64,000 bases of DNA. Source: Vibrio pacinii DSM 19139 (GTDB lineage: Bacteria > Pseudomonadota > Gammaproteobacteria > Enterobacterales > Vibrionaceae). The stretch is taken from assembly GCF_000711795.1 (NCBI RefSeq), contig NZ_JONH01000013.1, positions 124,001 through 188,000 of the forward strand, in the 5' to 3' direction. The translations under genes were made by a program, and so were the position numbers. Shown piece after piece: positions 1-64,000 of the stretch (position 1 is its first letter; every line of letters begins with the position of its first letter). Below the pieces are notes generated by a model, which saw nothing but the letters and a program-made list of their open reading frames with translations, searched no databases and was not told the DNA's origin.

Positions 1-292
1 CTAACTTAACGGCGTAACCGTCTAACGCCGTTAACGTTATAGAATTAGGCACTGCAGGAAAATGCTTTGCCAACAGATCCTCGACATAAACCCCTTTCAT
101 TGCAACGTCTTGACTTCGATAGGGAGCATAAATCGTCATCTCCGTATCAGCTTGCTCTCTCAACTCAGCAACCGAGACTCGAACGATCTCATTGTTGGCC
201 ACCAGTTCAATCATCTCAGTCGCGGCGTAACCTTTAATAGAGAATAGTAATGATAATAACAACAATATAGCGCGAGGGGCGAATTTACTCAT
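1..292 (-). CDS. Secreted molybdopterin-oxidoreductase-like protein, N-terminal part (cut by window edge)
   Basis: This is the first 97 codons of a minus-strand gene that runs off the left edge. The start codon at 292 opens a protein with a basic N-terminus and a hydrophobic stretch ending in KGYA, a typical signal peptide of about 23 residues. The mature part (ATEMIELVANNEIVRVS, then a GVYVEDLL stretch and a TLTALDGYAV stretch) resembles small periplasmic proteins with a sulfite-oxidase/molybdopterin-binding-like fold. The ribosome binding site is weak. The gene lies downstream of aceA but a strong terminator at 439-468 separates them, so it has its own promoter. The family call is an inference from these short stretches; secretion is better supported. 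Confidence 0.5.
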   Translation of the reverse strand, partial: MSKFAPRAILLLLSLLFSIKGYAATEMIELVANNEIVRVSVAELREQADTEMTIYAPYRSQDVAMKGVYVEDLLAKHFPAVPNSITLTALDGYAVKL

Positions 293-438
293 GTCAAGCA
301 CCGTAAGAAAACCGTGTACTAATAACAATAGTCAAATATATTCACGTTTGAAAAGTATATTGATACATTTAAATATAATGTTCATTATCAGTAGGGTAAA
401 CAGTACGAATATCAGTACTAAATGCAATAAGCCCAAAA

Positions 439-468
439 TAAAAAAAGAGCGGCCTGCACCGCTCAAAA
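439..468 (-). terminator. Intrinsic terminator after aceA
   Basis: GAGCGG (447-452) pairs with CCGCTC (459-464) around a 6-base loop. On the minus strand the hairpin is followed by seven T residues. It lies about 95 bases past the aceA stop codon. Confidence 0.85.
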
Positions 469-562
469 GCATGTCAACGTTTATGCCTAAACAGAATACC
501 AATAGCCAATCACTTGTCAGTTTTAGTCCAACAATGACAAGTGATGGCTAAGCGGCAAGGGA

Positions 563-1876
563 TTAAAATTGGTCTTCTTCGGTTGACCCAGTCAATGCCG
601 TCACTGATGAGTTACCACCTTGAATGGTGTTGGTCATCTTATCGAAGTAACCTGTGCCCACTTCTTGTTGGTGAGCAACGAAGGTGTAGCCTTTCTCCGC
701 CGCTTGGAACTCAGGGCGCTGAACTTTCTCAACATAGTGACGCATTCCTTCTCCTTGCGCGTAATCATGCGCAAGTTCGAACATGTTGAACCACATATTG
801 TGAATACCCGCCAACGTAATGAACTGGTACTTGTAGCCCATGTCCGATAGCTCTTGTTGGAACTTAGCAATGGTGTCTGCATCAAGGTTCTTCTCCCAGT
901 TGAATGAAGGAGAACAGTTGTAAGCCAGCAGTTGATCTGGGTATTCAGCGTGGATTGCCTCAGCGAACTGACGAGCTTCTTCTAGACAAGGCGTTGCCGT
1001 TTCACACCAGATAAGGTCTGCATATGGCGCGTAAGCAAGACCACGAGAAATCGCTTGGTCGATACCAGCACGTACGCGGTAGAAACCCTCTTGAGTGCGC
1101 TCACCCACAATAAAGTCAGCATCGTAAGAGTCGCAATCAGACGTGATAAGATCCGCTGCGTTAGCATCTGTACGCGCAATCACTAAGGTTGTAGTACCAG
1201 CGACATCTGCCGCCAGACGCGCTGCAACAAGCTTTTGCACCGCTTCTTGAGTTGGAACCAATACCTTACCACCCATGTGACCACACTTTTTCACTGACGC
1301 GAGTTGGTCTTCGAAGTGCACACCGGCAGCACCGGCATCAATCATCGACTTCATCAGCTCATAAGCGTTAAGTACCCCGCCAAAGCCCGCTTCAGCGTCC
1401 GCTACGATAGGTAGGAAGTAGTCAATCGCGCCTTCATCCGCTGGAGACTTACCACCAGACCACTGAATTTGGTCTGCGCGACGGAACGAGTTGTTGATGC
1501 GTTTTACTACCGAAGGAACCGAATCCACTGGGTATAGTGATTGGTCTGGGTACATGGTTGATGCAGTGTTGTTATCTGCCGCTACCTGCCAGCCTGAAAG
1601 GTAAATCGCTTCGATACCCGCTTTAGCTTGCTGCACTGCTTGACCACCAGTTAGTGCGCCCAGACAGTTTACGTAACCTTTCTTAGCATCACCGTTGACC
1701 AGTGACCATAGTTTGTCAGCACCACGCTGAGCGATGGTATTTGCAGGTACCATTGAGCCACGTAGTTCAACAACCTCTTCCGCAGAGTAAGGACGTTTTA
1801 CATTTTTCCAGCGTGGATTGGTTGCCCAATCTTTTTCTAGAGCTTCAATTTGTTGGCGGCGAGTTAAGTTAGTCAT
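563..1876 (-). CDS. aceA: Isocitrate lyase
   Basis: Cytosolic isocitrate lyase (437 residues, usual length about 435) splits isocitrate to glyoxylate and succinate, the first step of the glyoxylate shunt. The catalytic motif KKCGHMGGK is present with the active-site cysteine at residue 198. An upstream FGG segment near residue 165 and HFEDQ near 187-191 belong to the metal- and substrate-binding core. The start at 1876 has AGAGGG a few bases upstream. It sits 123 bases after aceB on the same strand, so the two are probably one operon for growth on acetate or fatty acids. No aceK is adjacent. Highly confident. Confidence 0.97.
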
Positions 1877-1999
1877 CGGTCTATCCCTCTGTTGATGAGC
1901 GCTTTTGTGGTCGGCGCTTTGTTTTTATTGCCTTTGGCAGTACTTCCTTCTCTGCCATTGAGCATTCACGTTATTGTCAGGTTGTTGAGTTATTATCTG

Positions 2000-3643
2000 T
2001 TAGTCGAGGTAGTCATAACCTGGAATGGTTAAGAAGTTACTCAGTTCATCACTAGTGGTCAGCTTGGCCATCAACTCGGCCGCTTCAGCAAAGCGTCCCG
2101 TTTGATAGCGCGCCACGCCGACCTCTTGTTTCACCACCTCGATCTCTTCGGCAAGGTACTGTTCAAACAGCGCATTGGTCACGATTTGACCGTTATCGAG
2201 CGCCTTGCCATGTTGAATCCATTGCCAGATAGAAGCGCGAGAGATTTCGGCTGTCGCGGCATCTTCCATCAGGCCGTAAATCGGCACACAGCCATTACCC
2301 GAGATCCAAGCTTCGATGTATTGCAGCGCCACGCGAATGTTATGACGCATTCCTTGTTCGGTAATCGCTCCATCACACGGGGCAAGTAGGTCTGCCGCTG
2401 TAATGGGTGCATCTTGCTCACGTGAAACATTTAATTGATTGGTGCGCTCGCCTAATGCCTGATCAAATACCGCCATTGCAGTATCGGCAAGCCCGGGGTG
2501 CGCAACCCAAGTGCCATCATGGCCATTGCTCGCTTCAAGTGATTTGTCGTTATAAACCTTGTCGAGCACTTGCTGATTGGTCTGCGGGTCTTTGGCTGGG
2601 ATAAAGGCGGCCATCCCTCCCATCGCGAAAGCGCCACGCTGGTGACAAGTGCGAATAAGCAAACGCGAGTAAGCATTCAAAAATGGTTTGTCCATCGTCA
2701 CTACCTGACGATCTGGCAGTACTCGTTCTGGGTGTTTTTTCAATGTTTTGATGTAGCTGAAGATATAGTCCCAACGACCGCAATTGAGGCCAACAATATG
2801 CTCTTTGAGTGAAAAAAGAATTTCATCCATCTCAAATACTGCGGGCAGAGTTTCAATCAGAACCGTGGCTTTAATCGTACCAGTATCGAGGCCGAAGTAA
2901 TCTTCAGTAAAATGGAACACATCACTCCACCACTGCGCTTCTGTATAGGATTGAAGTTTCGGGATGTAGAAATAAGGGCCACTGCCTTTATTAAGTAACG
3001 TGGTGTAGTTGTTATAAAAATAAAGCGCAAAATCAAACAGAGCTCCCGGGATAATCTCTCCGTTAAATGTGACGTGCTTTTCTTTTAAGTGCAGGCCACG
3101 AACACGGCAGACAAGCACCGCAGGATCATCCTTCAACTCATATTGCTTACCGTTTGCTGGATTGGTGTAACTGATTTGCCCTTTTACCGCATCACGCAGA
3201 TTTATCTGACCATCTAATACTTTGTCCCAAGCCGGTGACATTGAGTCTTCGAAATCAGCCATAAAGACTTTTACATTAGCGTTTAAGGCGTTAATCACCA
3301 TTTTACGATCGGTAGGACCAGTAATTTCGACACGACGATCCTGAAGATCGTTAGGGATGCCTTGAATTTTCCAACTGCCTTCTCTGATATCTCGCGTATC
3401 TTCAAGAAAGTCAGGCAATTCACCAGCATCAATGCGCGCTTGCTTTTCTTCTCGCGCCGCAAGTAGTTGCTCTATACGACCCGAAAACTTACTGCACAAC
3501 AGAGATAAAAAGGTTTGGGCTTCAACAGGGAAAATCGTTTGATGTTGTGGCAAAAGAGAGCCCGTAACATCAAGTACGCCTTCGGTATGAAAACTTTCGT
3601 GGTCTTGTGTTGTTTTTTCTCTATCAGGCGTGTTGGCAAGCAT
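2000..3643 (-). CDS. aceB: Malate synthase A
   Basis: Malate synthase condenses glyoxylate with acetyl-CoA to malate, completing the glyoxylate bypass with AceA. The family signature is visible (KEHIVGLNCGRWDYIFS), together with an ADFEDS segment carrying acidic residues expected near the metal site. I chose the ATG at 3643 (547 residues) because AAGGA lies 8-10 bases upstream. A longer reading frame reaches 3676, but its extra 11 residues would translate through the ribosome binding site. The gene leads an aceBA operon whose 620-base upstream region is rich in palindromes. Confidence 0.95.
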   Translation of the reverse strand: MLANTPDREKTTQDHESFHTEGVLDVTGSLLPQHQTIFPVEAQTFLSLLCSKFSGRIEQLLAAREEKQARIDAGELPDFLEDTRDIREGSWKIQGIPNDLQDRRVEITGPTDRKMVINALNANVKVFMADFEDSMSPAWDKVLDGQINLRDAVKGQISYTNPANGKQYELKDDPAVLVCRVRGLHLKEKHVTFNGEIIPGALFDFALYFYNNYTTLLNKGSGPYFYIPKLQSYTEAQWWSDVFHFTEDYFGLDTGTIKATVLIETLPAVFEMDEILFSLKEHIVGLNCGRWDYIFSYIKTLKKHPERVLPDRQVVTMDKPFLNAYSRLLIRTCHQRGAFAMGGMAAFIPAKDPQTNQQVLDKVYNDKSLEASNGHDGTWVAHPGLADTAMAVFDQALGERTNQLNVSREQDAPITAADLLAPCDGAITEQGMRHNIRVALQYIEAWISGNGCVPIYGLMEDAATAEISRASIWQWIQHGKALDNGQIVTNALFEQYLAEEIEVVKQEVGVARYQTGRFAEAAELMAKLTTSDELSNFLTIPGYDYLD

Positions 3644-4098
3644 AATTTCATCCTTAACTATCCGTAATGGGTACAACAGCGACTTTGGACGTTAACCCAG
3701 TTACATTTGTAACTATAAAACAACAATCAAACATCCTTACTGACTGCAATTCGTTTTCGTTTTCCGTTTCGTTGGCTGTTAGATTGACTGAGCTGAACGT
3801 GCTTTACAATCTAGACATAAGTCTTACTAAACCTGCATTTAAACTATACCAACATACGTTAGAGTAAAAGTACTAAAGTAAACAAAACGTTAAATTCGAA
3901 GTTTTATTCCGTGGCGGTTAAGTACTTGATTTGGATCACCAAAACGTAACTAGTTACGTAATTTAATTACAGTAAAATTAGGACTGTAAAAACGTTTCAA
4001 ACGCACGTTTAACTTTTAATAAAACCAGACAAGGCTCAGTGTGGTTGGTCGAAGCGAGGGTTAGTCTATGGGGTATCAAACAGTAGGAAAAATGAGTG

Positions 4099-4171
4099 TT
4101 GTAAAATTCACACTGTGAAATTTCACAATTTAATGAAAGCTTCATTAAGATTTGTTTGTAAAATTTTACAA
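4099..4171. promoter_or_regulatory. Cluster of inverted repeats, probable operators
   Basis: Four elements lie within 73 bases: TTGTAAAATTCACA (4099-4112), the perfect palindrome TGTGAAATTTCACA (4114-4127), TTAATGAA-AGC-TTCATTAA (4130-4148) and the perfect 16-bp palindrome TTGTAAAATTTTACAA (4156-4171). The first, second and fourth share the half-site TTGTAAAA/TTCACA, which suggests repeated binding of one dimeric regulator. I do not recognise the regulator. Confidence 0.5.
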
Positions 4172-4201
4172 GTCAAAGTTTACCAGCAGCATAAAATGCT
4201 A

Positions 4202-4234
4202 AAAAGCACACTAAAACCAGTGTGCTTTTATAAG
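4202..4234. terminator. Bidirectional intrinsic terminator after oxyR
   Basis: A perfect 11-bp stem, AAAAGCACACT (4202-4212) with AGTGTGCTTTT (4219-4229), has a 6-base loop. A and T tracts on both sides allow termination on either strand. On the minus strand it ends oxyR; on the plus strand it would end any transcript arising from the palindrome region. Confidence 0.85.
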
Positions 4235-4265
4235 AGAAAACCGCGAGTAGCACTAAGACTTATCG

Positions 4266-5171
4266 CTAAAGTAACTCTGACACCACATCAGCTAAGTGAT
4301 TAAACGTATTCACTCGCGATGAACTTGGTCGCCAAACCAAGCCAATATGGCGATGAGCTTGCTGCCCTGGGGCATCAATAACCACCAAGTTTTGTTTCTC
4401 AATTAAACCATGATTAATCGCCATCTGAGGAATAAACGTGGTCCCCATCCCATTCGCAACCATCTGAACCAACGTGTGTAGACTTGTGGCAGAGAATGGA
4501 TTGATCTTCTCTTTATCGGTTAACTGGCAGGCTGATACCGCATGCTCGGTTAAACAGTGCTCTTTTTCGAGTAAGAACACGAATTCATTCGGCAGATCGG
4601 CGTACTTAATCGGAGTACGAATGGCATCCGCTTGATTCTGGCTGATGATCATGCGAAACGGATCACTACCAACAATACGGCTATCCATACCGTGAATGTC
4701 GACTGGCAGAGCAAGAATAAGCACGTCTAACTCTCCATGACGCAGTGCATCAAGCAAGTTTGTCGTGGTGTCCTCTCTTAGTAACAGATTTAATTGGGGG
4801 AAGCGCTGATTGACAACCTGAACTAACTCACACAATAAGAAAGGTGCAATAGTTGGAATACAACCGACTCGCAACTGCCCTTCCATCTCATCGCCCTGAC
4901 ACAAACGACCAAGCTCGACTAAATCTTGCCCTTTCGCCAGCAGCTCTCGGCCTTGTTGAACGACCTGTTCGCCAGCATGAGTGAAAACCAGTGGACTTTT
5001 CTTGTCTTTCTTTTCATATAAAGGGCAACCAATCAACTCTTCAAGGTTCTGTATCCCTTTACTTAAGGTCGACTGGCTAACAAAGCATTTGTCAGCGGCA
5101 TCGCCAAAATGGCGGGTTTCATGGAGAGTAACCAAGTAATGTAACTGTTTGAGGCTAGGCCACTTATTCAT
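4266..5171 (-). CDS. oxyR: OxyR-family peroxide sensor (OxyR2 type)
   Basis: LysR-type regulator of 301 residues with an N-terminal winged helix (residues 5-60) and a peroxide-sensing domain. The two redox cysteines of OxyR are present at C206 and C215 in HCLTEHAVSAC, with the nine-residue spacing of E. coli C199/C208. The residue two before the first cysteine is glutamate (E204), where E. coli OxyR has glycine. From memory, this glutamate distinguishes the hypersensitive Vibrio vulnificus OxyR2 from OxyR1. The gene is divergent from the peroxiredoxin gene at 5371, the usual arrangement for a regulator and its target. It most likely activates that gene at low peroxide. Confidence 0.9.
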   Translation of the reverse strand: MNKWPSLKQLHYLVTLHETRHFGDAADKCFVSQSTLSKGIQNLEELIGCPLYEKKDKKSPLVFTHAGEQVVQQGRELLAKGQDLVELGRLCQGDEMEGQLRVGCIPTIAPFLLCELVQVVNQRFPQLNLLLREDTTTNLLDALRHGELDVLILALPVDIHGMDSRIVGSDPFRMIISQNQADAIRTPIKYADLPNEFVFLLEKEHCLTEHAVSACQLTDKEKINPFSATSLHTLVQMVANGMGTTFIPQMAINHGLIEKQNLVVIDAPGQQAHRHIGLVWRPSSSRVNTFNHLADVVSELL

Positions 5172-5370
5172 AGAAGTATCGATTAATTATAGTGAGATAT
5201 TGACCAAGTTAATAAAACACGACTTATCGCTTTTCTCGATTAACTTAATCTATTTAATTCGCTTTTTTACATACTACAATGTGTACTATAGTTTGTCGCG
5301 TACAAACACGGACCGAACCAACGCCTAATAGGCGGGTTTGGAACAAACCATATATTTTAGGAGCAAGAAA

Positions 5371-5982
5371 ATGGTACTAGTAGGTCGTCAAGCCCCAGAT
5401 TTTACTGCTGCAGCTGTTCTAGGTAACGGTGAAATCGTTGATAGCTTCAACTTTGCAGAGTTCACTAAAGGTAAGAAAGCGGTTGTTTTCTTCTACCCAC
5501 TAGATTTCACGTTCGTTTGCCCATCTGAGCTAATCGCATTCGACAACCGTTTCGAAGATTTCAAAGCGAAAGGCGTTGAGGTTATCGGTGTTTCTATCGA
5601 TTCTCAGTTCTCACACAACGCATGGCGTAACACTGCTATCGAAGATGGCGGTATCGGTCAAGTTAAGTACCCACTAATCGCTGACGTTAAGCACGAAATT
5701 TGTAAAGCATACGACGTTGAGCACCCAGAAGCAGGTGTTGCTTTCCGTGGTTCTTTCCTTATCGACGAAGACGGTCTAGTACGTCACCAAGTGGTTAACG
5801 ATCTACCACTAGGTCGTAACATTGACGAAATGCTACGTATGGTTGACGCACTAAACTTCCACCAGAAGCATGGTGAAGTTTGTCCAGCACAGTGGGAAGA
5901 AGGTAAAGCAGGTATGGACGCATCACCAAAAGGTGTTGCAGCGTTCCTATCTGAGCACTCACAAGACCTAGGCAAAAAGTAA
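5371..5982 (+). CDS. prxA: Typical 2-Cys peroxiredoxin (AhpC/Prx1 family)
   Basis: This 203-residue enzyme reduces hydrogen peroxide and organic peroxides. The peroxidatic cysteine is C50 in FTFVCPSE and the resolving cysteine is C171 in GEVCPAQW, so it is a typical 2-Cys peroxiredoxin. The start at 5371 has AGGAG seven bases upstream; a longer frame from 5338 lacks support. The codons are strongly biased toward those of highly expressed genes. No ahpF reductase is adjacent, so electrons probably come from thioredoxin or a distant AhpF. The gene is divergent from oxyR and followed by a strong terminator, so it is a single-gene unit probably activated by OxyR. Confidence 0.95.
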   Translation: MVLVGRQAPDFTAAAVLGNGEIVDSFNFAEFTKGKKAVVFFYPLDFTFVCPSELIAFDNRFEDFKAKGVEVIGVSIDSQFSHNAWRNTAIEDGGIGQVKYPLIADVKHEICKAYDVEHPEAGVAFRGSFLIDEDGLVRHQVVNDLPLGRNIDEMLRMVDALNFHQKHGEVCPAQWEEGKAGMDASPKGVAAFLSEHSQDLGKK

Positions 5983-6088
5983 TTGCCTGACTCATACCCA
6001 AGCTCAACGGGTATGAATGGTTGGTAAATATAAAGCTACTATAAGCGCAAAAAGCGCAGCGCCAATCAGTGATAAGTAAAGTCGAGAT

Positions 6089-6124
6089 AAAGAGCCCAAA
6101 GTAATCCTTTGGGCTCTTTTTTTA
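6089..6124 (+). terminator. Intrinsic terminator after the peroxiredoxin gene
   Basis: A 13-bp perfect stem, AAAGAGCCCAAAG with CTTTGGGCTCTTT, has a 5-base loop and runs into a T tract. A smaller inverted repeat (CATACCC/GGGTATG, 5993-6015) lies between it and the stop codon. Confidence 0.92.
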
Positions 6125-6404
6125 TTGCTCGACATTGATGACGCACTGCTGCACTCTCGCACAGATGATAAGCAAAGTTCGAGGGCATCATTCCTTGCAG
6201 GCTCAAGATCAGACAAACAACGATTATTTGACAAACAATATAGTTAAAAAGACAAAGTGTCGCTAAAGAGACAATGCGTATCGGCTTACAGACTTTATCG
6301 TCGTACGCTCTTTAAAGTCTTACGGGCTGTTATTATGATGACGCTAACTTAATTTAAGACAGAGCAAGCAGGCTCTCTCAGCAAACATAACATGGAGATT
6401 TAAC

Positions 6405-7436
6405 ATGGCTTACTTTTCTCTCGCCTTTGGTAGCGCGACCAAAAATCGCGATGAAAAAATCATCGAAGCATTTTTTCCAAACCCAGTCCTTAACCCAACG
6501 GATGCTCTTGTTGACGCGGTAGCAAAAATTTCGGGTTACGAGCAAGGCAACCAAGCTATCGAGATCTCAGCAGCACAAAGTGCAGAGCTAGCAACAGCAT
6601 TCGAAGCAAATGGCGATGCAGCCAACGCCTCTTTCGCAGCAAAAGCCGCGCAATCTGCGCAGCCACTGGTACTTGTTGTTCTGGCAACAGATGAAAAACC
6701 AGCTTCGGTTGCAGAAGGCTTCCTTAAACTGCAACTTATCTCGAATCGACTTGTGAAGCCACACGGCACGGTACTTGATGGTATCTTCGGTCTACTGCAC
6801 AACATCGCATGGACTAACGAAGGCCCAATCGACCTGCCTGAACTTGCTGAACGCCAAATCGAAGCGCGTCTTGCAGGTCGTACTTTAAGCGTCGATTGTG
6901 TGGATAAGTTCCCGAAAATGGTCGATTACGTAGTCCCAGCAGGGATCCGTATTGCTGATACCTCACGCGTACGTCTTGGCGCACACGTTGGTGAAGGCAC
7001 CACTGTAATGCATGAAGGCTTCATCAACTTCAACGCCGGCACCACGGGTGTGAGCATGGTTGAAGGTCGAATTTCTGCTGGCGTGGTGGTTGGTAATGGT
7101 TCTGACATCGGTGGTGGCGCTTCTATCATGGGCACCCTATCTGGTGGCGGCACTGTTGTTGTCTCTATCGGTGAGAACTCTCTGCTAGGTGCGAACGCAG
7201 GCCTAGGCTTCCCGCTTGGTGACCGCTGTACCGTTGAGTCAGGCCTTTACGTCACCGCTGGTGCTAAAGTTCTAATGCTCGACTCATCAGGTAACGAAGT
7301 CGAAGTGGTTAAAGCTCGTGATCTTGCTGGCGTTTCTGACCTACTATTCCGTCGTAACTCAGTGACTGGCCAAATTGAATGTTTAGCCAACAAGACCGCG
7401 GTTGAGCTGAACAGCGAGTTACACAGCAATAACTAA
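6405..7436 (+). CDS. dapD: Tetrahydrodipicolinate N-succinyltransferase
   Basis: DapD transfers succinyl from succinyl-CoA to tetrahydrodipicolinate in the lysine and diaminopimelate pathway. At 343 residues it is the long gamma-proteobacterial form (vibrio and pseudomonad type) rather than the 274-residue E. coli form. The C-terminal half shows hexapeptide-repeat left-handed beta-helix sequence (VRLGAHVGEGT, GGGASIMGTLSGGG, LLGANAGLGFPLGD, roughly residues 185-275). The start has GGAG upstream. It stands alone between two terminators; no other dap gene is near. Confidence 0.95.
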   Translation: MAYFSLAFGSATKNRDEKIIEAFFPNPVLNPTDALVDAVAKISGYEQGNQAIEISAAQSAELATAFEANGDAANASFAAKAAQSAQPLVLVVLATDEKPASVAEGFLKLQLISNRLVKPHGTVLDGIFGLLHNIAWTNEGPIDLPELAERQIEARLAGRTLSVDCVDKFPKMVDYVVPAGIRIADTSRVRLGAHVGEGTTVMHEGFINFNAGTTGVSMVEGRISAGVVVGNGSDIGGGASIMGTLSGGGTVVVSIGENSLLGANAGLGFPLGDRCTVESGLYVTAGAKVLMLDSSGNEVEVVKARDLAGVSDLLFRRNSVTGQIECLANKTAVELNSELHSNN

Positions 7437-7458
7437 ACACGCCTGAGAGCAAATACCC

Positions 7459-7490
7459 AGCCGAACCTAATCAGGTTCGGCTTTTTTGTT
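7459..7490 (+). terminator. Intrinsic terminator after dapD
   Basis: The stem AGCCGAACCT (7459-7468) with AGGTTCGGCT (7473-7482) encloses an AATC loop and is followed by a run of T residues. Confidence 0.9.
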
Positions 7491-7519
7491 TTTAGCTATT
7501 ACTAAAGCCACGCATATTT

Positions 7520-7717
7520 TCATAATATACGCTGCAACATTTTGACTAGCTCTGCACGTACTTCCTTGCCACCAATAACGGCCAGAAACACCAAGCCTCC
7601 AGGAATTAAAACCAACATCAGTATCGGTCTTAATACATACGAGAAGCACATTAAGCTTGGAATAAATATTAACCATTGCGTCGCTTTCACAACACCTCTT
7701 ACTAACCAATCTGACAT
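7520..7717 (-). CDS. Small membrane protein of unknown function
   Basis: A 65-residue protein with two hydrophobic segments (about residues 15-30 and 31-47), a short basic/acidic C-terminus (GGKEVRAELVKMLQ) and no recognised family. AGGA lies 8-12 bases before the ATG, which favours it over an overlapping frame in 7467-7709 that lacks membrane character. It is divergent from the TetR gene at 7813, and the palindrome at 7740-7751 lies between them. It could therefore be a target of that regulator. The function is unknown; existence as a gene is likely but not certain. Confidence 0.6.
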   Translation of the reverse strand: MSDWLVRGVVKATQWLIFIPSLMCFSYVLRPILMLVLIPGGLVFLAVIGGKEVRAELVKMLQRIL

Positions 7718-7739
7718 GTTTTTTATCCTAGACTAAAAA

Positions 7740-7751
7740 TGAGCGCGCTCA
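7740..7751. promoter_or_regulatory. Palindromic operator candidate between small membrane gene and tetR
   Basis: TGAGCGCGCTCA is a perfect 12-bp palindrome, 22 bases before the minus-strand gene and 61 bases before the TetR gene. Its position and symmetry fit a TetR-family autoregulatory site. Confidence 0.45.
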
Positions 7752-7812
7752 GTTTGTCAATAAGCAGTGACGGAGGTATTATCCACCTATTGATATTTGG
7801 GATGAGAAAAGC

Positions 7813-8346
7813 ATGAGCAAAAGAGAGCAAACTCGAGAGCGAATTTTAAGCGCAGCCTGGCATCTGTTTGAGACTCAGGGTTATCAAGAAACCTCAACTC
7901 GTCAGATCGCACGACAAGCAGGTGTTGCGGATGGCACTGTATTTAGTCACTTTGAAACGAAACTCGCGATTTTACGTGAAGGCATGCTAAGCCAACTCAC
8001 TCGCCTCTCAGAGCAATCTCGACTGGGCTTAGATAGCACTGTAAACAACCAAATCGAGCTGGGAATGCAATTTGCCAACACTTATTACCGCTACTATTTT
8101 GCCAATGTAAATCTAAGCCGCGCACTACTCAAAGAAGTCATCTGGGACATGAACTATTATCACTCTTTTAACCAAGACTTATTCGACGCCACTGACCTCT
8201 CCACCACCATTGTTAAAAAAATGCCCCTTATACTCGACTGTTATTTCATGACTTTAATCACTCATCTAAGTCATGACGAGCCTAAATTAGATGCCGCGCT
8301 TAATGATCTAGAAAGTAAGTACCGCTTATTACTCAGCGACGATTAA
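7813..8346 (+). CDS. TetR-family transcriptional regulator
   Basis: A 177-residue regulator with an N-terminal TetR helix-turn-helix (residues 6-52: RILSAAWHLFETQGY, then TSTRQIARQAGVADGTVFSHF) and a divergent C-terminal ligand-binding half. The inducer cannot be read from the sequence. The neighbours are a divergent 65-residue membrane protein and, downstream on the same strand, glpK. About 215 bases and a GlpR-like operator separate it from glpK, so it is probably not part of the glycerol operon. It likely represses itself and the divergent gene through the palindrome at 7740-7751. Confidence 0.88.
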   Translation: MSKREQTRERILSAAWHLFETQGYQETSTRQIARQAGVADGTVFSHFETKLAILREGMLSQLTRLSEQSRLGLDSTVNNQIELGMQFANTYYRYYFANVNLSRALLKEVIWDMNYYHSFNQDLFDATDLSTTIVKKMPLILDCYFMTLITHLSHDEPKLDAALNDLESKYRLLLSDD

Positions 8347-8413
8347 TCTCATCCCCAACTAGCCAGTGACAGCTCAATCAAACGATTTCGTTTAACATTT
8401 TTGTGACATTTTT

Positions 8414-8429
8414 ATGCTCGAACGCTCAT
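8414..8429. promoter_or_regulatory. GlpR-like operator before glpK
   Basis: ATGCTCGAACGCTCAT resembles the E. coli GlpR consensus half-sites (TGTTCG / CGAACA). A nearly identical element lies before glpD at 11184. A further AT-rich similar stretch follows (TGAGTGTTTTATTGTTTTCG, 8432-8451). Confidence 0.55.
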
Positions 8430-8527
8430 TTTGAGTGTTTTATTGTTTTCGTATTCGCCTGAGTATGGAGAATGTACGCCATCAGCCAATCACAATTTAT
8501 CGGCTTCCTATCGTATTAACTCGCTAA

Positions 8528-10081
<1,554 letters not shown>

Positions 10082-10111
10082 TCCTCTATTGCTCACATTT
10101 CACTTTCTGTA

Positions 10112-10136
10112 ACAGCGCCGAACGGCGCTCTTTTTG
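10112..10136 (+). terminator. Intrinsic terminator after glpK
   Basis: AGCGCC-GAAC-GGCGCT forms a GC-rich stem with a tetraloop, followed by CTTTTT. Confidence 0.8.
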
Positions 10137-10262
10137 CGTCTTACCGCGGATTCTTTGCTTTACTCCCTTCTCTCAACGCGCTAATTCGCGCACAATAACA
10201 TCAGTAAGCATTTTCGAATTTGGTGTAATGAGCATTGAGGCTGGTTACCCCGGGAGTTATCA

Positions 10263-11030
10263 GTGAAACAGATCCCACGTCACCAGCAAATTGTTGCCTT
10301 GGTGCAAAAACAAGGCTATGTCAGTACCGATGAACTGGTGGAAAAGTTTAATGTCAGCCCACAAACCATTCGCCGCGATCTCAATGAATTAGCGGATGAA
10401 AACAAAATTCGTCGTTACCACGGCGGGGCGACGATCCCACTCAGTTCTGAAAATACCTCTTACAATACCCGTAAGAGCATGAACTACAATGAAAAAGATG
10501 TTATTGCCGAAGAGGTGGTAAAACACATCCCAGATGGCGCAACACTATTTATCGACATAGGCACAACGCCAGAGGCGATTGCTCGCGCATTAAGTAAGAA
10601 CCACAAGCAACTGCGCGTGGTGACCAATAACATCAATGTCGCCGCCATATTACTGGCCAACCCTGAATTTAAAGTGATCTTAGCCGGTGGTGAAGTTCGC
10701 AATCGTGATGGAGGCATTGTTGGCGAAGCCACGCTCGATTTTATTAAGCAATTTAGGTTGGACTTTGGCATCTTGGGTATTAGTGGCATCGATTTTGACG
10801 GATCCTTACTCGACTTTGACTACCATGAAGTGCGCGTAAAACAAGCCATCATAGAGAATAGCCGCAGTGTTTTCCTTGCCGTTGACCACTCTAAGTTTGG
10901 CCGCAATGCGATGGTCAAGTTGGGTAATATTTCTCAGCTACACATGCTGTTTACCGATAAACAGCCGCCTAAAGAAATTCTGTCGATTCTTAAACAACAA
11001 TCCATTCCCTTCCAAGTCGTCGAGCGTTAA
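10263..11030 (+). CDS. glpR: Glycerol-3-phosphate regulon repressor (DeoR family)
   Basis: A 255-residue DeoR-type repressor. The winged helix is at residues 5-58 (QGYVSTDELVEKFNVSP, then TIRRDLNELADENKIRRYHGG). The C-terminal sugar-phosphate-sensing domain has the usual D-IGTT, VTNN and AGGE segments and a C-terminal VDHSKFGR motif. It probably binds glycerol-3-phosphate and represses glpK and glpD through the two similar operators. The start codon is GTG, supported by GGGAG ten bases upstream. It lies between glpK and glpD with its own terminator. Confidence 0.93.
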   Translation: MKQIPRHQQIVALVQKQGYVSTDELVEKFNVSPQTIRRDLNELADENKIRRYHGGATIPLSSENTSYNTRKSMNYNEKDVIAEEVVKHIPDGATLFIDIGTTPEAIARALSKNHKQLRVVTNNINVAAILLANPEFKVILAGGEVRNRDGGIVGEATLDFIKQFRLDFGILGISGIDFDGSLLDFDYHEVRVKQAIIENSRSVFLAVDHSKFGRNAMVKLGNISQLHMLFTDKQPPKEILSILKQQSIPFQVVER

Positions 11031-11066
11031 TTTACTCACAAAGTCATTACCAATCGACAACAAAAC

Positions 11067-11099
11067 AAAAACCTCCATGTTCGTATGGAGGTTTTTTTA
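11067..11099 (+). terminator. Intrinsic terminator after glpR
   Basis: A 12-bp stem (AAAAACCTCCAT with ATGGAGGTTTTT) has a 6-base loop and a T tract. Confidence 0.92.
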
Positions 11100-11183
11100 T
11101 GCCTAAAACACATAAACACTCAAAAACGAAAATAGATCGTGATCTTAAACGAAAGGTGATATAGGATAATAATTCGTTCCTAA

Positions 11184-11198
11184 ATGCTCGTTCGCTCA
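11184..11198. promoter_or_regulatory. GlpR-like operator before glpD
   Basis: ATGCTCGTTCGCTCA is 20 bases before the glpD start and matches the element before glpK (ATGCTCGAACGCTCA) except for two central bases. Confidence 0.55.
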
Positions 11199-11217
11199 CT
11201 ACAAGGTCAAGAAATTT

Positions 11218-12771
11218 ATGGATACCACTTCTAACGCAGTACACACAGATAAAACTTTCGATTTGATCGTAATCGGTGGCGGCATTAATGGCGCAGGTAT
11301 TGCTGCGGATGCGGCTGGGCGCGGCTTATCGGTCGGTCTATATGAAGCACAGGATTTTGCCTCTGCAACCTCTTCGGCAAGTTCAAAATTGATCCATGGT
11401 GGCTTGCGCTACTTAGAACATTATGAGTTTCGCTTGGTTTCGGAAGCACTCGCTGAGCGTGAAGTACTGCTCATGAAAGCGCCACACGTCGCTCAACCGA
11501 TGCGTTTTCGCCTCCCTCATCGTCCATTCTTAAGACCTGCATGGATGATCCGTTGTGGATTGTTTCTGTACGATCATTTGGGTAAGCGCACCACATTACC
11601 GGCCAGTGAAAGTATTGACCTTAGTCAGTCAGGTTTGTTGAAGCCAGAAATGAAAAAAGGCTTTGAGTACTCAGACTGTTGGGTTGATGATGCGCGCTTG
11701 GTGTTGCTTAATGTCTTAGCCGCGCAGGAAAACAGCGCAGAAATTCGCAATTACTGCCGAGTAGAAAATGCCCGTCGAGTGGGTGATTGCTGGCATGTCA
11801 CGATTAAAAATGGCATCACTGGAGAAACCTTTACCCGTAAAGCAAAAGCATTGGTCAATGCCGCAGGGCCTTGGGTTAAACAGTTCTTTGATGACGGCCT
11901 TGAGCAAGCTTCACCGCGTAACATTCGTTTGATCAAAGGTTCACATATTGTTGTACCACGCATTCACGACGAACCTCAGGCTTATATCCTGCAAAATAAA
12001 GATAACCGAATCGTATTTATGATCCCTTACCTTGATAAGTTTTCGATCATTGGGACCACCGATGTCGAATACCAAGGCGATCCACGTAGCGTTGCGATCT
12101 CAGCCGATGAGGTTGACTATCTTATTGATATCGTCAATCAACATTTCGTCACCCAGCTCAGCACAAAAGATGTGGTATGGAGCTATAGCGGCGTACGTCC
12201 ACTGTGTGATGATGAATCCGATTCACCGCAAGCGATCACCCGAGACTACACACTTGAATTAGAGGCAGAGCTGGACCAAGCCCCTTTACTATCGATCTTC
12301 GGCGGTAAACTCACCACCTATCGTAAACTCGGTGAAGCCGCGCTTGAAAAACTCAAGCCGTATCTGCCCCATATGGGAGCGCCTTGGACGGCCCATCACG
12401 CACTACCAGGTGGTAATTTTAGTTGCTCTCGAGAACAATTGGCGAACACACTTCACGCCTCCTACCCATGGATGCCCTATTCGTTGCTGCTACGTTACGT
12501 GACCCAATTTGGCACTTATACTTGGCAACTGCTTAAAGGCGCAACCTGTACAGACGATCTTGGCAATGAGTTCTCTCAGGCGGCGCAGGGAGTTTATCAG
12601 TGTGAGATCGATTATTTTATTGAGCATGAAATGGCGGTAAGTGTTGAAGATATTTTGTGGCGTCGAACTAAGCTCGGCTTATACCTCTGCGAGCAAGAAC
12701 AGCAAGCGCTAGCGAAATATGTCGAAAGCCGACAAGCAAAGCCTTTAGTTCAACTGTCTGAAGTTGGCTAA
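11218..12771 (+). CDS. glpD: Aerobic glycerol-3-phosphate dehydrogenase
   Basis: GlpD oxidises glycerol-3-phosphate to dihydroxyacetone phosphate at the inner membrane face and passes electrons to quinone. The protein has 517 residues. The FAD-binding Rossmann motif (VIGGGINGAGIA) is at about residues 18-29, the substrate/FAD segment SSKLIHGGLRYLE at 55-68, and an IGTTDVEY element near 278-285. The FGGKLTTYRKL sequence typical of the family is near residue 360. AAGGTC lies before the ATG. It acts with GlpK and GlpR upstream; its own GlpR-like operator suggests an independent promoter. Confidence 0.96.
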   Translation: MDTTSNAVHTDKTFDLIVIGGGINGAGIAADAAGRGLSVGLYEAQDFASATSSASSKLIHGGLRYLEHYEFRLVSEALAEREVLLMKAPHVAQPMRFRLPHRPFLRPAWMIRCGLFLYDHLGKRTTLPASESIDLSQSGLLKPEMKKGFEYSDCWVDDARLVLLNVLAAQENSAEIRNYCRVENARRVGDCWHVTIKNGITGETFTRKAKALVNAAGPWVKQFFDDGLEQASPRNIRLIKGSHIVVPRIHDEPQAYILQNKDNRIVFMIPYLDKFSIIGTTDVEYQGDPRSVAISADEVDYLIDIVNQHFVTQLSTKDVVWSYSGVRPLCDDESDSPQAITRDYTLELEAELDQAPLLSIFGGKLTTYRKLGEAALEKLKPYLPHMGAPWTAHHALPGGNFSCSREQLANTLHASYPWMPYSLLLRYVTQFGTYTWQLLKGATCTDDLGNEFSQAAQGVYQCEIDYFIEHEMAVSVEDILWRRTKLGLYLCEQEQQALAKYVESRQAKPLVQLSEVG

Positions 12772-12782
12772 AGCGGAAACTC

Positions 12783-12814
12783 AATCAGGCTTGGTCGTCA
12801 CTCCAAGCCTGATT
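12783..12814. terminator. Hairpin between convergent glpD and nnrS
   Basis: AATCAGGCTTGG pairs perfectly over 12 bases with CCAAGCCTGATT, with an 8-base loop. No T run follows on either strand, so termination is less certain than the position suggests. Confidence 0.5.
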
Positions 12815-12828
12815 AAACCAATGACTGG

Positions 12829-14013
12829 TTAACCGGGGTGCCCATCCACGCGTGGCTGAACGAGCATTTTGCCAAACTGAGCAAGGTAGAGTACAAACGC
12901 CAGTACCCACAAACCACCACTCAATGTAATCAATTCCATCCAATAACTTGGCAACCAAGTGACACCGATACTGCGCACTAACGCTGCCAACACAATCGCC
13001 ATAAACGCGACACTCATGTTTGGTCCTTGATAAATGGCTCTGCCAGTATGGCCCATTGTCACGCGAGTTATCATGGCTAATATCACTCCACCTAACGCCC
13101 CTATCGCAAATAAATGCACCATGTTGTGACTTGCAAACGGATCAGACAGCGCCCCGCGGAGTATCAAGCTGAGCGGAATACACAGATAAGTAGCATGCAG
13201 AGACCAAACCAGAGGTTCACTTAATGTGCGCCACGGCTGCCAACGCATCACACGAACTAAATGAGCGGCACCAGCCAACAACATAAGTCCAGAGCCTAGC
13301 TGAGCAAAGGTCATGGGGAAGAAACTCAATAGGAACAGCGCAACCAGCGGGAAGTTGGCGGCCGCATCTAGCCAGACCAAAGGTTTTGCTTGATCAAAAT
13401 TGAATCGTCTGGCAGTAAAGAAAGGGATCACGCGTCCACCCATCACCGAGAGTAATAAGGTAAACCACCACAACATAGCTTGCCAAACTGCGCTAGAGGG
13501 GAAAGGAGGCAGCCCTTTTATGGTCGCATAACTGGCGAAATTGGCGCCTATCGCCAATAAAAACAGCGGTACAAAGAACAGATTACGCCACCCTTTCGCT
13601 TTAATCACTCGACTGCCAACTTCATAAGCCGCACAAGCAATAAACAGTGCTTCAATTGAGGCCGTTACCCACAGCGGAACTGGTGTCCAGAGCAATATTC
13701 TTGGCGCGATCCATAACGCGACCAACCCTGCCAGTCGATGGCTTTTAGTCCCATTGATCCCGGTCCAGTTTTGTACCGCAGTTAACACAAAGCCCACCAC
13801 GATCGCCATGGCAAAACCAAACAACATTTCATGGACATGCCACCAAAGTGCAGGAACCTTTAACGCGGCTGGCTGACCTGTCTGTAGCATCCAGATCCAC
13901 AGTACGATTGAAAGCGGTGCGTAAATAGCGCCAAGTAAAAAGAAAGGTCGAAATCCTAAACGTAATACCGGCGCTATCGCTTGTTCTACTTTGTTGTCAG
14001 TAATATTGAGCAC
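12829..14013 (-). CDS. nnrS: NnrS family membrane protein, nitric oxide tolerance
   Basis: NnrS is a haem- and copper-containing inner-membrane protein that protects against nitric oxide stress; its exact activity is not settled. This copy has 394 residues and about twelve hydrophobic segments. Family features include GFRPFFLLGAIYAP at residues 20-33, WWHVHEMLFGFAMAI at 57-71 and a histidine-containing FASHNMVHLFAIGALGG stretch in the C-terminal third. The promoter region carries a GG-N10-GC sigma-54 element (14062-14076) and two inverted repeats that fit the NorR core GT-N7-AC. NorR control of nnrS is known in V. cholerae. Confidence 0.92.
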   Translation of the reverse strand: MLNITDNKVEQAIAPVLRLGFRPFFLLGAIYAPLSIVLWIWMLQTGQPAALKVPALWWHVHEMLFGFAMAIVVGFVLTAVQNWTGINGTKSHRLAGLVALWIAPRILLWTPVPLWVTASIEALFIACAAYEVGSRVIKAKGWRNLFFVPLFLLAIGANFASYATIKGLPPFPSSAVWQAMLWWFTLLLSVMGGRVIPFFTARRFNFDQAKPLVWLDAAANFPLVALFLLSFFPMTFAQLGSGLMLLAGAAHLVRVMRWQPWRTLSEPLVWSLHATYLCIPLSLILRGALSDPFASHNMVHLFAIGALGGVILAMITRVTMGHTGRAIYQGPNMSVAFMAIVLAALVRSIGVTWLPSYWMELITLSGGLWVLAFVLYLAQFGKMLVQPRVDGHPG

Positions 14014-14061
14014 TCAATGACTCCTAAACAAAATCAGCTAATAAAAACAAACTCTTCTATC

Positions 14062-14076
14062 GCAAGAACCATTCCA
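14062..14076 (-). promoter_or_regulatory. Sigma-54 promoter candidate for nnrS
   Basis: The minus strand reads TGGAATGGTTCTTGC, which gives the GG-N10-GC spacing of -24/-12 promoters. It lies 49-63 bases before the nnrS start codon. The upstream NorR-like sites fit a sigma-54 activator. Confidence 0.55.
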
Positions 14077-14128
14077 CTTTATCAACCTGCGTCAATCAAG
14101 GGTTCACGACTTTACAATGGACTATTCG

Positions 14129-14141
14129 AGTCATTTTGACT
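14129..14141. promoter_or_regulatory. NorR-like enhancer site 1
   Basis: AGTCATTTTGACT is an inverted repeat (AGTCA/TGACT) with the core GT-N7-AC described for NorR. It lies 53 bases upstream of the sigma-54 element. Confidence 0.5.
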
Positions 14142-14152
14142 TAAAGTTAACA

Positions 14153-14165
14153 AGTCATTTTGACT
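14153..14165. promoter_or_regulatory. NorR-like enhancer site 2
   Basis: This is an identical copy of AGTCATTTTGACT, 24 bases from the first, giving the tandem array expected for a hexamer-forming activator. Confidence 0.5.
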
Positions 14166-14254
14166 CATTAATGATTATTTACATCGCGACGGTTTGCAAA
14201 CCCGCTCGCTTAGGTTACAACGTTAAGTCAGCACGCCACGATAAAGGAGACAAT

Positions 14255-14815
14255 ATGGCGAACTATATCTTTGGTTACGGCAGCTTGATGAACTCCGCAT
14301 CTCGCCAGCTTACCGGACAAACCTCACAGGCGACGCCTGCCACGGCCCATGGTTTCAAGCGCTATTGGGGCAAAGTCGATGACAGTTATATCTTGTCCCC
14401 TCTGGTCGTCAACAAAGGCCAAGGGCAGGTCAATGGCGTTCTACTTGAAGTCAGTGACCGTGGTCTCCTAGAGTTCGATGTTCGTGAACGAGGTTATCAT
14501 CGTGTGGTGATTGAACCAGACCAACTTGATGCGCCACTCTCGTTAAGCTCTAGCGATCAAGTTTGGGTCTATATCAAAGATAACCCACAGCCCCCGTGCT
14601 CGCTGAGTCCCATCATGCAAACTTACGTTGATACTGTCCTCGCAGGTTGCTTAGAAATTTCGCAACACTTCGCCGAGCAGTTTGTACAACACACCGTAGG
14701 TTGGCATTTCCCGCTAGAAAATGACCGTCACCAACCTAAGTACGGCAATCTTGCAGGTGTCACCCCAGCTGATCATCCGACCATTGACGCTCTAATTGCC
14801 GACGTAATAGGGTAA
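14255..14815 (+). CDS. Gamma-glutamylcyclotransferase-like protein
   Basis: A 186-residue cytosolic protein whose N-terminus has the fold signature YIFGYGSLMN (residues 4-13). An acidic VRERGYHRVVIEP segment near residue 75 is in the place of the catalytic glutamate of the GGCT/ChaC superfamily. It may cleave gamma-glutamyl peptides such as glutathione, but the substrate is not proven. I start at the ATG at 14255, which follows AAGGAGA; a longer frame from 14117 would translate the NorR-like repeats. It is divergent from nnrS, so it might share the nitric oxide control region. That is an inference. Confidence 0.75.
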   Translation: MANYIFGYGSLMNSASRQLTGQTSQATPATAHGFKRYWGKVDDSYILSPLVVNKGQGQVNGVLLEVSDRGLLEFDVRERGYHRVVIEPDQLDAPLSLSSSDQVWVYIKDNPQPPCSLSPIMQTYVDTVLAGCLEISQHFAEQFVQHTVGWHFPLENDRHQPKYGNLAGVTPADHPTIDALIADVIG

Positions 14816-14824
14816 CGTTTACAC
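14809..14824. promoter_or_regulatory. GalR-like operator at the end of the upstream gene, before galR
   Basis: The minus strand reads GTGTAAACGTTACCCT, a good match in one half to the GalR/GalS operator GTGNAANCGNTTNCAC. It overlaps the preceding stop codon, about 125 bases before galR. Confidence 0.4.
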
Positions 14825-14831
14825 CTACTGC

Positions 14832-14854
14832 AAACACTTGTACAGCAAGTGTTT
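14832..14854. repeat. Inverted repeat between the GGCT-like gene and galR
   Basis: AAACACTTG pairs perfectly over nine bases with CAAGTGTTT across a TACAG spacer. It could be a weak terminator for the upstream gene or an operator for galR. Confidence 0.45.
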
Positions 14855-14946
14855 AACTTCGCAAATTGCACACGTCACTGCTATATAAATTGCCTTATTT
14901 ACATTATCGATGTTAAATAGCAACAGCAGTCAATTTCGAGGTTAAT

Positions 14947-15945
14947 ATGGCCACTATCAAAGACGTCGCCAAAGAAGCAGGCGTCTCTATCGCCACCGTT
15001 TCGCGCGTGATCAATAAATCGCCGAAAGCGAGCAAAGCATCCGTCACATCGGTGACTCAGGCAATGGCCAAACTCGGTTATCGCCCTAATGCGGCAGCTA
15101 AGGCTTTGGTCAGTCAAAGCAGTAATACCGTTGGCGTGTTAGTTGGCGATGTCTCCGATCCTTTCTTCGGTACGTTAGTCAAAGCCGTCGACAATGTTGC
15201 CCATCAACATGGTAAGCACATCTTAATCGGCAATGGTTACCATAGTGCAGAAGAAGAACGTCAAGCGATTGAATTACTGATCAACAACCGCTGTGATGCA
15301 CTGGTGATTCATTCCAAAGGCTTGTCTGATGAAGAGCTCATCAGCTATGCAAAGGAAGTCAAAGGGTTAGTTTTTATTAACCGCTATATTCCGCAGGTGG
15401 CTGAGCGCTGTATTGCACTTGATAACCACAAAGGGGCCTACCTTGCAACTGAGTACCTGATTCGTCATGGTCATACTAAGATTGCGTGTGTTGCCTCATC
15501 GCACCAAATTGAAGACTCAGACCAACGCATACAGGGCTACTTGGCCGCCCTCAAAGATAATCATATTGAACTACCATCAAGCTATATTGAATATGGTGAA
15601 CCAAATAGCGATGGTGGTGAAATCGCCATGACCAATTTGCTAACCAAGTCGCTAGAGATGACCGGTGTCGTCGCCTATAACGATTACATGGCAGCAGGCG
15701 CCCTCTCTGTTTTGGATGAAAATGGCATCAAGGTGCCGGATCAAATTTCCATGCTCGGCTTTGACGATGGTTTGATTGCACGTTACATCAGCCCACGCCT
15801 GACAACCATTCGTTATCCTATCGCGATGATGGCAGAACGCGCTGCACGACTGGCATTGAGCTTGGCGAAAGAGCAAAACAACCATGAAGAAGCGTTGATG
15901 TTTACCCCGACCTTAGTAAGACGAAATTCAGTCGAAAAACGCTAA
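14947..15945 (+). CDS. galR: Galactose repressor, LacI/GalR family
   Basis: A 332-residue LacI-family regulator that closely follows E. coli GalR. It starts MATIKDVAKEAGVSIATVSR and carries NKSPKAS, with GVLVGDVSDPFFG, LIGNGYH, INRYIP, GEPNSDGGE and a FTPTLVRRNSV C-terminus all in the GalR positions. The helix-turn-helix spans residues 3-23. It should bind galactose and release DNA. GalR-type operators occur before galE (26345-26360), between the ABC transporter units (37256-37271) and before this gene. It therefore probably controls the galactoside island although galE starts about 11 kb away. Confidence 0.9.
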   Translation: MATIKDVAKEAGVSIATVSRVINKSPKASKASVTSVTQAMAKLGYRPNAAAKALVSQSSNTVGVLVGDVSDPFFGTLVKAVDNVAHQHGKHILIGNGYHSAEEERQAIELLINNRCDALVIHSKGLSDEELISYAKEVKGLVFINRYIPQVAERCIALDNHKGAYLATEYLIRHGHTKIACVASSHQIEDSDQRIQGYLAALKDNHIELPSSYIEYGEPNSDGGEIAMTNLLTKSLEMTGVVAYNDYMAAGALSVLDENGIKVPDQISMLGFDDGLIARYISPRLTTIRYPIAMMAERAARLALSLAKEQNNHEEALMFTPTLVRRNSVEKR

Positions 15946-15959
15946 ATAAGAGCAGAAAC

Positions 15960-15995
15960 AACAAAAGGCATGATTTCTCATGCCTTTTGTTATTA
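15960..15995. terminator. Bidirectional terminator between galR and ydhF-like gene
   Basis: A 14-bp perfect stem (AACAAAAGGCATGA with TCATGCCTTTTGTT) has a TTTC loop and lies between two convergent genes. Confidence 0.88.
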
Positions 15996-16006
15996 TCCAT
16001 TTGGCT

Positions 16007-16888
16007 TTATGCCACGCCGTGGCCTTTCGAAGCAACCCAGATGCGATACCACTGTTCATGAGTCAGAGAAAGATCTAGAGCACCTGCCGCTGCGCGTACA
16101 CGCTCAATGTTACCACTGCCAATGATCGGCACTGGCTTCGCAGGTAAACGCATCACCCAAGCAAAGATCACTTGGTCAATTGAGCTTGCGCCAATCTCTT
16201 CCATTACCTGAGCTAATGTTTCACGTAGACGCGTCATCTGCTCACTATTTTCAGTAAAGATACGTCCGCCAGCCAAACATGACCAAGCCATCGGACTGAC
16301 TCGCATGCGTTGCAACTGATCAAGAGTGCCGTCTTCCGTCACCTGTAGGTTAACCGGGTTGATTTCAACTTGATTGGTCACCAAAGGCTGATCTAGGCGA
16401 GATTGCAATAACTCAAACTGAGTCGGGGTAAAGTTAGACACACCAAAGTGCTTCACCTTACCTGCCGCACTGAGCTCAGCAAAGGCCTCAGCGGCGTCAT
16501 CGGCATCCATTAGTAGGTCAGGGCGGTGCAACAGCAGCACATCAAGATGATCAGTGTTGATACGCGACAGCGACTCATCAACCGAGGCAATGATCGCCGC
16601 TTTACTGCTATTGTAGTGGTTAACGGTTTTACCTTCACCACGATAAATACCACATTTTGATACGATTTCTATCTGATCACGCATACTGCTATCAAGAGCG
16701 AGAACCTCACCAAACATACGCTCACAAGCCGAGTCCGGGCCATAAACCGGGGCATGATCGACCGTGGTAATCCCCATTTCAACGTGCTGTTTAAGAAACG
16801 TGTGTTGTTGCTGAGTGGTCATTCCCCACTCCGCCATGCGCCAATAGCCTTGGATCAGCGGAGAAAAGACCGGATGTGACTTTTGCAT
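16007..16888 (-). CDS. ydhF: Aldo/keto reductase, YdhF type
   Basis: A 293-residue NAD(P)H-dependent oxidoreductase of the aldo/keto reductase superfamily. It resembles E. coli YdhF along its whole length (GYWRM, TTVDHAPVYG, IVSKCGIY, HRPDLLMDADDAAEAF, KVKHFGVSNFTP, PMAWSCLAGGR, PIIGSGNIERVRAA). The catalytic tetrad appears as D44, Y49, K78 and H121. I start at 16888, where AAGGG precedes the ATG; a longer frame to 17011 has no such support. It is divergent from a LysR gene, its probable regulator. The physiological substrate is unknown. Confidence 0.9.
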   Translation of the reverse strand: MQKSHPVFSPLIQGYWRMAEWGMTTQQQHTFLKQHVEMGITTVDHAPVYGPDSACERMFGEVLALDSSMRDQIEIVSKCGIYRGEGKTVNHYNSSKAAIIASVDESLSRINTDHLDVLLLHRPDLLMDADDAAEAFAELSAAGKVKHFGVSNFTPTQFELLQSRLDQPLVTNQVEINPVNLQVTEDGTLDQLQRMRVSPMAWSCLAGGRIFTENSEQMTRLRETLAQVMEEIGASSIDQVIFAWVMRLPAKPVPIIGSGNIERVRAAAGALDLSLTHEQWYRIWVASKGHGVA

Positions 16889-17081
16889 AATGAAACCCTT
16901 TAGTGATTCTGCCGTCGTCTGATAACGCGCCAGTGACTTAACCTCAGTATACTCACTCCTTATAAGGTAATTAAACACATCAAGGCGAAAAGATAATTCG
17001 TTATAGAGCACAATTTATCAGGTTTAATTTTCTATATTGAACGATATACTCAGGCAATCCGCCTTCTATTGAGATTTTCCC

Positions 17082-17972
17082 ATGCATAAAAAACACAAAC
17101 GTTTCGAGCGCTATACGCTTTTTGGTGAAGTGGCGAAACAACTGAGTTTTTCTAAAGCAGCGGATACTTTGGGCATTTCGCGAAGTTATCTCTCTTCGCA
17201 AATCAATCAATTGGAACAAGAGTTAAACACGAGCCTATTGATACGCTCAACGCGCAGCGTACGTTTGACGGCTGCTGGTGAGAAAATACTGGCGAAAATG
17301 CACATCATTAATGCCTCAATTGTGGAGCTGGAGAAAGAGTTAGAGCACACCAAAAGTGATGTCAGTGGGCTACTGAGTATTACCGCCCCCACCATTTTTA
17401 GTCACCGTTTTCTGATCGATATTTGCGCCGAGTTTCAAGCACTGCATCCACAAATAGAATTCGACTTAGACATTGGCTACAACCGTCAAGACTTGACCAA
17501 AAGCCCTTTCGATTTAGCTATTCGCGCCACCAACACACCACCTGAAAATATGGTGGCCAAAAAGTTGATGCCCTATCAGCATCTTTGCTGTGCCTCGCCA
17601 CAATACATCGCCAAGTATGGGGCTCCGAGCCACCCTAATCAGTTAGTCTCGCACAACTGCTTATCTGACCCTCATTTACGTCATTGGCAATTTGAAGCGC
17701 AGCAACACATTATCAATGTCGAGACCAGTGGTAATCTCTATATCAGCGATAACCTACTGCTACTCAAGGCGGCGGAACAAGGCCAAGGTATCATCAAAAT
17801 GCCTTGTTATTTGGTCACCCCTGCGCTAGAAAGTGGGCGTTTAGTGCGCTTATTACCTGACTACCAACTGGCGCAAAGCCAAATCTATCTGATTTTCCCG
17901 CCTCAGCTGCGCCGTAGTACTAAAATGATGGCGTTTGTTGATTTCGTTCAGCAATGGTTTGCCCGCAGCTAG
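17082..17972 (+). CDS. LysR-family transcriptional regulator
   Basis: A 296-residue LysR-type regulator with an N-terminal winged helix (FGEVAKQLSFSKAADTLG, then ISRSYLSSQINQLEQELN, residues 14-50). The RSTRSVRLTAAGE wing and the C-terminal effector domain (DLAIRATNTPPENMVAKKL) resemble the group of LTTRs that control quinone or aldehyde reductases. It is divergent from the aldo/keto reductase gene with a gap of about 190 bases. That arrangement suggests it regulates the reductase and itself. The effector is unknown. Confidence 0.88.
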   Translation: MHKKHKRFERYTLFGEVAKQLSFSKAADTLGISRSYLSSQINQLEQELNTSLLIRSTRSVRLTAAGEKILAKMHIINASIVELEKELEHTKSDVSGLLSITAPTIFSHRFLIDICAEFQALHPQIEFDLDIGYNRQDLTKSPFDLAIRATNTPPENMVAKKLMPYQHLCCASPQYIAKYGAPSHPNQLVSHNCLSDPHLRHWQFEAQQHIINVETSGNLYISDNLLLLKAAEQGQGIIKMPCYLVTPALESGRLVRLLPDYQLAQSQIYLIFPPQLRRSTKMMAFVDFVQQWFARS

Positions 17973-17974
17973 AA

Positions 17975-18006
17975 CGAAAAAAGCCCGCGAACAGTGCGCG
18001 AGCTTA
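17975..18006 (-). terminator. Intrinsic terminator after the GPH symporter gene
   Basis: On the minus strand AAGCTCGCG pairs with CGCGGGCTT (one G-U pair), followed by TTTT. It also lies just beyond the convergent LysR gene. Confidence 0.8.
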
Positions 18007-18020
18007 ATGGCTAATTCAGA

Positions 18021-19409
18021 TTAGCTCATGACTTGTTGAGGTTTAGTCGGCTCAACATCCACGCCTTCAGCAAATTCACCGCGCTGCAGTTTTTCTCGCA
18101 AAATGGCATGTTGATCTTCAGTAAAGGTGTAACGAGACATAATAAAGATACGTACTATCGCCCCCAATGCTGGTAGCAATGCAATACAGAAAAACATACC
18201 GTTCAGTACAGTGTCAGTTTGCTCAACGTTAGGCACATAGCCAATCGTCGTTAAAATAACCCCCGTCAAGCCACCAGCAACCGCGACCGACAATTTGCCA
18301 GTAAAGGTTTGACCAGAGAAAGTGATTGCCGCGGTACGCTTGCCACTGTGATAGTAAGAGTACTCAACCGTATCTGCGATCATTGCTGAAATAAGCGGAT
18401 TGGTCATCATAAAGATCGCGGTAATCACCGCCAGCCAGATCATCACCGTGGTTGGATTGTCATAACCAGTCAAGTAGAAGCCGATACGAGCAATAACTTC
18501 GAGCACACATAAGGCGATGAAAATATCACGTTTCTTAAAACGCTTAGTGAGCATTGGCGTCGCTAAACATGCAATCGCACTGACCAAAGTAATGGTACCG
18601 ATGACCGAGACCAGCCCTGCATCGCCCATGTTGTAGGTGAAAAAGAAAATGTACATGCCATTAACAAGGTTAAAGAACACATTCATAAAGAATGCCGCCA
18701 AGATAAAGAACAGCGGCTTGTTCTTGCGCACAGCTTGGAAGGTTTGCTTAAGCGTGACTTTTTCACAGTTGGCCGTCGAGATGCGCTCCTTAGTGTGATA
18801 GAAACCGTTAAGCATGAACAATAAACCAGCAATCATGAGTACGATTACCGCGGGTAGATAACCTTGATCGGTGCGGCCATCGGCAAAAAAGGCGCTCAGT
18901 TTTGGGAAGATAACCAAAGTCGCACCGATACCCGCATTGACGCCCAACATGGCACAGGTTGCCGCCTTAGCACGCTCTTGCGGTTCATCGGTCATCACTG
19001 AAGACATTGACCAAAACGGCACATCCGAGATGGTATACAACGTTCCCCATAAGATGTAAGTAATACCCGCGTACATCACCTTAGTCGACATGTCCGCATC
19101 GATACTATAAAACGAAGCAATCGTTACTAGCACGATTAAGAATGGAGTAAACAGCATGTAAGGGCGGAATTTACCAAAGCGTGATTCCAACGTATCCATG
19201 TAGCCTGCGATAAGCGGATCGTTGACCGCATCCCAGACACGCGCAATCAAAAAGATACCACTCGCCGCAATCGGAGAAATGCCTAAAATATCGGTGTAAA
19301 AGTAAAGAATAAAGGAGCCGACCAGGCCAAAGCTAAAGCACTGGCCTACCCCGTAGCCGAAGTAAGACATCAGCTCCTTGTTGGTTAATCTGTTGCGTAG
19401 AGTAGTCAT
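18021..19409 (-). CDS. GPH-family sugar:cation symporter
   Basis: A 462-residue inner-membrane symporter of the glycoside-pentoside-hexuronide family (MelB/XylP/YicJ group), with about twelve transmembrane segments. Family markers are the N-terminal GYGVGQCFSFGLVGSFILYFYTD-like region, the RVWDAVNDPLIAGYMD motif (residues about 57-72) with cation-site aspartates, and the GKFRPYML loop. I take the ATG at 19409; an upstream TTG at 19424 is possible. It follows the glycoside hydrolase gene on the same strand, with a hairpin in the gap. It probably imports the oligosaccharide or disaccharide that the hydrolase cleaves. The sugar is unknown. Confidence 0.87.
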   Translation of the reverse strand: MTTLRNRLTNKELMSYFGYGVGQCFSFGLVGSFILYFYTDILGISPIAASGIFLIARVWDAVNDPLIAGYMDTLESRFGKFRPYMLFTPFLIVLVTIASFYSIDADMSTKVMYAGITYILWGTLYTISDVPFWSMSSVMTDEPQERAKAATCAMLGVNAGIGATLVIFPKLSAFFADGRTDQGYLPAVIVLMIAGLLFMLNGFYHTKERISTANCEKVTLKQTFQAVRKNKPLFFILAAFFMNVFFNLVNGMYIFFFTYNMGDAGLVSVIGTITLVSAIACLATPMLTKRFKKRDIFIALCVLEVIARIGFYLTGYDNPTTVMIWLAVITAIFMMTNPLISAMIADTVEYSYYHSGKRTAAITFSGQTFTGKLSVAVAGGLTGVILTTIGYVPNVEQTDTVLNGMFFCIALLPALGAIVRIFIMSRYTFTEDQHAILREKLQRGEFAEGVDVEPTKPQQVMS

Positions 19410-19446
19410 AAGTTCACGTCTCAATTAAATTGATTATAGATTGGCT

Positions 19447-19470
19447 GCCGACCTATGTCTTTAGGCCGGC
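19447..19470 (-). other. Intercistronic hairpin between glycoside hydrolase and symporter genes
   Basis: On the minus strand GCCGGCCTA pairs with TAGGTCGGC (one G-U pair) around a 6-base loop, with no T run. It could protect or process the mRNA between the two coding regions. Confidence 0.45.
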
Positions 19471-19480
19471 TCACAAGCAA

Positions 19481-20551
19481 TTAATCCACTTCTGCGAGTG
19501 TTTTGATTAACTGCACTTCGCTCGGATCATAGGGTTGCCCTTGCTCATCCAGCAGGTCGTGGAACCACTGACTGGCATAATTTTCATCATTGCGTTTAAT
19601 TTCTGGCCAAGGCAGGTGAGTCTGAGTTTTACCTTTGACTAGCCCCCACTGGTAGCAGCCAATATTTTTCTGTTTGAACAGTGGCAGTTGTTCATGAAGA
19701 TGAGACTGGGCGTGACGCGCTAACCACTCGGTACACATCATCGGCCGGTTGTGCGCCTCTACCACTTCCAATGCTTTATGGAATAGATCAATCGGTAAGT
19801 ATGCGTGGAAGGTAATAATGTCAGACAGTTCCATTGCTCGGCGATCAGTCGGATGCTCAAAAATAGGTAAGCTGCGGTCAAGAATGCTAGGGCAATGCCA
19901 TGCACCGACGGTTAATGGCTGAGTTGGGTTCACATCACGTGCCCATTCAAAAGCTTTTTCCATCAACTCATGGCTGAATGTTTCCATCTCTTGGTCATAT
20001 GCCAATTCACCAGTGGTGGTGAAAATCATCCGGTTGGTTGGCTCATTGTAGAGATCCCAAATCACGATGCGTGAGTCATTTTGGTAGCTCGAGATGATAT
20101 CGCGAATATAAGCTTCAACTTCACCCCACTGCGATTTATCCATCACCACATTTCGACCAGGGCTCGCAGCGGCCTGGCTATTATGCAGATCGGGAACTGG
20201 CGCTTTTTGCTCGCCAAGGAAGGGATGATCGCCTGAGAATCCACAGTCATCCATCGGTGTCATCATCACCTTGATATCGTTGCGCTCACAGATATCTAAA
20301 AAGTGGTCGATGCGAGCGTGCAAACCATCACGGTCTGCTTGCCAAACAATAAACGGCAGGTTGGTGCGCAGTGTGTTGTAACCCACCTGCTTTGCCCACG
20401 CTAACTCTTCTTCCATGATTTCTGGCGCAAAACTGTCTGCTTGCCACATTTCGTTCCAGTTAACCGCCGTCCTTGGTAAGTAATTAAATCCACGTAGCCA
20501 ACCGTGCTGTTTTTGCCACTGCCACGTTTTGTCTTCTGACCATCTACCCAT
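19481..20551 (-). CDS. Cytoplasmic glycoside hydrolase, clan GH-A type (substrate unknown)
   Basis: A 356-residue TIM-barrel hydrolase without a signal peptide. The likely acid/base is E170 in [10 protein letters not shown], and the likely nucleophile is E275 in MMCTEWLAR, the pair expected for retaining clan GH-A enzymes such as family 5. The N-terminus ([24 protein letters not shown]) and the EMWQADSF segment resemble proteins loosely annotated as cellulase-family or 1,4-beta-xylanase-like. I cannot assign a family with certainty. The start follows GAGG. With the GPH symporter downstream and a divergent LacI gene it forms a small import-and-hydrolysis module acting inside the cell. Confidence 0.75.
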
Positions 20552-20581
20552 CTTACTTACCTCAAAAATAATTTATTAACT

Positions 20582-20603
20582 AATATTATTAGCTAATAAT
20601 ATT
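20582..20603. promoter_or_regulatory. Operator candidate O1 (22-bp palindrome) before the glycoside hydrolase
   Basis: AATATTATTAGCTAATAATA followed by TT is a perfect 22-bp palindrome centred on TTAGCTAA, 31-52 bases before the hydrolase start. Confidence 0.55.
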
Positions 20604-20720
20604 TAAATCTCTATTGTTGGCTAGGAATGAAAAGGGAAAGCGTGCGAACAATCACAACAATACGATGAGTGCGACGAACTTTTGTGATCTTAATCTTTAA
20701 CAGATGATCAAAATTCGATA

Positions 20721-20742
20721 ATTAGCTAATATCTTTAGCTAA
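20721..20742. promoter_or_regulatory. Operator candidates O2/O3 (two TTAGCTAA copies) before the LacI gene
   Basis: ATTAGCTAAT (20721-20730) and TTAGCTAA (20735-20742) repeat the core of O1. The second copy ends 22 bases before the LacI start codon, so it suits autoregulation. Confidence 0.5.
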
Positions 20743-20764
20743 CGAAATTAGGTTGAAATTCAAG

Positions 20765-21772
20765 ATGGCTAAAAAAATAACCATGAGTGACATTGCCGCA
20801 GCAGCGGGGGTGTCTCAATCAACGGTATCGCTGGTACTCAATGGCTCAACGTCAGTTAAAATTGCGCAAGCCACTAAACGAAAAGTGCTCGATAGCGCCG
20901 AATCCCTTGGTTACAACAACAAGAAAGTGGCTCATGCATTAGGGCTGCCAAAAAAAATTGCGATAGTGATCAACGGATTAAGCAGTTATGACCCCTTCAT
21001 AGATGCCATCAATGCAGCGCGTGAAGAAGCGTGGAGCAATGACTATATTTTGGCCACGTTTAACTACGGTCATGATGAAGTGATGGCGAGTAAGATTGAA
21101 TCTGAGATTAATGGTGGCGACTATGCCGGTTTGATTTACGCATCAAGCATGACTCGTGAACTGAGCCAACAACGGGTTAACACTTCACTCCCTACGATAC
21201 TGCTTAACTGCACCAACGAAAGTAACTCGGACACACCGAGTATTCTGCCGGCCGACATGATCGGTGCTTACAAGGCGGTCTCGCATCTGACCAAACAAGG
21301 TTACCGTCGCATTGCGATTTTATCGGGTGAGAATTGGATGCTGGCCAGTCAGCAACGCAGTGAAGGTTATCGTCAAGCATTGATCGACGCCGACATTTTA
21401 CCTAACGACGACTATTGTCGAGAAGCAAACTGGTCGTTAAAAGAAGCGCACCAGCAAACCTTAGATTTGTTCCAATTAGCCCAACCTCCACAAGCAATTT
21501 TCTGCTGCAGCGACTTTATGGCGATGGGATGCTATCAAGCCATCGCCGAATTGGGTCTAAAAATCCCACAAGATGTCGCAGTGGTTGGCTATGACAATCA
21601 ACAAATTGCCTCAGAAAGCTTTCCGGCACTCACCTCGGTCGATCTGCCTTATTCGGATATGGGCAAACTGGCGGTTGAGTCTTTGTTAGCACAGATGGAA
21701 GATCAGCCTCTGCTTTCACATCGGCGTAAAGTGGAAGGTGAATTGATCGTTCGAAGCTCGTCTAGCCAATAA
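20765..21772 (+). CDS. LacI-family transcriptional regulator of the hydrolase/symporter module
   Basis: A 335-residue LacI-type repressor. The helix-turn-helix is at residues 5-25 (TMSDIAAAAGVSQSTVS then LVLNGS). The periplasmic-binding-protein-like sensor domain includes AIVINGLSSYDPF, AIFCCSDFMAMG and a VVGYDNQQIASESFPALTSVDLP segment. I start at the ATG at 20765; the reading frame also offers a TTG at 20753. It is divergent from the glycoside hydrolase gene, and three TTAGCTAA elements lie in the shared 213-base control region. It is not GalR-like in its DNA-binding residues, so it probably answers to a different sugar. Confidence 0.88.
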   Translation: MAKKITMSDIAAAAGVSQSTVSLVLNGSTSVKIAQATKRKVLDSAESLGYNNKKVAHALGLPKKIAIVINGLSSYDPFIDAINAAREEAWSNDYILATFNYGHDEVMASKIESEINGGDYAGLIYASSMTRELSQQRVNTSLPTILLNCTNESNSDTPSILPADMIGAYKAVSHLTKQGYRRIAILSGENWMLASQQRSEGYRQALIDADILPNDDYCREANWSLKEAHQQTLDLFQLAQPPQAIFCCSDFMAMGCYQAIAELGLKIPQDVAVVGYDNQQIASESFPALTSVDLPYSDMGKLAVESLLAQMEDQPLLSHRRKVEGELIVRSSSSQ

Positions 21773-21796
21773 AAAAGGTAGGCATCACAGCCCACC
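21770..21796 (-). terminator. Intrinsic terminator after galM
   Basis: On the minus strand GGTGGGC pairs with GCCTACC (one G-U pair) and is followed by TTTTTT. It ends the galETKM operon and overlaps the last bases of the convergent LacI gene. Confidence 0.8.
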
Positions 21797-21806
21797 CAAA
21801 TGCTAT

Positions 21807-22874
21807 CTAACATTCAAACTGATAAACGGTTTGATGCTGATAGCTTCCCCCTGGTGTCAACACCCCACGGTTGACACCCCAATCTGGCTTGTTTGGCCCA
21901 TCGGGAAAAAACTGGGTTTCCAACGCAAGACCATCATACAACTCATACGTTTTACTCAACCCTGGCGTTTCCGCTAGGAAGTTACCTGAATAAAATTGCA
22001 CTGCTGGCTTGGTGGTTTTGACCTTCATCGTCACATCTTGCTGTGGTGAACGCAAAATGGCGGCAACGGTTTGACCATCTGTTACTTGAGGCTCAAACAC
22101 AAACGCGTGATCGTAGCCACCTGCGGTTTTCTGATCAGGCTCAGTTAGAAACTCACTACCAATATTCTTAGGTTGAGTAAAATCAAAACTGGTGCCCTGC
22201 ACGGCTTTGATTTCGCCACTAGGAATTAACCCACTGTCGGTAGGCAGATATCCCTCAGCATTCAATTGGAGTTGATGATCTAAGCTCTTAGCCCCACTCC
22301 CCTCCCCCGCTAGGTTAAAGTAGGCATGGTTGGTTAAGTTGACCGGACAGGTTTTATCCGTACTGGCTTGATAACCAATCACCAGTGCGTTTTCATCTGT
22401 TAACGTATAAGTCACGCTCACGTCGAGATTGCCCGGATAGCCCTGATCACCATCGGCAGAATGGAGGCGAAATACCACATGATTGGCACTGTGTTCGGCC
22501 ACCGCCCAGCGGCGTTTGTCGAAACCATCTATCCCGCCATGTAGGGAGTTTTCGCCGTTATTAACCCCGACTTGATACTGCTTTCCTTCAATTTCAAACC
22601 GACCAAGTGCGATCCGGTTTGCAAACCTGCCAACAATGGAACCAAAGTACGCACTCTGCTTAATGTGCTCAGCCATGTTAGGCGAACGCAGCAGAATCTC
22701 TCGTGACTCGCCCTTGACTGGCAAGGTACAACTTAACCAAGTTGCACCAATATCCATAAACGAGACCGTCATACCATTGTCATTGGCTAAATGGATAAGC
22801 TGCGCGACTTGACCATCAAATGAAGGGGTTTGATCCATCGATTGTTCGAGCTGTTCAAAATGACTAGCCATCAT
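21807..22874 (-). CDS. galM: Galactose mutarotase (aldose 1-epimerase)
   Basis: GalM interconverts beta- and alpha-D-galactose so that GalK can use it. The protein has 355 residues with family features: GRFANRIALGRFEIEGK (residues near 75), NNGENSLHGG, a catalytic-histidine segment NLTNHAYFNLAGEG, GGYDHAFVF, and a C-terminal LALETQFFPDGPNKP with the catalytic glutamate. It starts one base after the galK stop with GAGG upstream, so the two are translationally coupled. It is the last gene of the operon. Confidence 0.94.
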   Translation of the reverse strand: MMASHFEQLEQSMDQTPSFDGQVAQLIHLANDNGMTVSFMDIGATWLSCTLPVKGESREILLRSPNMAEHIKQSAYFGSIVGRFANRIALGRFEIEGKQYQVGVNNGENSLHGGIDGFDKRRWAVAEHSANHVVFRLHSADGDQGYPGNLDVSVTYTLTDENALVIGYQASTDKTCPVNLTNHAYFNLAGEGSGAKSLDHQLQLNAEGYLPTDSGLIPSGEIKAVQGTSFDFTQPKNIGSEFLTEPDQKTAGGYDHAFVFEPQVTDGQTVAAILRSPQQDVTMKVKTTKPAVQFYSGNFLAETPGLSKTYELYDGLALETQFFPDGPNKPDWGVNRGVLTPGGSYQHQTVYQFEC

Positions 22875-22875
22875 A

Positions 22876-24036
22876 CTAAATAACCTCGACTAAGCCTGCG
22901 CCATCTTTCGCTTGGCATACGTAAATCGATTCTTTCAGTCCTGTTGCTGCCTGATATTGCGCTTCGACAGCGGCTTTAACAGGTTCAACAAGTTGCGGAG
23001 GCATCACAGCAACAATACAACCACCAAAGCCACCACCTGTCATACGCACACCGCCTTGATCTCCAATCACTTGCTTGACGATCTCAACTAAGGTATCGAT
23101 TTCTTGCACGGTAATTTCAAAGTCATCGCGCATCGAGACGTGTGACTCGGCCATAAGCTCACCGATACGTTTCATGTCATGGGCACGCAGTGCCTCTGCC
23201 GCTTCAAGCGTACGATCATTCTCTGTGATGACATGACGAGCACGTTTTGCCACCATACTATCTAATTCAGACACTTTCTCATTGAACTGTTCAATCGTCA
23301 CATCACGCAGGGCTTTGACGCCAAAAATGCGCGCCGCAGCTTCACATTGCTCACGACGAGTGTTGTATTCACTATCAACCAAACCACGCTTTTTATTGGA
23401 ATTGATGATCACCACCGACATCTCTGCGGGCATCGAAACCGCTTGAGTCTCTAAGCTTCGACAATCCAGTAACATGGCGTGATTCTCTTCGCCCTTCGCT
23501 GAGATCATTTGATCCATAATGCCGCAATTACAACCAACAAATTGGTTTTCGGCTTGTTGACCATTTAAGGCAATCTCAGCCTGAGAGATGTTTAGGTTGT
23601 AGAGCACTTTGAATGTCTGACCAATCACCACTTCGAGGGCGGCTGATGAGCTTAGACCTGCGCCCTGTGGAACGTTGCCACTCACCGCTATATCTGCCCC
23701 TTTAAAGTTATATCCGCGAGCAAGTAAGCACTTAACCACACCGCGAATATAATTCGCCCACATTTTATCTGATTGAAAAGTAATGTCGCTTGTGATGTCG
23801 AATTCATCCACGGCGTTATCGTAATCCACAGAGACAACACGAACGATATTGTCATCACGCTGAGTCGCAGCGACAACGGTTTGGTAATCAATCGCACATG
23901 GCAAGACAAAACCATCGTTGTAATCGGTATGCTCACCGATCAGATTGACCCGACCCGGAGCTTGGATGATATGAGTCGGTTGGTAGCCCAACAGCTGCTC
24001 AAAAGAGGTTTTTACCGCTTGAATTAGTTCAGACAT
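22876..24036 (-). CDS. galK: Galactokinase
   Basis: GalK phosphorylates alpha-D-galactose to galactose-1-phosphate with ATP. The protein has 386 residues (E. coli 382). The three GHMP-kinase motifs are clear: [20 protein letters not shown] at residues 27-46, [15 protein letters not shown] near 125-139, and MTGGGFGGC near 343-351. It lies between galT and galM in a single operon. The release of galactose by the lacZ and alpha-galactosidase products in this island would feed it directly. Confidence 0.97.
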
Positions 24037-24111
24037 AATTAAATCTCACGCTCAAAATTGGTTGAGACTCCAAAGCTAAAGCTAAGGCTCTGGAATCAAT
24101 AAAATCTATCG

Positions 24112-25167
24112 TTATTTTTGCTCTTTGTAGTGAACATCACTGAGTTGACGAAGGCGCTGCGCCGCTTGCTCTGCGGTCAAATCACGCTGGCTTTCCGCTA
24201 ACATTTCATAGCCGACCATAAACTTACGCACACTCGCGCTACGCAGCAGTGGTGGGTAGAACAAGGCATGCAATTGCCAATGATCGATGTCGCTACCTTG
24301 TTCAAAAAATGGCGCATAGTGCCAGCCCATTGAGTAAGGGAATGAACATTGGAAGAGATTATCGTAACGACTGGTCAGCTTTTTGATTGCGACAGCAAGA
24401 TCATCACGCTGCTCTTCACTGAGCTCACTCATACGGCGGATGTGAGTTTTAGGCAGCAACATGGTTTCGAATGGCCATGCGGCCCAATAAGGAACCAGCG
24501 CTACCCAGTGATCGGTTTCGACAACTATTCGCGAACCATCCTTTAGTTCAGCTTGCACATAATCCACCAGCAAGTTAGTGCGGTTTTCTTGGTAGTACGC
24601 TTTTAGGTAGTGCTCTTTACGTTCAATTTCATTGGGTAAGAAGCTATTAGCCCAGATTTGACCATGTGGATGAGGCTGAGAGCAGCCCATGGTTTCACCC
24701 TTATTTTCAAACGCTTGAACCCAAACGTACTCTTTTCCTAACTCTTCAATTTGGTCGTTCCACGTGTCGATCACGCCGCGGATTTTCTCAACCGGCAGTT
24801 CAGGCAGTGTTTTGCTGTGATCTGGTGAAAAACAGATCACTCGACTTAAGCCTCGCGCGCCCTGCGTCTTGAACAGTGGGTTGTCAGATTGCGGCGCATC
24901 TGGTGAGTCGACCATCAATGCCGCGAAGTCATTGGTGAACACATAGGTGCCTTGATAATCAGGATTAACATCGCCAGAAATGCGCTCATTCGTTGGGCAA
25001 AGAAAACACTTCTCGTCATAGGGTGGTAATTCCGCTGTCGCGGGCTTTTCATCAGCGCCACTCCAAGGACGTTTGGCACGGTGTGGTGACACTAATATCC
25101 ACTGACCAGTTAACGGGTTATAACGACGATGGGGATGATCCACAGGGTTAAATTCAACATTCGACAT
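24112..25167 (-). CDS. galT: Galactose-1-phosphate uridylyltransferase
   Basis: GalT exchanges UMP between UDP-glucose and galactose-1-phosphate in the Leloir pathway. The protein has 351 residues. The active-site motif is PHPHGQ (165-170) with the nucleophilic histidine at H168, preceded by GCSQ. Zinc-binding residues appear as CFLCP (C54, C57) and DHSKT. It lies 54 bases after galE and 75 bases before galK in one operon. Confidence 0.97.
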
Positions 25168-25221
25168 CTAAATTACTCAACGGTTTAATATGGTAAATTC
25201 GCGTCTTAAGACGCTAAAAAA

Positions 25222-26232
25222 TTAATATCCCTGCGGGTTTTTCGACTGCCATTTCCAAGTATCGGCGGTCATTTCTGCCACGCTGCGGGTCGCTTTCCAG
25301 CCAAGTTCTCGCTCAGCTTTATCGGTACTCGCCCAACACTCAGCGATGTCGCCAGGTCGGCGTGGGCATATCTGATAAGGAACAGCGCAACCAGATGATT
25401 GAGCAAAGGCATTGACCATTTCTAGAACACTGGATCCTTTGCCTGTTCCTAGGTTGTAAATGTGCAGCCCCGCTTGTTGACCAACCGCATTAAGTGCAGC
25501 GACATGCCCATCGGCTAAGTCCATCACATGAATATAGTCACGCACACCAGTACCATCTGGCGTGGGGTAATCATTGCCAAACACCGACAGCGATTCACGT
25601 CTGCCCACCGCTACTTGAGCAATGAATGGCATGAGATTATTCGGTATTCCTTGCGGATCTTCGCCCATGGTGCCAGAAGGGTGGGCGCCGACTGGGTTGA
25701 AGTAGCGAAGTAGCGTAACGCTCCAATCATTTTCTGCGTTAAACAGATCGCTTAAACATTGCTCGACCATGTATTTACTGCGGCCATATGGGTTGGTGGT
25801 CGCCCCTGTTGGTGAGTCTTCAGTGATCGGCACAACGTCAGGGTCACCGTAAACCGTTGCCGATGAGCTAAATACGATACTTTTCACGCCCGCTTTACGC
25901 ATACTGCGCGCCAGCACTAAGCTGCCGTTGACATTGTTGTCATAATACTCCAGCGGCTTTGCGACGGATTCACCGACCGCTTTCAGTCCCGCAAAGTGGA
26001 TCACGGCGGCAATATTATGCTCAGCAAAGACACCATCAAGAAAAGCTTGGTCACGAATATCGCCCTGATAAAATCGCGGCTTGTAGCCAGTGATCGCTTC
26101 GATACGATTCAATACTTCTTGTTTGGCATTTGAAAGATTATCAACAATGATCGGATGCATACCGGCTTTGATCATCTGCACGCAGGTATGGCTGCCGATA
26201 TACCCCATTCCACCTGTCACTAGTATTTCCAC
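25222..26232 (-). CDS. galE: UDP-glucose 4-epimerase
   Basis: GalE interconverts UDP-galactose and UDP-glucose with bound NAD. I choose the GTG at 26232 (336 residues, E. coli 338) because GGGAGAGG precedes it and the protein then begins at the Rossmann strand (MEILVTGGMGYIGSHT). The upstream ATG at 26262 would translate the ribosome binding site. The GxxGxxG motif is at residues 7-13, with FSSSATVYG and the YGRSK catalytic Tyr-Lys pair downstream. It is the first gene of galETKM, with a GalR-like operator about 110 bases upstream. Confidence 0.95.
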   Translation of the reverse strand: MEILVTGGMGYIGSHTCVQMIKAGMHPIIVDNLSNAKQEVLNRIEAITGYKPRFYQGDIRDQAFLDGVFAEHNIAAVIHFAGLKAVGESVAKPLEYYDNNVNGSLVLARSMRKAGVKSIVFSSSATVYGDPDVVPITEDSPTGATTNPYGRSKYMVEQCLSDLFNAENDWSVTLLRYFNPVGAHPSGTMGEDPQGIPNNLMPFIAQVAVGRRESLSVFGNDYPTPDGTGVRDYIHVMDLADGHVAALNAVGQQAGLHIYNLGTGKGSSVLEMVNAFAQSSGCAVPYQICPRRPGDIAECWASTDKAERELGWKATRSVAEMTADTWKWQSKNPQGY

Positions 26233-26344
26233 GTTTACCTCTCCCAAATTTATCCGCTGCACTCGAAGTGAGCCCGGGCTTGCTTGTCTATGTTTAAAAG
26301 TCTACCAATCAATATAGCTCAAGATCCGTGATCAAACCCTCATA

Positions 26345-26360
26345 GTGTAAACGTTTCCAC
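26345..26360. promoter_or_regulatory. GalR operator upstream of galE
   Basis: GTGTAAACGTTTCCAC fits the GalR/GalS consensus GTGNAANCGNTTNCAC at every defined position. The flanking ACAAAATATTACACTT resembles the flank of the site at 37256. Confidence 0.7.
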
Positions 26361-26577
26361 AAAATATTACACTTAGCACCAAAAATAAACCAAGTGTGCA
26401 ATATTTAATAAAGGGTAGCTGAGAGCTAAAACAGGTCAACTTACAATTAAAAACAAAAACTTAACCATAAAGTCATTGTAAAAAAAAGAATATGGATGCT
26501 ATGAAGAGTGGGTAGTAAAGAGTGTCACTAGCTGCCTACCTGACCTAATCTCCCTATTTTAGATCGGTAATTACTTG

Positions 26578-26602
26578 GAAAAATCGCGCTTAAAACGCGA
26601 TT
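26578..26602 (-). terminator. Weak orphan terminator-like hairpin
   Basis: On the minus strand AATCGCG pairs with CGCGATT (7-base loop) and runs into TTTTT. No minus-strand gene lies upstream of it within 2 kb, so it may end a short antisense or small RNA, or be fortuitous. Confidence 0.3.
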
Positions 26603-26625
26603 AGATTCGCGTCCCCCTGACTTTA

Positions 26626-26641
26626 ATGTAAATGTTTTCAC
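26626..26641. promoter_or_regulatory. Degenerate GalR-like site
   Basis: ATGTAAATGTTTTCAC differs from the galE operator at three of 16 positions and lies about 100 bases before the DUF5329 gene. Confidence 0.3.
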
Positions 26642-26742
26642 TTAAATAATATAAGGTCAAACCGCACTGAAATGGGTTCGCTGAGGGAACTTGCCAAGCA
26701 ACCAACACTCAAACTTGGTGAAACTGACAATAAGGAACGGCA

Positions 26743-27099
26743 ATGAGGCTTGGCACGATTTTCCTGTTCATCACACTGACAAGCTTTGGCGTGATAGCAG
26801 GCGTACAACAAGATGTGGATCTGCTGATCAGACAAATCGAGCAATCACCTTGTACTTTTATTCGCAATGGCCAAGCTTATACGCCCCACCAAGCGGCAGA
26901 ACATATGCGCACTAAGTGGGATTACGCTCAAGACAAGGTGAACGATATCGAGGTGTTCATTAATAAAGTCGCCTCAAAAAGCTGGTTTAGCGGCAAACCC
27001 TATATGGTCGAATGCTCCGATGAGCGAATAACCAGCGAGCAATGGCTAACGTCCCTGTGGCAGCAAGCGCAACGCGCTCCCTTAAGCAAAGCGCCCTAA
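26743..27099 (+). CDS. DUF5329 family secreted protein
   Basis: A 118-residue protein with a signal peptide (about residues 1-19) and the features I associate with DUF5329: SPCTFIRNGQAYTPHQAAEHMRTKWDYA, FINKVASKSWFSGKPYMV and a C-terminal SEQWL segment. The function is unknown. AAGGA precedes the ATG. It is followed after 150 bases by a MATE exporter on the same strand and may share its promoter. A weak GalR-like site lies upstream, but no role in sugar metabolism is evident. Confidence 0.75.
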   Translation: MRLGTIFLFITLTSFGVIAGVQQDVDLLIRQIEQSPCTFIRNGQAYTPHQAAEHMRTKWDYAQDKVNDIEVFINKVASKSWFSGKPYMVECSDERITSEQWLTSLWQQAQRAPLSKAP

Positions 27100-27249
27100 T
27101 TCGCGCAGCCCATAGACTGAAAGTACTGGCGAGTTCTATTGACCTTATCCAAGACCTCACCAAACTAAATTGTCATAAATCGAAAAATTCATACCCACAT
27201 TCAGTACAAGGCTATACAATCAGCGACTTGCTTTTGTATGGTGGTGCTG

Positions 27250-28593
27250 ATGTCTACTTCAACCAATTCTATCGATAAACGGATGAACATCGTCGCTTTG
27301 ACATGGCCGTTATTTGTCGAAATTTTGCTACGGACAGCACTTAACACCAGTGACGTTTTCATGCTCAGTGGCTATTCCGATAAAGCCGTCTCTGCGGTCG
27401 GTGTTATCGCGCAACTGTCATTTTTTCTGATCATCGTCTCTTCTATGGTGAGCAGCGGTACGGGGATTTTGATCGCCCAGTACAATGGTTCAGAGCGCGC
27501 TCAAGAGTCGAGCTATGTCGCTGTCGCCAGTATTGCGCTTTCGTGCTTAGTCGGTGTGTTACTTAGCTTGATTGCCGTGATTGGCGCCTACTCCTTTTTG
27601 CCCCTGTATGGCCTCGAAGCGCAAGTTGAGCAGTACGCTCAAGAGTATCTGTTGATCAGTGGCGTAATGACCTTCAACATTACCCTAGGCATCGTCTTCA
27701 CGACTATCTTGCGTAGCCATGGCTACTCGCGCTCACCGATGCTGGTCAACCTGTTGAGCGGCGTGATTAATATTATCGGTAATTATATTGCGCTCTATCA
27801 ACCGTTTGGTTTGCCAGTGTACGGCGTGCAAGGGGTAGCCATTGCAACGGTGATCAGCCAAGTATTCAGTACGATTATTTTATGGCAGGTGTTAAAACGC
27901 AGCGATATCACTTTGCCGTTTAAACAGTATCGAGCTATCCCACGGCTTATCTATTCGCGTATCATTAAAATTGGTGCGATGAATGCCGGAGAAGTGCTGT
28001 CGTACAACATGGCACAAATTTGCATCACCTTCTTTATCGTGCAGATGGGCACCGCCTCTTTGGCAGCGTTTACCTATGCGCAAAACATTGCTCGTTTGTC
28101 ATTCGCGTTTGCATTAGCGCTCGGCCAAGGCAGCCAAATTCAAGCCGGTTACTATATTGGCCGCGGATGGATTGATTCGATTCTAACACGAGTACAGCGC
28201 TATTTTGTCATCGGCTTTGTGGTCTCGACAGCAGTAACCGTGATGATCTACTTGCTGCGCGACCAAGTGATTAACCTGTTTACCCAAGATCCCAAAATCG
28301 CGGCGCTGACCGCAAGTTTGATTGCCGGATCTATCTTGCTCGAAGCTGGCAGGGTGTTTAACTTGATCTTTATTTCCGCACTCAAAGCCGCAGGAGACAT
28401 CCAATTTCCGGTCAAGATGGGGATTGTTAGTATGTGGGGATTGGGCGTGGGGATGAGCTATCTATTTGGAGTTTATTGGGGCTACGGCGTACTGGGTGCG
28501 TGGATGGCAATCGCCCTTGATGAGTGGTTTCGCGGCATTATTATGGCGCGTCGCTGGCGCTCGAAAGTGTGGACCCGCTATACCGTGCAATAA
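27250..28593 (+). CDS. MATE family efflux transporter
   Basis: A multidrug and toxin extrusion family membrane protein of about 446 residues with twelve hydrophobic segments in two similar halves. Family features are TWPLFVEILLRTALNTSDVFMLSGYSDKAVSAVG near the N-terminus and the half-repeat KIGAMNAGEVLSYNMAQ midway. It probably exports cationic compounds in exchange for Na+ or H+. The start is uncertain: the ATG at 27250 has a weak GGTGG upstream, and the ATG at 27238 has none. The substrate is unknown. Confidence 0.88.
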   Translation: MSTSTNSIDKRMNIVALTWPLFVEILLRTALNTSDVFMLSGYSDKAVSAVGVIAQLSFFLIIVSSMVSSGTGILIAQYNGSERAQESSYVAVASIALSCLVGVLLSLIAVIGAYSFLPLYGLEAQVEQYAQEYLLISGVMTFNITLGIVFTTILRSHGYSRSPMLVNLLSGVINIIGNYIALYQPFGLPVYGVQGVAIATVISQVFSTIILWQVLKRSDITLPFKQYRAIPRLIYSRIIKIGAMNAGEVLSYNMAQICITFFIVQMGTASLAAFTYAQNIARLSFAFALALGQGSQIQAGYYIGRGWIDSILTRVQRYFVIGFVVSTAVTVMIYLLRDQVINLFTQDPKIAALTASLIAGSILLEAGRVFNLIFISALKAAGDIQFPVKMGIVSMWGLGVGMSYLFGVYWGYGVLGAWMAIALDEWFRGIIMARRWRSKVWTRYTVQ

Positions 28594-28600
28594 GTAAAAT

Positions 28601-28632
28601 CAGCAGGGGCAATACGCACCCTGCTGTCGGTT
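28601..28632. terminator. Terminator-like hairpin between the MATE gene and alpha-galactosidase gene
   Basis: CAGCAGGG (28601-28608) pairs with CCCTGCTG (28619-28626) between convergent genes. A short T-rich tail follows on the minus strand. Confidence 0.55.
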
Positions 28633-28638
28633 TGATAA

Positions 28639-30753
28639 TCAGACCTTCTCAACTTTAATCAGCAAGCACGACTCTGGGTCAAGCAGCGGCAGGCTCAGAC
28701 CAAGTTGCATTAACCACTCACCTGAGGCATTGATACTTCCTTCTTGCCACCAGCCTTGGCCCTCTTTCATCAATTGAGTGCTTGATGGCGGGTAATCGAG
28801 CAAGGTTACTCGATAGTGACAATCTGCTTGGAGATAATCTAGTTGTAACGGTTCGGGAAGTGCATAATCTGGCATCGCGAGTTGACATACGGTGAGTAGC
28901 ATTTGACTGCCATCGCTGACTCCATAAGCGAGGCGTCTATGATCGAGACCGTCTAAGTAAAACATGTCACCACTGTGCAATAACGGACGGTAAGCTTTGT
29001 GCAGAGCGATGTACTTGGCAAAAGCTTGCTTCTCTTGTTCACTCTCCTTGACCGGATCAAGCTCTACCCCCATGTGGCCAGCTAGCGCGGTCAATCCGCG
29101 TAGATTGATAGCATGAGTGCGTCGAGTGGTATGACTATGGTAGGGTCCAATGTGTGTTCCCATTACCTCAGGAGGGAAAAAGATCCCCATGTGCTTTTGG
29201 ATCGTTTGGCGCTCAAGCGCGTCATTGCAGTCTGAAGTCCAGAAACGGCATGTTCGTTTAAGAATCTCGTAATCTACTCGCCCACCACCGGATGAACACG
29301 ATTCAATTTCAACCTCAGGATGCGCAGTGGTGAGCTTATCTAACAAACGATAAAGTGCCTTGGTTTGGCCATGAACAGCGCCACGACCATTATGGATTGG
29401 TTGAACGAGTTCACGGTTCATGTCCCATTTTAAATAGCCAATATGATGCTCACTAAGCAAAGTATCTAAACAACGGTACAAATAGTCAAAACAGTCCGGA
29501 TGTTGCAAGTTCAGAACATACTGATAACGCCCAGTCGGCGCTAGATACCCCTCAGCCGCAAGCAACCACTCTGGGTGAGCGCGAAACAGATCCGAGTCCG
29601 GGTTAACCATCTCTGGCTCAACCCAAAGACCAAATTCCATTCCAAGCCGATTGACATGATCGATAACAGGGCTCAGTCCGTCTGGGTATTTTTCACGATC
29701 TAACACCCAATCGCCGAGAGAAGATTTATCATCATTACGGCCTTTAAACCACCCATCATCAATGATAAAACGCTCAACGCCGATCGCGGCAGCTTGAGTT
29801 GCCATCTGACAAATGTAATCAGGATCATGTTCAAAGTAGATCCCTTCCCAAGTATTGAGATGAACCGGCCTTACTTTGCTACGAGCAAAAGGGAGCACTT
29901 GCTCACGCACAAAGTGGTGATGACAATAACGCAGTCCATTGATACCTTGAGTACTGAAACTTGCCAATAACTCAGGTGTGGTATAGCTTTCACCACCAGT
30001 AAGCTCAACCTCGCCAGGTAATAACCACTCACCCGATTGAACAAAACGGCGTCCATCGCTTTTCACTTCGGCGCGCCACTGATGGTTACCACTCCAAGCA
30101 AGGTGAAAACCCCACACTTCACCATGCTGATCGGAAAAGCCCCTACTCCCCAGCAAACACCCCGGAAAATATTCATGCGAGGTACGACCGCGCCGGTTCT
30201 CCACCACCCATGCCCCATGATGGAGGGTCTGTCGATGCACTTGAAATTCGCGGCTCCAACGACCGTGATAACTCTCAAGTTCACAGGCGCGATGAGGAAC
30301 AGGTAGCGTCATCACCAACCTATTAAGTGTATAGGTTTGCTTGGCTAGGTTGGTGACGGTCACCCTCTGACGGAGTACACCGCTAACGTCCAGTTCAAAG
30401 CAAAAACTCAACCCAAGTTGCGCCTGTTGATCCTGACATTCAATAACAACCTGATTGTCGCTCTGAGTGTGAGAGACATAATCAAATATTGGCATACTGG
30501 CTAAGCCACTGCGGTGTCCTTCAAGGCCAGAAGCCCCAAAACAGCCTCGCCCGAGCTCTGGACACAGCGTTAAAGGAACATCGCAGTCCAAACGCGCTTG
30601 CGGTACCGCGCGCTGCTGACTTTTCTGCAAGGCCTCAAATTGCTCAGATGAAAGCGGCGTTATCGTCCTGCCCCAGTGAATCACTTCAAGCGTTGGGGTT
30701 AATTGAATCACCAGCGACACGTCGCCGCGGTGCAGTTGAACAAACTGACCCAT
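28639..30753 (-). CDS. Alpha-galactosidase, glycoside hydrolase family 36
   Basis: A 704-residue cytoplasmic enzyme of the RafA/AgaA type that removes terminal alpha-galactose from melibiose, raffinose and related sugars. The nucleophile is D444 in YLKWDMNR and the acid/base is D508 in FWTSDCNDALERQ. Other GH36 motifs are FIIDDGWFKGRNDD, GLWVEPEMVNPDSD, the SSGGGR segment and GTHIGPYHSHTT. It is the last gene of the ABC-lacZ unit. The ATG is preceded by AACT and then by an uninterrupted run of 20 G, which itself follows the lacZ stop codon. No normal ribosome binding site exists, and the G run must serve in its place. Confidence 0.93.
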   Translation of the reverse strand: MGQFVQLHRGDVSLVIQLTPTLEVIHWGRTITPLSSEQFEALQKSQQRAVPQARLDCDVPLTLCPELGRGCFGASGLEGHRSGLASMPIFDYVSHTQSDNQVVIECQDQQAQLGLSFCFELDVSGVLRQRVTVTNLAKQTYTLNRLVMTLPVPHRACELESYHGRWSREFQVHRQTLHHGAWVVENRRGRTSHEYFPGCLLGSRGFSDQHGEVWGFHLAWSGNHQWRAEVKSDGRRFVQSGEWLLPGEVELTGGESYTTPELLASFSTQGINGLRYCHHHFVREQVLPFARSKVRPVHLNTWEGIYFEHDPDYICQMATQAAAIGVERFIIDDGWFKGRNDDKSSLGDWVLDREKYPDGLSPVIDHVNRLGMEFGLWVEPEMVNPDSDLFRAHPEWLLAAEGYLAPTGRYQYVLNLQHPDCFDYLYRCLDTLLSEHHIGYLKWDMNRELVQPIHNGRGAVHGQTKALYRLLDKLTTAHPEVEIESCSSGGGRVDYEILKRTCRFWTSDCNDALERQTIQKHMGIFFPPEVMGTHIGPYHSHTTRRTHAINLRGLTALAGHMGVELDPVKESEQEKQAFAKYIALHKAYRPLLHSGDMFYLDGLDHRRLAYGVSDGSQMLLTVCQLAMPDYALPEPLQLDYLQADCHYRVTLLDYPPSSTQLMKEGQGWWQEGSINASGEWLMQLGLSLPLLDPESCLLIKVEKV

Positions 30754-30757
30754 AGTT

Positions 30758-30777
30758 CCCCCCCCCCCCCCCCCCCC
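30758..30777 (-). repeat. Homopolymer G20 tract between lacZ stop and alpha-galactosidase start
   Basis: Twenty consecutive C on the plus strand (G on the coding strand) lie between the lacZ TAA (30778-30780) and the four bases before the alpha-galactosidase ATG. It occupies the ribosome binding site. Such tracts are prone to slippage in replication and to miscounting in sequencing. Confidence 0.85.
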
Positions 30778-33934
<3,157 letters not shown>

Positions 33935-33946
33935 CGAAAGATAGGG

Positions 33947-33986
33947 CGCTCCATTGATTGGCAAAGTGGCGCCAATCAATAGAGCG
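33947..33986 (-). other. Long stabilising hairpin after the sugar-binding-protein gene
   Basis: Sixteen base pairs, CGCTCTATTGATTGGC with GCCAATCAATGGAGCG on the minus strand (one G-U pair), surround an 8-base loop. It lies 24 bases after the binding-protein stop codon. It could protect the upstream mRNA 3' end, giving more binding protein than permease or LacZ. Confidence 0.6.
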
Positions 33987-34009
33987 TTAGCTTACAGGTT
34001 CAGTCTCAC

Positions 34010-35236
34010 TTACTTAAAAGTACGCGCACTGACCTTATCCAATTGCTTCAAGATTTTATCGATACGATCTGGGTGAACCATGAATTGTTGAAAACCTTTC
34101 ATGCCTTCTTTCGCCATCGCAGGATCCGTATCGCGATCGTAGAACTGCGCGGTGCCCGAAGCGGTATTTAGCATCTCAACGCCTTTATTGAGGAACGGAT
34201 CATCCTTCACTTCCGCTTTGTTGTTGGTCGGTATTTGCAACATCATCTGGTTGATAAGCTGCTGATTTTCTTTACGAGCAACAAAAGCGAGGAATTTACG
34301 TGCGTCGTCTTTGTTCTTCGCTTTGGCAGGAATATGGATGGTATCCATCGGTGCGTCTTCGGCCTTAGGAATACTTGAGTCGATAATCGGGAACTGGAAG
34401 AAACCCATTTTATCTTTAACATCATCAGGGAAGTTAGCCGTTAGGAAGTTACCCATCAAATACATCGCCGCTTGACCGTTGTAGAGGAAAGGTTGCGCTT
34501 CTTGCCACGAGTATGAAGCGTGGTTTTCGAGGAAATAACCAGGTTCAACTAGTTGCGCCCAGTTAGCAAAGGTCTTTTTTACCCGCTCATCGCTATAAGG
34601 CACTTTGCCATCCATCAACTGAATATGGAAATCTAAGCCATTGGTGCGCATGTTGATGTAATCGAACCACCCTGCAGCCGTCCATAAGTATTTAGTACCT
34701 ATCGTAAACGGCGTTACCCCGTTGTCCTTTAACGTTGCAGAGGCTTTTAGTAGCTCATCCCAAGTTTTGGGCTCACCAATACCATATTTATCGAAAATAT
34801 CTTTTCGGTAGTAGATGCCCCATTGGTAGTAGGTATAAGGCACACCATATTGCTTATCTTTAATCGTCATCGCAGGCTTGGCAGAGGTAAAGTCATCGTA
34901 CATACCATTTTGTTGCCAAATGTCGGTAACATCTTCAAACAAGCCTCGATCAACAAAGGTTTTCATGCGGTTTCCAGCATACCAAAACACCACATCTGGT
35001 GGCGAAGTCACTAACCAGTTACGAATAGTGGTCTTATATGCTTCGTGATCATAGAGATTGTACTTAACGGTAATATCTGGGTATTCCTGCTCGAATCGTT
35101 TAACGATTTCACCCCATGCTTGTTTTGGCGCTGGATCAGAGGCGTCAGAGTTGATCACCAACGTCCCCGCCCATGAAGCGGTTGATAGTGTTGCCCCGAG
35201 AATCGCGGTAGCAGCGAGATGTTTCACGTATTTCAT
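34010..35236 (-). CDS. ABC sugar transporter, substrate-binding protein
   Basis: A 408-residue periplasmic binding protein of the family 1 (maltose/oligosaccharide) type. The signal peptide spans about 23 residues and ends LSTASWA. The mature protein has a VINSDASDPAPKQAWGEIVKRFEQEYPDI start, a PDVVFWYAGNRM segment and QYGVPYTYYQWGIYYRKDIFDKYG. I start at 35236 after AAGGA; an upstream ATG at 35293 would bury the signal peptide. It sits after the two permease genes and before lacZ, so a galactoside ligand is the best guess. Confidence 0.9.
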   Translation of the reverse strand: MKYVKHLAATAILGATLSTASWAGTLVINSDASDPAPKQAWGEIVKRFEQEYPDITVKYNLYDHEAYKTTIRNWLVTSPPDVVFWYAGNRMKTFVDRGLFEDVTDIWQQNGMYDDFTSAKPAMTIKDKQYGVPYTYYQWGIYYRKDIFDKYGIGEPKTWDELLKASATLKDNGVTPFTIGTKYLWTAAGWFDYINMRTNGLDFHIQLMDGKVPYSDERVKKTFANWAQLVEPGYFLENHASYSWQEAQPFLYNGQAAMYLMGNFLTANFPDDVKDKMGFFQFPIIDSSIPKAEDAPMDTIHIPAKAKNKDDARKFLAFVARKENQQLINQMMLQIPTNNKAEVKDDPFLNKGVEMLNTASGTAQFYDRDTDPAMAKEGMKGFQQFMVHPDRIDKILKQLDKVSARTFK

Positions 35237-35332
35237 ATTCAGGTCCTTGTTAGTGAGCCAAAGCTCATGGGTCCGATTGTTATATTTATTCACTTACCTA
35301 AATAGCGAACCAAAGAAAGCCCGCAATATTGA

Positions 35333-36184
35333 TTAACCTTTCGTTGCACCAAGTGTTAAGCCCGCAATAAAGTGACGCTGCATAGTAAAAAACAGTACCA
35401 CTGGTGGAATCGCAGCAACAATGGCGCCAGCTGACATCAACTGCCATGAAGCAAGCCATTGCCCTTGCAGTGAACTTAGGCCAGCCGTGACAGGGCGCAC
35501 TTCATCACTTTGCACCAACACCAAAGCCCAAAAAAAGTCGTTCCAAATAAAAGTAAACACCAGTACCGCCAATGCGGCTAATGCAGGGCGCACTAAAGGC
35601 AAGACCACATGCCAGAAAATTTTCCATTCACTGACACCTTCAACACGTGCGGCCTCAATCAGAGCATCGGGGATGCCAACAATAAAATTGCGCATAAATA
35701 AGGTGCAAAAACCCGCCTGAAAAGCGATATGGAAAAAGATCAACGCCAAGTGGGTATCATAAAGACCAAAACTGATGGTCAAGTCGCGCACGGGGATCAT
35801 TAAAATTTGGAACGGGACAAAGTTACCCGCGATAAACATGGCAAAGATCCAGACATTAGCCTTGAAGTTATATTTGGCTAATGCAAAGCCTGCCAGAGTC
35901 GACAATGCGACAGCGCCAGCCACCGCTGGTAGGGTGATAATCAAGCTATTGATTAGGTATTGGCCCATGGCTGTCGACATGAAAACTTGAGTGTAGTTTT
36001 CAATTAACTGAATCTCGCTCGGCCACCCCCAATAGTTACCAGTGTTAATGTCTTCCATACCTCGGATCGAGGTCATCATTACTGCGATCAGTGGCAGTAG
36101 CCACATCACAATAGAAATCGGTAATGCTACTCGATAGCTGATATTGGCAAAGCGTCCCGCTTTTTGAATCGGTTGTGGGTACAT
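35333..36184 (-). CDS. ABC sugar transporter, permease (MalG type)
   Basis: A 283-residue inner-membrane permease with six hydrophobic segments. The cytoplasmic EAA loop that contacts the ATPase is EAARVEGVSEWKIFWHVVLPL near residue 190. The C-terminus (FIAGLTLGATKG) is typical of the MalG/UgpE class. Its ATG overlaps the stop codon of the preceding permease gene by one base, so the two are translated together. The ATPase partner is probably the divergent gene at 37445. Confidence 0.92.
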   Translation of the reverse strand: MYPQPIQKAGRFANISYRVALPISIVMWLLPLIAVMMTSIRGMEDINTGNYWGWPSEIQLIENYTQVFMSTAMGQYLINSLIITLPAVAGAVALSTLAGFALAKYNFKANVWIFAMFIAGNFVPFQILMIPVRDLTISFGLYDTHLALIFFHIAFQAGFCTLFMRNFIVGIPDALIEAARVEGVSEWKIFWHVVLPLVRPALAALAVLVFTFIWNDFFWALVLVQSDEVRPVTAGLSSLQGQWLASWQLMSAGAIVAAIPPVVLFFTMQRHFIAGLTLGATKG

Positions 36185-37104
36185 TATTTCTCACTCCTCA
36201 ACATACGCCATAAGAAGTACGCGATATACACGTCCATGATGAGGAACAACACAACGGAAACTGCCGCGCCATAGCCCATTCGATAGTTGAAAATTGACTC
36301 TTCGTACATTTGATAAGCCAATACCGTTGAACTGCCCCAAGGCCCGCCTGCGGTCATCGTGGCAACAAGATCAAAGGACCGCAGCGCGCCAATTACAGTA
36401 ACAACAATGGCAATAAAGGTTGCCGGACGAAGTTGTGGGATCACCACATACCAGAGCATGCGCCATTTCTTGGCGCCATCAAGACGTGCAGCTTCGAGCT
36501 GTTCAGGATCGAGATTATTCAACCCTGTTAAGTACAAGATCATGCAGTAGGAGATTTGTGGCCAAAGGCCTGCGGCAATAATACCGTAAGTGACATAGTC
36601 TTCATCGGCGAGAATCGAAATCGGCTCAATGCCGAAGGCGCCAAGTACTATGTTAAACAAACCAAATGAGGGATCGTAAAACCAAGCGAATACTAAGCCT
36701 ACCACCACCTGTGAGATAACAAACGGGAAAAAGAATAACGACTTAACGACACGAATGCCTTTCACCTGCTGATTCAAGAACAGCGCTATCGCAAGTCCAA
36801 TCGGTTGTGCAAGCATAAAAAATACCAACCATAGGGTGTTATTTTTTAGTGAGGTATAGAAAGCGTCTGAATCAAACAGCTCACGATAGTTTCCCAACCC
36901 GACCCACACTTTTTCTCCGAGTCCATCCCATTGATAGAAACTAAGCCAGATACTATCCATAATTGGGTAGATAACGTAAACCGAAAAAATGAGCATTGCA
37001 GGGGCCAAAAATAGCCATGGCGAAAGCTTAGCACTTACCCTTGCCTTACGCCTTGCCGAAGGAAGGCGGTTTTCTGGGTATATCGTTTTCACAGATTGCT
37101 CCAT
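36184..37104 (-). CDS. ABC sugar transporter, permease (MalF type)
   Basis: A 306-residue inner-membrane permease with six hydrophobic segments after a basic N-terminus, and the EAA loop EAARLDGAKKWRMLWYVVIPQLRP near residue 210. It is the UgpA/MalF-type partner of the permease that overlaps its stop codon. It is the first gene of the importer-lacZ-alpha-galactosidase unit. The control region shared with the divergent ATPase gene carries a GalR-like operator. Confidence 0.92.
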   Translation of the reverse strand: MEQSVKTIYPENRLPSARRKARVSAKLSPWLFLAPAMLIFSVYVIYPIMDSIWLSFYQWDGLGEKVWVGLGNYRELFDSDAFYTSLKNNTLWLVFFMLAQPIGLAIALFLNQQVKGIRVVKSLFFFPFVISQVVVGLVFAWFYDPSFGLFNIVLGAFGIEPISILADEDYVTYGIIAAGLWPQISYCMILYLTGLNNLDPEQLEAARLDGAKKWRMLWYVVIPQLRPATFIAIVVTVIGALRSFDLVATMTAGGPWGSSTVLAYQMYEESIFNYRMGYGAAVSVVLFLIMDVYIAYFLWRMLRSEK

Positions 37105-37444
37105 TTTGTGTGACTCCTTGTCACATCTTCCATTCTTAACCTCGATAAATACTTTAGTAAAAGTAGCCGAAAAAAGAACATAAGATGAAATTTTGTCTAA
37201 TCTACAGCCATATATTAATAACTATGCTAATTAAATACACAGAGATGAATTGATTTTGTAAACGTTTCCACAAAATTCACACTTTATCCGTAAATAACCA
37301 TGATCATGATCAACAATTTTTCTACACTCTCTAACAAATTCTGATTAAACGCGTATGTTTTATAGACAAGACGAAAACAATAGCGAATAAGTGAGCGCGA
37401 ACTGCTCACAAACGCGTTTTTTAGCCATAAGGCAAGGAGTAGGT
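37105..37444. promoter_or_regulatory. Divergent control region of the galactoside importer
   Basis: This 340-base gap separates the permease operon from the ATPase gene. It has one GalR-like operator (37256-37271). No protein gene is evident. Confidence 0.55.
37256..37271. promoter_or_regulatory. GalR-like operator between the importer units
   Basis: TTGTAAACGTTTCCAC differs from the galE operator only at its first base, and the two share the following ACAAAAT and ACACTT flanks. Confidence 0.6.
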
Positions 37445-38527
37445 ATGGCTGACATCAGCTTAAAACAGGTCATCAAACGCTTTGGTGATGTCCAAACGAT
37501 TCACGGGGTCGACCTTGAGATTGAGAATGGTGAGTTTGTCGTCTTTGTCGGGCCATCTGGCTGTGGTAAATCAACTTTATTGCGCATGGTCGCAGGCCTT
37601 GAAGAGATAACATCAGGTCAGATTCACATTGATCATCAATTAGTCAATGATGTTGATCCTGCTGAGCGCGGCGTTGCCATGGTATTTCAGTCATACGCAC
37701 TTTATCCGCACATGACCGTAGAAGAAAACATGGGATTTGGCCTAAAAATGAATGGACAGCCAAAAGAACTCATTCAAAAGCAGGTGCAAGGCGCCGCAAA
37801 AACCCTACAACTTGATCAACTGCTCAAACGTAAACCCAAAGAGTTATCTGGCGGTCAACGCCAGCGCGTTGCCATCGGCCGTGCGATCGTCCGTAACCCA
37901 AAAGTATTCTTATTCGACGAACCGCTCTCGAACTTAGATGCGGAGCTTCGTGTTGATATGCGTTTGCAAATAGCCAAGCTGCACCAAGATCTGCAAAACA
38001 CTATGATTTATGTCACCCATGATCAGGTCGAAGCCATGACGTTGGCCGATAAAATTGTTGTGTTACGTGATGGTCGAGTTGAACAAGTTGGTTCGCCACT
38101 CGCGCTTTACCACAAACCACAAAATGTGTTTGTCGCAGGCTTTATCGGGTCTCCTAAGATGAATTTTATTCCTACCCAGGTGGAATCGCATAATGAGCAA
38201 GGTTTGCAACTTGTCAGTCAAGATGGCTCACTGTTTAACCTTCCCTCGGTCAAGCAACCGCTCAACAGTGGCGATACGATTACGCTAGGCATTCGCCCAG
38301 AACATTTGGCGATTGATCTCTCTGGAGATATTCACTTAGGGTTCCAAAGTGAAGTTGTCGAGCGTCTAGGCAATAGTACCTATATGTTCGGCCAGGCTTG
38401 TGGTGTAGATGGTTTTAAGGTTCATTTGCCTGGCGATCAAGAAGTGACTAAGTTTCAGCAACTCAAACTGAGCTTTCAACACCAAGATTGTCACTTATTT
38501 GACCATAATGGCTTAAGAGTCGAGTGA
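37445..38527 (+). CDS. ABC sugar transporter, ATP-binding protein (MalK/UgpC type)
   Basis: A 360-residue ATPase with Walker A GPSGCGKST (36-44), signature LSGGQ (134-138), Walker B FLFDEP (155-160) and the switch histidine in YVTHDQVEAMTLAD. A C-terminal TOBE-type domain (GIRPEHLAI onward) is typical of MalK, UgpC and MsmK. I start at 37445, where AAGGAG precedes the ATG, not at 37391. It is divergent from the permease genes, an arrangement like malK and malEFG. It may also serve other importers of the same class. Confidence 0.93.
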   Translation: MADISLKQVIKRFGDVQTIHGVDLEIENGEFVVFVGPSGCGKSTLLRMVAGLEEITSGQIHIDHQLVNDVDPAERGVAMVFQSYALYPHMTVEENMGFGLKMNGQPKELIQKQVQGAAKTLQLDQLLKRKPKELSGGQRQRVAIGRAIVRNPKVFLFDEPLSNLDAELRVDMRLQIAKLHQDLQNTMIYVTHDQVEAMTLADKIVVLRDGRVEQVGSPLALYHKPQNVFVAGFIGSPKMNFIPTQVESHNEQGLQLVSQDGSLFNLPSVKQPLNSGDTITLGIRPEHLAIDLSGDIHLGFQSEVVERLGNSTYMFGQACGVDGFKVHLPGDQEVTKFQQLKLSFQHQDCHLFDHNGLRVE

Positions 38528-38539
38528 TGATTGAATTGA

Positions 38540-38565
38540 TCGCTAGTAACTTTGGTTACTAGCGA
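38540..38565. terminator. Hairpin between convergent ATPase and LysR genes
   Basis: TCGCTAGTAAC pairs perfectly over 11 bases with GTTACTAGCGA around a TTTG loop and overlaps the LysR stop codon. No T run follows. Confidence 0.5.
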
Positions 38566-39467
38566 ACCACCGCCTTAACTTGTGCTCGCATGAAGAGACT
38601 CTTCTCTTCATGCTGATTGGCTTTAAGATAGAGTAAGCTGATATCAAAATCAGGGATCTCGAGCGGTGGGCAAATCGCTTTTAACCCATGCGCCTCAATT
38701 TCCATCTGCGCAAAACGCTTAGGCACGATACAGACTAAGGCTCGCCCTAACAACAAACGGCGTACGGTGAGAAAGTTTCGTGAAGCCACTTTAACTTGAC
38801 GCTCATAGCCTAGTTTATGCAGTCGCTTATCCACTTGGGTTTGTAAACTGCCATCGGGGCTAACCAACGCATGTTCATGACCGACAAATTCATCTAAGCT
38901 CATCGCGTCATTGGTCGTGATCACTTGCGGGTCAAACAGACACAAGTGTTGCTCAGTATAGAGATGCTCACTTAAAAAACGTCGATTGATATTCTCAATA
39001 CTGCCAATGACCACATCGAGATTTTCTTGCTCGACGATATCGACATAGTTACTGCGGTTAACGTTATAAAAGCTCACCTGTGCCAGCGGAGAAGCTTGTT
39101 TTATCGAGTCATACAGAGCCGGAGCAAACAGTTGCTCGGCATAATCTGTTAAACCAATCTTCCATACGCCAGAGTACTCTATCGGTGAAAAATGTTTCTT
39201 GACCAATAGATCGCATTGAATACTCATGAGCAAAGAATCTATAACCGAGGCGATATCTTGAGCATGCTGAGTCGGCTCCATTTGACTACCAACTCGCTCA
39301 AACAAAGGGTCATCAAACAGCAATCGCATCCGTTGCAAAGTATGGCTCATGGCACTTTGACTGACAAAACAGCGCTGCGCGGCAAGGCTGACACTATGGG
39401 TTTGATAAAGCGCTTGAAACGCCACCAGCAAATTTAGATCGACCCCTTTCCAATTAAATTCTTTCAT
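38559..39467 (-). CDS. LysR-family transcriptional regulator
   Basis: A LysR-type regulator of about 302 residues, with the NodD/LeuO-like N-terminus (VDLNLLVAFQALYQTHSVSLAAQRCFVSQSAMSHTLQRMRLLFDDPLF). Its C-terminal effector domain includes WKIGLTDYAEQLFAPAL and LDVVIGSIENINRRF. The start is uncertain: two in-frame ATGs (39479 and 39467) both lack a clear ribosome binding site, and I prefer the inner one. It is divergent from chrA with about a 100-base gap and is its likely regulator. Confidence 0.85.
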   Translation of the reverse strand: MKEFNWKGVDLNLLVAFQALYQTHSVSLAAQRCFVSQSAMSHTLQRMRLLFDDPLFERVGSQMEPTQHAQDIASVIDSLLMSIQCDLLVKKHFSPIEYSGVWKIGLTDYAEQLFAPALYDSIKQASPLAQVSFYNVNRSNYVDIVEQENLDVVIGSIENINRRFLSEHLYTEQHLCLFDPQVITTNDAMSLDEFVGHEHALVSPDGSLQTQVDKRLHKLGYERQVKVASRNFLTVRRLLLGRALVCIVPKRFAQMEIEAHGLKAICPPLEIPDFDISLLYLKANQHEEKSLFMRAQVKAVVR

Positions 39468-39573
39468 CAGCCAACCCATTTAATTCATAGTTAATATCAA
39501 GACTATTAATTTGAATCATCCTATCGCATTCCGTAAATTATCGGCACTGTTTATTGAATAAGAAGCCAACGCC

Positions 39574-40710
39574 ATGTTGTCTATTTTTAAAACCTTTTTC
39601 TGGTTAGGGTGGATTAGTTTTGGCGGCCCTGCCGCTCATATTGGCTACTTTCGTCATACTTTTGTTGAGAAGCTAAAATGGCTTGATGATCAAGAGTATG
39701 GACAAATCGTCTCTCTGAGTCAGTTTTTACCGGGGCCTGGTTCTAGCCAAGTTGGTTTTGCATTAGGGTATAAACGCGGCGGCTTGGGCGGTGCGTGTAT
39801 GGCGTTTTTAGGCTTTACGCTTCCTTCCATTGTGATCATGCTGGCACTCGCCGTGTTAAGCAGTCAATTGACTGACACTAACGCGTTTCACAATGTCGTT
39901 CATGGCTTAAAACTGCTGGCGGTGGTGGTGGTTGCCGATGCGGCTTGGGGAATGTATAAAAATTTTTGCCAACAGCGCTTATCTGCCAGCATATGTGTGT
40001 TCACTGCAATCGCTTTGCTGCTTATTCCTAGTATCGCAACGCAAATAACCGTACTGATCATTGCCGCGTTGATTGGCGTTCAATGGCTAGGAAATAGTGA
40101 CCACCGCGATTGCGCCCCATTCAAGCCCTCTGTCTTGCCGCTGGCGATCTTTTTAGGTTTGTTGCTTGGTCTGCCAATTGCGGTGCAGGTAATACCACAA
40201 CTTGGGCTATTTAATGACTTCTTTCAAGCGGGAAGCTTAGTGTTTGGTGGTGGTCATGTTGTTCTGCCACTGTTGCAAAATATTGTCGGTGACCAACTTA
40301 GCCAAGATGCTTTTCTAACCGGCTATGCCGCCGCTCAGGCAGTGCCCGGGCCAATGTTTACCTTCGCAACTTACATCGGTTATCAATTACTGCCAAACGC
40401 ACCGATCTTAGGCGCCATAACGGCCACTTTAGCGGTGTTTCTTCCTGGCTTTTTGCTGCTGCTTGGGGTACTAAAAAACTGGCAATCTTTAGCTCAAAAT
40501 CCCAAAGTGTCTGGCGCGGTAAACGGTGTCAATGCAGCTGTGGTTGGTCTGCTAATTGCGGCTCTTTATCAACCTGTTTTTGTTAGCGCTGTATTCAAGA
40601 CGACCGATATCGCCTTGGTTCTATTCGGGTTCTACCTACTCAAACAACACAAATTACCTATTATTTGGATGGTGGCATGCTTCATCTTCGCAGGACTGCT
40701 GAAAGGCTAG
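39574..40710 (+). CDS. chrA: ChrA-family chromate transporter
   Basis: A 378-residue two-domain CHR transporter with about ten to twelve membrane segments. Each half has the family motif: FGGPAAHIGYF and QFLPGPGSSQ in the first half, FGGGHVVLPLL and QAVPGPMFTFATYIG in the second. Characterised members export chromate, and others may carry sulfate-like anions. No chrB or other resistance gene is near. The divergent LysR gene is the probable regulator. Confidence 0.92.
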   Translation: MLSIFKTFFWLGWISFGGPAAHIGYFRHTFVEKLKWLDDQEYGQIVSLSQFLPGPGSSQVGFALGYKRGGLGGACMAFLGFTLPSIVIMLALAVLSSQLTDTNAFHNVVHGLKLLAVVVVADAAWGMYKNFCQQRLSASICVFTAIALLLIPSIATQITVLIIAALIGVQWLGNSDHRDCAPFKPSVLPLAIFLGLLLGLPIAVQVIPQLGLFNDFFQAGSLVFGGGHVVLPLLQNIVGDQLSQDAFLTGYAAAQAVPGPMFTFATYIGYQLLPNAPILGAITATLAVFLPGFLLLLGVLKNWQSLAQNPKVSGAVNGVNAAVVGLLIAALYQPVFVSAVFKTTDIALVLFGFYLLKQHKLPIIWMVACFIFAGLLKG

Positions 40711-40739
40711 ACAGACCACGCCACTAACCAACAGCACGT

Positions 40740-40768
40740 GAGGAGAGCAAGACTCTCCTCTATTTTGC
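40740..40768 (+). terminator. Terminator after chrA
   Basis: GAGGAGAG pairs with CTCTCCTC around a 5-base loop, followed by TATTTTGCTTGTTTTTG. It lies at the end of the convergent tadD gene. Confidence 0.6.
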
Positions 40769-41767
40769 TTGTTTTTGCTGCTCTTCTCTGACCATCGCAA
40801 GCGCCTTTTCAAGATTTTCATTCGCCACTTTATAGTAAGTTGCTTTAGCACTAATCGCCTGCTGCAAATAAGGAATCGCTTGCTCGGGCTTGCCTTGTAA
40901 GGTAAGAAAATACCCAACATTATTTAGCGCTTCTGGTCTGCCCATGTGTTGGTTAAAAACGTTCAACGCGCGATTAATTTCACCTTTACCAAGGTAGATT
41001 AAGGCTAAGTTGTTGAGCGCTTTTTCATTGCTTGGATCTTTGTCTAGTGCCTGTAAAATAAAACGTTGAGCTTTGCGGTAATCCCCATCCATATAAAACG
41101 AATAAGCCACGTTAGTTAGCGTTTTGATTGAATTAGGATCAATGCTAAGCGATTGTTTATAAAAGGCCTGTGCAAGTGCGTGCTGTTTATCAAGATCCGC
41201 AACAACCCCCAACCCCATATACGCATATTCTGGTGAATATTGATCAACTTTCAGCTTAAGCACCGACTCCACCGTCATTAAGTCGGCTCCTTGCAACGTC
41301 TCACCTGAAGCGAAACGCAATTGATCAGCGTTGACTGCGCGTAAGAAGTAGCTTTTACCTTGGGTGATATCGCCATTACGACTGTATAAAATCCCTAATT
41401 GTTCGAGTACTTTGGTGTTATTAGGGTTTTCTTCCACTGCAATTAAGTAGGCCTTTTCAGCTAAGGCAAAGTTGCTTCGTGATTGGTGAATGCGCCCAAT
41501 ATTGAACAATGCTTTATCTCTGAATTGGCCATTTTCAAACGACAACGAGCGAATGTATTCATACAGCGCCAAGTCCATATTGTTACCACTGAGCGCCAAA
41601 TCACCTCGAGATATTGCTTCTTGCTCAGTCTTAGGTGGCTCATCGAGTGACAAGGTGTCTATCGGCTTACCATCATAAAGAGAGGTGTCCAACTGAGGCT
41701 TGGTATTAGAGCAAGCAACCAGTAACGAAATACATACCAGTAACACGAAATAGCGTAATACTTTCAT
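40760..41767 (-). CDS. tadD: TadD, tetratricopeptide lipoprotein of the Tad pilus
   Basis: A 335-residue outer-membrane lipoprotein with a lipobox LLVAC at residues 15-19 and several tetratricopeptide repeats from about residue 50 to the C-terminus (for example NIGRIHQSRSNFALAEKAYLIAVEENP). TadD is thought to act as a pilotin for assembly of the RcpA secretin. The start at 41767 follows AAGGA. It is the last gene of the Tad locus, after tadC. Confidence 0.88.
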   Translation of the reverse strand: MKVLRYFVLLVCISLLVACSNTKPQLDTSLYDGKPIDTLSLDEPPKTEQEAISRGDLALSGNNMDLALYEYIRSLSFENGQFRDKALFNIGRIHQSRSNFALAEKAYLIAVEENPNNTKVLEQLGILYSRNGDITQGKSYFLRAVNADQLRFASGETLQGADLMTVESVLKLKVDQYSPEYAYMGLGVVADLDKQHALAQAFYKQSLSIDPNSIKTLTNVAYSFYMDGDYRKAQRFILQALDKDPSNEKALNNLALIYLGKGEINRALNVFNQHMGRPEALNNVGYFLTLQGKPEQAIPYLQQAISAKATYYKVANENLEKALAMVREEQQKQAK

Positions 41768-41778
41768 AATAGCGTTCC

Positions 41779-42723
41779 TTACTTCCCTAGCGTGGCCGTT
41801 AGAGAGAGCATTGAGGGCCCAAGAGCGACAATAAAAAAACAAGGCCAGATGAATAGCAGTAACGGGAAAATCATTTTAGTCGGTATTTTCGCTGCGATTT
41901 CCTCAACTTCTTGATTACGCCTATCACGAAAATCTTCGGTATACTCACGTAACGTTTGCGACAAACTGCCGCCAATTCGCGAAGCATGAGACAACATCGT
42001 CACCAACCCAGCGATCTCTTTGACCCCCGTTCTTTTGACCAGCTCATTGAACGCATCCGACATTTCCACCCCCGCTTTAATTTTGCCACATACGGTATCC
42101 AACTCATCGGCAAAGTCAGGGTGAGAAATCATCAACTCGTCGGCAACTCGACGCAATGCTGCATTAAAACCCAGACCGGATTCGGTACACACAACCAACA
42201 AATCAAGCGCATCTGGCACCCCGCCACGAATTCGAGATTGACGCTTATCAACTTGAAGTTTTAACACCACATTCGGTACATAAAGCCCAGTCGCAACACT
42301 GGCCAACATAAAAAGATTCAACTGAGACAAATTAGGCAAGAAAAAATACATCGCGGCAGCCATCGAGAAACCAATCAGCACGGTGACCCCTTTTAAGGCA
42401 TAGAAAACCGTGAGGGCATTGGCATCGTGATAACCCGCATGCATTAACTTAGCGCGTACCGACTCAGTTTCTTTGCTATTGGATGGCTGCATTACCGGTG
42501 CTAGTGACTCTAGAGTGTTATCTAAACGACGGCTTTTCTTTAATCGCCCACTGCCAGAGCTTTTACGTATCTCTTCGAGCTTACTGGAAAGTGGCGATTT
42601 GGAACTGAGCAGCAACAGAAAAGAAGTGAAGATAATCAATACCGTTGCAATCAGAATCAGCGCTAAAAATGCGGTTTGCTCATCAATTCGTAACTCGTTA
42701 ATAATTCGAATGAGGTCTTCCAT
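41779..42723 (-). CDS. tadC: TadC, inner-membrane platform protein
   Basis: A 314-residue member of the type II secretion F family with membrane segments near residues 20-40, 105-145 and at the C-terminus. The cytoplasmic core has GVPDALDLLVVCTESGLGFNAALRRVA and EIAGLVTMLSHASRIGGSLSQTLREY. TadB and TadC together form the platform that TadA drives. I start at 42723, seven bases after GAGG and just past the tadB stop. Confidence 0.92.
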   Translation of the reverse strand: MEDLIRIINELRIDEQTAFLALILIATVLIIFTSFLLLLSSKSPLSSKLEEIRKSSGSGRLKKSRRLDNTLESLAPVMQPSNSKETESVRAKLMHAGYHDANALTVFYALKGVTVLIGFSMAAAMYFFLPNLSQLNLFMLASVATGLYVPNVVLKLQVDKRQSRIRGGVPDALDLLVVCTESGLGFNAALRRVADELMISHPDFADELDTVCGKIKAGVEMSDAFNELVKRTGVKEIAGLVTMLSHASRIGGSLSQTLREYTEDFRDRRNQEVEEIAAKIPTKMIFPLLLFIWPCFFIVALGPSMLSLTATLGK

Positions 42724-42725
42724 GG

Positions 42726-43694
42726 TCATACCTCAAAGTTGATAATTTTTCGAATCCACATCGAACCGATAAATAAACTGACGACCCCAAGGCTGACTAA
42801 GTCCATACCACGAGGATCTGTGTATAAAGGTTCAACATATTCTGGATTAATGAAAGTGAGAAAAAGGAACAAAATAAACGGCGACAACACCAATATCCAT
42901 GCGGATAACCGACTTTCTGCCGATAGCGTTTTTATTTTACGTTGCAGTTTGAATCGTGCCCGCAGCACCCGAGACACTTTCTCTAGATTTTCAGATAAGT
43001 TGCCTCCGGTCTCTTTTTGCAATAACACCGCACTTGAGAAAGCCAACATCGAGACGGTTGGCGTTCGTTCTGCCATTTGCATGATGGCTAAGCGCATATC
43101 GTAACCGTAATTGAGCAAATTAAAGGTGTTTTTGAACTCGACACCAATCGGTGCTGGCATCTCAGAACCGACTTCGTTGAACGCTTGAGTGACAGGCTGG
43201 CCAGCTTGTAGCATACGGCGCATGATATCGAGCGCTTCGGGTAATTGCTCTTCAAAGGCAGACAGACGATCTGAGATTTTTTTGTTGAGCCAAAAATAGA
43301 GAATAAACCAAATGCCGATGGCGGCGACAACGCCGACATAAAGTGGCTGACCAAGTAACATGGCGCCTAAAAATAGCAGCACTGAACAGAGTAGCGTAAC
43401 GGACAATGTTTGACTTAAGCTCCAATCATAACCGGACAGTTCTATCAGCTTTTTCAATGATGAAAACGCGGAGAATTTCACCAAACGGCGATCAATAGGC
43501 GTTAAACTCTTCATATAGTGATCGTGTAATAACGATCTGGCTTCTTCATCAAGGTTAGTTTGGGATTCTTTTAATCGTTGTGACAGCTCTTTGTGTTTCG
43601 CTTTACTGCCCGCGGCAGGAAGAATTAAAGCTTGTGAAATAAACACAACCGCAAAAAAGAGTAGAACAAAAAATAACGTCGCATCCTGCTGCAT
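42726..43694 (-). CDS. tadB: TadB, inner-membrane platform protein
   Basis: A 322-residue type II secretion F-domain protein, with an N-terminal membrane segment (FFVLLFFAVVFISQALIL), two central ones and a C-terminal pair. The platform motif QLPEALDIMRRMLQAGQPVTQAFNEV is at about residues 150-175, and SSAVLLQKETGGNLSENLEKVS follows. It pairs with TadC to form the Tad assembly platform. AGGGGG precedes the ATG. Confidence 0.92.
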   Translation of the reverse strand: MQQDATLFFVLLFFAVVFISQALILPAAGSKAKHKELSQRLKESQTNLDEEARSLLHDHYMKSLTPIDRRLVKFSAFSSLKKLIELSGYDWSLSQTLSVTLLCSVLLFLGAMLLGQPLYVGVVAAIGIWFILYFWLNKKISDRLSAFEEQLPEALDIMRRMLQAGQPVTQAFNEVGSEMPAPIGVEFKNTFNLLNYGYDMRLAIMQMAERTPTVSMLAFSSAVLLQKETGGNLSENLEKVSRVLRARFKLQRKIKTLSAESRLSAWILVLSPFILFLFLTFINPEYVEPLYTDPRGMDLVSLGVVSLFIGSMWIRKIINFEV

Positions 43695-43703
43695 AATGCC
43701 CCC

Positions 43704-45176
43704 TTATGAGTAAGTCTCATTGAAGATGTCAAAAGGAAGATGCAACCCCTTTTTGGCTAATTGGTCGTGGCACTGAGGCACAACCCCCGTAGCAGTAAAG
43801 TAGCCTAATACATTGCCTTCTTCATCCATCCCCTGACGATGGAAACGAAACAGTTCTGACATGGTAATAATTTCACCTTCCATGCCATTGATCTCGCAGA
43901 TACTGACCATACGCCGCTTACCATCCTCTTGACGCTCCATTTGCACCACTAAGTGAATAGCAGAGGCGATCTGCGAGCGAAGGTTTTTGGCCGACATATT
44001 CCAGCCCGCCATGGCGAACATATTCTCTACCCTTGATAACGCATCTCGTGGAGTATTGGCGTGAATTGTCGCTAATGAACCATCATGACCGGTGTTCATC
44101 GCCGCCAACATATCAACCGCTTCAGCACCACGAACCTCACCAAGCACAATTCGGTCAGGGCGCATCCGTAGTGAGTTTTTCACTAAGTCACGTTGCGTGA
44201 TCTCGCCTTTCCCTTCTAAATTAGCCGGACGAGTTTCGAGCCTGACAACATGTGGCTGCTGCAGTTGTAGCTCTGCTGAGTCTTCGATGGTGACGATGCG
44301 GTCATCTGAGGGGATAAAGTTAGAAAATATATTCAAAGTGGTGGTTTTGCCTGAACCAGTCCCTCCTGATATCAAGACGTTTAACGCACCAGTGACCGCG
44401 GCTTCAACAAATTTAGCCATCTCTGGAGAGATTGAATTGAACTCAATTAAGTTGTCCATTTTGAGCTTTTCGACCGCAAAACGACGAATAGACACCGAGG
44501 CGCCATCTAAAGCCAGTGGCGGTATGATGGCATTAACACGTGAACCATCAGCAAGGCGCGCATCAACCATCGGAGAAGCCTCATCAATACGTCGACCAAC
44601 CTGACTGACAATCCGGTCAATGATGTTACGTAAATGACGTTCATCAAGAAACGTGTAAGGGGTGAGTTCGAGTTTGCCTCGTCGCTCTACAAATACATGC
44701 TTAGGTCCATTGACCAAAATATCCGAGACAGTGGCATCGTGAAGTAGCGGCTCTAACGGCCCAAGACCAAACACCTCATCTTCAATTTGTTGGATCACGC
44801 GCTTGCGCCCTTCGGCACTGAGTGCATGAGTCTGGTCATCTGCCATCAACTGGATGATGGCATCATGTAAATCAGCCTTTGCCCTATCAGGCTGAAGGCT
44901 TGCCAAAAGTCCAAGGTCTAAGGTTTCGAGCAGTCTTTGGTGATAATAGTGTTTGACCTCTTGTTCTTGAGTGAGCTGCTTACGCGTCTCATCAACTACC
45001 TTTTCTTTTGCATCATGCTCGTTTTTTTTTCTTTCTTTCAGCTGGTTAGAGTCAAGTTTTTGCTCCGAGTCACTATGTTCTCCCGGCTCATTAAAGCGAT
45101 TAGTTTGCTGCTGTAGCTCAGAGGCAGCTACCTTTTCCTGCAATTCAGGATTTAAGTTTTTACGTTTAAAAAACAT
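43704..45176 (-). CDS. tadA: TadA, secretion ATPase of the Tad pilus
   Basis: A 490-residue hexameric ATPase of the GspE/VirB11 superfamily (CpaF type) that powers pilus extension and retraction. Walker A is GGTGSGKTT at 271-279, preceded by LNVLIS. An RLETRPAN box, a VLGEVRGAEA Walker B-region motif and an ATIHANTPRDAL histidine box follow. The first 80 residues are charged and low in complexity (ELQEKV... KKNEHDAKEKVV), a coiled-coil-like N-terminal extension. Confidence 0.95.
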   Translation of the reverse strand: MFFKRKNLNPELQEKVAASELQQQTNRFNEPGEHSDSEQKLDSNQLKERKKNEHDAKEKVVDETRKQLTQEQEVKHYYHQRLLETLDLGLLASLQPDRAKADLHDAIIQLMADDQTHALSAEGRKRVIQQIEDEVFGLGPLEPLLHDATVSDILVNGPKHVFVERRGKLELTPYTFLDERHLRNIIDRIVSQVGRRIDEASPMVDARLADGSRVNAIIPPLALDGASVSIRRFAVEKLKMDNLIEFNSISPEMAKFVEAAVTGALNVLISGGTGSGKTTTLNIFSNFIPSDDRIVTIEDSAELQLQQPHVVRLETRPANLEGKGEITQRDLVKNSLRMRPDRIVLGEVRGAEAVDMLAAMNTGHDGSLATIHANTPRDALSRVENMFAMAGWNMSAKNLRSQIASAIHLVVQMERQEDGKRRMVSICEINGMEGEIITMSELFRFHRQGMDEEGNVLGYFTATGVVPQCHDQLAKKGLHLPFDIFNETYS

Positions 45177-45204
45177 GCTAGCTCTCTTTCATTTCTGTTC
45201 AAAT

Positions 45205-46428
45205 TTAAGAAAACAATCGTCTTAACCAGCTTTTTTTGCTTTCAGGTTGAGGAGTCAATGTCTCAACAAATCGAGTAATCGACTTGGCAATAGCGCTACC
45301 TTTTTTGCTTTCGATGAACGGCTTACCAAGATTGGCACTTTCAAGTGCAACCTTAAATTCGTTCGGCACCGTGTGTAGCGGCAAGTCCCCTAGCGTACCT
45401 TGGATATCTTTGAGCCCAATTGACTGGCGTTTTTCATAACGATTAATCACCACTTCCATTTGATCTTTGTTTAAGCCAAATTCAAACGACAACAACTTGA
45501 TCATTTGCGTGGTATTTTTAATCGCGACTAAGTTTTGTTGCGCGATCAAATAAATCTTACTGGCAGGCGCAAGTACCGGAGCAAAAAGTCGGTCTAAACC
45601 ACGCGAAAGATCAACAATCACAAAGGGGTAATGCTCTCTTAGAAGCGGCAGTAACTTGTTTAACTGTTTGGCTTTCTCATAGTTTTCATGACTATTTTCA
45701 CGTTTAAATGACAGAACATGTAACCCCGACTTATGCTTAGTCACGAATGTCCCTAAAGAAACCTCATCTAAATCCGACACATTGGCCAACGCATCCGTCA
45801 TGCTGTACGTCGGATGAATACTCAGATAATCGTTGACGACGCCAAACTGAAGATCAAGATCGAGCAACAAGACTTGATCAGTATGCTGACTGGCCATTTT
45901 GATCGCAGAGTTGAGTGCGATAGTTGACGCACCAGAGCCCCCCTTGGTATTCATGAACACCAGTAGCTCGCCCAAATTACGACTGGCCACTTTCTCTTCT
46001 GCGACATTCTTCAATAACGGAATCAAGTCATCAATCTGCGCCGTATTCGACACAAAATCAGCCGCACCGATACGCAATGCAATTTTTAACGCGCCATTAT
46101 CACTTTCATTGCCAAAGACAATTAACGACGCTTCATGACTGTCCTGATTGATATCAGGTGCTTCGTAATGCTGCAGCTCAACAATCTTCTGTGCCCAGTT
46201 AGGGCCGGTCTCCACGAAAATCAGATCAGGTGGTGAAAAGTGCGCAAGGTTCGCCACCACAAGGCCATGAAACGAGATCATTTCATAACTAATGCTTTGG
46301 CATTTAGAAAGCTCATGGCTAATGTGAAGATGAAAAGCATCTGACGAGTAAAACACCCAGATCGTCAGATTGGTTTTCAGTCTTATCGGGCTTGCGCCGC
46401 TTGGTGCTATCTTCACCGCCTCTCCCAT
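45205..46428 (-). CDS. tadZ: TadZ/CpaE, pilus localisation protein
   Basis: A 407-residue protein with an N-terminal receiver-like domain (about residues 20-140) and a C-terminal MinD/ParA-type ATPase. The deviant Walker A is NTKGGSGAST at 160-169, and LLLDLDLQFG follows. TadZ homologues act as polar hubs that recruit TadA. The start follows GGAGG at ten bases. The C-terminus is basic (SKKSWLRRLFS). It is translated just before tadA. Confidence 0.9.
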   Translation of the reverse strand: MGEAVKIAPSGASPIRLKTNLTIWVFYSSDAFHLHISHELSKCQSISYEMISFHGLVVANLAHFSPPDLIFVETGPNWAQKIVELQHYEAPDINQDSHEASLIVFGNESDNGALKIALRIGAADFVSNTAQIDDLIPLLKNVAEEKVASRNLGELLVFMNTKGGSGASTIALNSAIKMASQHTDQVLLLDLDLQFGVVNDYLSIHPTYSMTDALANVSDLDEVSLGTFVTKHKSGLHVLSFKRENSHENYEKAKQLNKLLPLLREHYPFVIVDLSRGLDRLFAPVLAPASKIYLIAQQNLVAIKNTTQMIKLLSFEFGLNKDQMEVVINRYEKRQSIGLKDIQGTLGDLPLHTVPNEFKVALESANLGKPFIESKKGSAIAKSITRFVETLTPQPESKKSWLRRLFS

Positions 46429-46440
46429 ATATGTTGCCTC

Positions 46441-46923
46441 CTAGCAATCAGAACTGCTCTCGGTGCCATCAGAGCGTCGATGGTGACCTAAATTCTCTCT
46501 TGGCCGGATGGTTTCAAACTCAGGAACCTCCAGCAAGCCAGTTAAATTGATGAAGCTTAATAACCCTGTGAATTGATAACTAAAATTAACCACTCTCGCC
46601 CTGACATATCTAATTGTAGAAAAGACATCGTCATCTGTCAGAGTTCCTGTCACCACGTTGCCGCTCTCATCAAGGTAATCAATAACAATATTATCAACAC
46701 TCAATCCTCCCGGCGCATAATCAGGAATAGCCAAAGCGGGAATGTCATTTCTATCTTCAACACGGCAAACAGTCGCAAGCCGTGCCGCTACTCGGGTGAT
46801 TTCGTTGATGGTCTGCAAAGAGTAGACATAACGCCCAACCTCAATCACAGAGAAGATGATCAACATTAGCGTGGTCGCGATCAGGGTGAACTCGATAATC
46901 GTGACACCTTGTTGTTTTCTCAT
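46441..46923 (-). CDS. tadF: TadF-like minor pseudopilin
   Basis: A 160-residue pseudopilin-like protein. It has a short basic leader (MRKQQG), then TIIEFTLIATTLMLIIFSVIEVGRY, the glutamate-containing hydrophobic helix of TadE/TadF proteins. The prepilin peptidase TadV would cut after the glycine. The rest is periplasmic and rich in aspartate. Its start overlaps the stop codon of the upstream tadE gene (ATGA). I call it TadF by position; E and F cannot be told apart firmly by sequence here. Confidence 0.75.
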   Translation of the reverse strand: MRKQQGVTIIEFTLIATTLMLIIFSVIEVGRYVYSLQTINEITRVAARLATVCRVEDRNDIPALAIPDYAPGGLSVDNIVIDYLDESGNVVTGTLTDDDVFSTIRYVRARVVNFSYQFTGLLSFINLTGLLEVPEFETIRPRENLGHHRRSDGTESSSDC

Positions 46924-47375
46924 GCTCCTGTCCTCATCACTGCTGAAGCGATAAGCGGCACATTAAACGATGTCTCAGAAGAGAAAGAGCCAATAACTGG
47001 CGTGTACTGATGATTAATCGTAATGGTGACGTATTTGCCTGTGCAGCTCATAGTGACGTCCTCAGCCGTTACTCCATCCATAACAAGGTTAGCATTCGCA
47101 CTCACTGTTCGCCCATAGAGCACGACACTCATGGTATCGGCTACCGTGGTCGCGTTGTTACAAGGCACGGTACTCCCTGTCCCTAGAATTTCAGCCGTGG
47201 CATGCCTTACTCCATTTTGCGCCATCTTATTTAGCGTGTTGTACTGGATAAACGCATTACCAAATTCGGTAATTGCCAGCAAGATAACCACCAATATCGG
47301 CACCGTTATCAGCATCTCGACCGCAGCCAAACCGCTTTGCTTGAATGTTAATGGCGTCTTGATTGGCTTAATCAT
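46920..47375 (-). CDS. tadE: TadE-like minor pseudopilin
   Basis: A 151-residue pseudopilin with leader KQSG, then LAAVEMLITVPILVVILLAITEFGNAF, the TadE helix with the conserved glutamate at position 5 of the mature protein. Two cysteines in the periplasmic domain (VPCNN and SCTGK) could form a disulfide. The ATG at 47375 overlaps the tadG stop codon and follows GGAGGG. Confidence 0.8.
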   Translation of the reverse strand: MIKPIKTPLTFKQSGLAAVEMLITVPILVVILLAITEFGNAFIQYNTLNKMAQNGVRHATAEILGTGSTVPCNNATTVADTMSVVLYGRTVSANANLVMDGVTAEDVTMSCTGKYVTITINHQYTPVIGSFSSETSFNVPLIASAVMRTGA

Positions 47376-48619
47376 CACGATTCCCTCCGATCAGGATCGT
47401 CATACAACACAATCAGATAAGGACCTTCTGCGTCCGAGTTCTGCCCTGGCGTACCACCATAGGCAGAGCAATCATGCAAAAATTCACCAAATACCGCTTC
47501 TTTGCCGCTATTTGATGTTGGCGCTTGTTGCAACAAAAAGAAGCAGCCCAAAGCGGTAACGGTAAAGGTGTTGGTCCCGCCGCTTGCGACAGAGCAATCA
47601 ACAATGGGAATGACTAATATACGCCGATCAAACTGTCCTCCAGATTCGATTCGACAAGCACTGTCTCCGGTACACGGCATCGCGCTGTCGTAATCTTGAT
47701 GACTCCAACCTTGACCATCAGCACCTGAAGTATCGTTGTAGACTATATTGCCGTTACTATCTAACGTCGCCTTTGAAACGGGTTCTTTGACATAAACATC
47801 CGTTGGATGCTCCGTTGCAGAGAGTCCGCCGCCACTATAGTCACCAAAACGCGTGTTAAGCCCCTGTCCTACAGGACCAACAGTATTGCCGGGTTTAGTG
47901 ACGACGGTATCACCAATACCAACTCGCCCTTCAAAGCCCCCCGCAAGAGCGCTACGTACTGTATCGGCCCCTGAGCCAAAATCGAGTAGTTGATAGTTAC
48001 CCGCTCCCATCTCCGTTTGATTGAGGTCGGCAATTTTCAAGGCGTATAGTTTTCCCGTGTCGTACCCTTTGCTGCCGGTCGCCGATTCGTCCTGACAAAC
48101 CGCCATCGGCACAACGTTCACCGCAGGGGCACTCGGGCTTGGGCCCGCCGCCGCCGAAACATTTAACGATTTATCAATACCAAGCCAATCTGCAAAATAG
48201 TTTTCTAATTGATAGTTACTGATGATCACTCTGACAAAGGTGTCTTGGCTATCATCAAACCCTGCGCTCTGAATGGCTGGCGGAGTGGGAAAGGAAGTAG
48301 GGTTATTAGTAAATTGCACTATCACCGAACCGGCATCAAATGACATTTCGCCATTACCGGTGGCATTGGCAATATTGGTGATGGTGTTATTCGCAGCGGT
48401 CGTGGCATCTAAAACAGAGCCATCACTATCTATGACGACGGCGGCGGCAAGTGCGGCGGCATCAGCGCTGTTTTGCAAGCGTGACTTATTCATCATTGCG
48501 TGGTTAACGTCAATAGATAGCGCTGCGACGCCTATCAGAGCAATCATCGTTGCTGTAACCAGTACCAAGACTAGACCTTTTTGCCGATTCAATGATCGAC
48601 AACCTTGATTCCGATTCAT
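47375..48619 (-). CDS. tadG: TadG-like pilus assembly protein
   Basis: A 414-residue protein with a short basic leader, then a hydrophobic helix (GLVLVLVTATMIALIGVAALSIDVNHAM) followed by the TadG/TadE-family SRLQNSADAAALAAAV stretch that marks Flp-pilus TadG proteins. The long periplasmic part contains several cysteines and is glycine- and serine-rich. It lacks an obvious full von Willebrand domain. It may anchor or cap the pilus apparatus. It sits between the lipoprotein gene and tadE, which is not the classical order. Confidence 0.78.
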   Translation of the reverse strand: MNRNQGCRSLNRQKGLVLVLVTATMIALIGVAALSIDVNHAMMNKSRLQNSADAAALAAAVVIDSDGSVLDATTAANNTITNIANATGNGEMSFDAGSVIVQFTNNPTSFPTPPAIQSAGFDDSQDTFVRVIISNYQLENYFADWLGIDKSLNVSAAAGPSPSAPAVNVVPMAVCQDESATGSKGYDTGKLYALKIADLNQTEMGAGNYQLLDFGSGADTVRSALAGGFEGRVGIGDTVVTKPGNTVGPVGQGLNTRFGDYSGGGLSATEHPTDVYVKEPVSKATLDSNGNIVYNDTSGADGQGWSHQDYDSAMPCTGDSACRIESGGQFDRRILVIPIVDCSVASGGTNTFTVTALGCFFLLQQAPTSNSGKEAVFGEFLHDCSAYGGTPGQNSDAEGPYLIVLYDDPDRRES

Positions 48620-48634
48620 AGTAGCTCCTTGAGT

Positions 48635-48901
48635 TTAGTTACTAAACCCCTCTAAGAATTGACTATCAGTACCTTTCAACTCTGAGTCTTGTTTACCCGT
48701 ATAGACTTGATAGGCACCTTCCATTCGCTCACCACTACCTGACGGAACGACACCAAGATTGTCTTGAGTTGCGTTCGGATTGTATGTTTGTTCTGTTTTA
48801 AGTTTTGCTACGTGAGCACCAAGACTATCGGCATTGTTTACACAGCCGAGCATCGATATGGCCAAAGAGAACACGCTCATGGTTATAATGATCTGTTTCA
48901 T
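48635..48901 (-). CDS. Small lipoprotein of the Tad locus
   Basis: An 88-residue protein with a lipoprotein signal ending SMLGC (cysteine 20). The remainder is polar and probably periplasmic. AGGAGATAAC precedes the ATG. It lies directly after the secretin gene rcpA, where other Tad loci have rcpB. I do not see firm RcpB similarity, so I give no symbol. A role in secretin assembly is a positional guess. Confidence 0.7.
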   Translation of the reverse strand: MKQIIITMSVFSLAISMLGCVNNADSLGAHVAKLKTEQTYNPNATQDNLGVVPSGSGERMEGAYQVYTGKQDSELKGTDSQFLEGFSN

Positions 48902-48909
48902 GTTATCTC

Positions 48910-50388
48910 CTAAAGACTGTGTCCAAATGTCCCTTCAGTCCCACCCTTAGAGCGGTCAACGTATTCGGGTTCATTGTCTTGTTGCACTGGCACCATATTG
49001 TTGGGCGACGCAATATAGGCGCCACGACCGAGTAAGTAATATTCAAAGTCATTCGGCTGAACGTAAAAATCGGTTGGTAACGTGATTCGGTTCCTGTCGA
49101 CGGGTTGAGCTAATCTCGGCGTGACCAAGATGACCAGTTCCGTTTCACCCGAAATATACTCTTGGCTATTGAACATTTGACCCAAGATGGGGATATCACT
49201 AAACCCAGGCATTTCTTGCACAACATCTCGCACGTTCTCGCTGATAAGACCTGCGATACCAATGGTTTGACCATCGGCTAGTTCTAAAGTGGATGAGGCA
49301 CTACGGCGAGTGATAGGTGGTATCACATAGGTGCTGTTTGTTCCACCAGGTGCCAGAGTTAATGAAGAGGTATTGGCAATTTCACTCACATCGACTGCGA
49401 GGTTGAGATTGATTTTCTGATCCGACAAAACGGTGGGGATAAACTTCAGACCAACGCCATACTCTTTATATTCAATGGTAATGCCGTTTTCATCAGGAAC
49501 TGGAATAGGGAACTCACCACCCGCTAAGAACTCTGCTTTTGAACCACTTAATGCCGTTAAGTTTGGTTCAGCAAGTACTTTGGCTGTCCCATTTTGCTTG
49601 GCGATATCCAACGCAAAAGAGAACAGAGTATTACCATCAATAAAGGAGCCGAGAAATCCGGTAGCATCTATAGATGGCGCGTTAAAAATAGGGGTAACAG
49701 AACTAGGAGGACCTATCGCTGTCGGTAAGCCACCACCGGCAGAAGTGCCACCCCATTTAAACTCAGAGCCACTCGATTGGAAAAACTGAAAGTTAGCATC
49801 GAACTTTCTCACTAAGCTTCGTTGTACCTCTGCGACCGTCACTTCCAGCATCACTTGCTGAGCGCCGCCGATCGTCATCAGGTTAATCACCCCAGTTTTG
49901 TCAACTTGCTCACTGAGAGATTTATTCTCTTCATCAGCTTCACGACCTGCGGAGTAGGTTTCTGCCACTCTTAGCGCAATATTCATCGCTGATTGATGAC
50001 TGATTTGTCCACTCAAAATTAAACGATTTTGCGCGCTGTGCACTTCAATTGTTTCGTTAGGTAGAAACTCATACAGCTTAGCTTTCAAACTATTTAGATC
50101 GTGAGTAACTTCGATATCGATCGATTCGATTAAACGCCCCCGACTGTCCCATGCCATTAAGTTAGTCGAACCGAGCTTTTTACCAATAAGAAACACTTCA
50201 TCCGACTTAAGCATCACAATATCGAGCACATCCGGGTCACCCAATGACACGCGCTTAGCCTTCCCTGCTAAGGTAACATGCGTCGATTTATGATGAGGCA
50301 CTTTGACCACTTTGCCAGATTGAGTCGCAGCCTGAACATTAAAAATCATAAAAAACAGAAGACTTGAAAAAACGAATAGTGTGCGCAT
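48910..50388 (-). CDS. rcpA: RcpA/CpaC, outer-membrane secretin
   Basis: A 492-residue secretin that forms the outer-membrane pore for the Flp pilus. It has a signal peptide (residues 1-20), an N-terminal N0-like domain (KRVSLGDPDVLDIVMLKSDEVFLIGKKLGSTNLMAWD), a BON-like region, and the secretin core (VAEVQRSLVRKFDANFQFF onward, LAEPNLTALSGSKAEFLAGGEFPIPVP, and VTPRLAQPV near the C-terminus). GAGGTGAACT precedes the ATG. Confidence 0.93.
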   Translation of the reverse strand: MRTLFVFSSLLFFMIFNVQAATQSGKVVKVPHHKSTHVTLAGKAKRVSLGDPDVLDIVMLKSDEVFLIGKKLGSTNLMAWDSRGRLIESIDIEVTHDLNSLKAKLYEFLPNETIEVHSAQNRLILSGQISHQSAMNIALRVAETYSAGREADEENKSLSEQVDKTGVINLMTIGGAQQVMLEVTVAEVQRSLVRKFDANFQFFQSSGSEFKWGGTSAGGGLPTAIGPPSSVTPIFNAPSIDATGFLGSFIDGNTLFSFALDIAKQNGTAKVLAEPNLTALSGSKAEFLAGGEFPIPVPDENGITIEYKEYGVGLKFIPTVLSDQKINLNLAVDVSEIANTSSLTLAPGGTNSTYVIPPITRRSASSTLELADGQTIGIAGLISENVRDVVQEMPGFSDIPILGQMFNSQEYISGETELVILVTPRLAQPVDRNRITLPTDFYVQPNDFEYYLLGRGAYIASPNNMVPVQQDNEPEYVDRSKGGTEGTFGHSL

Positions 50389-50396
50389 AGTTCACC

Positions 50397-51140
50397 TCAA
50401 TCATTGACTCTGATATTGCTTTTCTCGGTTCCCTTGAGAATCGTGACACTAGGAGCAACATATCTTTTGATCACTTTTTCTTCCGCATGGGGGTTACGTA
50501 ATGTCAGCTGTATTTCGCCTTTACTGCGGGCGGACAACAGTTTTTCCGCTTCATTGGGGGAGACCTCTAGCGTCACTGCTCTGACAATAACCGGCTTGTT
50601 CTCGGTACTTCTTGCGGTCTGATCCACGGCAAGTACTTTAATATTTTTCAACACCGTTAGCGTTCTGGCTGAGGTTCTGCTGTAACTTATCGTATTGAGC
50701 ACATCGACCCTATTGCCGGGTAATAAAAACCCAGCCACACCAATAACGTCATTTACCCGGATGGTAACCGCACGCTTGTCTTCGGGAATCAAGGCCGCCA
50801 ATGTCGACCCTTCACCAGAATTGGCCAGACGGTTTCTATTGATGATTTCCCCTGGGTAAATTGTCGTCGCGGCCACTTCACCAAGTATTGATTCTTCAGT
50901 GATAAACTGCGCTTCATCTCGCCACGCGACTTCAAGTAACTTGGCCGCTATATGTTGCTGCTCAATAATGCTCCCGGAAGGAATCTCTTGCGCCGCAACC
51001 ATAACAGGTTCACGTTCAACCACTTCAACTTCAGTTTGCGGGGTTAACTGCCTGTCCATCCATTGCTTAGCAAAAAACACCGCCCCTAAACCAAAAGCGA
51101 TAGAGAGTAAAAATAATAAGATAACTTGGCTTCGACTCAT
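50397..51140 (-). CDS. rcpC: RcpC/CpaB, Flp pilus assembly protein
   Basis: A 247-residue protein with an N-terminal membrane anchor (ILLFLLSIAFGLGAVFFAKQWMD) and a SAF/CpaB-type beta domain (VMVAAQEIPSGSIIEQQHIA, and VGVAGFLLPGNRVDVL-like segments). RcpC acts in the periplasm with the secretin. Its ATG overlaps the stop of the upstream AAA+ ATPase gene, so these two are co-translated. Confidence 0.9.
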   Translation of the reverse strand: MSRSQVILLFLLSIAFGLGAVFFAKQWMDRQLTPQTEVEVVEREPVMVAAQEIPSGSIIEQQHIAAKLLEVAWRDEAQFITEESILGEVAATTIYPGEIINRNRLANSGEGSTLAALIPEDKRAVTIRVNDVIGVAGFLLPGNRVDVLNTISYSRTSARTLTVLKNIKVLAVDQTARSTENKPVIVRAVTLEVSPNEAEKLLSARSKGEIQLTLRNPHAEEKVIKRYVAPSVTILKGTEKSNIRVND

Positions 51141-52483
51141 CGGGCACCTCCACCTTTACCATCCGCTGTAAAGTAGACATCCCAAGCTCGGGCAACGATC
51201 TCTGCGGTAATCACTGGTTCGTTTTCTTCGAAGACAATGATGTCACGGCTGATACCGACTAAATCTTTGGGAATACATGGGAAAAAACCCACACTGTGTT
51301 GCTGATGCAAGTCCAATAATGTGGGGAAACAGCTCTCTGCGAGTTGTAAATTTCGTCCTTGAGAGAGCTTGTCCCATAACTGGCGATACTCTAATTCCAG
51401 CAAGGGACCAAACTGAATTTTGTAACCTAATCTGCGCAAAAAGGCAGGATCACTGATCTTTTCTGGGTCTAAGTTAGTAGAGAAAGCTAGGGTAAGAATA
51501 AAAGGGATCGTAATTTGTTGGCCATTTGGCAACGAGAGATAGTCGTAGAAATATTCCATCGGCACTATCCAACGATTAAGCAAAGTGGCGACTGGCATGG
51601 TTTGGCGACCTAAATCATCAATAATGAAAATACCATTGTTGGCCATCATCTGCAGCGGCGCCATCCAGACACGATTATGCTCACTGTGATTAACCTCAAG
51701 CATATCCATCGTCAGCTCCCCCCCAACTTGGATACTGGGGCGTTCGCATAGACACCAACGTCGATCAAACTGCTCTTTAAAGGCTATCGATTGGATTTCT
51801 GAACTCGTAACCCGCTTATGGTGCTGAGGAGAAAATACTTTAATGATGTTACCTGCCGCGTAAACCGCGTACGGAATATAAACGGAGGTGTTGAGAGAAT
51901 TGAGCAAGCGCGTCGCAACAAACGTTTTGCCGGTTCCCGCGTCTCCGTATAGCAACAACGCTCGACCAGAATTAATGGCAGGTCCTAAGCTAGCGATCAT
52001 CCGTTCAGCGCCTAAAACATCGCTTAATGCATAAGTGACGTCTTGACGGTTGACCATCTGTGCTCGGACATCTTGCGCTTTTACCATCGCGTCATAGCTG
52101 GTGAGTGAAACGGGCACAGGTCCTAGGTAGGCATCTTTTACAAAAGCGCTATCGGCTTCTTGCACTCCTTGCTCAGAAAGACCGTAACGGATATGCCCTG
52201 TGCTGGTCGTTTGAAAACCAGCGCTTTGGGCCTGAAACACTTCGACCAAAGATTTTGCACGCAAGTCACCTAACATCTCCTCAATCATGTGGCTGTTGAT
52301 GCACATTAATTTAGTCAGTTGCAAAAGATCTGACTTAGGGTATGCGGCAAGGTGCTTAACCAGTAAGTTTTCTAATACTGCTTTGGGCAAACCTAGCGCA
52401 TCGAAAGAAGTCGGCACAGGTGGAGCATCAGCTTGAGGCGTCAGTTCGATCCTGTGTTTTATTTGCGCTGTCGCTTCAACCAT
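51137..52483 (-). CDS. AAA+ ATPase with winged-helix-like N-terminus, Tad locus
   Basis: A 448-residue cytosolic AAA+ protein. Residues 25-110 look like a winged-helix domain (VLENLLVKHLAAY, LLQLTKLMCINSHMIEEMLGDLRAKSLVEVF, TSTGHIRYGLSEQGVQEA). The ATPase part has Walker A GDAGTGKT at 180-187 and Walker B GIFIIDDL at 284-291, plus a sensor-like LAFSTNLDPEKISDPAFLRRLGYKI. The start follows AAGGAG. It lies between tadV and rcpC and overlaps rcpC. It is not part of the classical Tad set; the function is unknown. Confidence 0.85.
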   Translation of the reverse strand: MVEATAQIKHRIELTPQADAPPVPTSFDALGLPKAVLENLLVKHLAAYPKSDLLQLTKLMCINSHMIEEMLGDLRAKSLVEVFQAQSAGFQTTSTGHIRYGLSEQGVQEADSAFVKDAYLGPVPVSLTSYDAMVKAQDVRAQMVNRQDVTYALSDVLGAERMIASLGPAINSGRALLLYGDAGTGKTFVATRLLNSLNTSVYIPYAVYAAGNIIKVFSPQHHKRVTSSEIQSIAFKEQFDRRWCLCERPSIQVGGELTMDMLEVNHSEHNRVWMAPLQMMANNGIFIIDDLGRQTMPVATLLNRWIVPMEYFYDYLSLPNGQQITIPFILTLAFSTNLDPEKISDPAFLRRLGYKIQFGPLLELEYRQLWDKLSQGRNLQLAESCFPTLLDLHQQHSVGFFPCIPKDLVGISRDIIVFEENEPVITAEIVARAWDVYFTADGKGGGAR

Positions 52484-52508
52484 AGTGACTCCTTGTCTTC
52501 TTTGTAAT

Positions 52509-53021
52509 TTAAAAGTAATGGAACATGGCAAGACCAATTACAACGACAGGAGCAAAAGGCATCCGAAGTTTTTTCTCGATGCTTCCACCATTGGTCATCA
52601 CTAAGCTCGCTTGAGAGCCATAAGCGAGCATCATTGAATATTTTTTAATAAGCTGTTTGAGCGTAGAGCCGGTTTGAACTCGATTAAATAACGCATACAA
52701 CAGACCAACCACCACGCTTGATAGCGCAATCCAGACTGTCGCATTGAGTAATTGCCCCCAGCCAAGCCAGAAACCGACCACACCCAATAATTTGACATCA
52801 CCTGGAGCCATAATACGAATGAAGTGGAGCAGAAGTGCGGAAACAAAGAAAATCGCACCGCCTGAGAGAGAGTTGAGAAAAACGTCCAAGGGGTCAGGTT
52901 GAAAAAAACCGTTGATGACACATACAAGCAGTGTAATAAGCAAATAAACATTGGGGATGCGATGCTCACGCGCATCCGTAACAGCTATAACAACTAATCC
53001 GAACCAAACTAAGTAATTCAT
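52509..53021 (-). CDS. tadV: TadV/CpaA, Flp prepilin peptidase
   Basis: A 170-residue membrane aspartyl protease of family A24 that processes the Flp prepilins and TadE/F. The catalytic aspartates are D16 (VTDAREHRIPN) and D75 in APGDVKLLG, the GxGD-type motif. It has about five or six membrane segments and lacks the methylase domain of PilD, as expected. AAGGTC precedes the ATG. It follows the two flp genes. Confidence 0.93.
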   Translation of the reverse strand: MNYLVWFGLVVIAVTDAREHRIPNVYLLITLLVCVINGFFQPDPLDVFLNSLSGGAIFFVSALLLHFIRIMAPGDVKLLGVVGFWLGWGQLLNATVWIALSSVVVGLLYALFNRVQTGSTLKQLIKKYSMMLAYGSQASLVMTNGGSIEKKLRMPFAPVVVIGLAMFHYF

Positions 53022-53045
53022 ATTAGACCTTGTTTAAGCTAAAAG

Positions 53046-53210
53046 TTAGCCCTCAAAAATTGAGCTTAATTCTGATGTAAGGGAGTCGCTAAAGGCGACA
53101 AAAACACCGGAAAACACAATGACCATCAATCCTGCACCAACGACATACTCAACAACCGTAAGGCCACTCTCATCGTTTAAAAAAGCTTTAACACTCGTCC
53201 ATATTTTCAT
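53046..53210 (-). CDS. flp2: Flp2, second Flp-type pilin
   Basis: A 54-residue prepilin. The leader (MKIWTSVKAFLNDESG) is followed by LTVVEYVVGAGLMVIVFSGVF. The glutamate-tyrosine pair at mature positions 5-6 and the hydrophobic helix are the Flp signature, with cleavage after G16. AGGGGG precedes the ATG by six bases. It matches flp1 closely in the core (GLTVVEYVVGAGL) but has a different C-terminus (SSIFEG) and a shorter body. It lies between flp1 and tadV. Strong evidence from motif and position. Confidence 0.92.
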   Translation of the reverse strand: MKIWTSVKAFLNDESGLTVVEYVVGAGLMVIVFSGVFVAFSDSLTSELSSIFEG

Positions 53211-53355
53211 GCTGTCCCCCTAAAAACATTTAGGCTTGTAAAACTATGGTTGAGTCTTACAAGCCTAAAATTAATAATAGTCGGGATTTGAGTTATTTCC
53301 TATTTACATTTATATCAGCAAAAAATAACTCCGCACACGATGGTATTTGATGGTG

Positions 53356-53535
53356 TTAGCCTGCCGCTGGTTCATCAAAAATAGTCGCGAGTTCTCCTTG
53401 CAATAAGGTGCCTAAATTGTCAAATACCGCAGCCAATGCGATAACAATCAGCCCGGCGCCGACAACATACTCGACGACCGTTAGACCTTCTTCATCTTTG
53501 ATAAATGCAGTGATGTTTTTGATTAGCTTGCTCAT
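53356..53535 (-). CDS. flp1: Flp1, major Flp pilin
   Basis: A 59-residue prepilin. The leader MSKLIKNITAFIKDEEG is cut after G17, leaving LTVVEYVVGAGLIVIALAAVFDNLG. Mature positions 5-6 are Glu-Tyr, typical of Flp pilins. The start at 53535 follows AAGGAG; an upstream ATG at 53559 would include it. It is the first gene of the Tad locus, and the 145-base gap to flp2 suggests flp1 makes extra transcript. It should be the major fibre subunit. Confidence 0.95.
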   Translation of the reverse strand: MSKLIKNITAFIKDEEGLTVVEYVVGAGLIVIALAAVFDNLGTLLQGELATIFDEPAAG

Positions 53536-53934
53536 GAGGTGTCTCCTTCCAAAGTTCATTAAGCTATGCGCTTATTGATAAATTTAGAGATAAACGGAAA
53601 CAAGCGTTAGGACTTTGTTAGTCATCATTGGTACTTTTTTGCCACTTAACCATTCATTAACCCGATAGATTAGAACGACACATATCAAAATTTGACTAAT
53701 TTAAACTAATAGCTCTAACTAAGGATAAATATAAAAACTTATGAAACAGCAAGTTATTTAACCACTAATGTTAATAATTCAGCCAAACGGATAAATGAGC
53801 ACTATTTCTCACTTTTGATACTTGACTAACTTTATATAAAATGAAAATGAGACCTTAGTACAAATAACATCCACTATAAACATAACAACACTCAATAGTC
53901 ACCTTGCCGTTGTCAGCGATATACGACTAAGCTG
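53536..53934. promoter_or_regulatory. Divergent control region of the Tad locus and the AraC-type gene
   Basis: This 400-base AT-rich gap must hold the flp1 promoter on the minus strand and the AraC promoter on the plus strand. I see no clear sigma-54 element, no convincing terminator and no further gene. Confidence 0.45.
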
Positions 53935-54714
53935 ATGGGTAGATTTCCTTTACGGCAAATAGGTCTGGAATATATCGTGGATGTGCTACACAAAGGGTAT
54001 TGGCTTGGAAAATCAGCAACTTACATACCAAAAGACACAGTTCGTTCGCTAGAGCGATATTTCCATCTTTGGGATTATGGCTACGACGTGTCAGTGCTCA
54101 GTGAACCCAGCATTCATTTCTGTTTTTTCTATTATGACGACTCTTTTCACTCGCTCTTTCTTACCGCGACTAAACTATGTCAAAACCTAGATAAACGCTT
54201 GGTAGTCATCTACAACGAAAGACTACCTGCAGAGATCGAACATTTAGAGGTGGTATTTTCAACCTTCAATTTAGGTTCTGATGATATGCATACTTGGGCT
54301 GAAGAACTTAATAAACAAATCATCTACCAATTCACCAAACATCAAGACATCCTCGATATCCATAAGCTCACTCAAGTCCACTCGCACAAACATATCAGTA
54401 AAGACTTAGTTGAAATGCTCCGATACATAGAAAAAAATCTATCGCGAACCATACGTGAAGAAGACGTTGCCGAATACTGTCACTATTCCGTGACCTATTT
54501 TTCTAAGTTTTTCCATAAAACTATTGGGGTCAGTTTTCGAGATTATTTAACCCTTAAGCGGATCAATTTAGCCAAACAATTGTTGATCAACGCGCGAAAA
54601 GAGAAGATCTCATTCATTGCATTTCAGTGCGGCTACAATGATGTCTCTTACTTTTCACGTATTTTTAAGAAAAAAACGGGGATTAGCCCTGCAATCTACC
54701 GTCAACTACACTAA
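53935..54714 (+). CDS. AraC-family regulator divergent from the Tad locus
   Basis: A 259-residue protein. The C-terminal 100 residues form the AraC double helix-turn-helix (REEDVAEYCHYSVTYFSKFFHKTIGVSFRDYLTLKRI, then ISFIAFQCGYNDVSYFSRIFKKKTGISPAIYR). The N-terminal 150 residues are not a cupin; the SIHFCFFYYDDSFHSLF and KRLVVIYNERLP segments suggest a degenerate receiver-like alpha/beta fold. The start has no clear ribosome binding site. Its position opposite flp1 makes it a likely regulator of the pilus genes. Confidence 0.8.
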   Translation: MGRFPLRQIGLEYIVDVLHKGYWLGKSATYIPKDTVRSLERYFHLWDYGYDVSVLSEPSIHFCFFYYDDSFHSLFLTATKLCQNLDKRLVVIYNERLPAEIEHLEVVFSTFNLGSDDMHTWAEELNKQIIYQFTKHQDILDIHKLTQVHSHKHISKDLVEMLRYIEKNLSRTIREEDVAEYCHYSVTYFSKFFHKTIGVSFRDYLTLKRINLAKQLLINARKEKISFIAFQCGYNDVSYFSRIFKKKTGISPAIYRQLH

Positions 54715-54841
54715 CAGTGTCATGGTCACAAGATGAACGCAAACTCTCGATAATTGCTTTCATCCCTTTTAGTGAGCATGTTAGAGTTAACATTCTATTA
54801 ACAATAAATATAATATTTTGCCAATAACACGGAGTTAGAGA

Positions 54842-56527
54842 ATGATTCAGCCTAACGAGTTAAGCAAACCACACTGTGCTCTCCCCCCGCCGAATGAGAT
54901 GATCTTAAAATGGGCGCAAGAGCGCCCAGACCAGGTCTATTTGAAACAGACTATTAATCGCCAACATGTCGAGTTCACTTACGCGCAAGTCGCTGACCAA
55001 GCGCTAAAATTGGTAAGTGTGTTAAATGAACTGGGCATCCAGCCAGGCGATAAAGTCGCATTGGTTTCAAAAAACTGTGCCGAATGGTTTATTTGCGATT
55101 TGGCCATGACACTTGGTGACTTTGTCAGTGTACCGATTTTCCCTACTGCGGGAGCGGACACCATTGAATACTGCTTAACGCACAGTGAAAGCAAAGCGCT
55201 TATCGCGGGTAAGCTCGACGACAAAGCAGCAACACAGCAAGCCATCGATTCAATTAGCGAGCTGATTACGATTTCACTGCCTTATGACTCGGCGCCAAAC
55301 TGTCAATACCAATATTCTGAGCAGATAGCCAAAGCGATACCGACGACAAATCGCCCAGAACACTATGACGATAAACTGATGTCTATCGTATACACATCGG
55401 GAACATCAGGATTACCGAAAGGGGCGATGCTCACTTACGGCGCATTTAGTTGGTCAGCTCAGCAGCTGATCAATCATATTGGTATCGAGAAGAATGACCG
55501 TCTTTTCTCTTACTTGCCGCTCGCTCATATCACCGAGCGTGTTTACATTTTTGGCTCTTCTATCATGGGCGGTGTGCAAACCGCTTTTCCAGAGTCTCTC
55601 GATACCTTTATCGAAGATGTTAAGATGCAGCGTCCGACGCTGTTCATCTCAGTACCACGCTTGTGGACACTATTCCAACAACGAATCCAAGATAAACTTC
55701 CGCCAAAAAAACTTAACTTACTGCTCAAGATCCCATTCGTTAACTCATTAATCAAGAAGAAGCTCGCAGAAGGGCTTGGGTTGGATAAAGCTCGAGTGCT
55801 AGGTTGTGGCTCGGCGCCAGTGTCTCCCGCTCTGCTTGAGTGGTATCACAGTGTGGGCTTACACATTACTGAAGCTTGGGGGATGACCGAATCTTTCGCT
55901 TACAGCACCCTAAACTACCCATTTAGAGCCGACAAGATTGGCAGTGTCGGTAACGCCGGGCCAGGTATCGAATTAAAAATTGCCAATGACCAAGAGATCA
56001 TGGTTCGCAGCAAGGGGATGTTCTCCGGCTATTATAAAAATGATATTGCCACTCAAGAGTCATTTGACGCTAATGGTTGGCTTCACACTGGCGATATCGG
56101 CGCGATCGACAGCGAAGGATATTTGACGATTCAAGGGCGTAAAAAAGACACCTTCAAAACCGCAAAAGGTAAGTTTGTCGCCCCTGTACCGATTGAGAAA
56201 AAACTGTTTGAGTACAGCCGCGTCGAGATGATGTGTCTGATCGGACTTGGCTTACCCGGGCCGATTTTGTTAGTCGTACCGCATGACTTCCCTAATTTTG
56301 ATCGCAAACGTTATGAACGAACCACGAACAAAGTCATTGCACGAATGAACTCTGAACTTGAATCTCACGAGCAAATCAAAGGCGTGCTGATGATCAAAGA
56401 CCCATGGACGATTGAAAATGGCATTTTGACACCTACGCTAAAAATTAAACGTCACGTCCTTGAGCAAAAGTATCACGAGATGGGACAAAACTGGCCTAAA
56501 GGCCAACTGGTCGTTTGGGAAGAATAG
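54842..56527 (+). CDS. AMP-forming acyl-CoA ligase
   Basis: A 561-residue ANL-superfamily enzyme that activates a fatty acid through an acyl-adenylate to its CoA ester. The phosphate-binding motif A3 is VYTSGTSGLPKGAM near residue 185, an A5-type motif is EAWGMTE, and A7/A8 appear as WLHTGDIG and QGRKKDTFKTAKGKFVAP. It resembles the FadD15/long-chain or bubblegum-type ligases rather than E. coli FadD. GGAG lies before the ATG. It is a single-gene unit; chain length is unknown. Confidence 0.88.
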   Translation: MIQPNELSKPHCALPPPNEMILKWAQERPDQVYLKQTINRQHVEFTYAQVADQALKLVSVLNELGIQPGDKVALVSKNCAEWFICDLAMTLGDFVSVPIFPTAGADTIEYCLTHSESKALIAGKLDDKAATQQAIDSISELITISLPYDSAPNCQYQYSEQIAKAIPTTNRPEHYDDKLMSIVYTSGTSGLPKGAMLTYGAFSWSAQQLINHIGIEKNDRLFSYLPLAHITERVYIFGSSIMGGVQTAFPESLDTFIEDVKMQRPTLFISVPRLWTLFQQRIQDKLPPKKLNLLLKIPFVNSLIKKKLAEGLGLDKARVLGCGSAPVSPALLEWYHSVGLHITEAWGMTESFAYSTLNYPFRADKIGSVGNAGPGIELKIANDQEIMVRSKGMFSGYYKNDIATQESFDANGWLHTGDIGAIDSEGYLTIQGRKKDTFKTAKGKFVAPVPIEKKLFEYSRVEMMCLIGLGLPGPILLVVPHDFPNFDRKRYERTTNKVIARMNSELESHEQIKGVLMIKDPWTIENGILTPTLKIKRHVLEQKYHEMGQNWPKGQLVVWEE

Positions 56528-56552
56528 CTTTCTAGTCAACTATCAACACAAC

Positions 56553-56580
56553 AAAAAGGAGAGCAGCGCTCTCCTTTTTG
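56553..56580 (+). terminator. Intrinsic terminator after the acyl-CoA ligase gene
   Basis: A 12-bp stem (AAAAAGGAGAGC with GCTCTCCTTTTT) with a very short loop ends in T residues. Confidence 0.85.
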
Positions 56581-56639
56581 CATTTTCAACTAAAGCGATT
56601 ATGATGCCAAGATAAGGGATCAATAGTTAGGGATAAAAT

Positions 56640-57539
56640 ATGGATGCAAGGCTGCATCATTTACCGGGATTGCGCTACTTTGAAGTAGCCGCTAGGCTCA
56701 ACAGCTATAGTCGAGCTGCAAATGAACTCTGTATTAGCCAAGCGGCGGTCAGTCAGAAGATTCGTCAACTTGAAGATGGCCTTGGTTGCAAACTGTTTGT
56801 CCGCGATGGTAGAGAGATGCGCCTGACAGAGGCTGGTAAGATTCTCTTTCGTCATGTCTCGCTTGGTTTTGATCACATCATCACAGGTTTAAATCAGATC
56901 CAAAATGAACCTGTTGAAGGCCTACTGTGCGTAAGTTCAACGCCTTCTTTCGCCTCTCGTTGGCTACTGCCTAGGTTGTGGAAATTCTCGATTCAGCACC
57001 CAGGTATTCCGATCCGAATTATTACCAGTTGTGATGCTCCTAAACTTAAACAAGGTGATGCCGATGTCGCAATCTGGCAAGGTGACGAGCTTGATCTCAC
57101 TGGCGAACAACAGCTCAATAAACACCTTCTGTTCGAAGAAACCATTTATCCTTTTTGCTCGCCCCATTTAGCTGATTCAATCCAACTGACTTGCCCCGAA
57201 CAGCTACTCAATTGTTGGCTGATCCACTATGAGTCTGGTGGCTACCCTTGGCAGACCTGGTTTGCTCAAGCGGGCGTCAGTATGAACAAAGACTCGGTTC
57301 AATGGATGGATGTAAGCACCTTTGACCATGCTATGAACGCGGTCATGGCAGGTCATGGTGCCTGTTTGGCGAGTGACTCACTGGCGAGTGATTATGTCGA
57401 ACGAGGCTTACTCATCAAACCATTTGATATCGGCATGACGCCGGGGATTCAGTTCAATCTTTTTTATGATGAGAAGTCACCTCGTCGGAATCGTATCGCC
57501 GCGTTCGCCAACTGGTTACAAAGTGAGGTTGTCGAGTAA
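56640..57539 (+). CDS. LysR-family regulator, GcvA type
   Basis: A 299-residue LysR-type regulator. The N-terminus (LPGLRYFEVAARLNSYSRAANELCISQAAVSQKIRQLEDGLGCKLF) is GcvA-like, and the effector domain has TPSFASRWLLPRLWKF, a hallmark of that group. It is followed by a convergent DUF1127 gene and then a second, similar LysR gene. The target is unknown; the DUF1127 gene is a candidate. It is not next to any glycine-cleavage gene. Confidence 0.87.
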   Translation: MDARLHHLPGLRYFEVAARLNSYSRAANELCISQAAVSQKIRQLEDGLGCKLFVRDGREMRLTEAGKILFRHVSLGFDHIITGLNQIQNEPVEGLLCVSSTPSFASRWLLPRLWKFSIQHPGIPIRIITSCDAPKLKQGDADVAIWQGDELDLTGEQQLNKHLLFEETIYPFCSPHLADSIQLTCPEQLLNCWLIHYESGGYPWQTWFAQAGVSMNKDSVQWMDVSTFDHAMNAVMAGHGACLASDSLASDYVERGLLIKPFDIGMTPGIQFNLFYDEKSPRRNRIAAFANWLQSEVVE

Positions 57540-57541
57540 CG

Positions 57542-57748
57542 CTATTTATCCCAAAAGTGTCGAATACTTTCTTGCCTCGCTTGCTCTCGCCCCACACCAA
57601 TATCTTCTAAAAGATGTTCAGATAAGTTTGCGAGATCTTTTCTCGTCCGATAGTTTCGCCACCATTGACTCACATTAGTTAAGATTTTCTTATTCCAAGT
57701 AAGTGTGTCGGTTAGTTTTACTTTATATCCAAACTCTGACGTTTCCAT
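57542..57748 (-). CDS. DUF1127 small protein
   Basis: A 68-residue protein whose C-terminal half carries the DUF1127/YjiS pattern (WWRNYRTRKDLANLSEHLLEDIGVGREQARQE). Small arginine-rich DUF1127 proteins in other bacteria bind RNA or affect phosphate metabolism; here the function is unknown. It is convergent with the LysR gene on its left and divergent from the LysR gene on its right. This arrangement suggests the right-hand regulator controls it. Confidence 0.82.
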   Translation of the reverse strand: METSEFGYKVKLTDTLTWNKKILTNVSQWWRNYRTRKDLANLSEHLLEDIGVGREQARQESIRHFWDK

Positions 57749-57844
57749 AATCTATACTCAAGTTGCATTTGATGAGTAAATAATCGACTATCACGTAAGT
57801 TCTCTCAAACGATACTACCTGACACTCAGTTAAGGAAATCTTAA

Positions 57845-58777
57845 GTGAAAGAAAAATTACCGCCATTACAAGGACTTTATTACTTCTATACCGCAGCAAA
57901 GCTAGGCAGCTTTAAGCTCGCTGCTAGTGAGTTGTTTGTTACTGCCGCAGCGATTAGCCAACAAATAAGGCAACTAGAGGAAACTCTGGGAACCGAACTA
58001 TTTTTACGTCAACACAGAAAAGTAACGTTAACGATGGAGGGCGAATTGTTGTTCGCCCAATCGCAAAAAGGCTTCGAACACCTTCATCAAGGCATTAGAC
58101 AAATCAACCAAGATCCAAACCCAAACCAACTGTCTATTTCGACTTTACCGTCTTTCGCTCAACATTGGTTAGTTCCTAGGATCGGTCACTTTAGGGAGCT
58201 AAATCCCAACCAAGAGCTGATGATCGAACCGACAAACAGACTGGTTGATTTTCAAAATTCGAATATCGATTTATGTATTCGCTATGGACCAGGTCAATAC
58301 CCTAACGTCACAAGCAAATTGCTAATGGAAGAGTTACTCTATCCTGTCTGCCATCCAATTTATCAGCAACAGCATGGCATCTATCAACTAAGTGATTTAA
58401 CGGCGGCAGATTTAATTGAAGATTACTGGCCAGATCTGAATTGGGGAGCTTGGTTAGAAAATATTGGCTATGCAGCGCAAAAACCAACACTTAAGTACAA
58501 TGGTTCTCATTTTGTATTGGAGGGTGCTCTTGCGGTACAAGGCGTGGCACTGGCCAAACATAGTCTTGCCAATAGGTATATCGAAGAAGGTAAATTAGTA
58601 CGAATTGGCCACGTTGCTCAGCGTACGGACTACAATTATTTTATCTGTGCTCCTAAATCCTACTTTAAGCGTGAAAAAATTCGTCGCTTCTGCGAGTGGA
58701 TATTTAATCAAGTCGATGAAAGCCGTACTTATTGTAAGCTAGATTGTGACATCATCGACACACGCAGTCCTCAGTAA
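57845..58777 (+). CDS. LysR-family regulator, GcvA type (second copy)
   Basis: A 310-residue LysR-type regulator resembling the gene at 56640. It begins LPPLQGLYYFYTAAKLGSFKLAASELFVTAAAISQQIRQLEETLGTELF and shares TLPSFAQHWLVPRIGHF. The start codon is GTG with AAGGA eight bases upstream. It is divergent from the DUF1127 gene with 96 bases between them. Regulation of that gene is a plausible role. Confidence 0.87.
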   Translation: MKEKLPPLQGLYYFYTAAKLGSFKLAASELFVTAAAISQQIRQLEETLGTELFLRQHRKVTLTMEGELLFAQSQKGFEHLHQGIRQINQDPNPNQLSISTLPSFAQHWLVPRIGHFRELNPNQELMIEPTNRLVDFQNSNIDLCIRYGPGQYPNVTSKLLMEELLYPVCHPIYQQQHGIYQLSDLTAADLIEDYWPDLNWGAWLENIGYAAQKPTLKYNGSHFVLEGALAVQGVALAKHSLANRYIEEGKLVRIGHVAQRTDYNYFICAPKSYFKREKIRRFCEWIFNQVDESRTYCKLDCDIIDTRSPQ

Positions 58778-58791
58778 ACTGAACGACCAAT

Positions 58792-58828
58792 AAAAAGCCC
58801 CTGAAGTTTTCACTTCAGGGGCTTTTTT
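58792..58828. terminator. Bidirectional terminator between LysR and fusA2
   Basis: A 15-bp perfect stem (AAAAAGCCCCTGAAG with CTTCAGGGGCTTTTT), a 6-base loop and T tracts on both strands serve two convergent genes. Confidence 0.95.
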
Positions 58829-58852
58829 AAGCTATCAAGCTAACAAAAAGAA

Positions 58853-60940
58853 TTACTTCTTAGCGTTACGCTCTTTAACTTCAGCAATAACTTGCTCAGC
58901 AACGTTTGCTGGACAAGGTGCGTAGTGTGCGAACTCCATAGAGAACTGACCACGGCCTGAAGTGATAGTACGTAGGTGACCGATGTAACCGAACATTTCT
59001 GAAAGAGGAACGTCAGCTTTAATACGAACACCAGTAGCACCAGCTTGTTGGTCTTTGATCATGCCACGACGACGGTTAAGGTCACCGATTACATCACCAA
59101 CGTTGTCTTCAGGAGTGAACACGTCAACTTTCATGATAGGCTCAAGAAGCTGTGCGCCCGCTTTAGGCATAGACTGACGGAATGCACCTTTCGCTGCAAT
59201 TTCGTAAGCGATAGCTGAAGAGTCAACTGCGTGGAAACCACCGTCGAATAGTTCAACTTCAACGTCTAGCGTTGGGAAGCCAGCAAGAACACCCGTTTCC
59301 ATCATAGAACCGAAGCCTTTCTCGACTGCAGGCCAGAATTCTTTCGGTACGTTACCACCAACAACTGATGACTTAAACGTGTAACCAGAGTTTGGCTCAC
59401 CTGGTTTGATACGGTAGTCGATTTTCGCGAACTGACCAGAACCACCAGACTGTTTCTTATGCGTGTAGCTATCTTCAACAGGTTGAGTGATAGTTTCACG
59501 GTAAGCTACCTGTGGAGCACCTACTTCTAGCTCAACGCCGTAAGTACGCTTAAGAATATCTACCTTGATGTCTAGGTGAAGTTCACCCATACCTTTCAGG
59601 ATAGTCTCGCCTGAATCTTCATCAGTCTCAACTTGGAAAGATGGATCTTCTGCAACCATTTTACCGATCGCGATACCCATTTTCTCAGTAGAACCTTTAT
59701 CTTTAGGTGCAACTGCGATTGAGATTACTGGTTCTGGGAAGATCATCGCTTCTAGAGTACATTCATGCTTAGGATCACATAGTGTGTGACCTGTTTGAAC
59801 GTTCTTCATACCAACAATCGCGATGATGTCGCCAGCTTGAGCTTCAGTTAGCTCGTTACGCTCATCCGCCTGCATTTCACACATACGGCCGATACGTTCA
59901 GTTTTACCTGTTGCAGAGTTAAGGATGGTATCACCCTTCTTCATGCGGCCAGAGTAAATACGGATAAAGGTTAGCGCGCCGAAGCGGTCATCCATAATCT
60001 TAAACGCAAGTGCACGTAGAGGCTCATCTACTGATACTGTAGCAACTTCGCCTGTTGGCTCACCTGTTTCTGGATCAGTTAGTGGCTGAGGATCAACTTC
60101 TGCTGGCGCTGGTAGGTAATCTACAACTGCGTCTAGGATAAGCTGCATACCTTTGTTTTTGAATGCAGAACCACAGTAAGTTGGGAAGAACGCTAGGTCA
60201 CGAGTACCTTTACGGATACAACGTTTTAGGTCTTCGATAGAAGGCTCTTCACCTTCCATGTACGCTTCCATTAGGTCGTCGTCTTGCTCTACAGCAGTTT
60301 CAACTAGCTCTTCACGGTACTGTTCAAGCTCATCAACCATGTCTTCTGGGACATCTTTGATTTCGTAGTTTTCTGGAAGGCCAGTGTCATCCCATACGTA
60401 AGCTTTACGGCTTAGTACATCAACAACACCGATAAAGTCATCTTCACGACCGATAGGTAGTGTCATAACTAGTGGGTTTGCACCAAGAACGTTCTTCACT
60501 TGATCAACAACGTTAAAGAAGTCTGCACCCATACGGTCTAGCTTGTTAACGAAGATCAAACGAGCAACTTCTGAGTCGTTCGCGTAGCGCCAGTTTGTTT
60601 CTGACTGAGGCTCAACACCACCAGAACCACAGAATACACCGATACCACCATCAAGAACTTTAAGAGAACGGTATACTTCTACTGTAAAGTCAACGTGTCC
60701 CGGAGTATCGATAACGTTTAGACGGTGACCATTCCACTCACAAGTTACCGCTGCTGATTGGATTGTAATACCACGCTCAGCTTCCTGCTCCATGAAGTCG
60801 GTAGTAGACTCACCGTCGTGTACTTCACCCGTTTTGTGGATTTTACCAGTGAGCTTTAGGATACGCTCCGTAGTGGTCGTTTTACCCGCATCAACGTGCG
60901 CGAAAATACCAATGTTTCTGTACTTTGATAAATCTGCCAT
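58853..60940 (-). CDS. fusA2: Elongation factor G paralogue (EF-G2)
   Basis: A 695-residue EF-G. The G domain has G1 [10 protein letters not shown] (residues 14-23), G2 ERGITI, G3 DTPGHVDF and G4 NKLDR. All five EF-G domains are present. The GTPase drives translocation and, with ribosome-recycling factor, ribosome splitting. The N-terminus ([20 protein letters not shown]) and [17 protein letters not shown] identify the vibrio EF-G2 form rather than the rpsL-operon EF-G. I start at 60940, after GAGTAAG. The codon bias of a highly expressed gene is clear. Confidence 0.93.
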
Positions 60941-61115
60941 TGTCTTACTCTGTTTATAAGGTATAAATTGCGCGCAGAGTATATCACAATCTGTCAAGAC
61001 TGATACCCTTGCGTGTGTTTGTGCTCAAAAAAACTTGTCCTTCCAATACTAGCAGGAATTACTCATCAGTCTTAACAATGATCTGCGAACAAGCTTAATA
61101 TTTTGCTATTAGAAA

Positions 61116-61139
61116 TGCTGCTTGATAGTACCAGCAGCA
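61116..61139 (-). terminator. Weak terminator-like hairpin after ndk
   Basis: TGCTGCT (61116-61122) pairs with AGCAGCA (61133-61139). On the minus strand it is followed by TTTCTAATAGCAAAATATT. It lies about 30 bases past the ndk stop. Confidence 0.4.
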
Positions 61140-61166
61140 CCAATAAGTTTCGTGTTCGTTAGGCGA

Positions 61167-61592
61167 TTAACGCGGACAAATTTCCGAACTCGGAAAAAAG
61201 AACTCGATCTCACGCGCAGCCGACTCGGGGCTATCTGAACCATGGACTGAGTTATGACGCATACTAAGCGCGTAGTCAGCTCGAATCGAACCACAAGCGG
61301 CTTGTTCTGGGTTAGTTTTACCCATCAACTCACGGTAGCGTGCGATCGCATTTTCACCTTCAAGTACTTGAACCATCACTGGCCCCGAAGTCATGTACTC
61401 TTTCAAAGCAGGGAAAAATTCTTTGCCTTCGTGTTCTGCGTAAAAAGCACTCGCCTGTTCTTCAGTCAAATGTACCATTTTAGCAGCAATAATTCTCAAA
61501 CCTGCTTTTTCTATACGGTGGTAAATTTCACCAATAAGATTACGTTCTACTGCATCAGGCTTAACAATAGAAAAAGTTCTTTCTAGAGCCAT
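61167..61592 (-). CDS. ndk: Nucleoside diphosphate kinase
   Basis: Ndk (141 residues) balances nucleoside triphosphates by phosphate transfer. It starts [22 protein letters not shown], the typical N-terminus with the nucleotide-binding lysine in KPDA. The phosphohistidine motif is [12 protein letters not shown] near residue 117, with the active histidine. AAGGATACCCTT precedes the ATG. It follows pepB on the same strand, as in other vibrios. Confidence 0.97.
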
Positions 61593-61649
61593 AAGGGTAT
61601 CCTTTCGTTTTCTTTGTTGTAATGAAAGAGGCTCTACGGCCTCTTGATA

Positions 61650-62948
61650 TTATTTTTCTGCTTGTTGAAGTAATAATCCCGCTAAAGTGCGTACACCAAC
61701 ACCGGTAGCACCTGCCGCCCACTTGTCTGTTGGCGCTTTGCGATAGGTCGCAGCACAGTCAAAGTGCAACCAACCTTTTTTGTAATCTTCCACAAAATAT
61801 GACAAGAAAGCCGCCGCTGTGCTGGCTCCTGGTGCGTAATCGCCGCTGCTAATGTTCGATAAATCAGCAAAGTTTGATGGTAGCATTCCACGGTGAAAAT
61901 CAGCCAAAGGAAGTGGCCACAAGCCCTCTTTCTCTGCATGTGCTGCCGTTAGTGCCTGATGTGACAGTTCATCATCAAAACTCATTAATGCATGATAGTC
62001 ATTGCCTAATGCATTTTTTGCCGCACCAGTAAGAGTTGCGCAATCGATAATAAGTTCAGGTTTTTGTTCACTGGCGTACATCAGGCCATCTGCCAATACT
62101 AAACGCCCTTCGGCATCAGTATTCATAATCTCAACCGTTTTACCATTTTTATAGGTGATAATATCGCCTAATTTGAGAGCTCGGCCCGAGATCATATTCT
62201 CAGCACAGCAAAGAATCAGTTTCACACGCTTATTTAATCCACGCATGATAGCTAGACCAAGCCCACCAGTAATGGTACCTGAACCGCCCATATCCGCTTT
62301 CATCGAAGTCATAAAATTAGAAGGTTTAATGCTGTAACCACCAGAATCAAAGGTGATACCTTTACCAACTAAACAAGCAAAAACTGGCGCGTTTTCATCG
62401 CCTGTCGGATTGAAATCAAGTTGTAGCATCGCTGACGTACGCTCTGAGCCACGTCCTACGGCGTAGATGCCCTGCCACCCTTCAGTTAATAAATCTTTAT
62501 CTTTGACGATACGTACCGTGACAGAGCCTTCAGGTGCCACTGACTTGATGAACTCCGCCGCCATTGAGGCGAGTTGACGTGGGGCTACTTCTTCTGCCGG
62601 TTTATTGATGATATCTCGAGTAAAATCGGTTGCAGTGATACGCGCACTCAGCTCTGCCTGTTCGGCGTCAGCAAGGGGGTGCCAAATCATCTGGTTGACT
62701 TGCTTCGGTCCACGATAACCTTGATGAAAGGACCAGATATTTTCTAAATCCCAACCTTGACCTTCAAGCGACACACTGAGGATCCCCTGGCTATCAAGTT
62801 TACGTGCTGCGCGCTGAATCGCGCCAAGATCATCGCTACCCTCTAGATGGATAGTCGCATTATTGTCTGAAAAAGAAACGATCGCCTTGTCACCCCATTG
62901 CGCTGCTGCCGGTGACTGGCTTAGAAATACTGACATCTGTGTAGACAT
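61650..62948 (-). CDS. pepB: Aminopeptidase B (M17 family)
   Basis: A 432-residue leucyl-aminopeptidase-family enzyme. The metal-binding signature [12 protein letters not shown] is near residue 280. The [16 protein letters not shown] segment and KADMGGSG are the metal-binding and catalytic sequences of the family. PepB is a cytosolic dizinc or dimanganese aminopeptidase. AAGGAG precedes the ATG. It follows iscX, but a strong terminator separates them, so it likely has its own promoter. Confidence 0.95.
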
Positions 62949-63027
62949 GGTTTCTCCTTGTCTTTTCTGGCGTTGCCTACGCCTTTCTAGTTACTGCTGG
63001 ATGTTAACACTTTAAAGTGAAATTAAT

Positions 63028-63058
63028 AAAAAACGGACCAAAAGGTCCGTTTTTTTTC
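63028..63058. terminator. Terminator between iscX and pepB
   Basis: A 12-bp stem (AAAAAACGGACC with GGTCCGTTTTTT) with an AAAA loop ends in a long T run. It closes the isc operon on the minus strand. Confidence 0.93.
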
Positions 63059-63095
63059 GTAAAATTTGTTAACTATGATGGGTTTCCCATCAGGG

Positions 63096-63290
63096 TTAGT
63101 CCATTTCATCCATCCAACAAAGAATAATCGCTTCTAAAATTTTTTCGTTAGAACGATTAGGCTCGTCATCAAATTCATCAAGTTCTGTTATCCACTGATG
63201 CAGATCGGTAAAACGCACATTCTTAGGATCAATATCAGGAAACTTGTCACATAGCTCAATCGCAATGTCACGAGAGTCGGTCCATTTCAT
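63096..63290 (-). CDS. iscX: IscX, Fe-S assembly protein
   Basis: A 64-residue acidic protein (starts [19 protein letters not shown], ends CWMDEMD) typical of IscX/YfhJ. It binds the desulfurase IscS and iron and modulates the rate of cluster building. AAAGGAAGG precedes the ATG. It is the last gene of the isc operon after fdx. Confidence 0.96.
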
Positions 63291-63340
63291 ACATTACCTT
63301 CCTTTTATATTATAACTAAGTAACCTTGCCTGAAAGTCGA

Positions 63341-63679
63341 TTAATGATCTTCAGAAGCGTGGTTTAATGTGTACTTAGGAATTTCAACCACGAGATCTTC
63401 ATCGGTGATTCGAGCCTGACAACCTAGTCTCGATTCCGGCTCTAGACCCCAGGCTTTATCAAGCATGTCATCTTCAAGTTCATCGCTCTCATCAAGAGAG
63501 TCAAATCCCTCACGGATAACCACGTGGCAAGTCGTACACGCACATGATTTTTCACAAGCATGTTCAATGCTGATGCCATTTTTAAGCGCGACATCAAGTA
63601 CAGTTTGACCCGGCTCAGCTTCTAATACCGCACCTTCTGGGCACAAGTCTTCATGCGGAAGTACAATAATCTTAGGCAT
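63341..63679 (-). CDS. fdx: ISC-type 2Fe-2S ferredoxin
   Basis: A 112-residue adrenodoxin-type ferredoxin that supplies electrons for Fe-S cluster assembly. The cluster cysteines appear in ACEKSCACTTC (C42, C48, C51) and in SRLGCQARI (C87). It lies between hscA and iscX as in the isc operons of gamma-proteobacteria. Confidence 0.96.
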   Translation of the reverse strand: MPKIIVLPHEDLCPEGAVLEAEPGQTVLDVALKNGISIEHACEKSCACTTCHVVIREGFDSLDESDELEDDMLDKAWGLEPESRLGCQARITDEDLVVEIPKYTLNHASEDH

Positions 63680-63690
63680 ATCTTTATCTC

Positions 63691-64000
63691 TTAAATATCA
63701 TTCACGGATTGACCTGCCAATGCAGCTCGAATCGATTTATCCATACGACGTGACGCAAACGCTTGGCTTGCCTTGTCTGTGTCTTTTATTCCTTGCTCAA
63801 TAGCGTCGGCATCACCGCTATTGCGCAGTTCAATAAGCGCTTCAATCGCGTTAACCAGTTCAGTTCTCTCTTGTTCAGAGAGTAGATCATCGCCATCTTG
63901 TTGCATGGCAACAATCAGGCCTTCGATGACACGATCAGCCTCTACACGCTGTTCAGCGAGCGCTCGTGCCTGCATATCATCTTTAGCATGCGTCATTGAT
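63691..64000 (-). CDS. hscA: HscA, Fe-S assembly Hsp70 chaperone, C-terminal part (cut by window edge)
   Basis: The visible 102 codons are the helical-lid end of an Hsp70-type protein (MLxxS-type stretch [26 protein letters not shown]-terminus [14 protein letters not shown]), as in HscA. The frame stays open to the right edge, so the gene is truncated by the window, not by mutation. HscA with HscB releases Fe-S clusters from IscU. It precedes fdx by 11 bases. Confidence 0.9.

What the first reader, a model, noticed from the sequence alone, without database searches (positions are those of the whole stretch)
30754..30780. A 20-G homopolymer replaces the ribosome binding site of the alpha-galactosidase gene
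Between the lacZ stop codon and the ATG of the GH36 gene the coding strand reads TAA, then twenty G, then AACT. No other Shine-Dalgarno sequence exists. Long G runs slip during replication and can fold as G-quadruplexes in RNA. Length changes would alter the distance for translational coupling from lacZ without changing any codon, so alpha-galactosidase output could vary among cells. This would be a phase-variable metabolic gene tuned at translation. The alternative is a sequencing or assembly artefact.
Basis: partly seen in the sequence, partly recalled or inferred. Interest (0 to 1): 0.72.

Follow-up and report, generated by a model that had tools for sequence, protein, structure and literature searches.

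The report
Twenty-G run within a Shine-Dalgarno site
In one Vibrio genome the ribosome-loading signal in front of an alpha-galactosidase gene appears stretched into a run of twenty G; the run can probably still serve as that signal and may change length easily, but nothing yet shows that the bacterium uses it as a switch.

Summary
In detail: the 24 nt between the lacZ stop and the GH36 alpha-galactosidase ATG read G20-AACT on the coding strand. It is the only G/C run of 12 or more in this 4.3-Mb draft genome; the next longest is one G9.

"No Shine-Dalgarno" is misleading. In the 10 other distinct lacZ-GH36 junctions found, the longest G run between stop and start is 0-3. V. sinaloensis reads TAA-GGAACTAACG-ATG, and the relative G177 reads TAA-GGAGTCAAGTTG-ATG, so the tract sits where relatives keep the GG core of the SD. 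It pairs with anti-SD at a computed -10.9 kcal/mol in many registers, against -5.3 to -8.7 in seven relatives, but is also predicted to fold as a G-quadruplex.

Best reading: a slippage-expanded SD, still usable, probably opened by ribosomes finishing lacZ. Length changes should move output gradually, not on/off. Selected phase variation is untested; the tract is private to this genome among those held, and its exact length rests on a 53-contig assembly. Tuning of translation by leader G tracts is known (tlpB, espR); a G tract that is itself the SD between two sugar-enzyme genes would be a new variant.

The parts
30758..30777 (-). G20 tract (20 C on + strand), at the position of the SD core; inferred expanded SD
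30754..30757 (-). AACT, spacer between the tract and the GH36 start codon
30778..30780 (-). lacZ stop codon TAA directly before the tract; in frame with GH36 at length 20 (24 nt = 8 codons)
   Evidence: (open frame 712 against 704 residues)
28639..30753 (-). GH36 alpha-galactosidase, 704 aa (Melibiase PF02065, GH36 N-terminal domain PF16875; C-terminal domain just below its cut-off)
30778..33879 (-). lacZ, GH2 beta-galactosidase, 1033 aa by the mechanical ORF call
34010..37104 (-). sugar ABC transporter genes upstream: solute-binding protein and two permeases
   Evidence: that they share a transcript with lacZ is inferred

Best explanation
The tract is a slippage expansion of the GG core of the alpha-galactosidase SD, which in relatives directly follows or overlaps the lacZ stop codon (TAAGGA... 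became TAAG20AACT). Shown: position, uniqueness in the genome, ordinary SDs in relatives. Inferred: it still works as the SD, because a few consecutive G pair with CCUCC and, with AACT plus some G as spacer, an SD at normal spacing always exists. Free mRNA would tend to hide the tract in a G-quadruplex, so initiation should lean on ribosomes that finish lacZ, melt the tract and start again at the ATG 24 nt after the stop. Such a tract should be hypermutable; length changes should shift output gradually through G4 stability and stop-to-start distance rather than switch it. Nothing here shows that this was selected; a young, tolerated expansion in one lineage fits the data best.
For: Tract sits where relatives have the SD: V. 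sinaloensis TAA-GGAACTAACG-ATG, V. europaeus TAA-AGGAATAATAAA-ATG, G177 TAA-GGAGTCAAGTTG-ATG; 10 of 10 other distinct junctions have a longest G run of 0-3. GH36 orthologues align from residue 1, so the ATG is the start. Computed anti-SD pairing -10.9 kcal/mol with the paired end 4-12 nt from ATG, 9 windows within 0.5 kcal, against -5.3 to -8.7 in seven relatives. G4-allowed fold -81.5 against -27.7 kcal/mol without; no G4 in the 5 relatives folded. Both genes open and intact. mutS intact. Runs of 14 or more G occur in at least 10 Vibrio assemblies of 5 contigs or fewer (contig counts), so long G runs are not only draft errors.
Against: No reads, no second strain. The nearest junctions are 23% or more different in protein, so the ancestral SD is inferred across a large distance. 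The G4 could make the gene nearly silent, in which case the SD is not usable. Energies are model values; the 16S tail letters are recalled, and the G4 energy model is crude. At least 7 of the 27 Vibrio genomes with G14 or longer look like assembly faults.
Confidence: 0.58

Rival explanations
1. Sequencing or assembly artefact: the true sequence has an ordinary short SD and the G run, or much of its length, was made by the chemistry or the assembler.
For: Draft of 53 contigs, technology unknown; exactly 20 is a round number; at least 7 of 27 Vibrio genomes with G14 or longer look faulty: contig ends (G118, G172, G173, G174), next to N (G105), runs of 42 to 288 G (G116, G104).
Against: The run is inside a 194,927-base contig, between two intact genes whose adjacency recurs in relatives, with stop and start codons intact; it lies on the SD core, a very small target for a random fault (inference); it is the only run of 12 or more in the genome.
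Confidence: 0.17
2. Phase-variable or tunable metabolic gene: the tract is kept by selection and its length sets alpha-galactosidase output through coupling distance or G4.
For: Length 20 is far beyond tracts reported as mutable in Vibrio (7-11 in the table passage of PMC5854121); leader G tracts tune translation in tlpB (PMC8295292) and espR (PMC11898584); a metabolic phase-variable gene exists (glpK, same passage).
Against: 0 of 10 other distinct junctions carries a tract; SD registers should buffer length changes; no length variants could be looked for.
Confidence: 0.15
3. The G tract is an sRNA target, as with RepG and tlpB: a C/U-rich loop of an sRNA would pair with it and control GH36.
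For: Analogy only (PMC8295292, passages).
Against: No such sRNA was searched for beyond the finding that no other G/C run of 10 or more is in the genome.
Confidence: 0.04
4. Stop readthrough: at length 20 the lacZ TAA is in frame with GH36, so rare readthrough would give a LacZ-(Gly)7-Thr-GH36 fusion with the tract as linker.
For: 24 nt = 8 codons.
Against: One length in three gives this by chance; TAA is normally an efficient stop (recalled).
Confidence: 0.01
5. The tract is the spacer of a promoter, as in known promoter-spacer phase variation (recalled).
For: None specific.
Against: Best two-hexamer match in the 120 bases upstream is 7 of 12; the consensus scan gives no minus-strand site near it (nearest 33406 and 29489); a -10 after the tract would overlap the ATG.
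Confidence: 0.02

Closest known systems
Helicobacter pylori tlpB-hp0102 leader G-repeat and RepG sRNA (PMC8295292; abstract and passages)
   Same: Variable homopolymeric G tract in a bacterial mRNA leader; its length sets output gradually.
   Different: There the tract is the target of an sRNA in a 5' UTR and length variation is shown; here it lies on the SD between two genes, with no sRNA known and no length variants seen.
Mycobacterium tuberculosis espR 5'UTR poly-G (PMC11898584; passages)
   Same: One G more in a leader homopolymer raises translation.
   Different: [quoted passage not shown] here it is in the SD position itself.
Vibrio cholerae tcpH poly-G tract (cited in PMC5854121; passages)
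   Same: G/C homopolymer in Vibrio with frequent indels.
   Different: In a coding frame, so on/off by frameshift; here no codon changes.
Synthetic repeats in RBS spacers, 'rbSSR' (recalled; the term was in none of the 10 papers listed of 30)
   Same: Repeat length near the RBS tunes translation.
   Different: Engineered and placed between SD and ATG, not the SD itself.

Membership tests
Simple-sequence contingency (phase-variable) locus | A repeat long enough to slip often | tested here: met
   G20, the longest G/C run in the genome, provided the assembly is right; the rate itself was not measured
Simple-sequence contingency (phase-variable) locus | Length differs among cells or strains | not testable with these tools
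   one genome per species is held; no reads
Simple-sequence contingency (phase-variable) locus | Length changes expression reversibly | not testable with these tools
   needs reporters or enzyme assays
Simple-sequence contingency (phase-variable) locus | Repeat kept at the locus in relatives (supporting, not strictly required) | tested here: not met
   0 of 10 other distinct lacZ-GH36 junctions has a G run above 3
Shine-Dalgarno sequence | Pairs with the 16S 3' tail at normal distance from the start | tested here: met
   -10.9 kcal/mol, paired end 4-12 nt from ATG, 9 near-equal windows; anti-SD letters recalled, G4 competition not included
Shine-Dalgarno sequence | Drives initiation in the cell | not testable with these tools
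   no expression data
sRNA-targeted leader G-repeat (tlpB/RepG kind) | A trans sRNA with a C/U-rich loop that pairs with the tract | not tested
   no sRNA search was made

The most novel reading that the evidence does not exclude
A natural SD made of a slipping G homopolymer, gated by a G-quadruplex that ribosomes finishing the upstream gene open, so that tract length sets how tightly alpha-galactosidase follows lacZ: a heritable rheostat for the ratio of two enzymes of one operon.
Probability: 0.13. Interest if true: 0.75.

Novelty: new variant of a known kind. Interest (0 to 1): 0.4.

Why it matters
If real and variable, it would show a contingency tract acting as the SD itself, changing the ratio of two enzymes of one operon without touching a codon, and it would be a natural test of G-quadruplex gating by a terminating ribosome. 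If it is only a tolerated expansion, it still shows how far an SD can drift by slippage and perhaps remain usable.

Tried and rejected
Promoter-spacer model: no good hexamer pair across the tract, and a -10 after it would overlap the start codon. Genome-wide mutator or generally poly-G-rich assembly: it is the only run of 12 or more in the genome, and mutS is intact over 840 of 840 profile positions; mutL and other repair genes were not checked. A genus-wide habit of poly-G SDs: G10 followed by ATG after 2-10 nt occurs in 51 of 227 genomes, against 34 of 227 for the pattern read backwards (the 34 counted by hand from the table). That is a weak excess, and ATG and GTA differ in frequency. Of the 30 loci fetched from it (L191-L220), one search finds a frame of 99 aa or more from such an ATG in 6, the window included (L191, L195, L197, L205, L212, L216); L197 is internal to a longer open frame and L205 may be (431 and 54 open codons upstream). 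L166 of G214 was added. Length variation among isolates could not be asked: one genome per species is held, and the nearest relative is about 81% identical over the galK-galT region (these two names are recalled from the sequences, not tested).

Paper searches with no hit: five terms on repeats in RBS spacers; Vibrio galactosidases with phase variation. I saw no SD-embedded natural G tract in the listings or in the passages; the library holds open-licence papers only, and several listings were capped.

Counts and drops: one search looked at 139 loci (L009-L147). Rows needed a lacZ match reaching residue 1025, a GH36 match starting by residue 6, same strand, under 150 nt apart: 18 rows, 11 distinct with the window. 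In two of the ten others (L138, L147) the gap is 0 nt and the SD lies inside lacZ; in L098 (V. hannami) the gap is 68 nt. Many relatives carry lacZ without an adjacent GH36 (9 of 30 loci adjacent, the window included). One search dropped GH36 matches under 600 bits. Anti-SD pairing used the window and 7 of the 10 other junctions (GH36 identity 69-78%); G4 folding used the window and 5 of those 7. One search missed L162 through a script slip; one search examined it (run at the end of the stretch). One search fetched 30 loci for 27 genomes, so second and third tracts of some genomes were not looked at.

Full report
What is there. The window is 64 kb of a 194,927-base contig in a draft genome of 4,304,676 bases in 53 contigs. 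The genus is Vibrio: the same-genus genome G033 has a contig of the same length, 215,738 bases, as the V. sinaloensis record; the species was not identified. On the minus strand a sugar ABC transporter (solute-binding protein and two permeases), lacZ (GH2) and a GH36 alpha-galactosidase follow each other. Between the lacZ TAA and the GH36 ATG are 24 nt: twenty G and AACT. The ATG is the likely start, since the closest orthologues align from residue 1 and have ATG there. The 24 nt equal 8 codons, so at length 20 the lacZ stop is in frame with GH36 (open frame 712 against 704 residues).

More than chance. Nine-base G/C matches average 0.12 per shuffled window, against 12 overlapping matches here, all from one run. 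A run of 20 is expected about 1e-7 times per genome from neighbour frequencies. It is the only run of 12 or more in the genome; the next is a single G9 within an open frame. Of 227 Vibrio genomes searched, the own one included, 27 have a run of 14 or more. At least 7 of the 27 look like assembly faults (contig ends in G118, G172, G173 and G174; N in G105; 42-288 G in G116 and G104), while at least 10 lie in assemblies of 5 contigs or fewer (G003, G007, G010, G017, G018, G098, G128, G212, G214, G250; contig counts). So both real long G runs and artefacts are likely in the genus; this one is interior and flanked by intact genes.

What it came from. Of 139 loci, 18 rows hold a lacZ directly before a GH36 gene, 11 of them distinct with the window. 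In the 10 others the longest G run between stop and start is 0-3. The seven closest (GH36 69-78%) have ordinary SDs, for example TAA-AGGAATAATAAA-ATG (V. europaeus), TAA-GGAACTAACG-ATG (V. sinaloensis) and TAA-GGAGTCAAGTTG-ATG (G177, the best match in the genus over the galK-galT region at 81%). The window's TAA-G20-AACT-ATG reads as the V. sinaloensis type with its two G expanded and the four bases before ATG missing. This is an inference across divergent species, but it places the tract on the SD core, a very small target for a random artefact.

How it probably works. Poly-G pairs with CCUCC (one G-U). Computed on natural sequences, the window reaches -10.9 kcal/mol with the paired end 4-12 nt from ATG and 9 windows within 0.5 kcal, against -5.3 to -8.7 in the seven relatives. 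So the tract can be an SD, and a few G more or less should not shift SD spacing; they shift the stop-to-start distance (24 nt here, 10-36 in the seven relatives) and G4 stability. With G4 allowed, the RNA from -70 to +50 folds at -81.5 instead of -27.7 kcal/mol, with a four-layer G4 in the tract; none of the 5 relatives folded has one. A G4 placed 20 bp before a start lowered translation in work cited by PMC11087576, whereas G4s well upstream of the SD raised it in that paper (passages). The first effect argues that free G20 mRNA may be translated poorly. Since the tract begins right after the lacZ stop, a ribosome finishing lacZ must melt it; coupled initiation is my inference. No promoter-like minus-strand site was found between the two genes.

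Is it a switch? Unknown. For: indels rise with homopolymer length in Vibrio mutS mutants (PMC5854121, passages). Against: it is private to this genome among those held, output should be buffered by the many registers, and mutS is intact, so slippage would be partly repaired. Known relatives in kind are the tlpB leader repeat with RepG (PMC8295292, passages) and the espR leader (PMC11898584, passages). What would be new is the place: the SD itself, between two enzymes of one operon.

A weak genus-wide hint. G10 followed after 2-10 nt by ATG occurs in 51 of 227 genomes, against 34 of 227 for the reversed pattern. A few look like gene starts: G14 directly before the ATG of a 231-aa ORF in the two-contig genome G214 (L166), and G10-AT-ATG before a 126-aa ORF in the two-contig genome G138 (L212). 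Neither ORF has a Pfam match at 1e-4, so even these may not be genes. This suggests sporadic SD expansions at most, not a system.

Verdict.

Noticed in passing
window 30751-30780: At length 20 the lacZ stop codon is in frame with GH36, so readthrough would give a fusion with a seven-glycine, one-threonine linker.
   Followed up: partly
L178 (G000 contig 1, 112956-112964): The only other G9 of the genome lies inside an open frame of about 345 codons of unidentified function; a frameshift there could be phase-variable.
   Followed up: no
L166 (G214), L212 (G138), L205 (G115): G14, G10 and G10 runs at 0-2 nt before ATGs of open frames of 231, 126 and 183 aa; the last matches glutathione peroxidase (PF00255), but its frame is open 54 codons further upstream.
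   Followed up: partly
L151 (G104): Runs of 82 and 288 G within one open frame of about 1004 codons in the fetched stretch, and 2031 overlapping G14 matches in that genome; most likely an assembly artefact.
   Followed up: no
window 33947-33986: A 17-pair stem-loop on the minus strand between the solute-binding protein gene and lacZ, perhaps a terminator or a processing/attenuation site within the operon.
   Followed up: no
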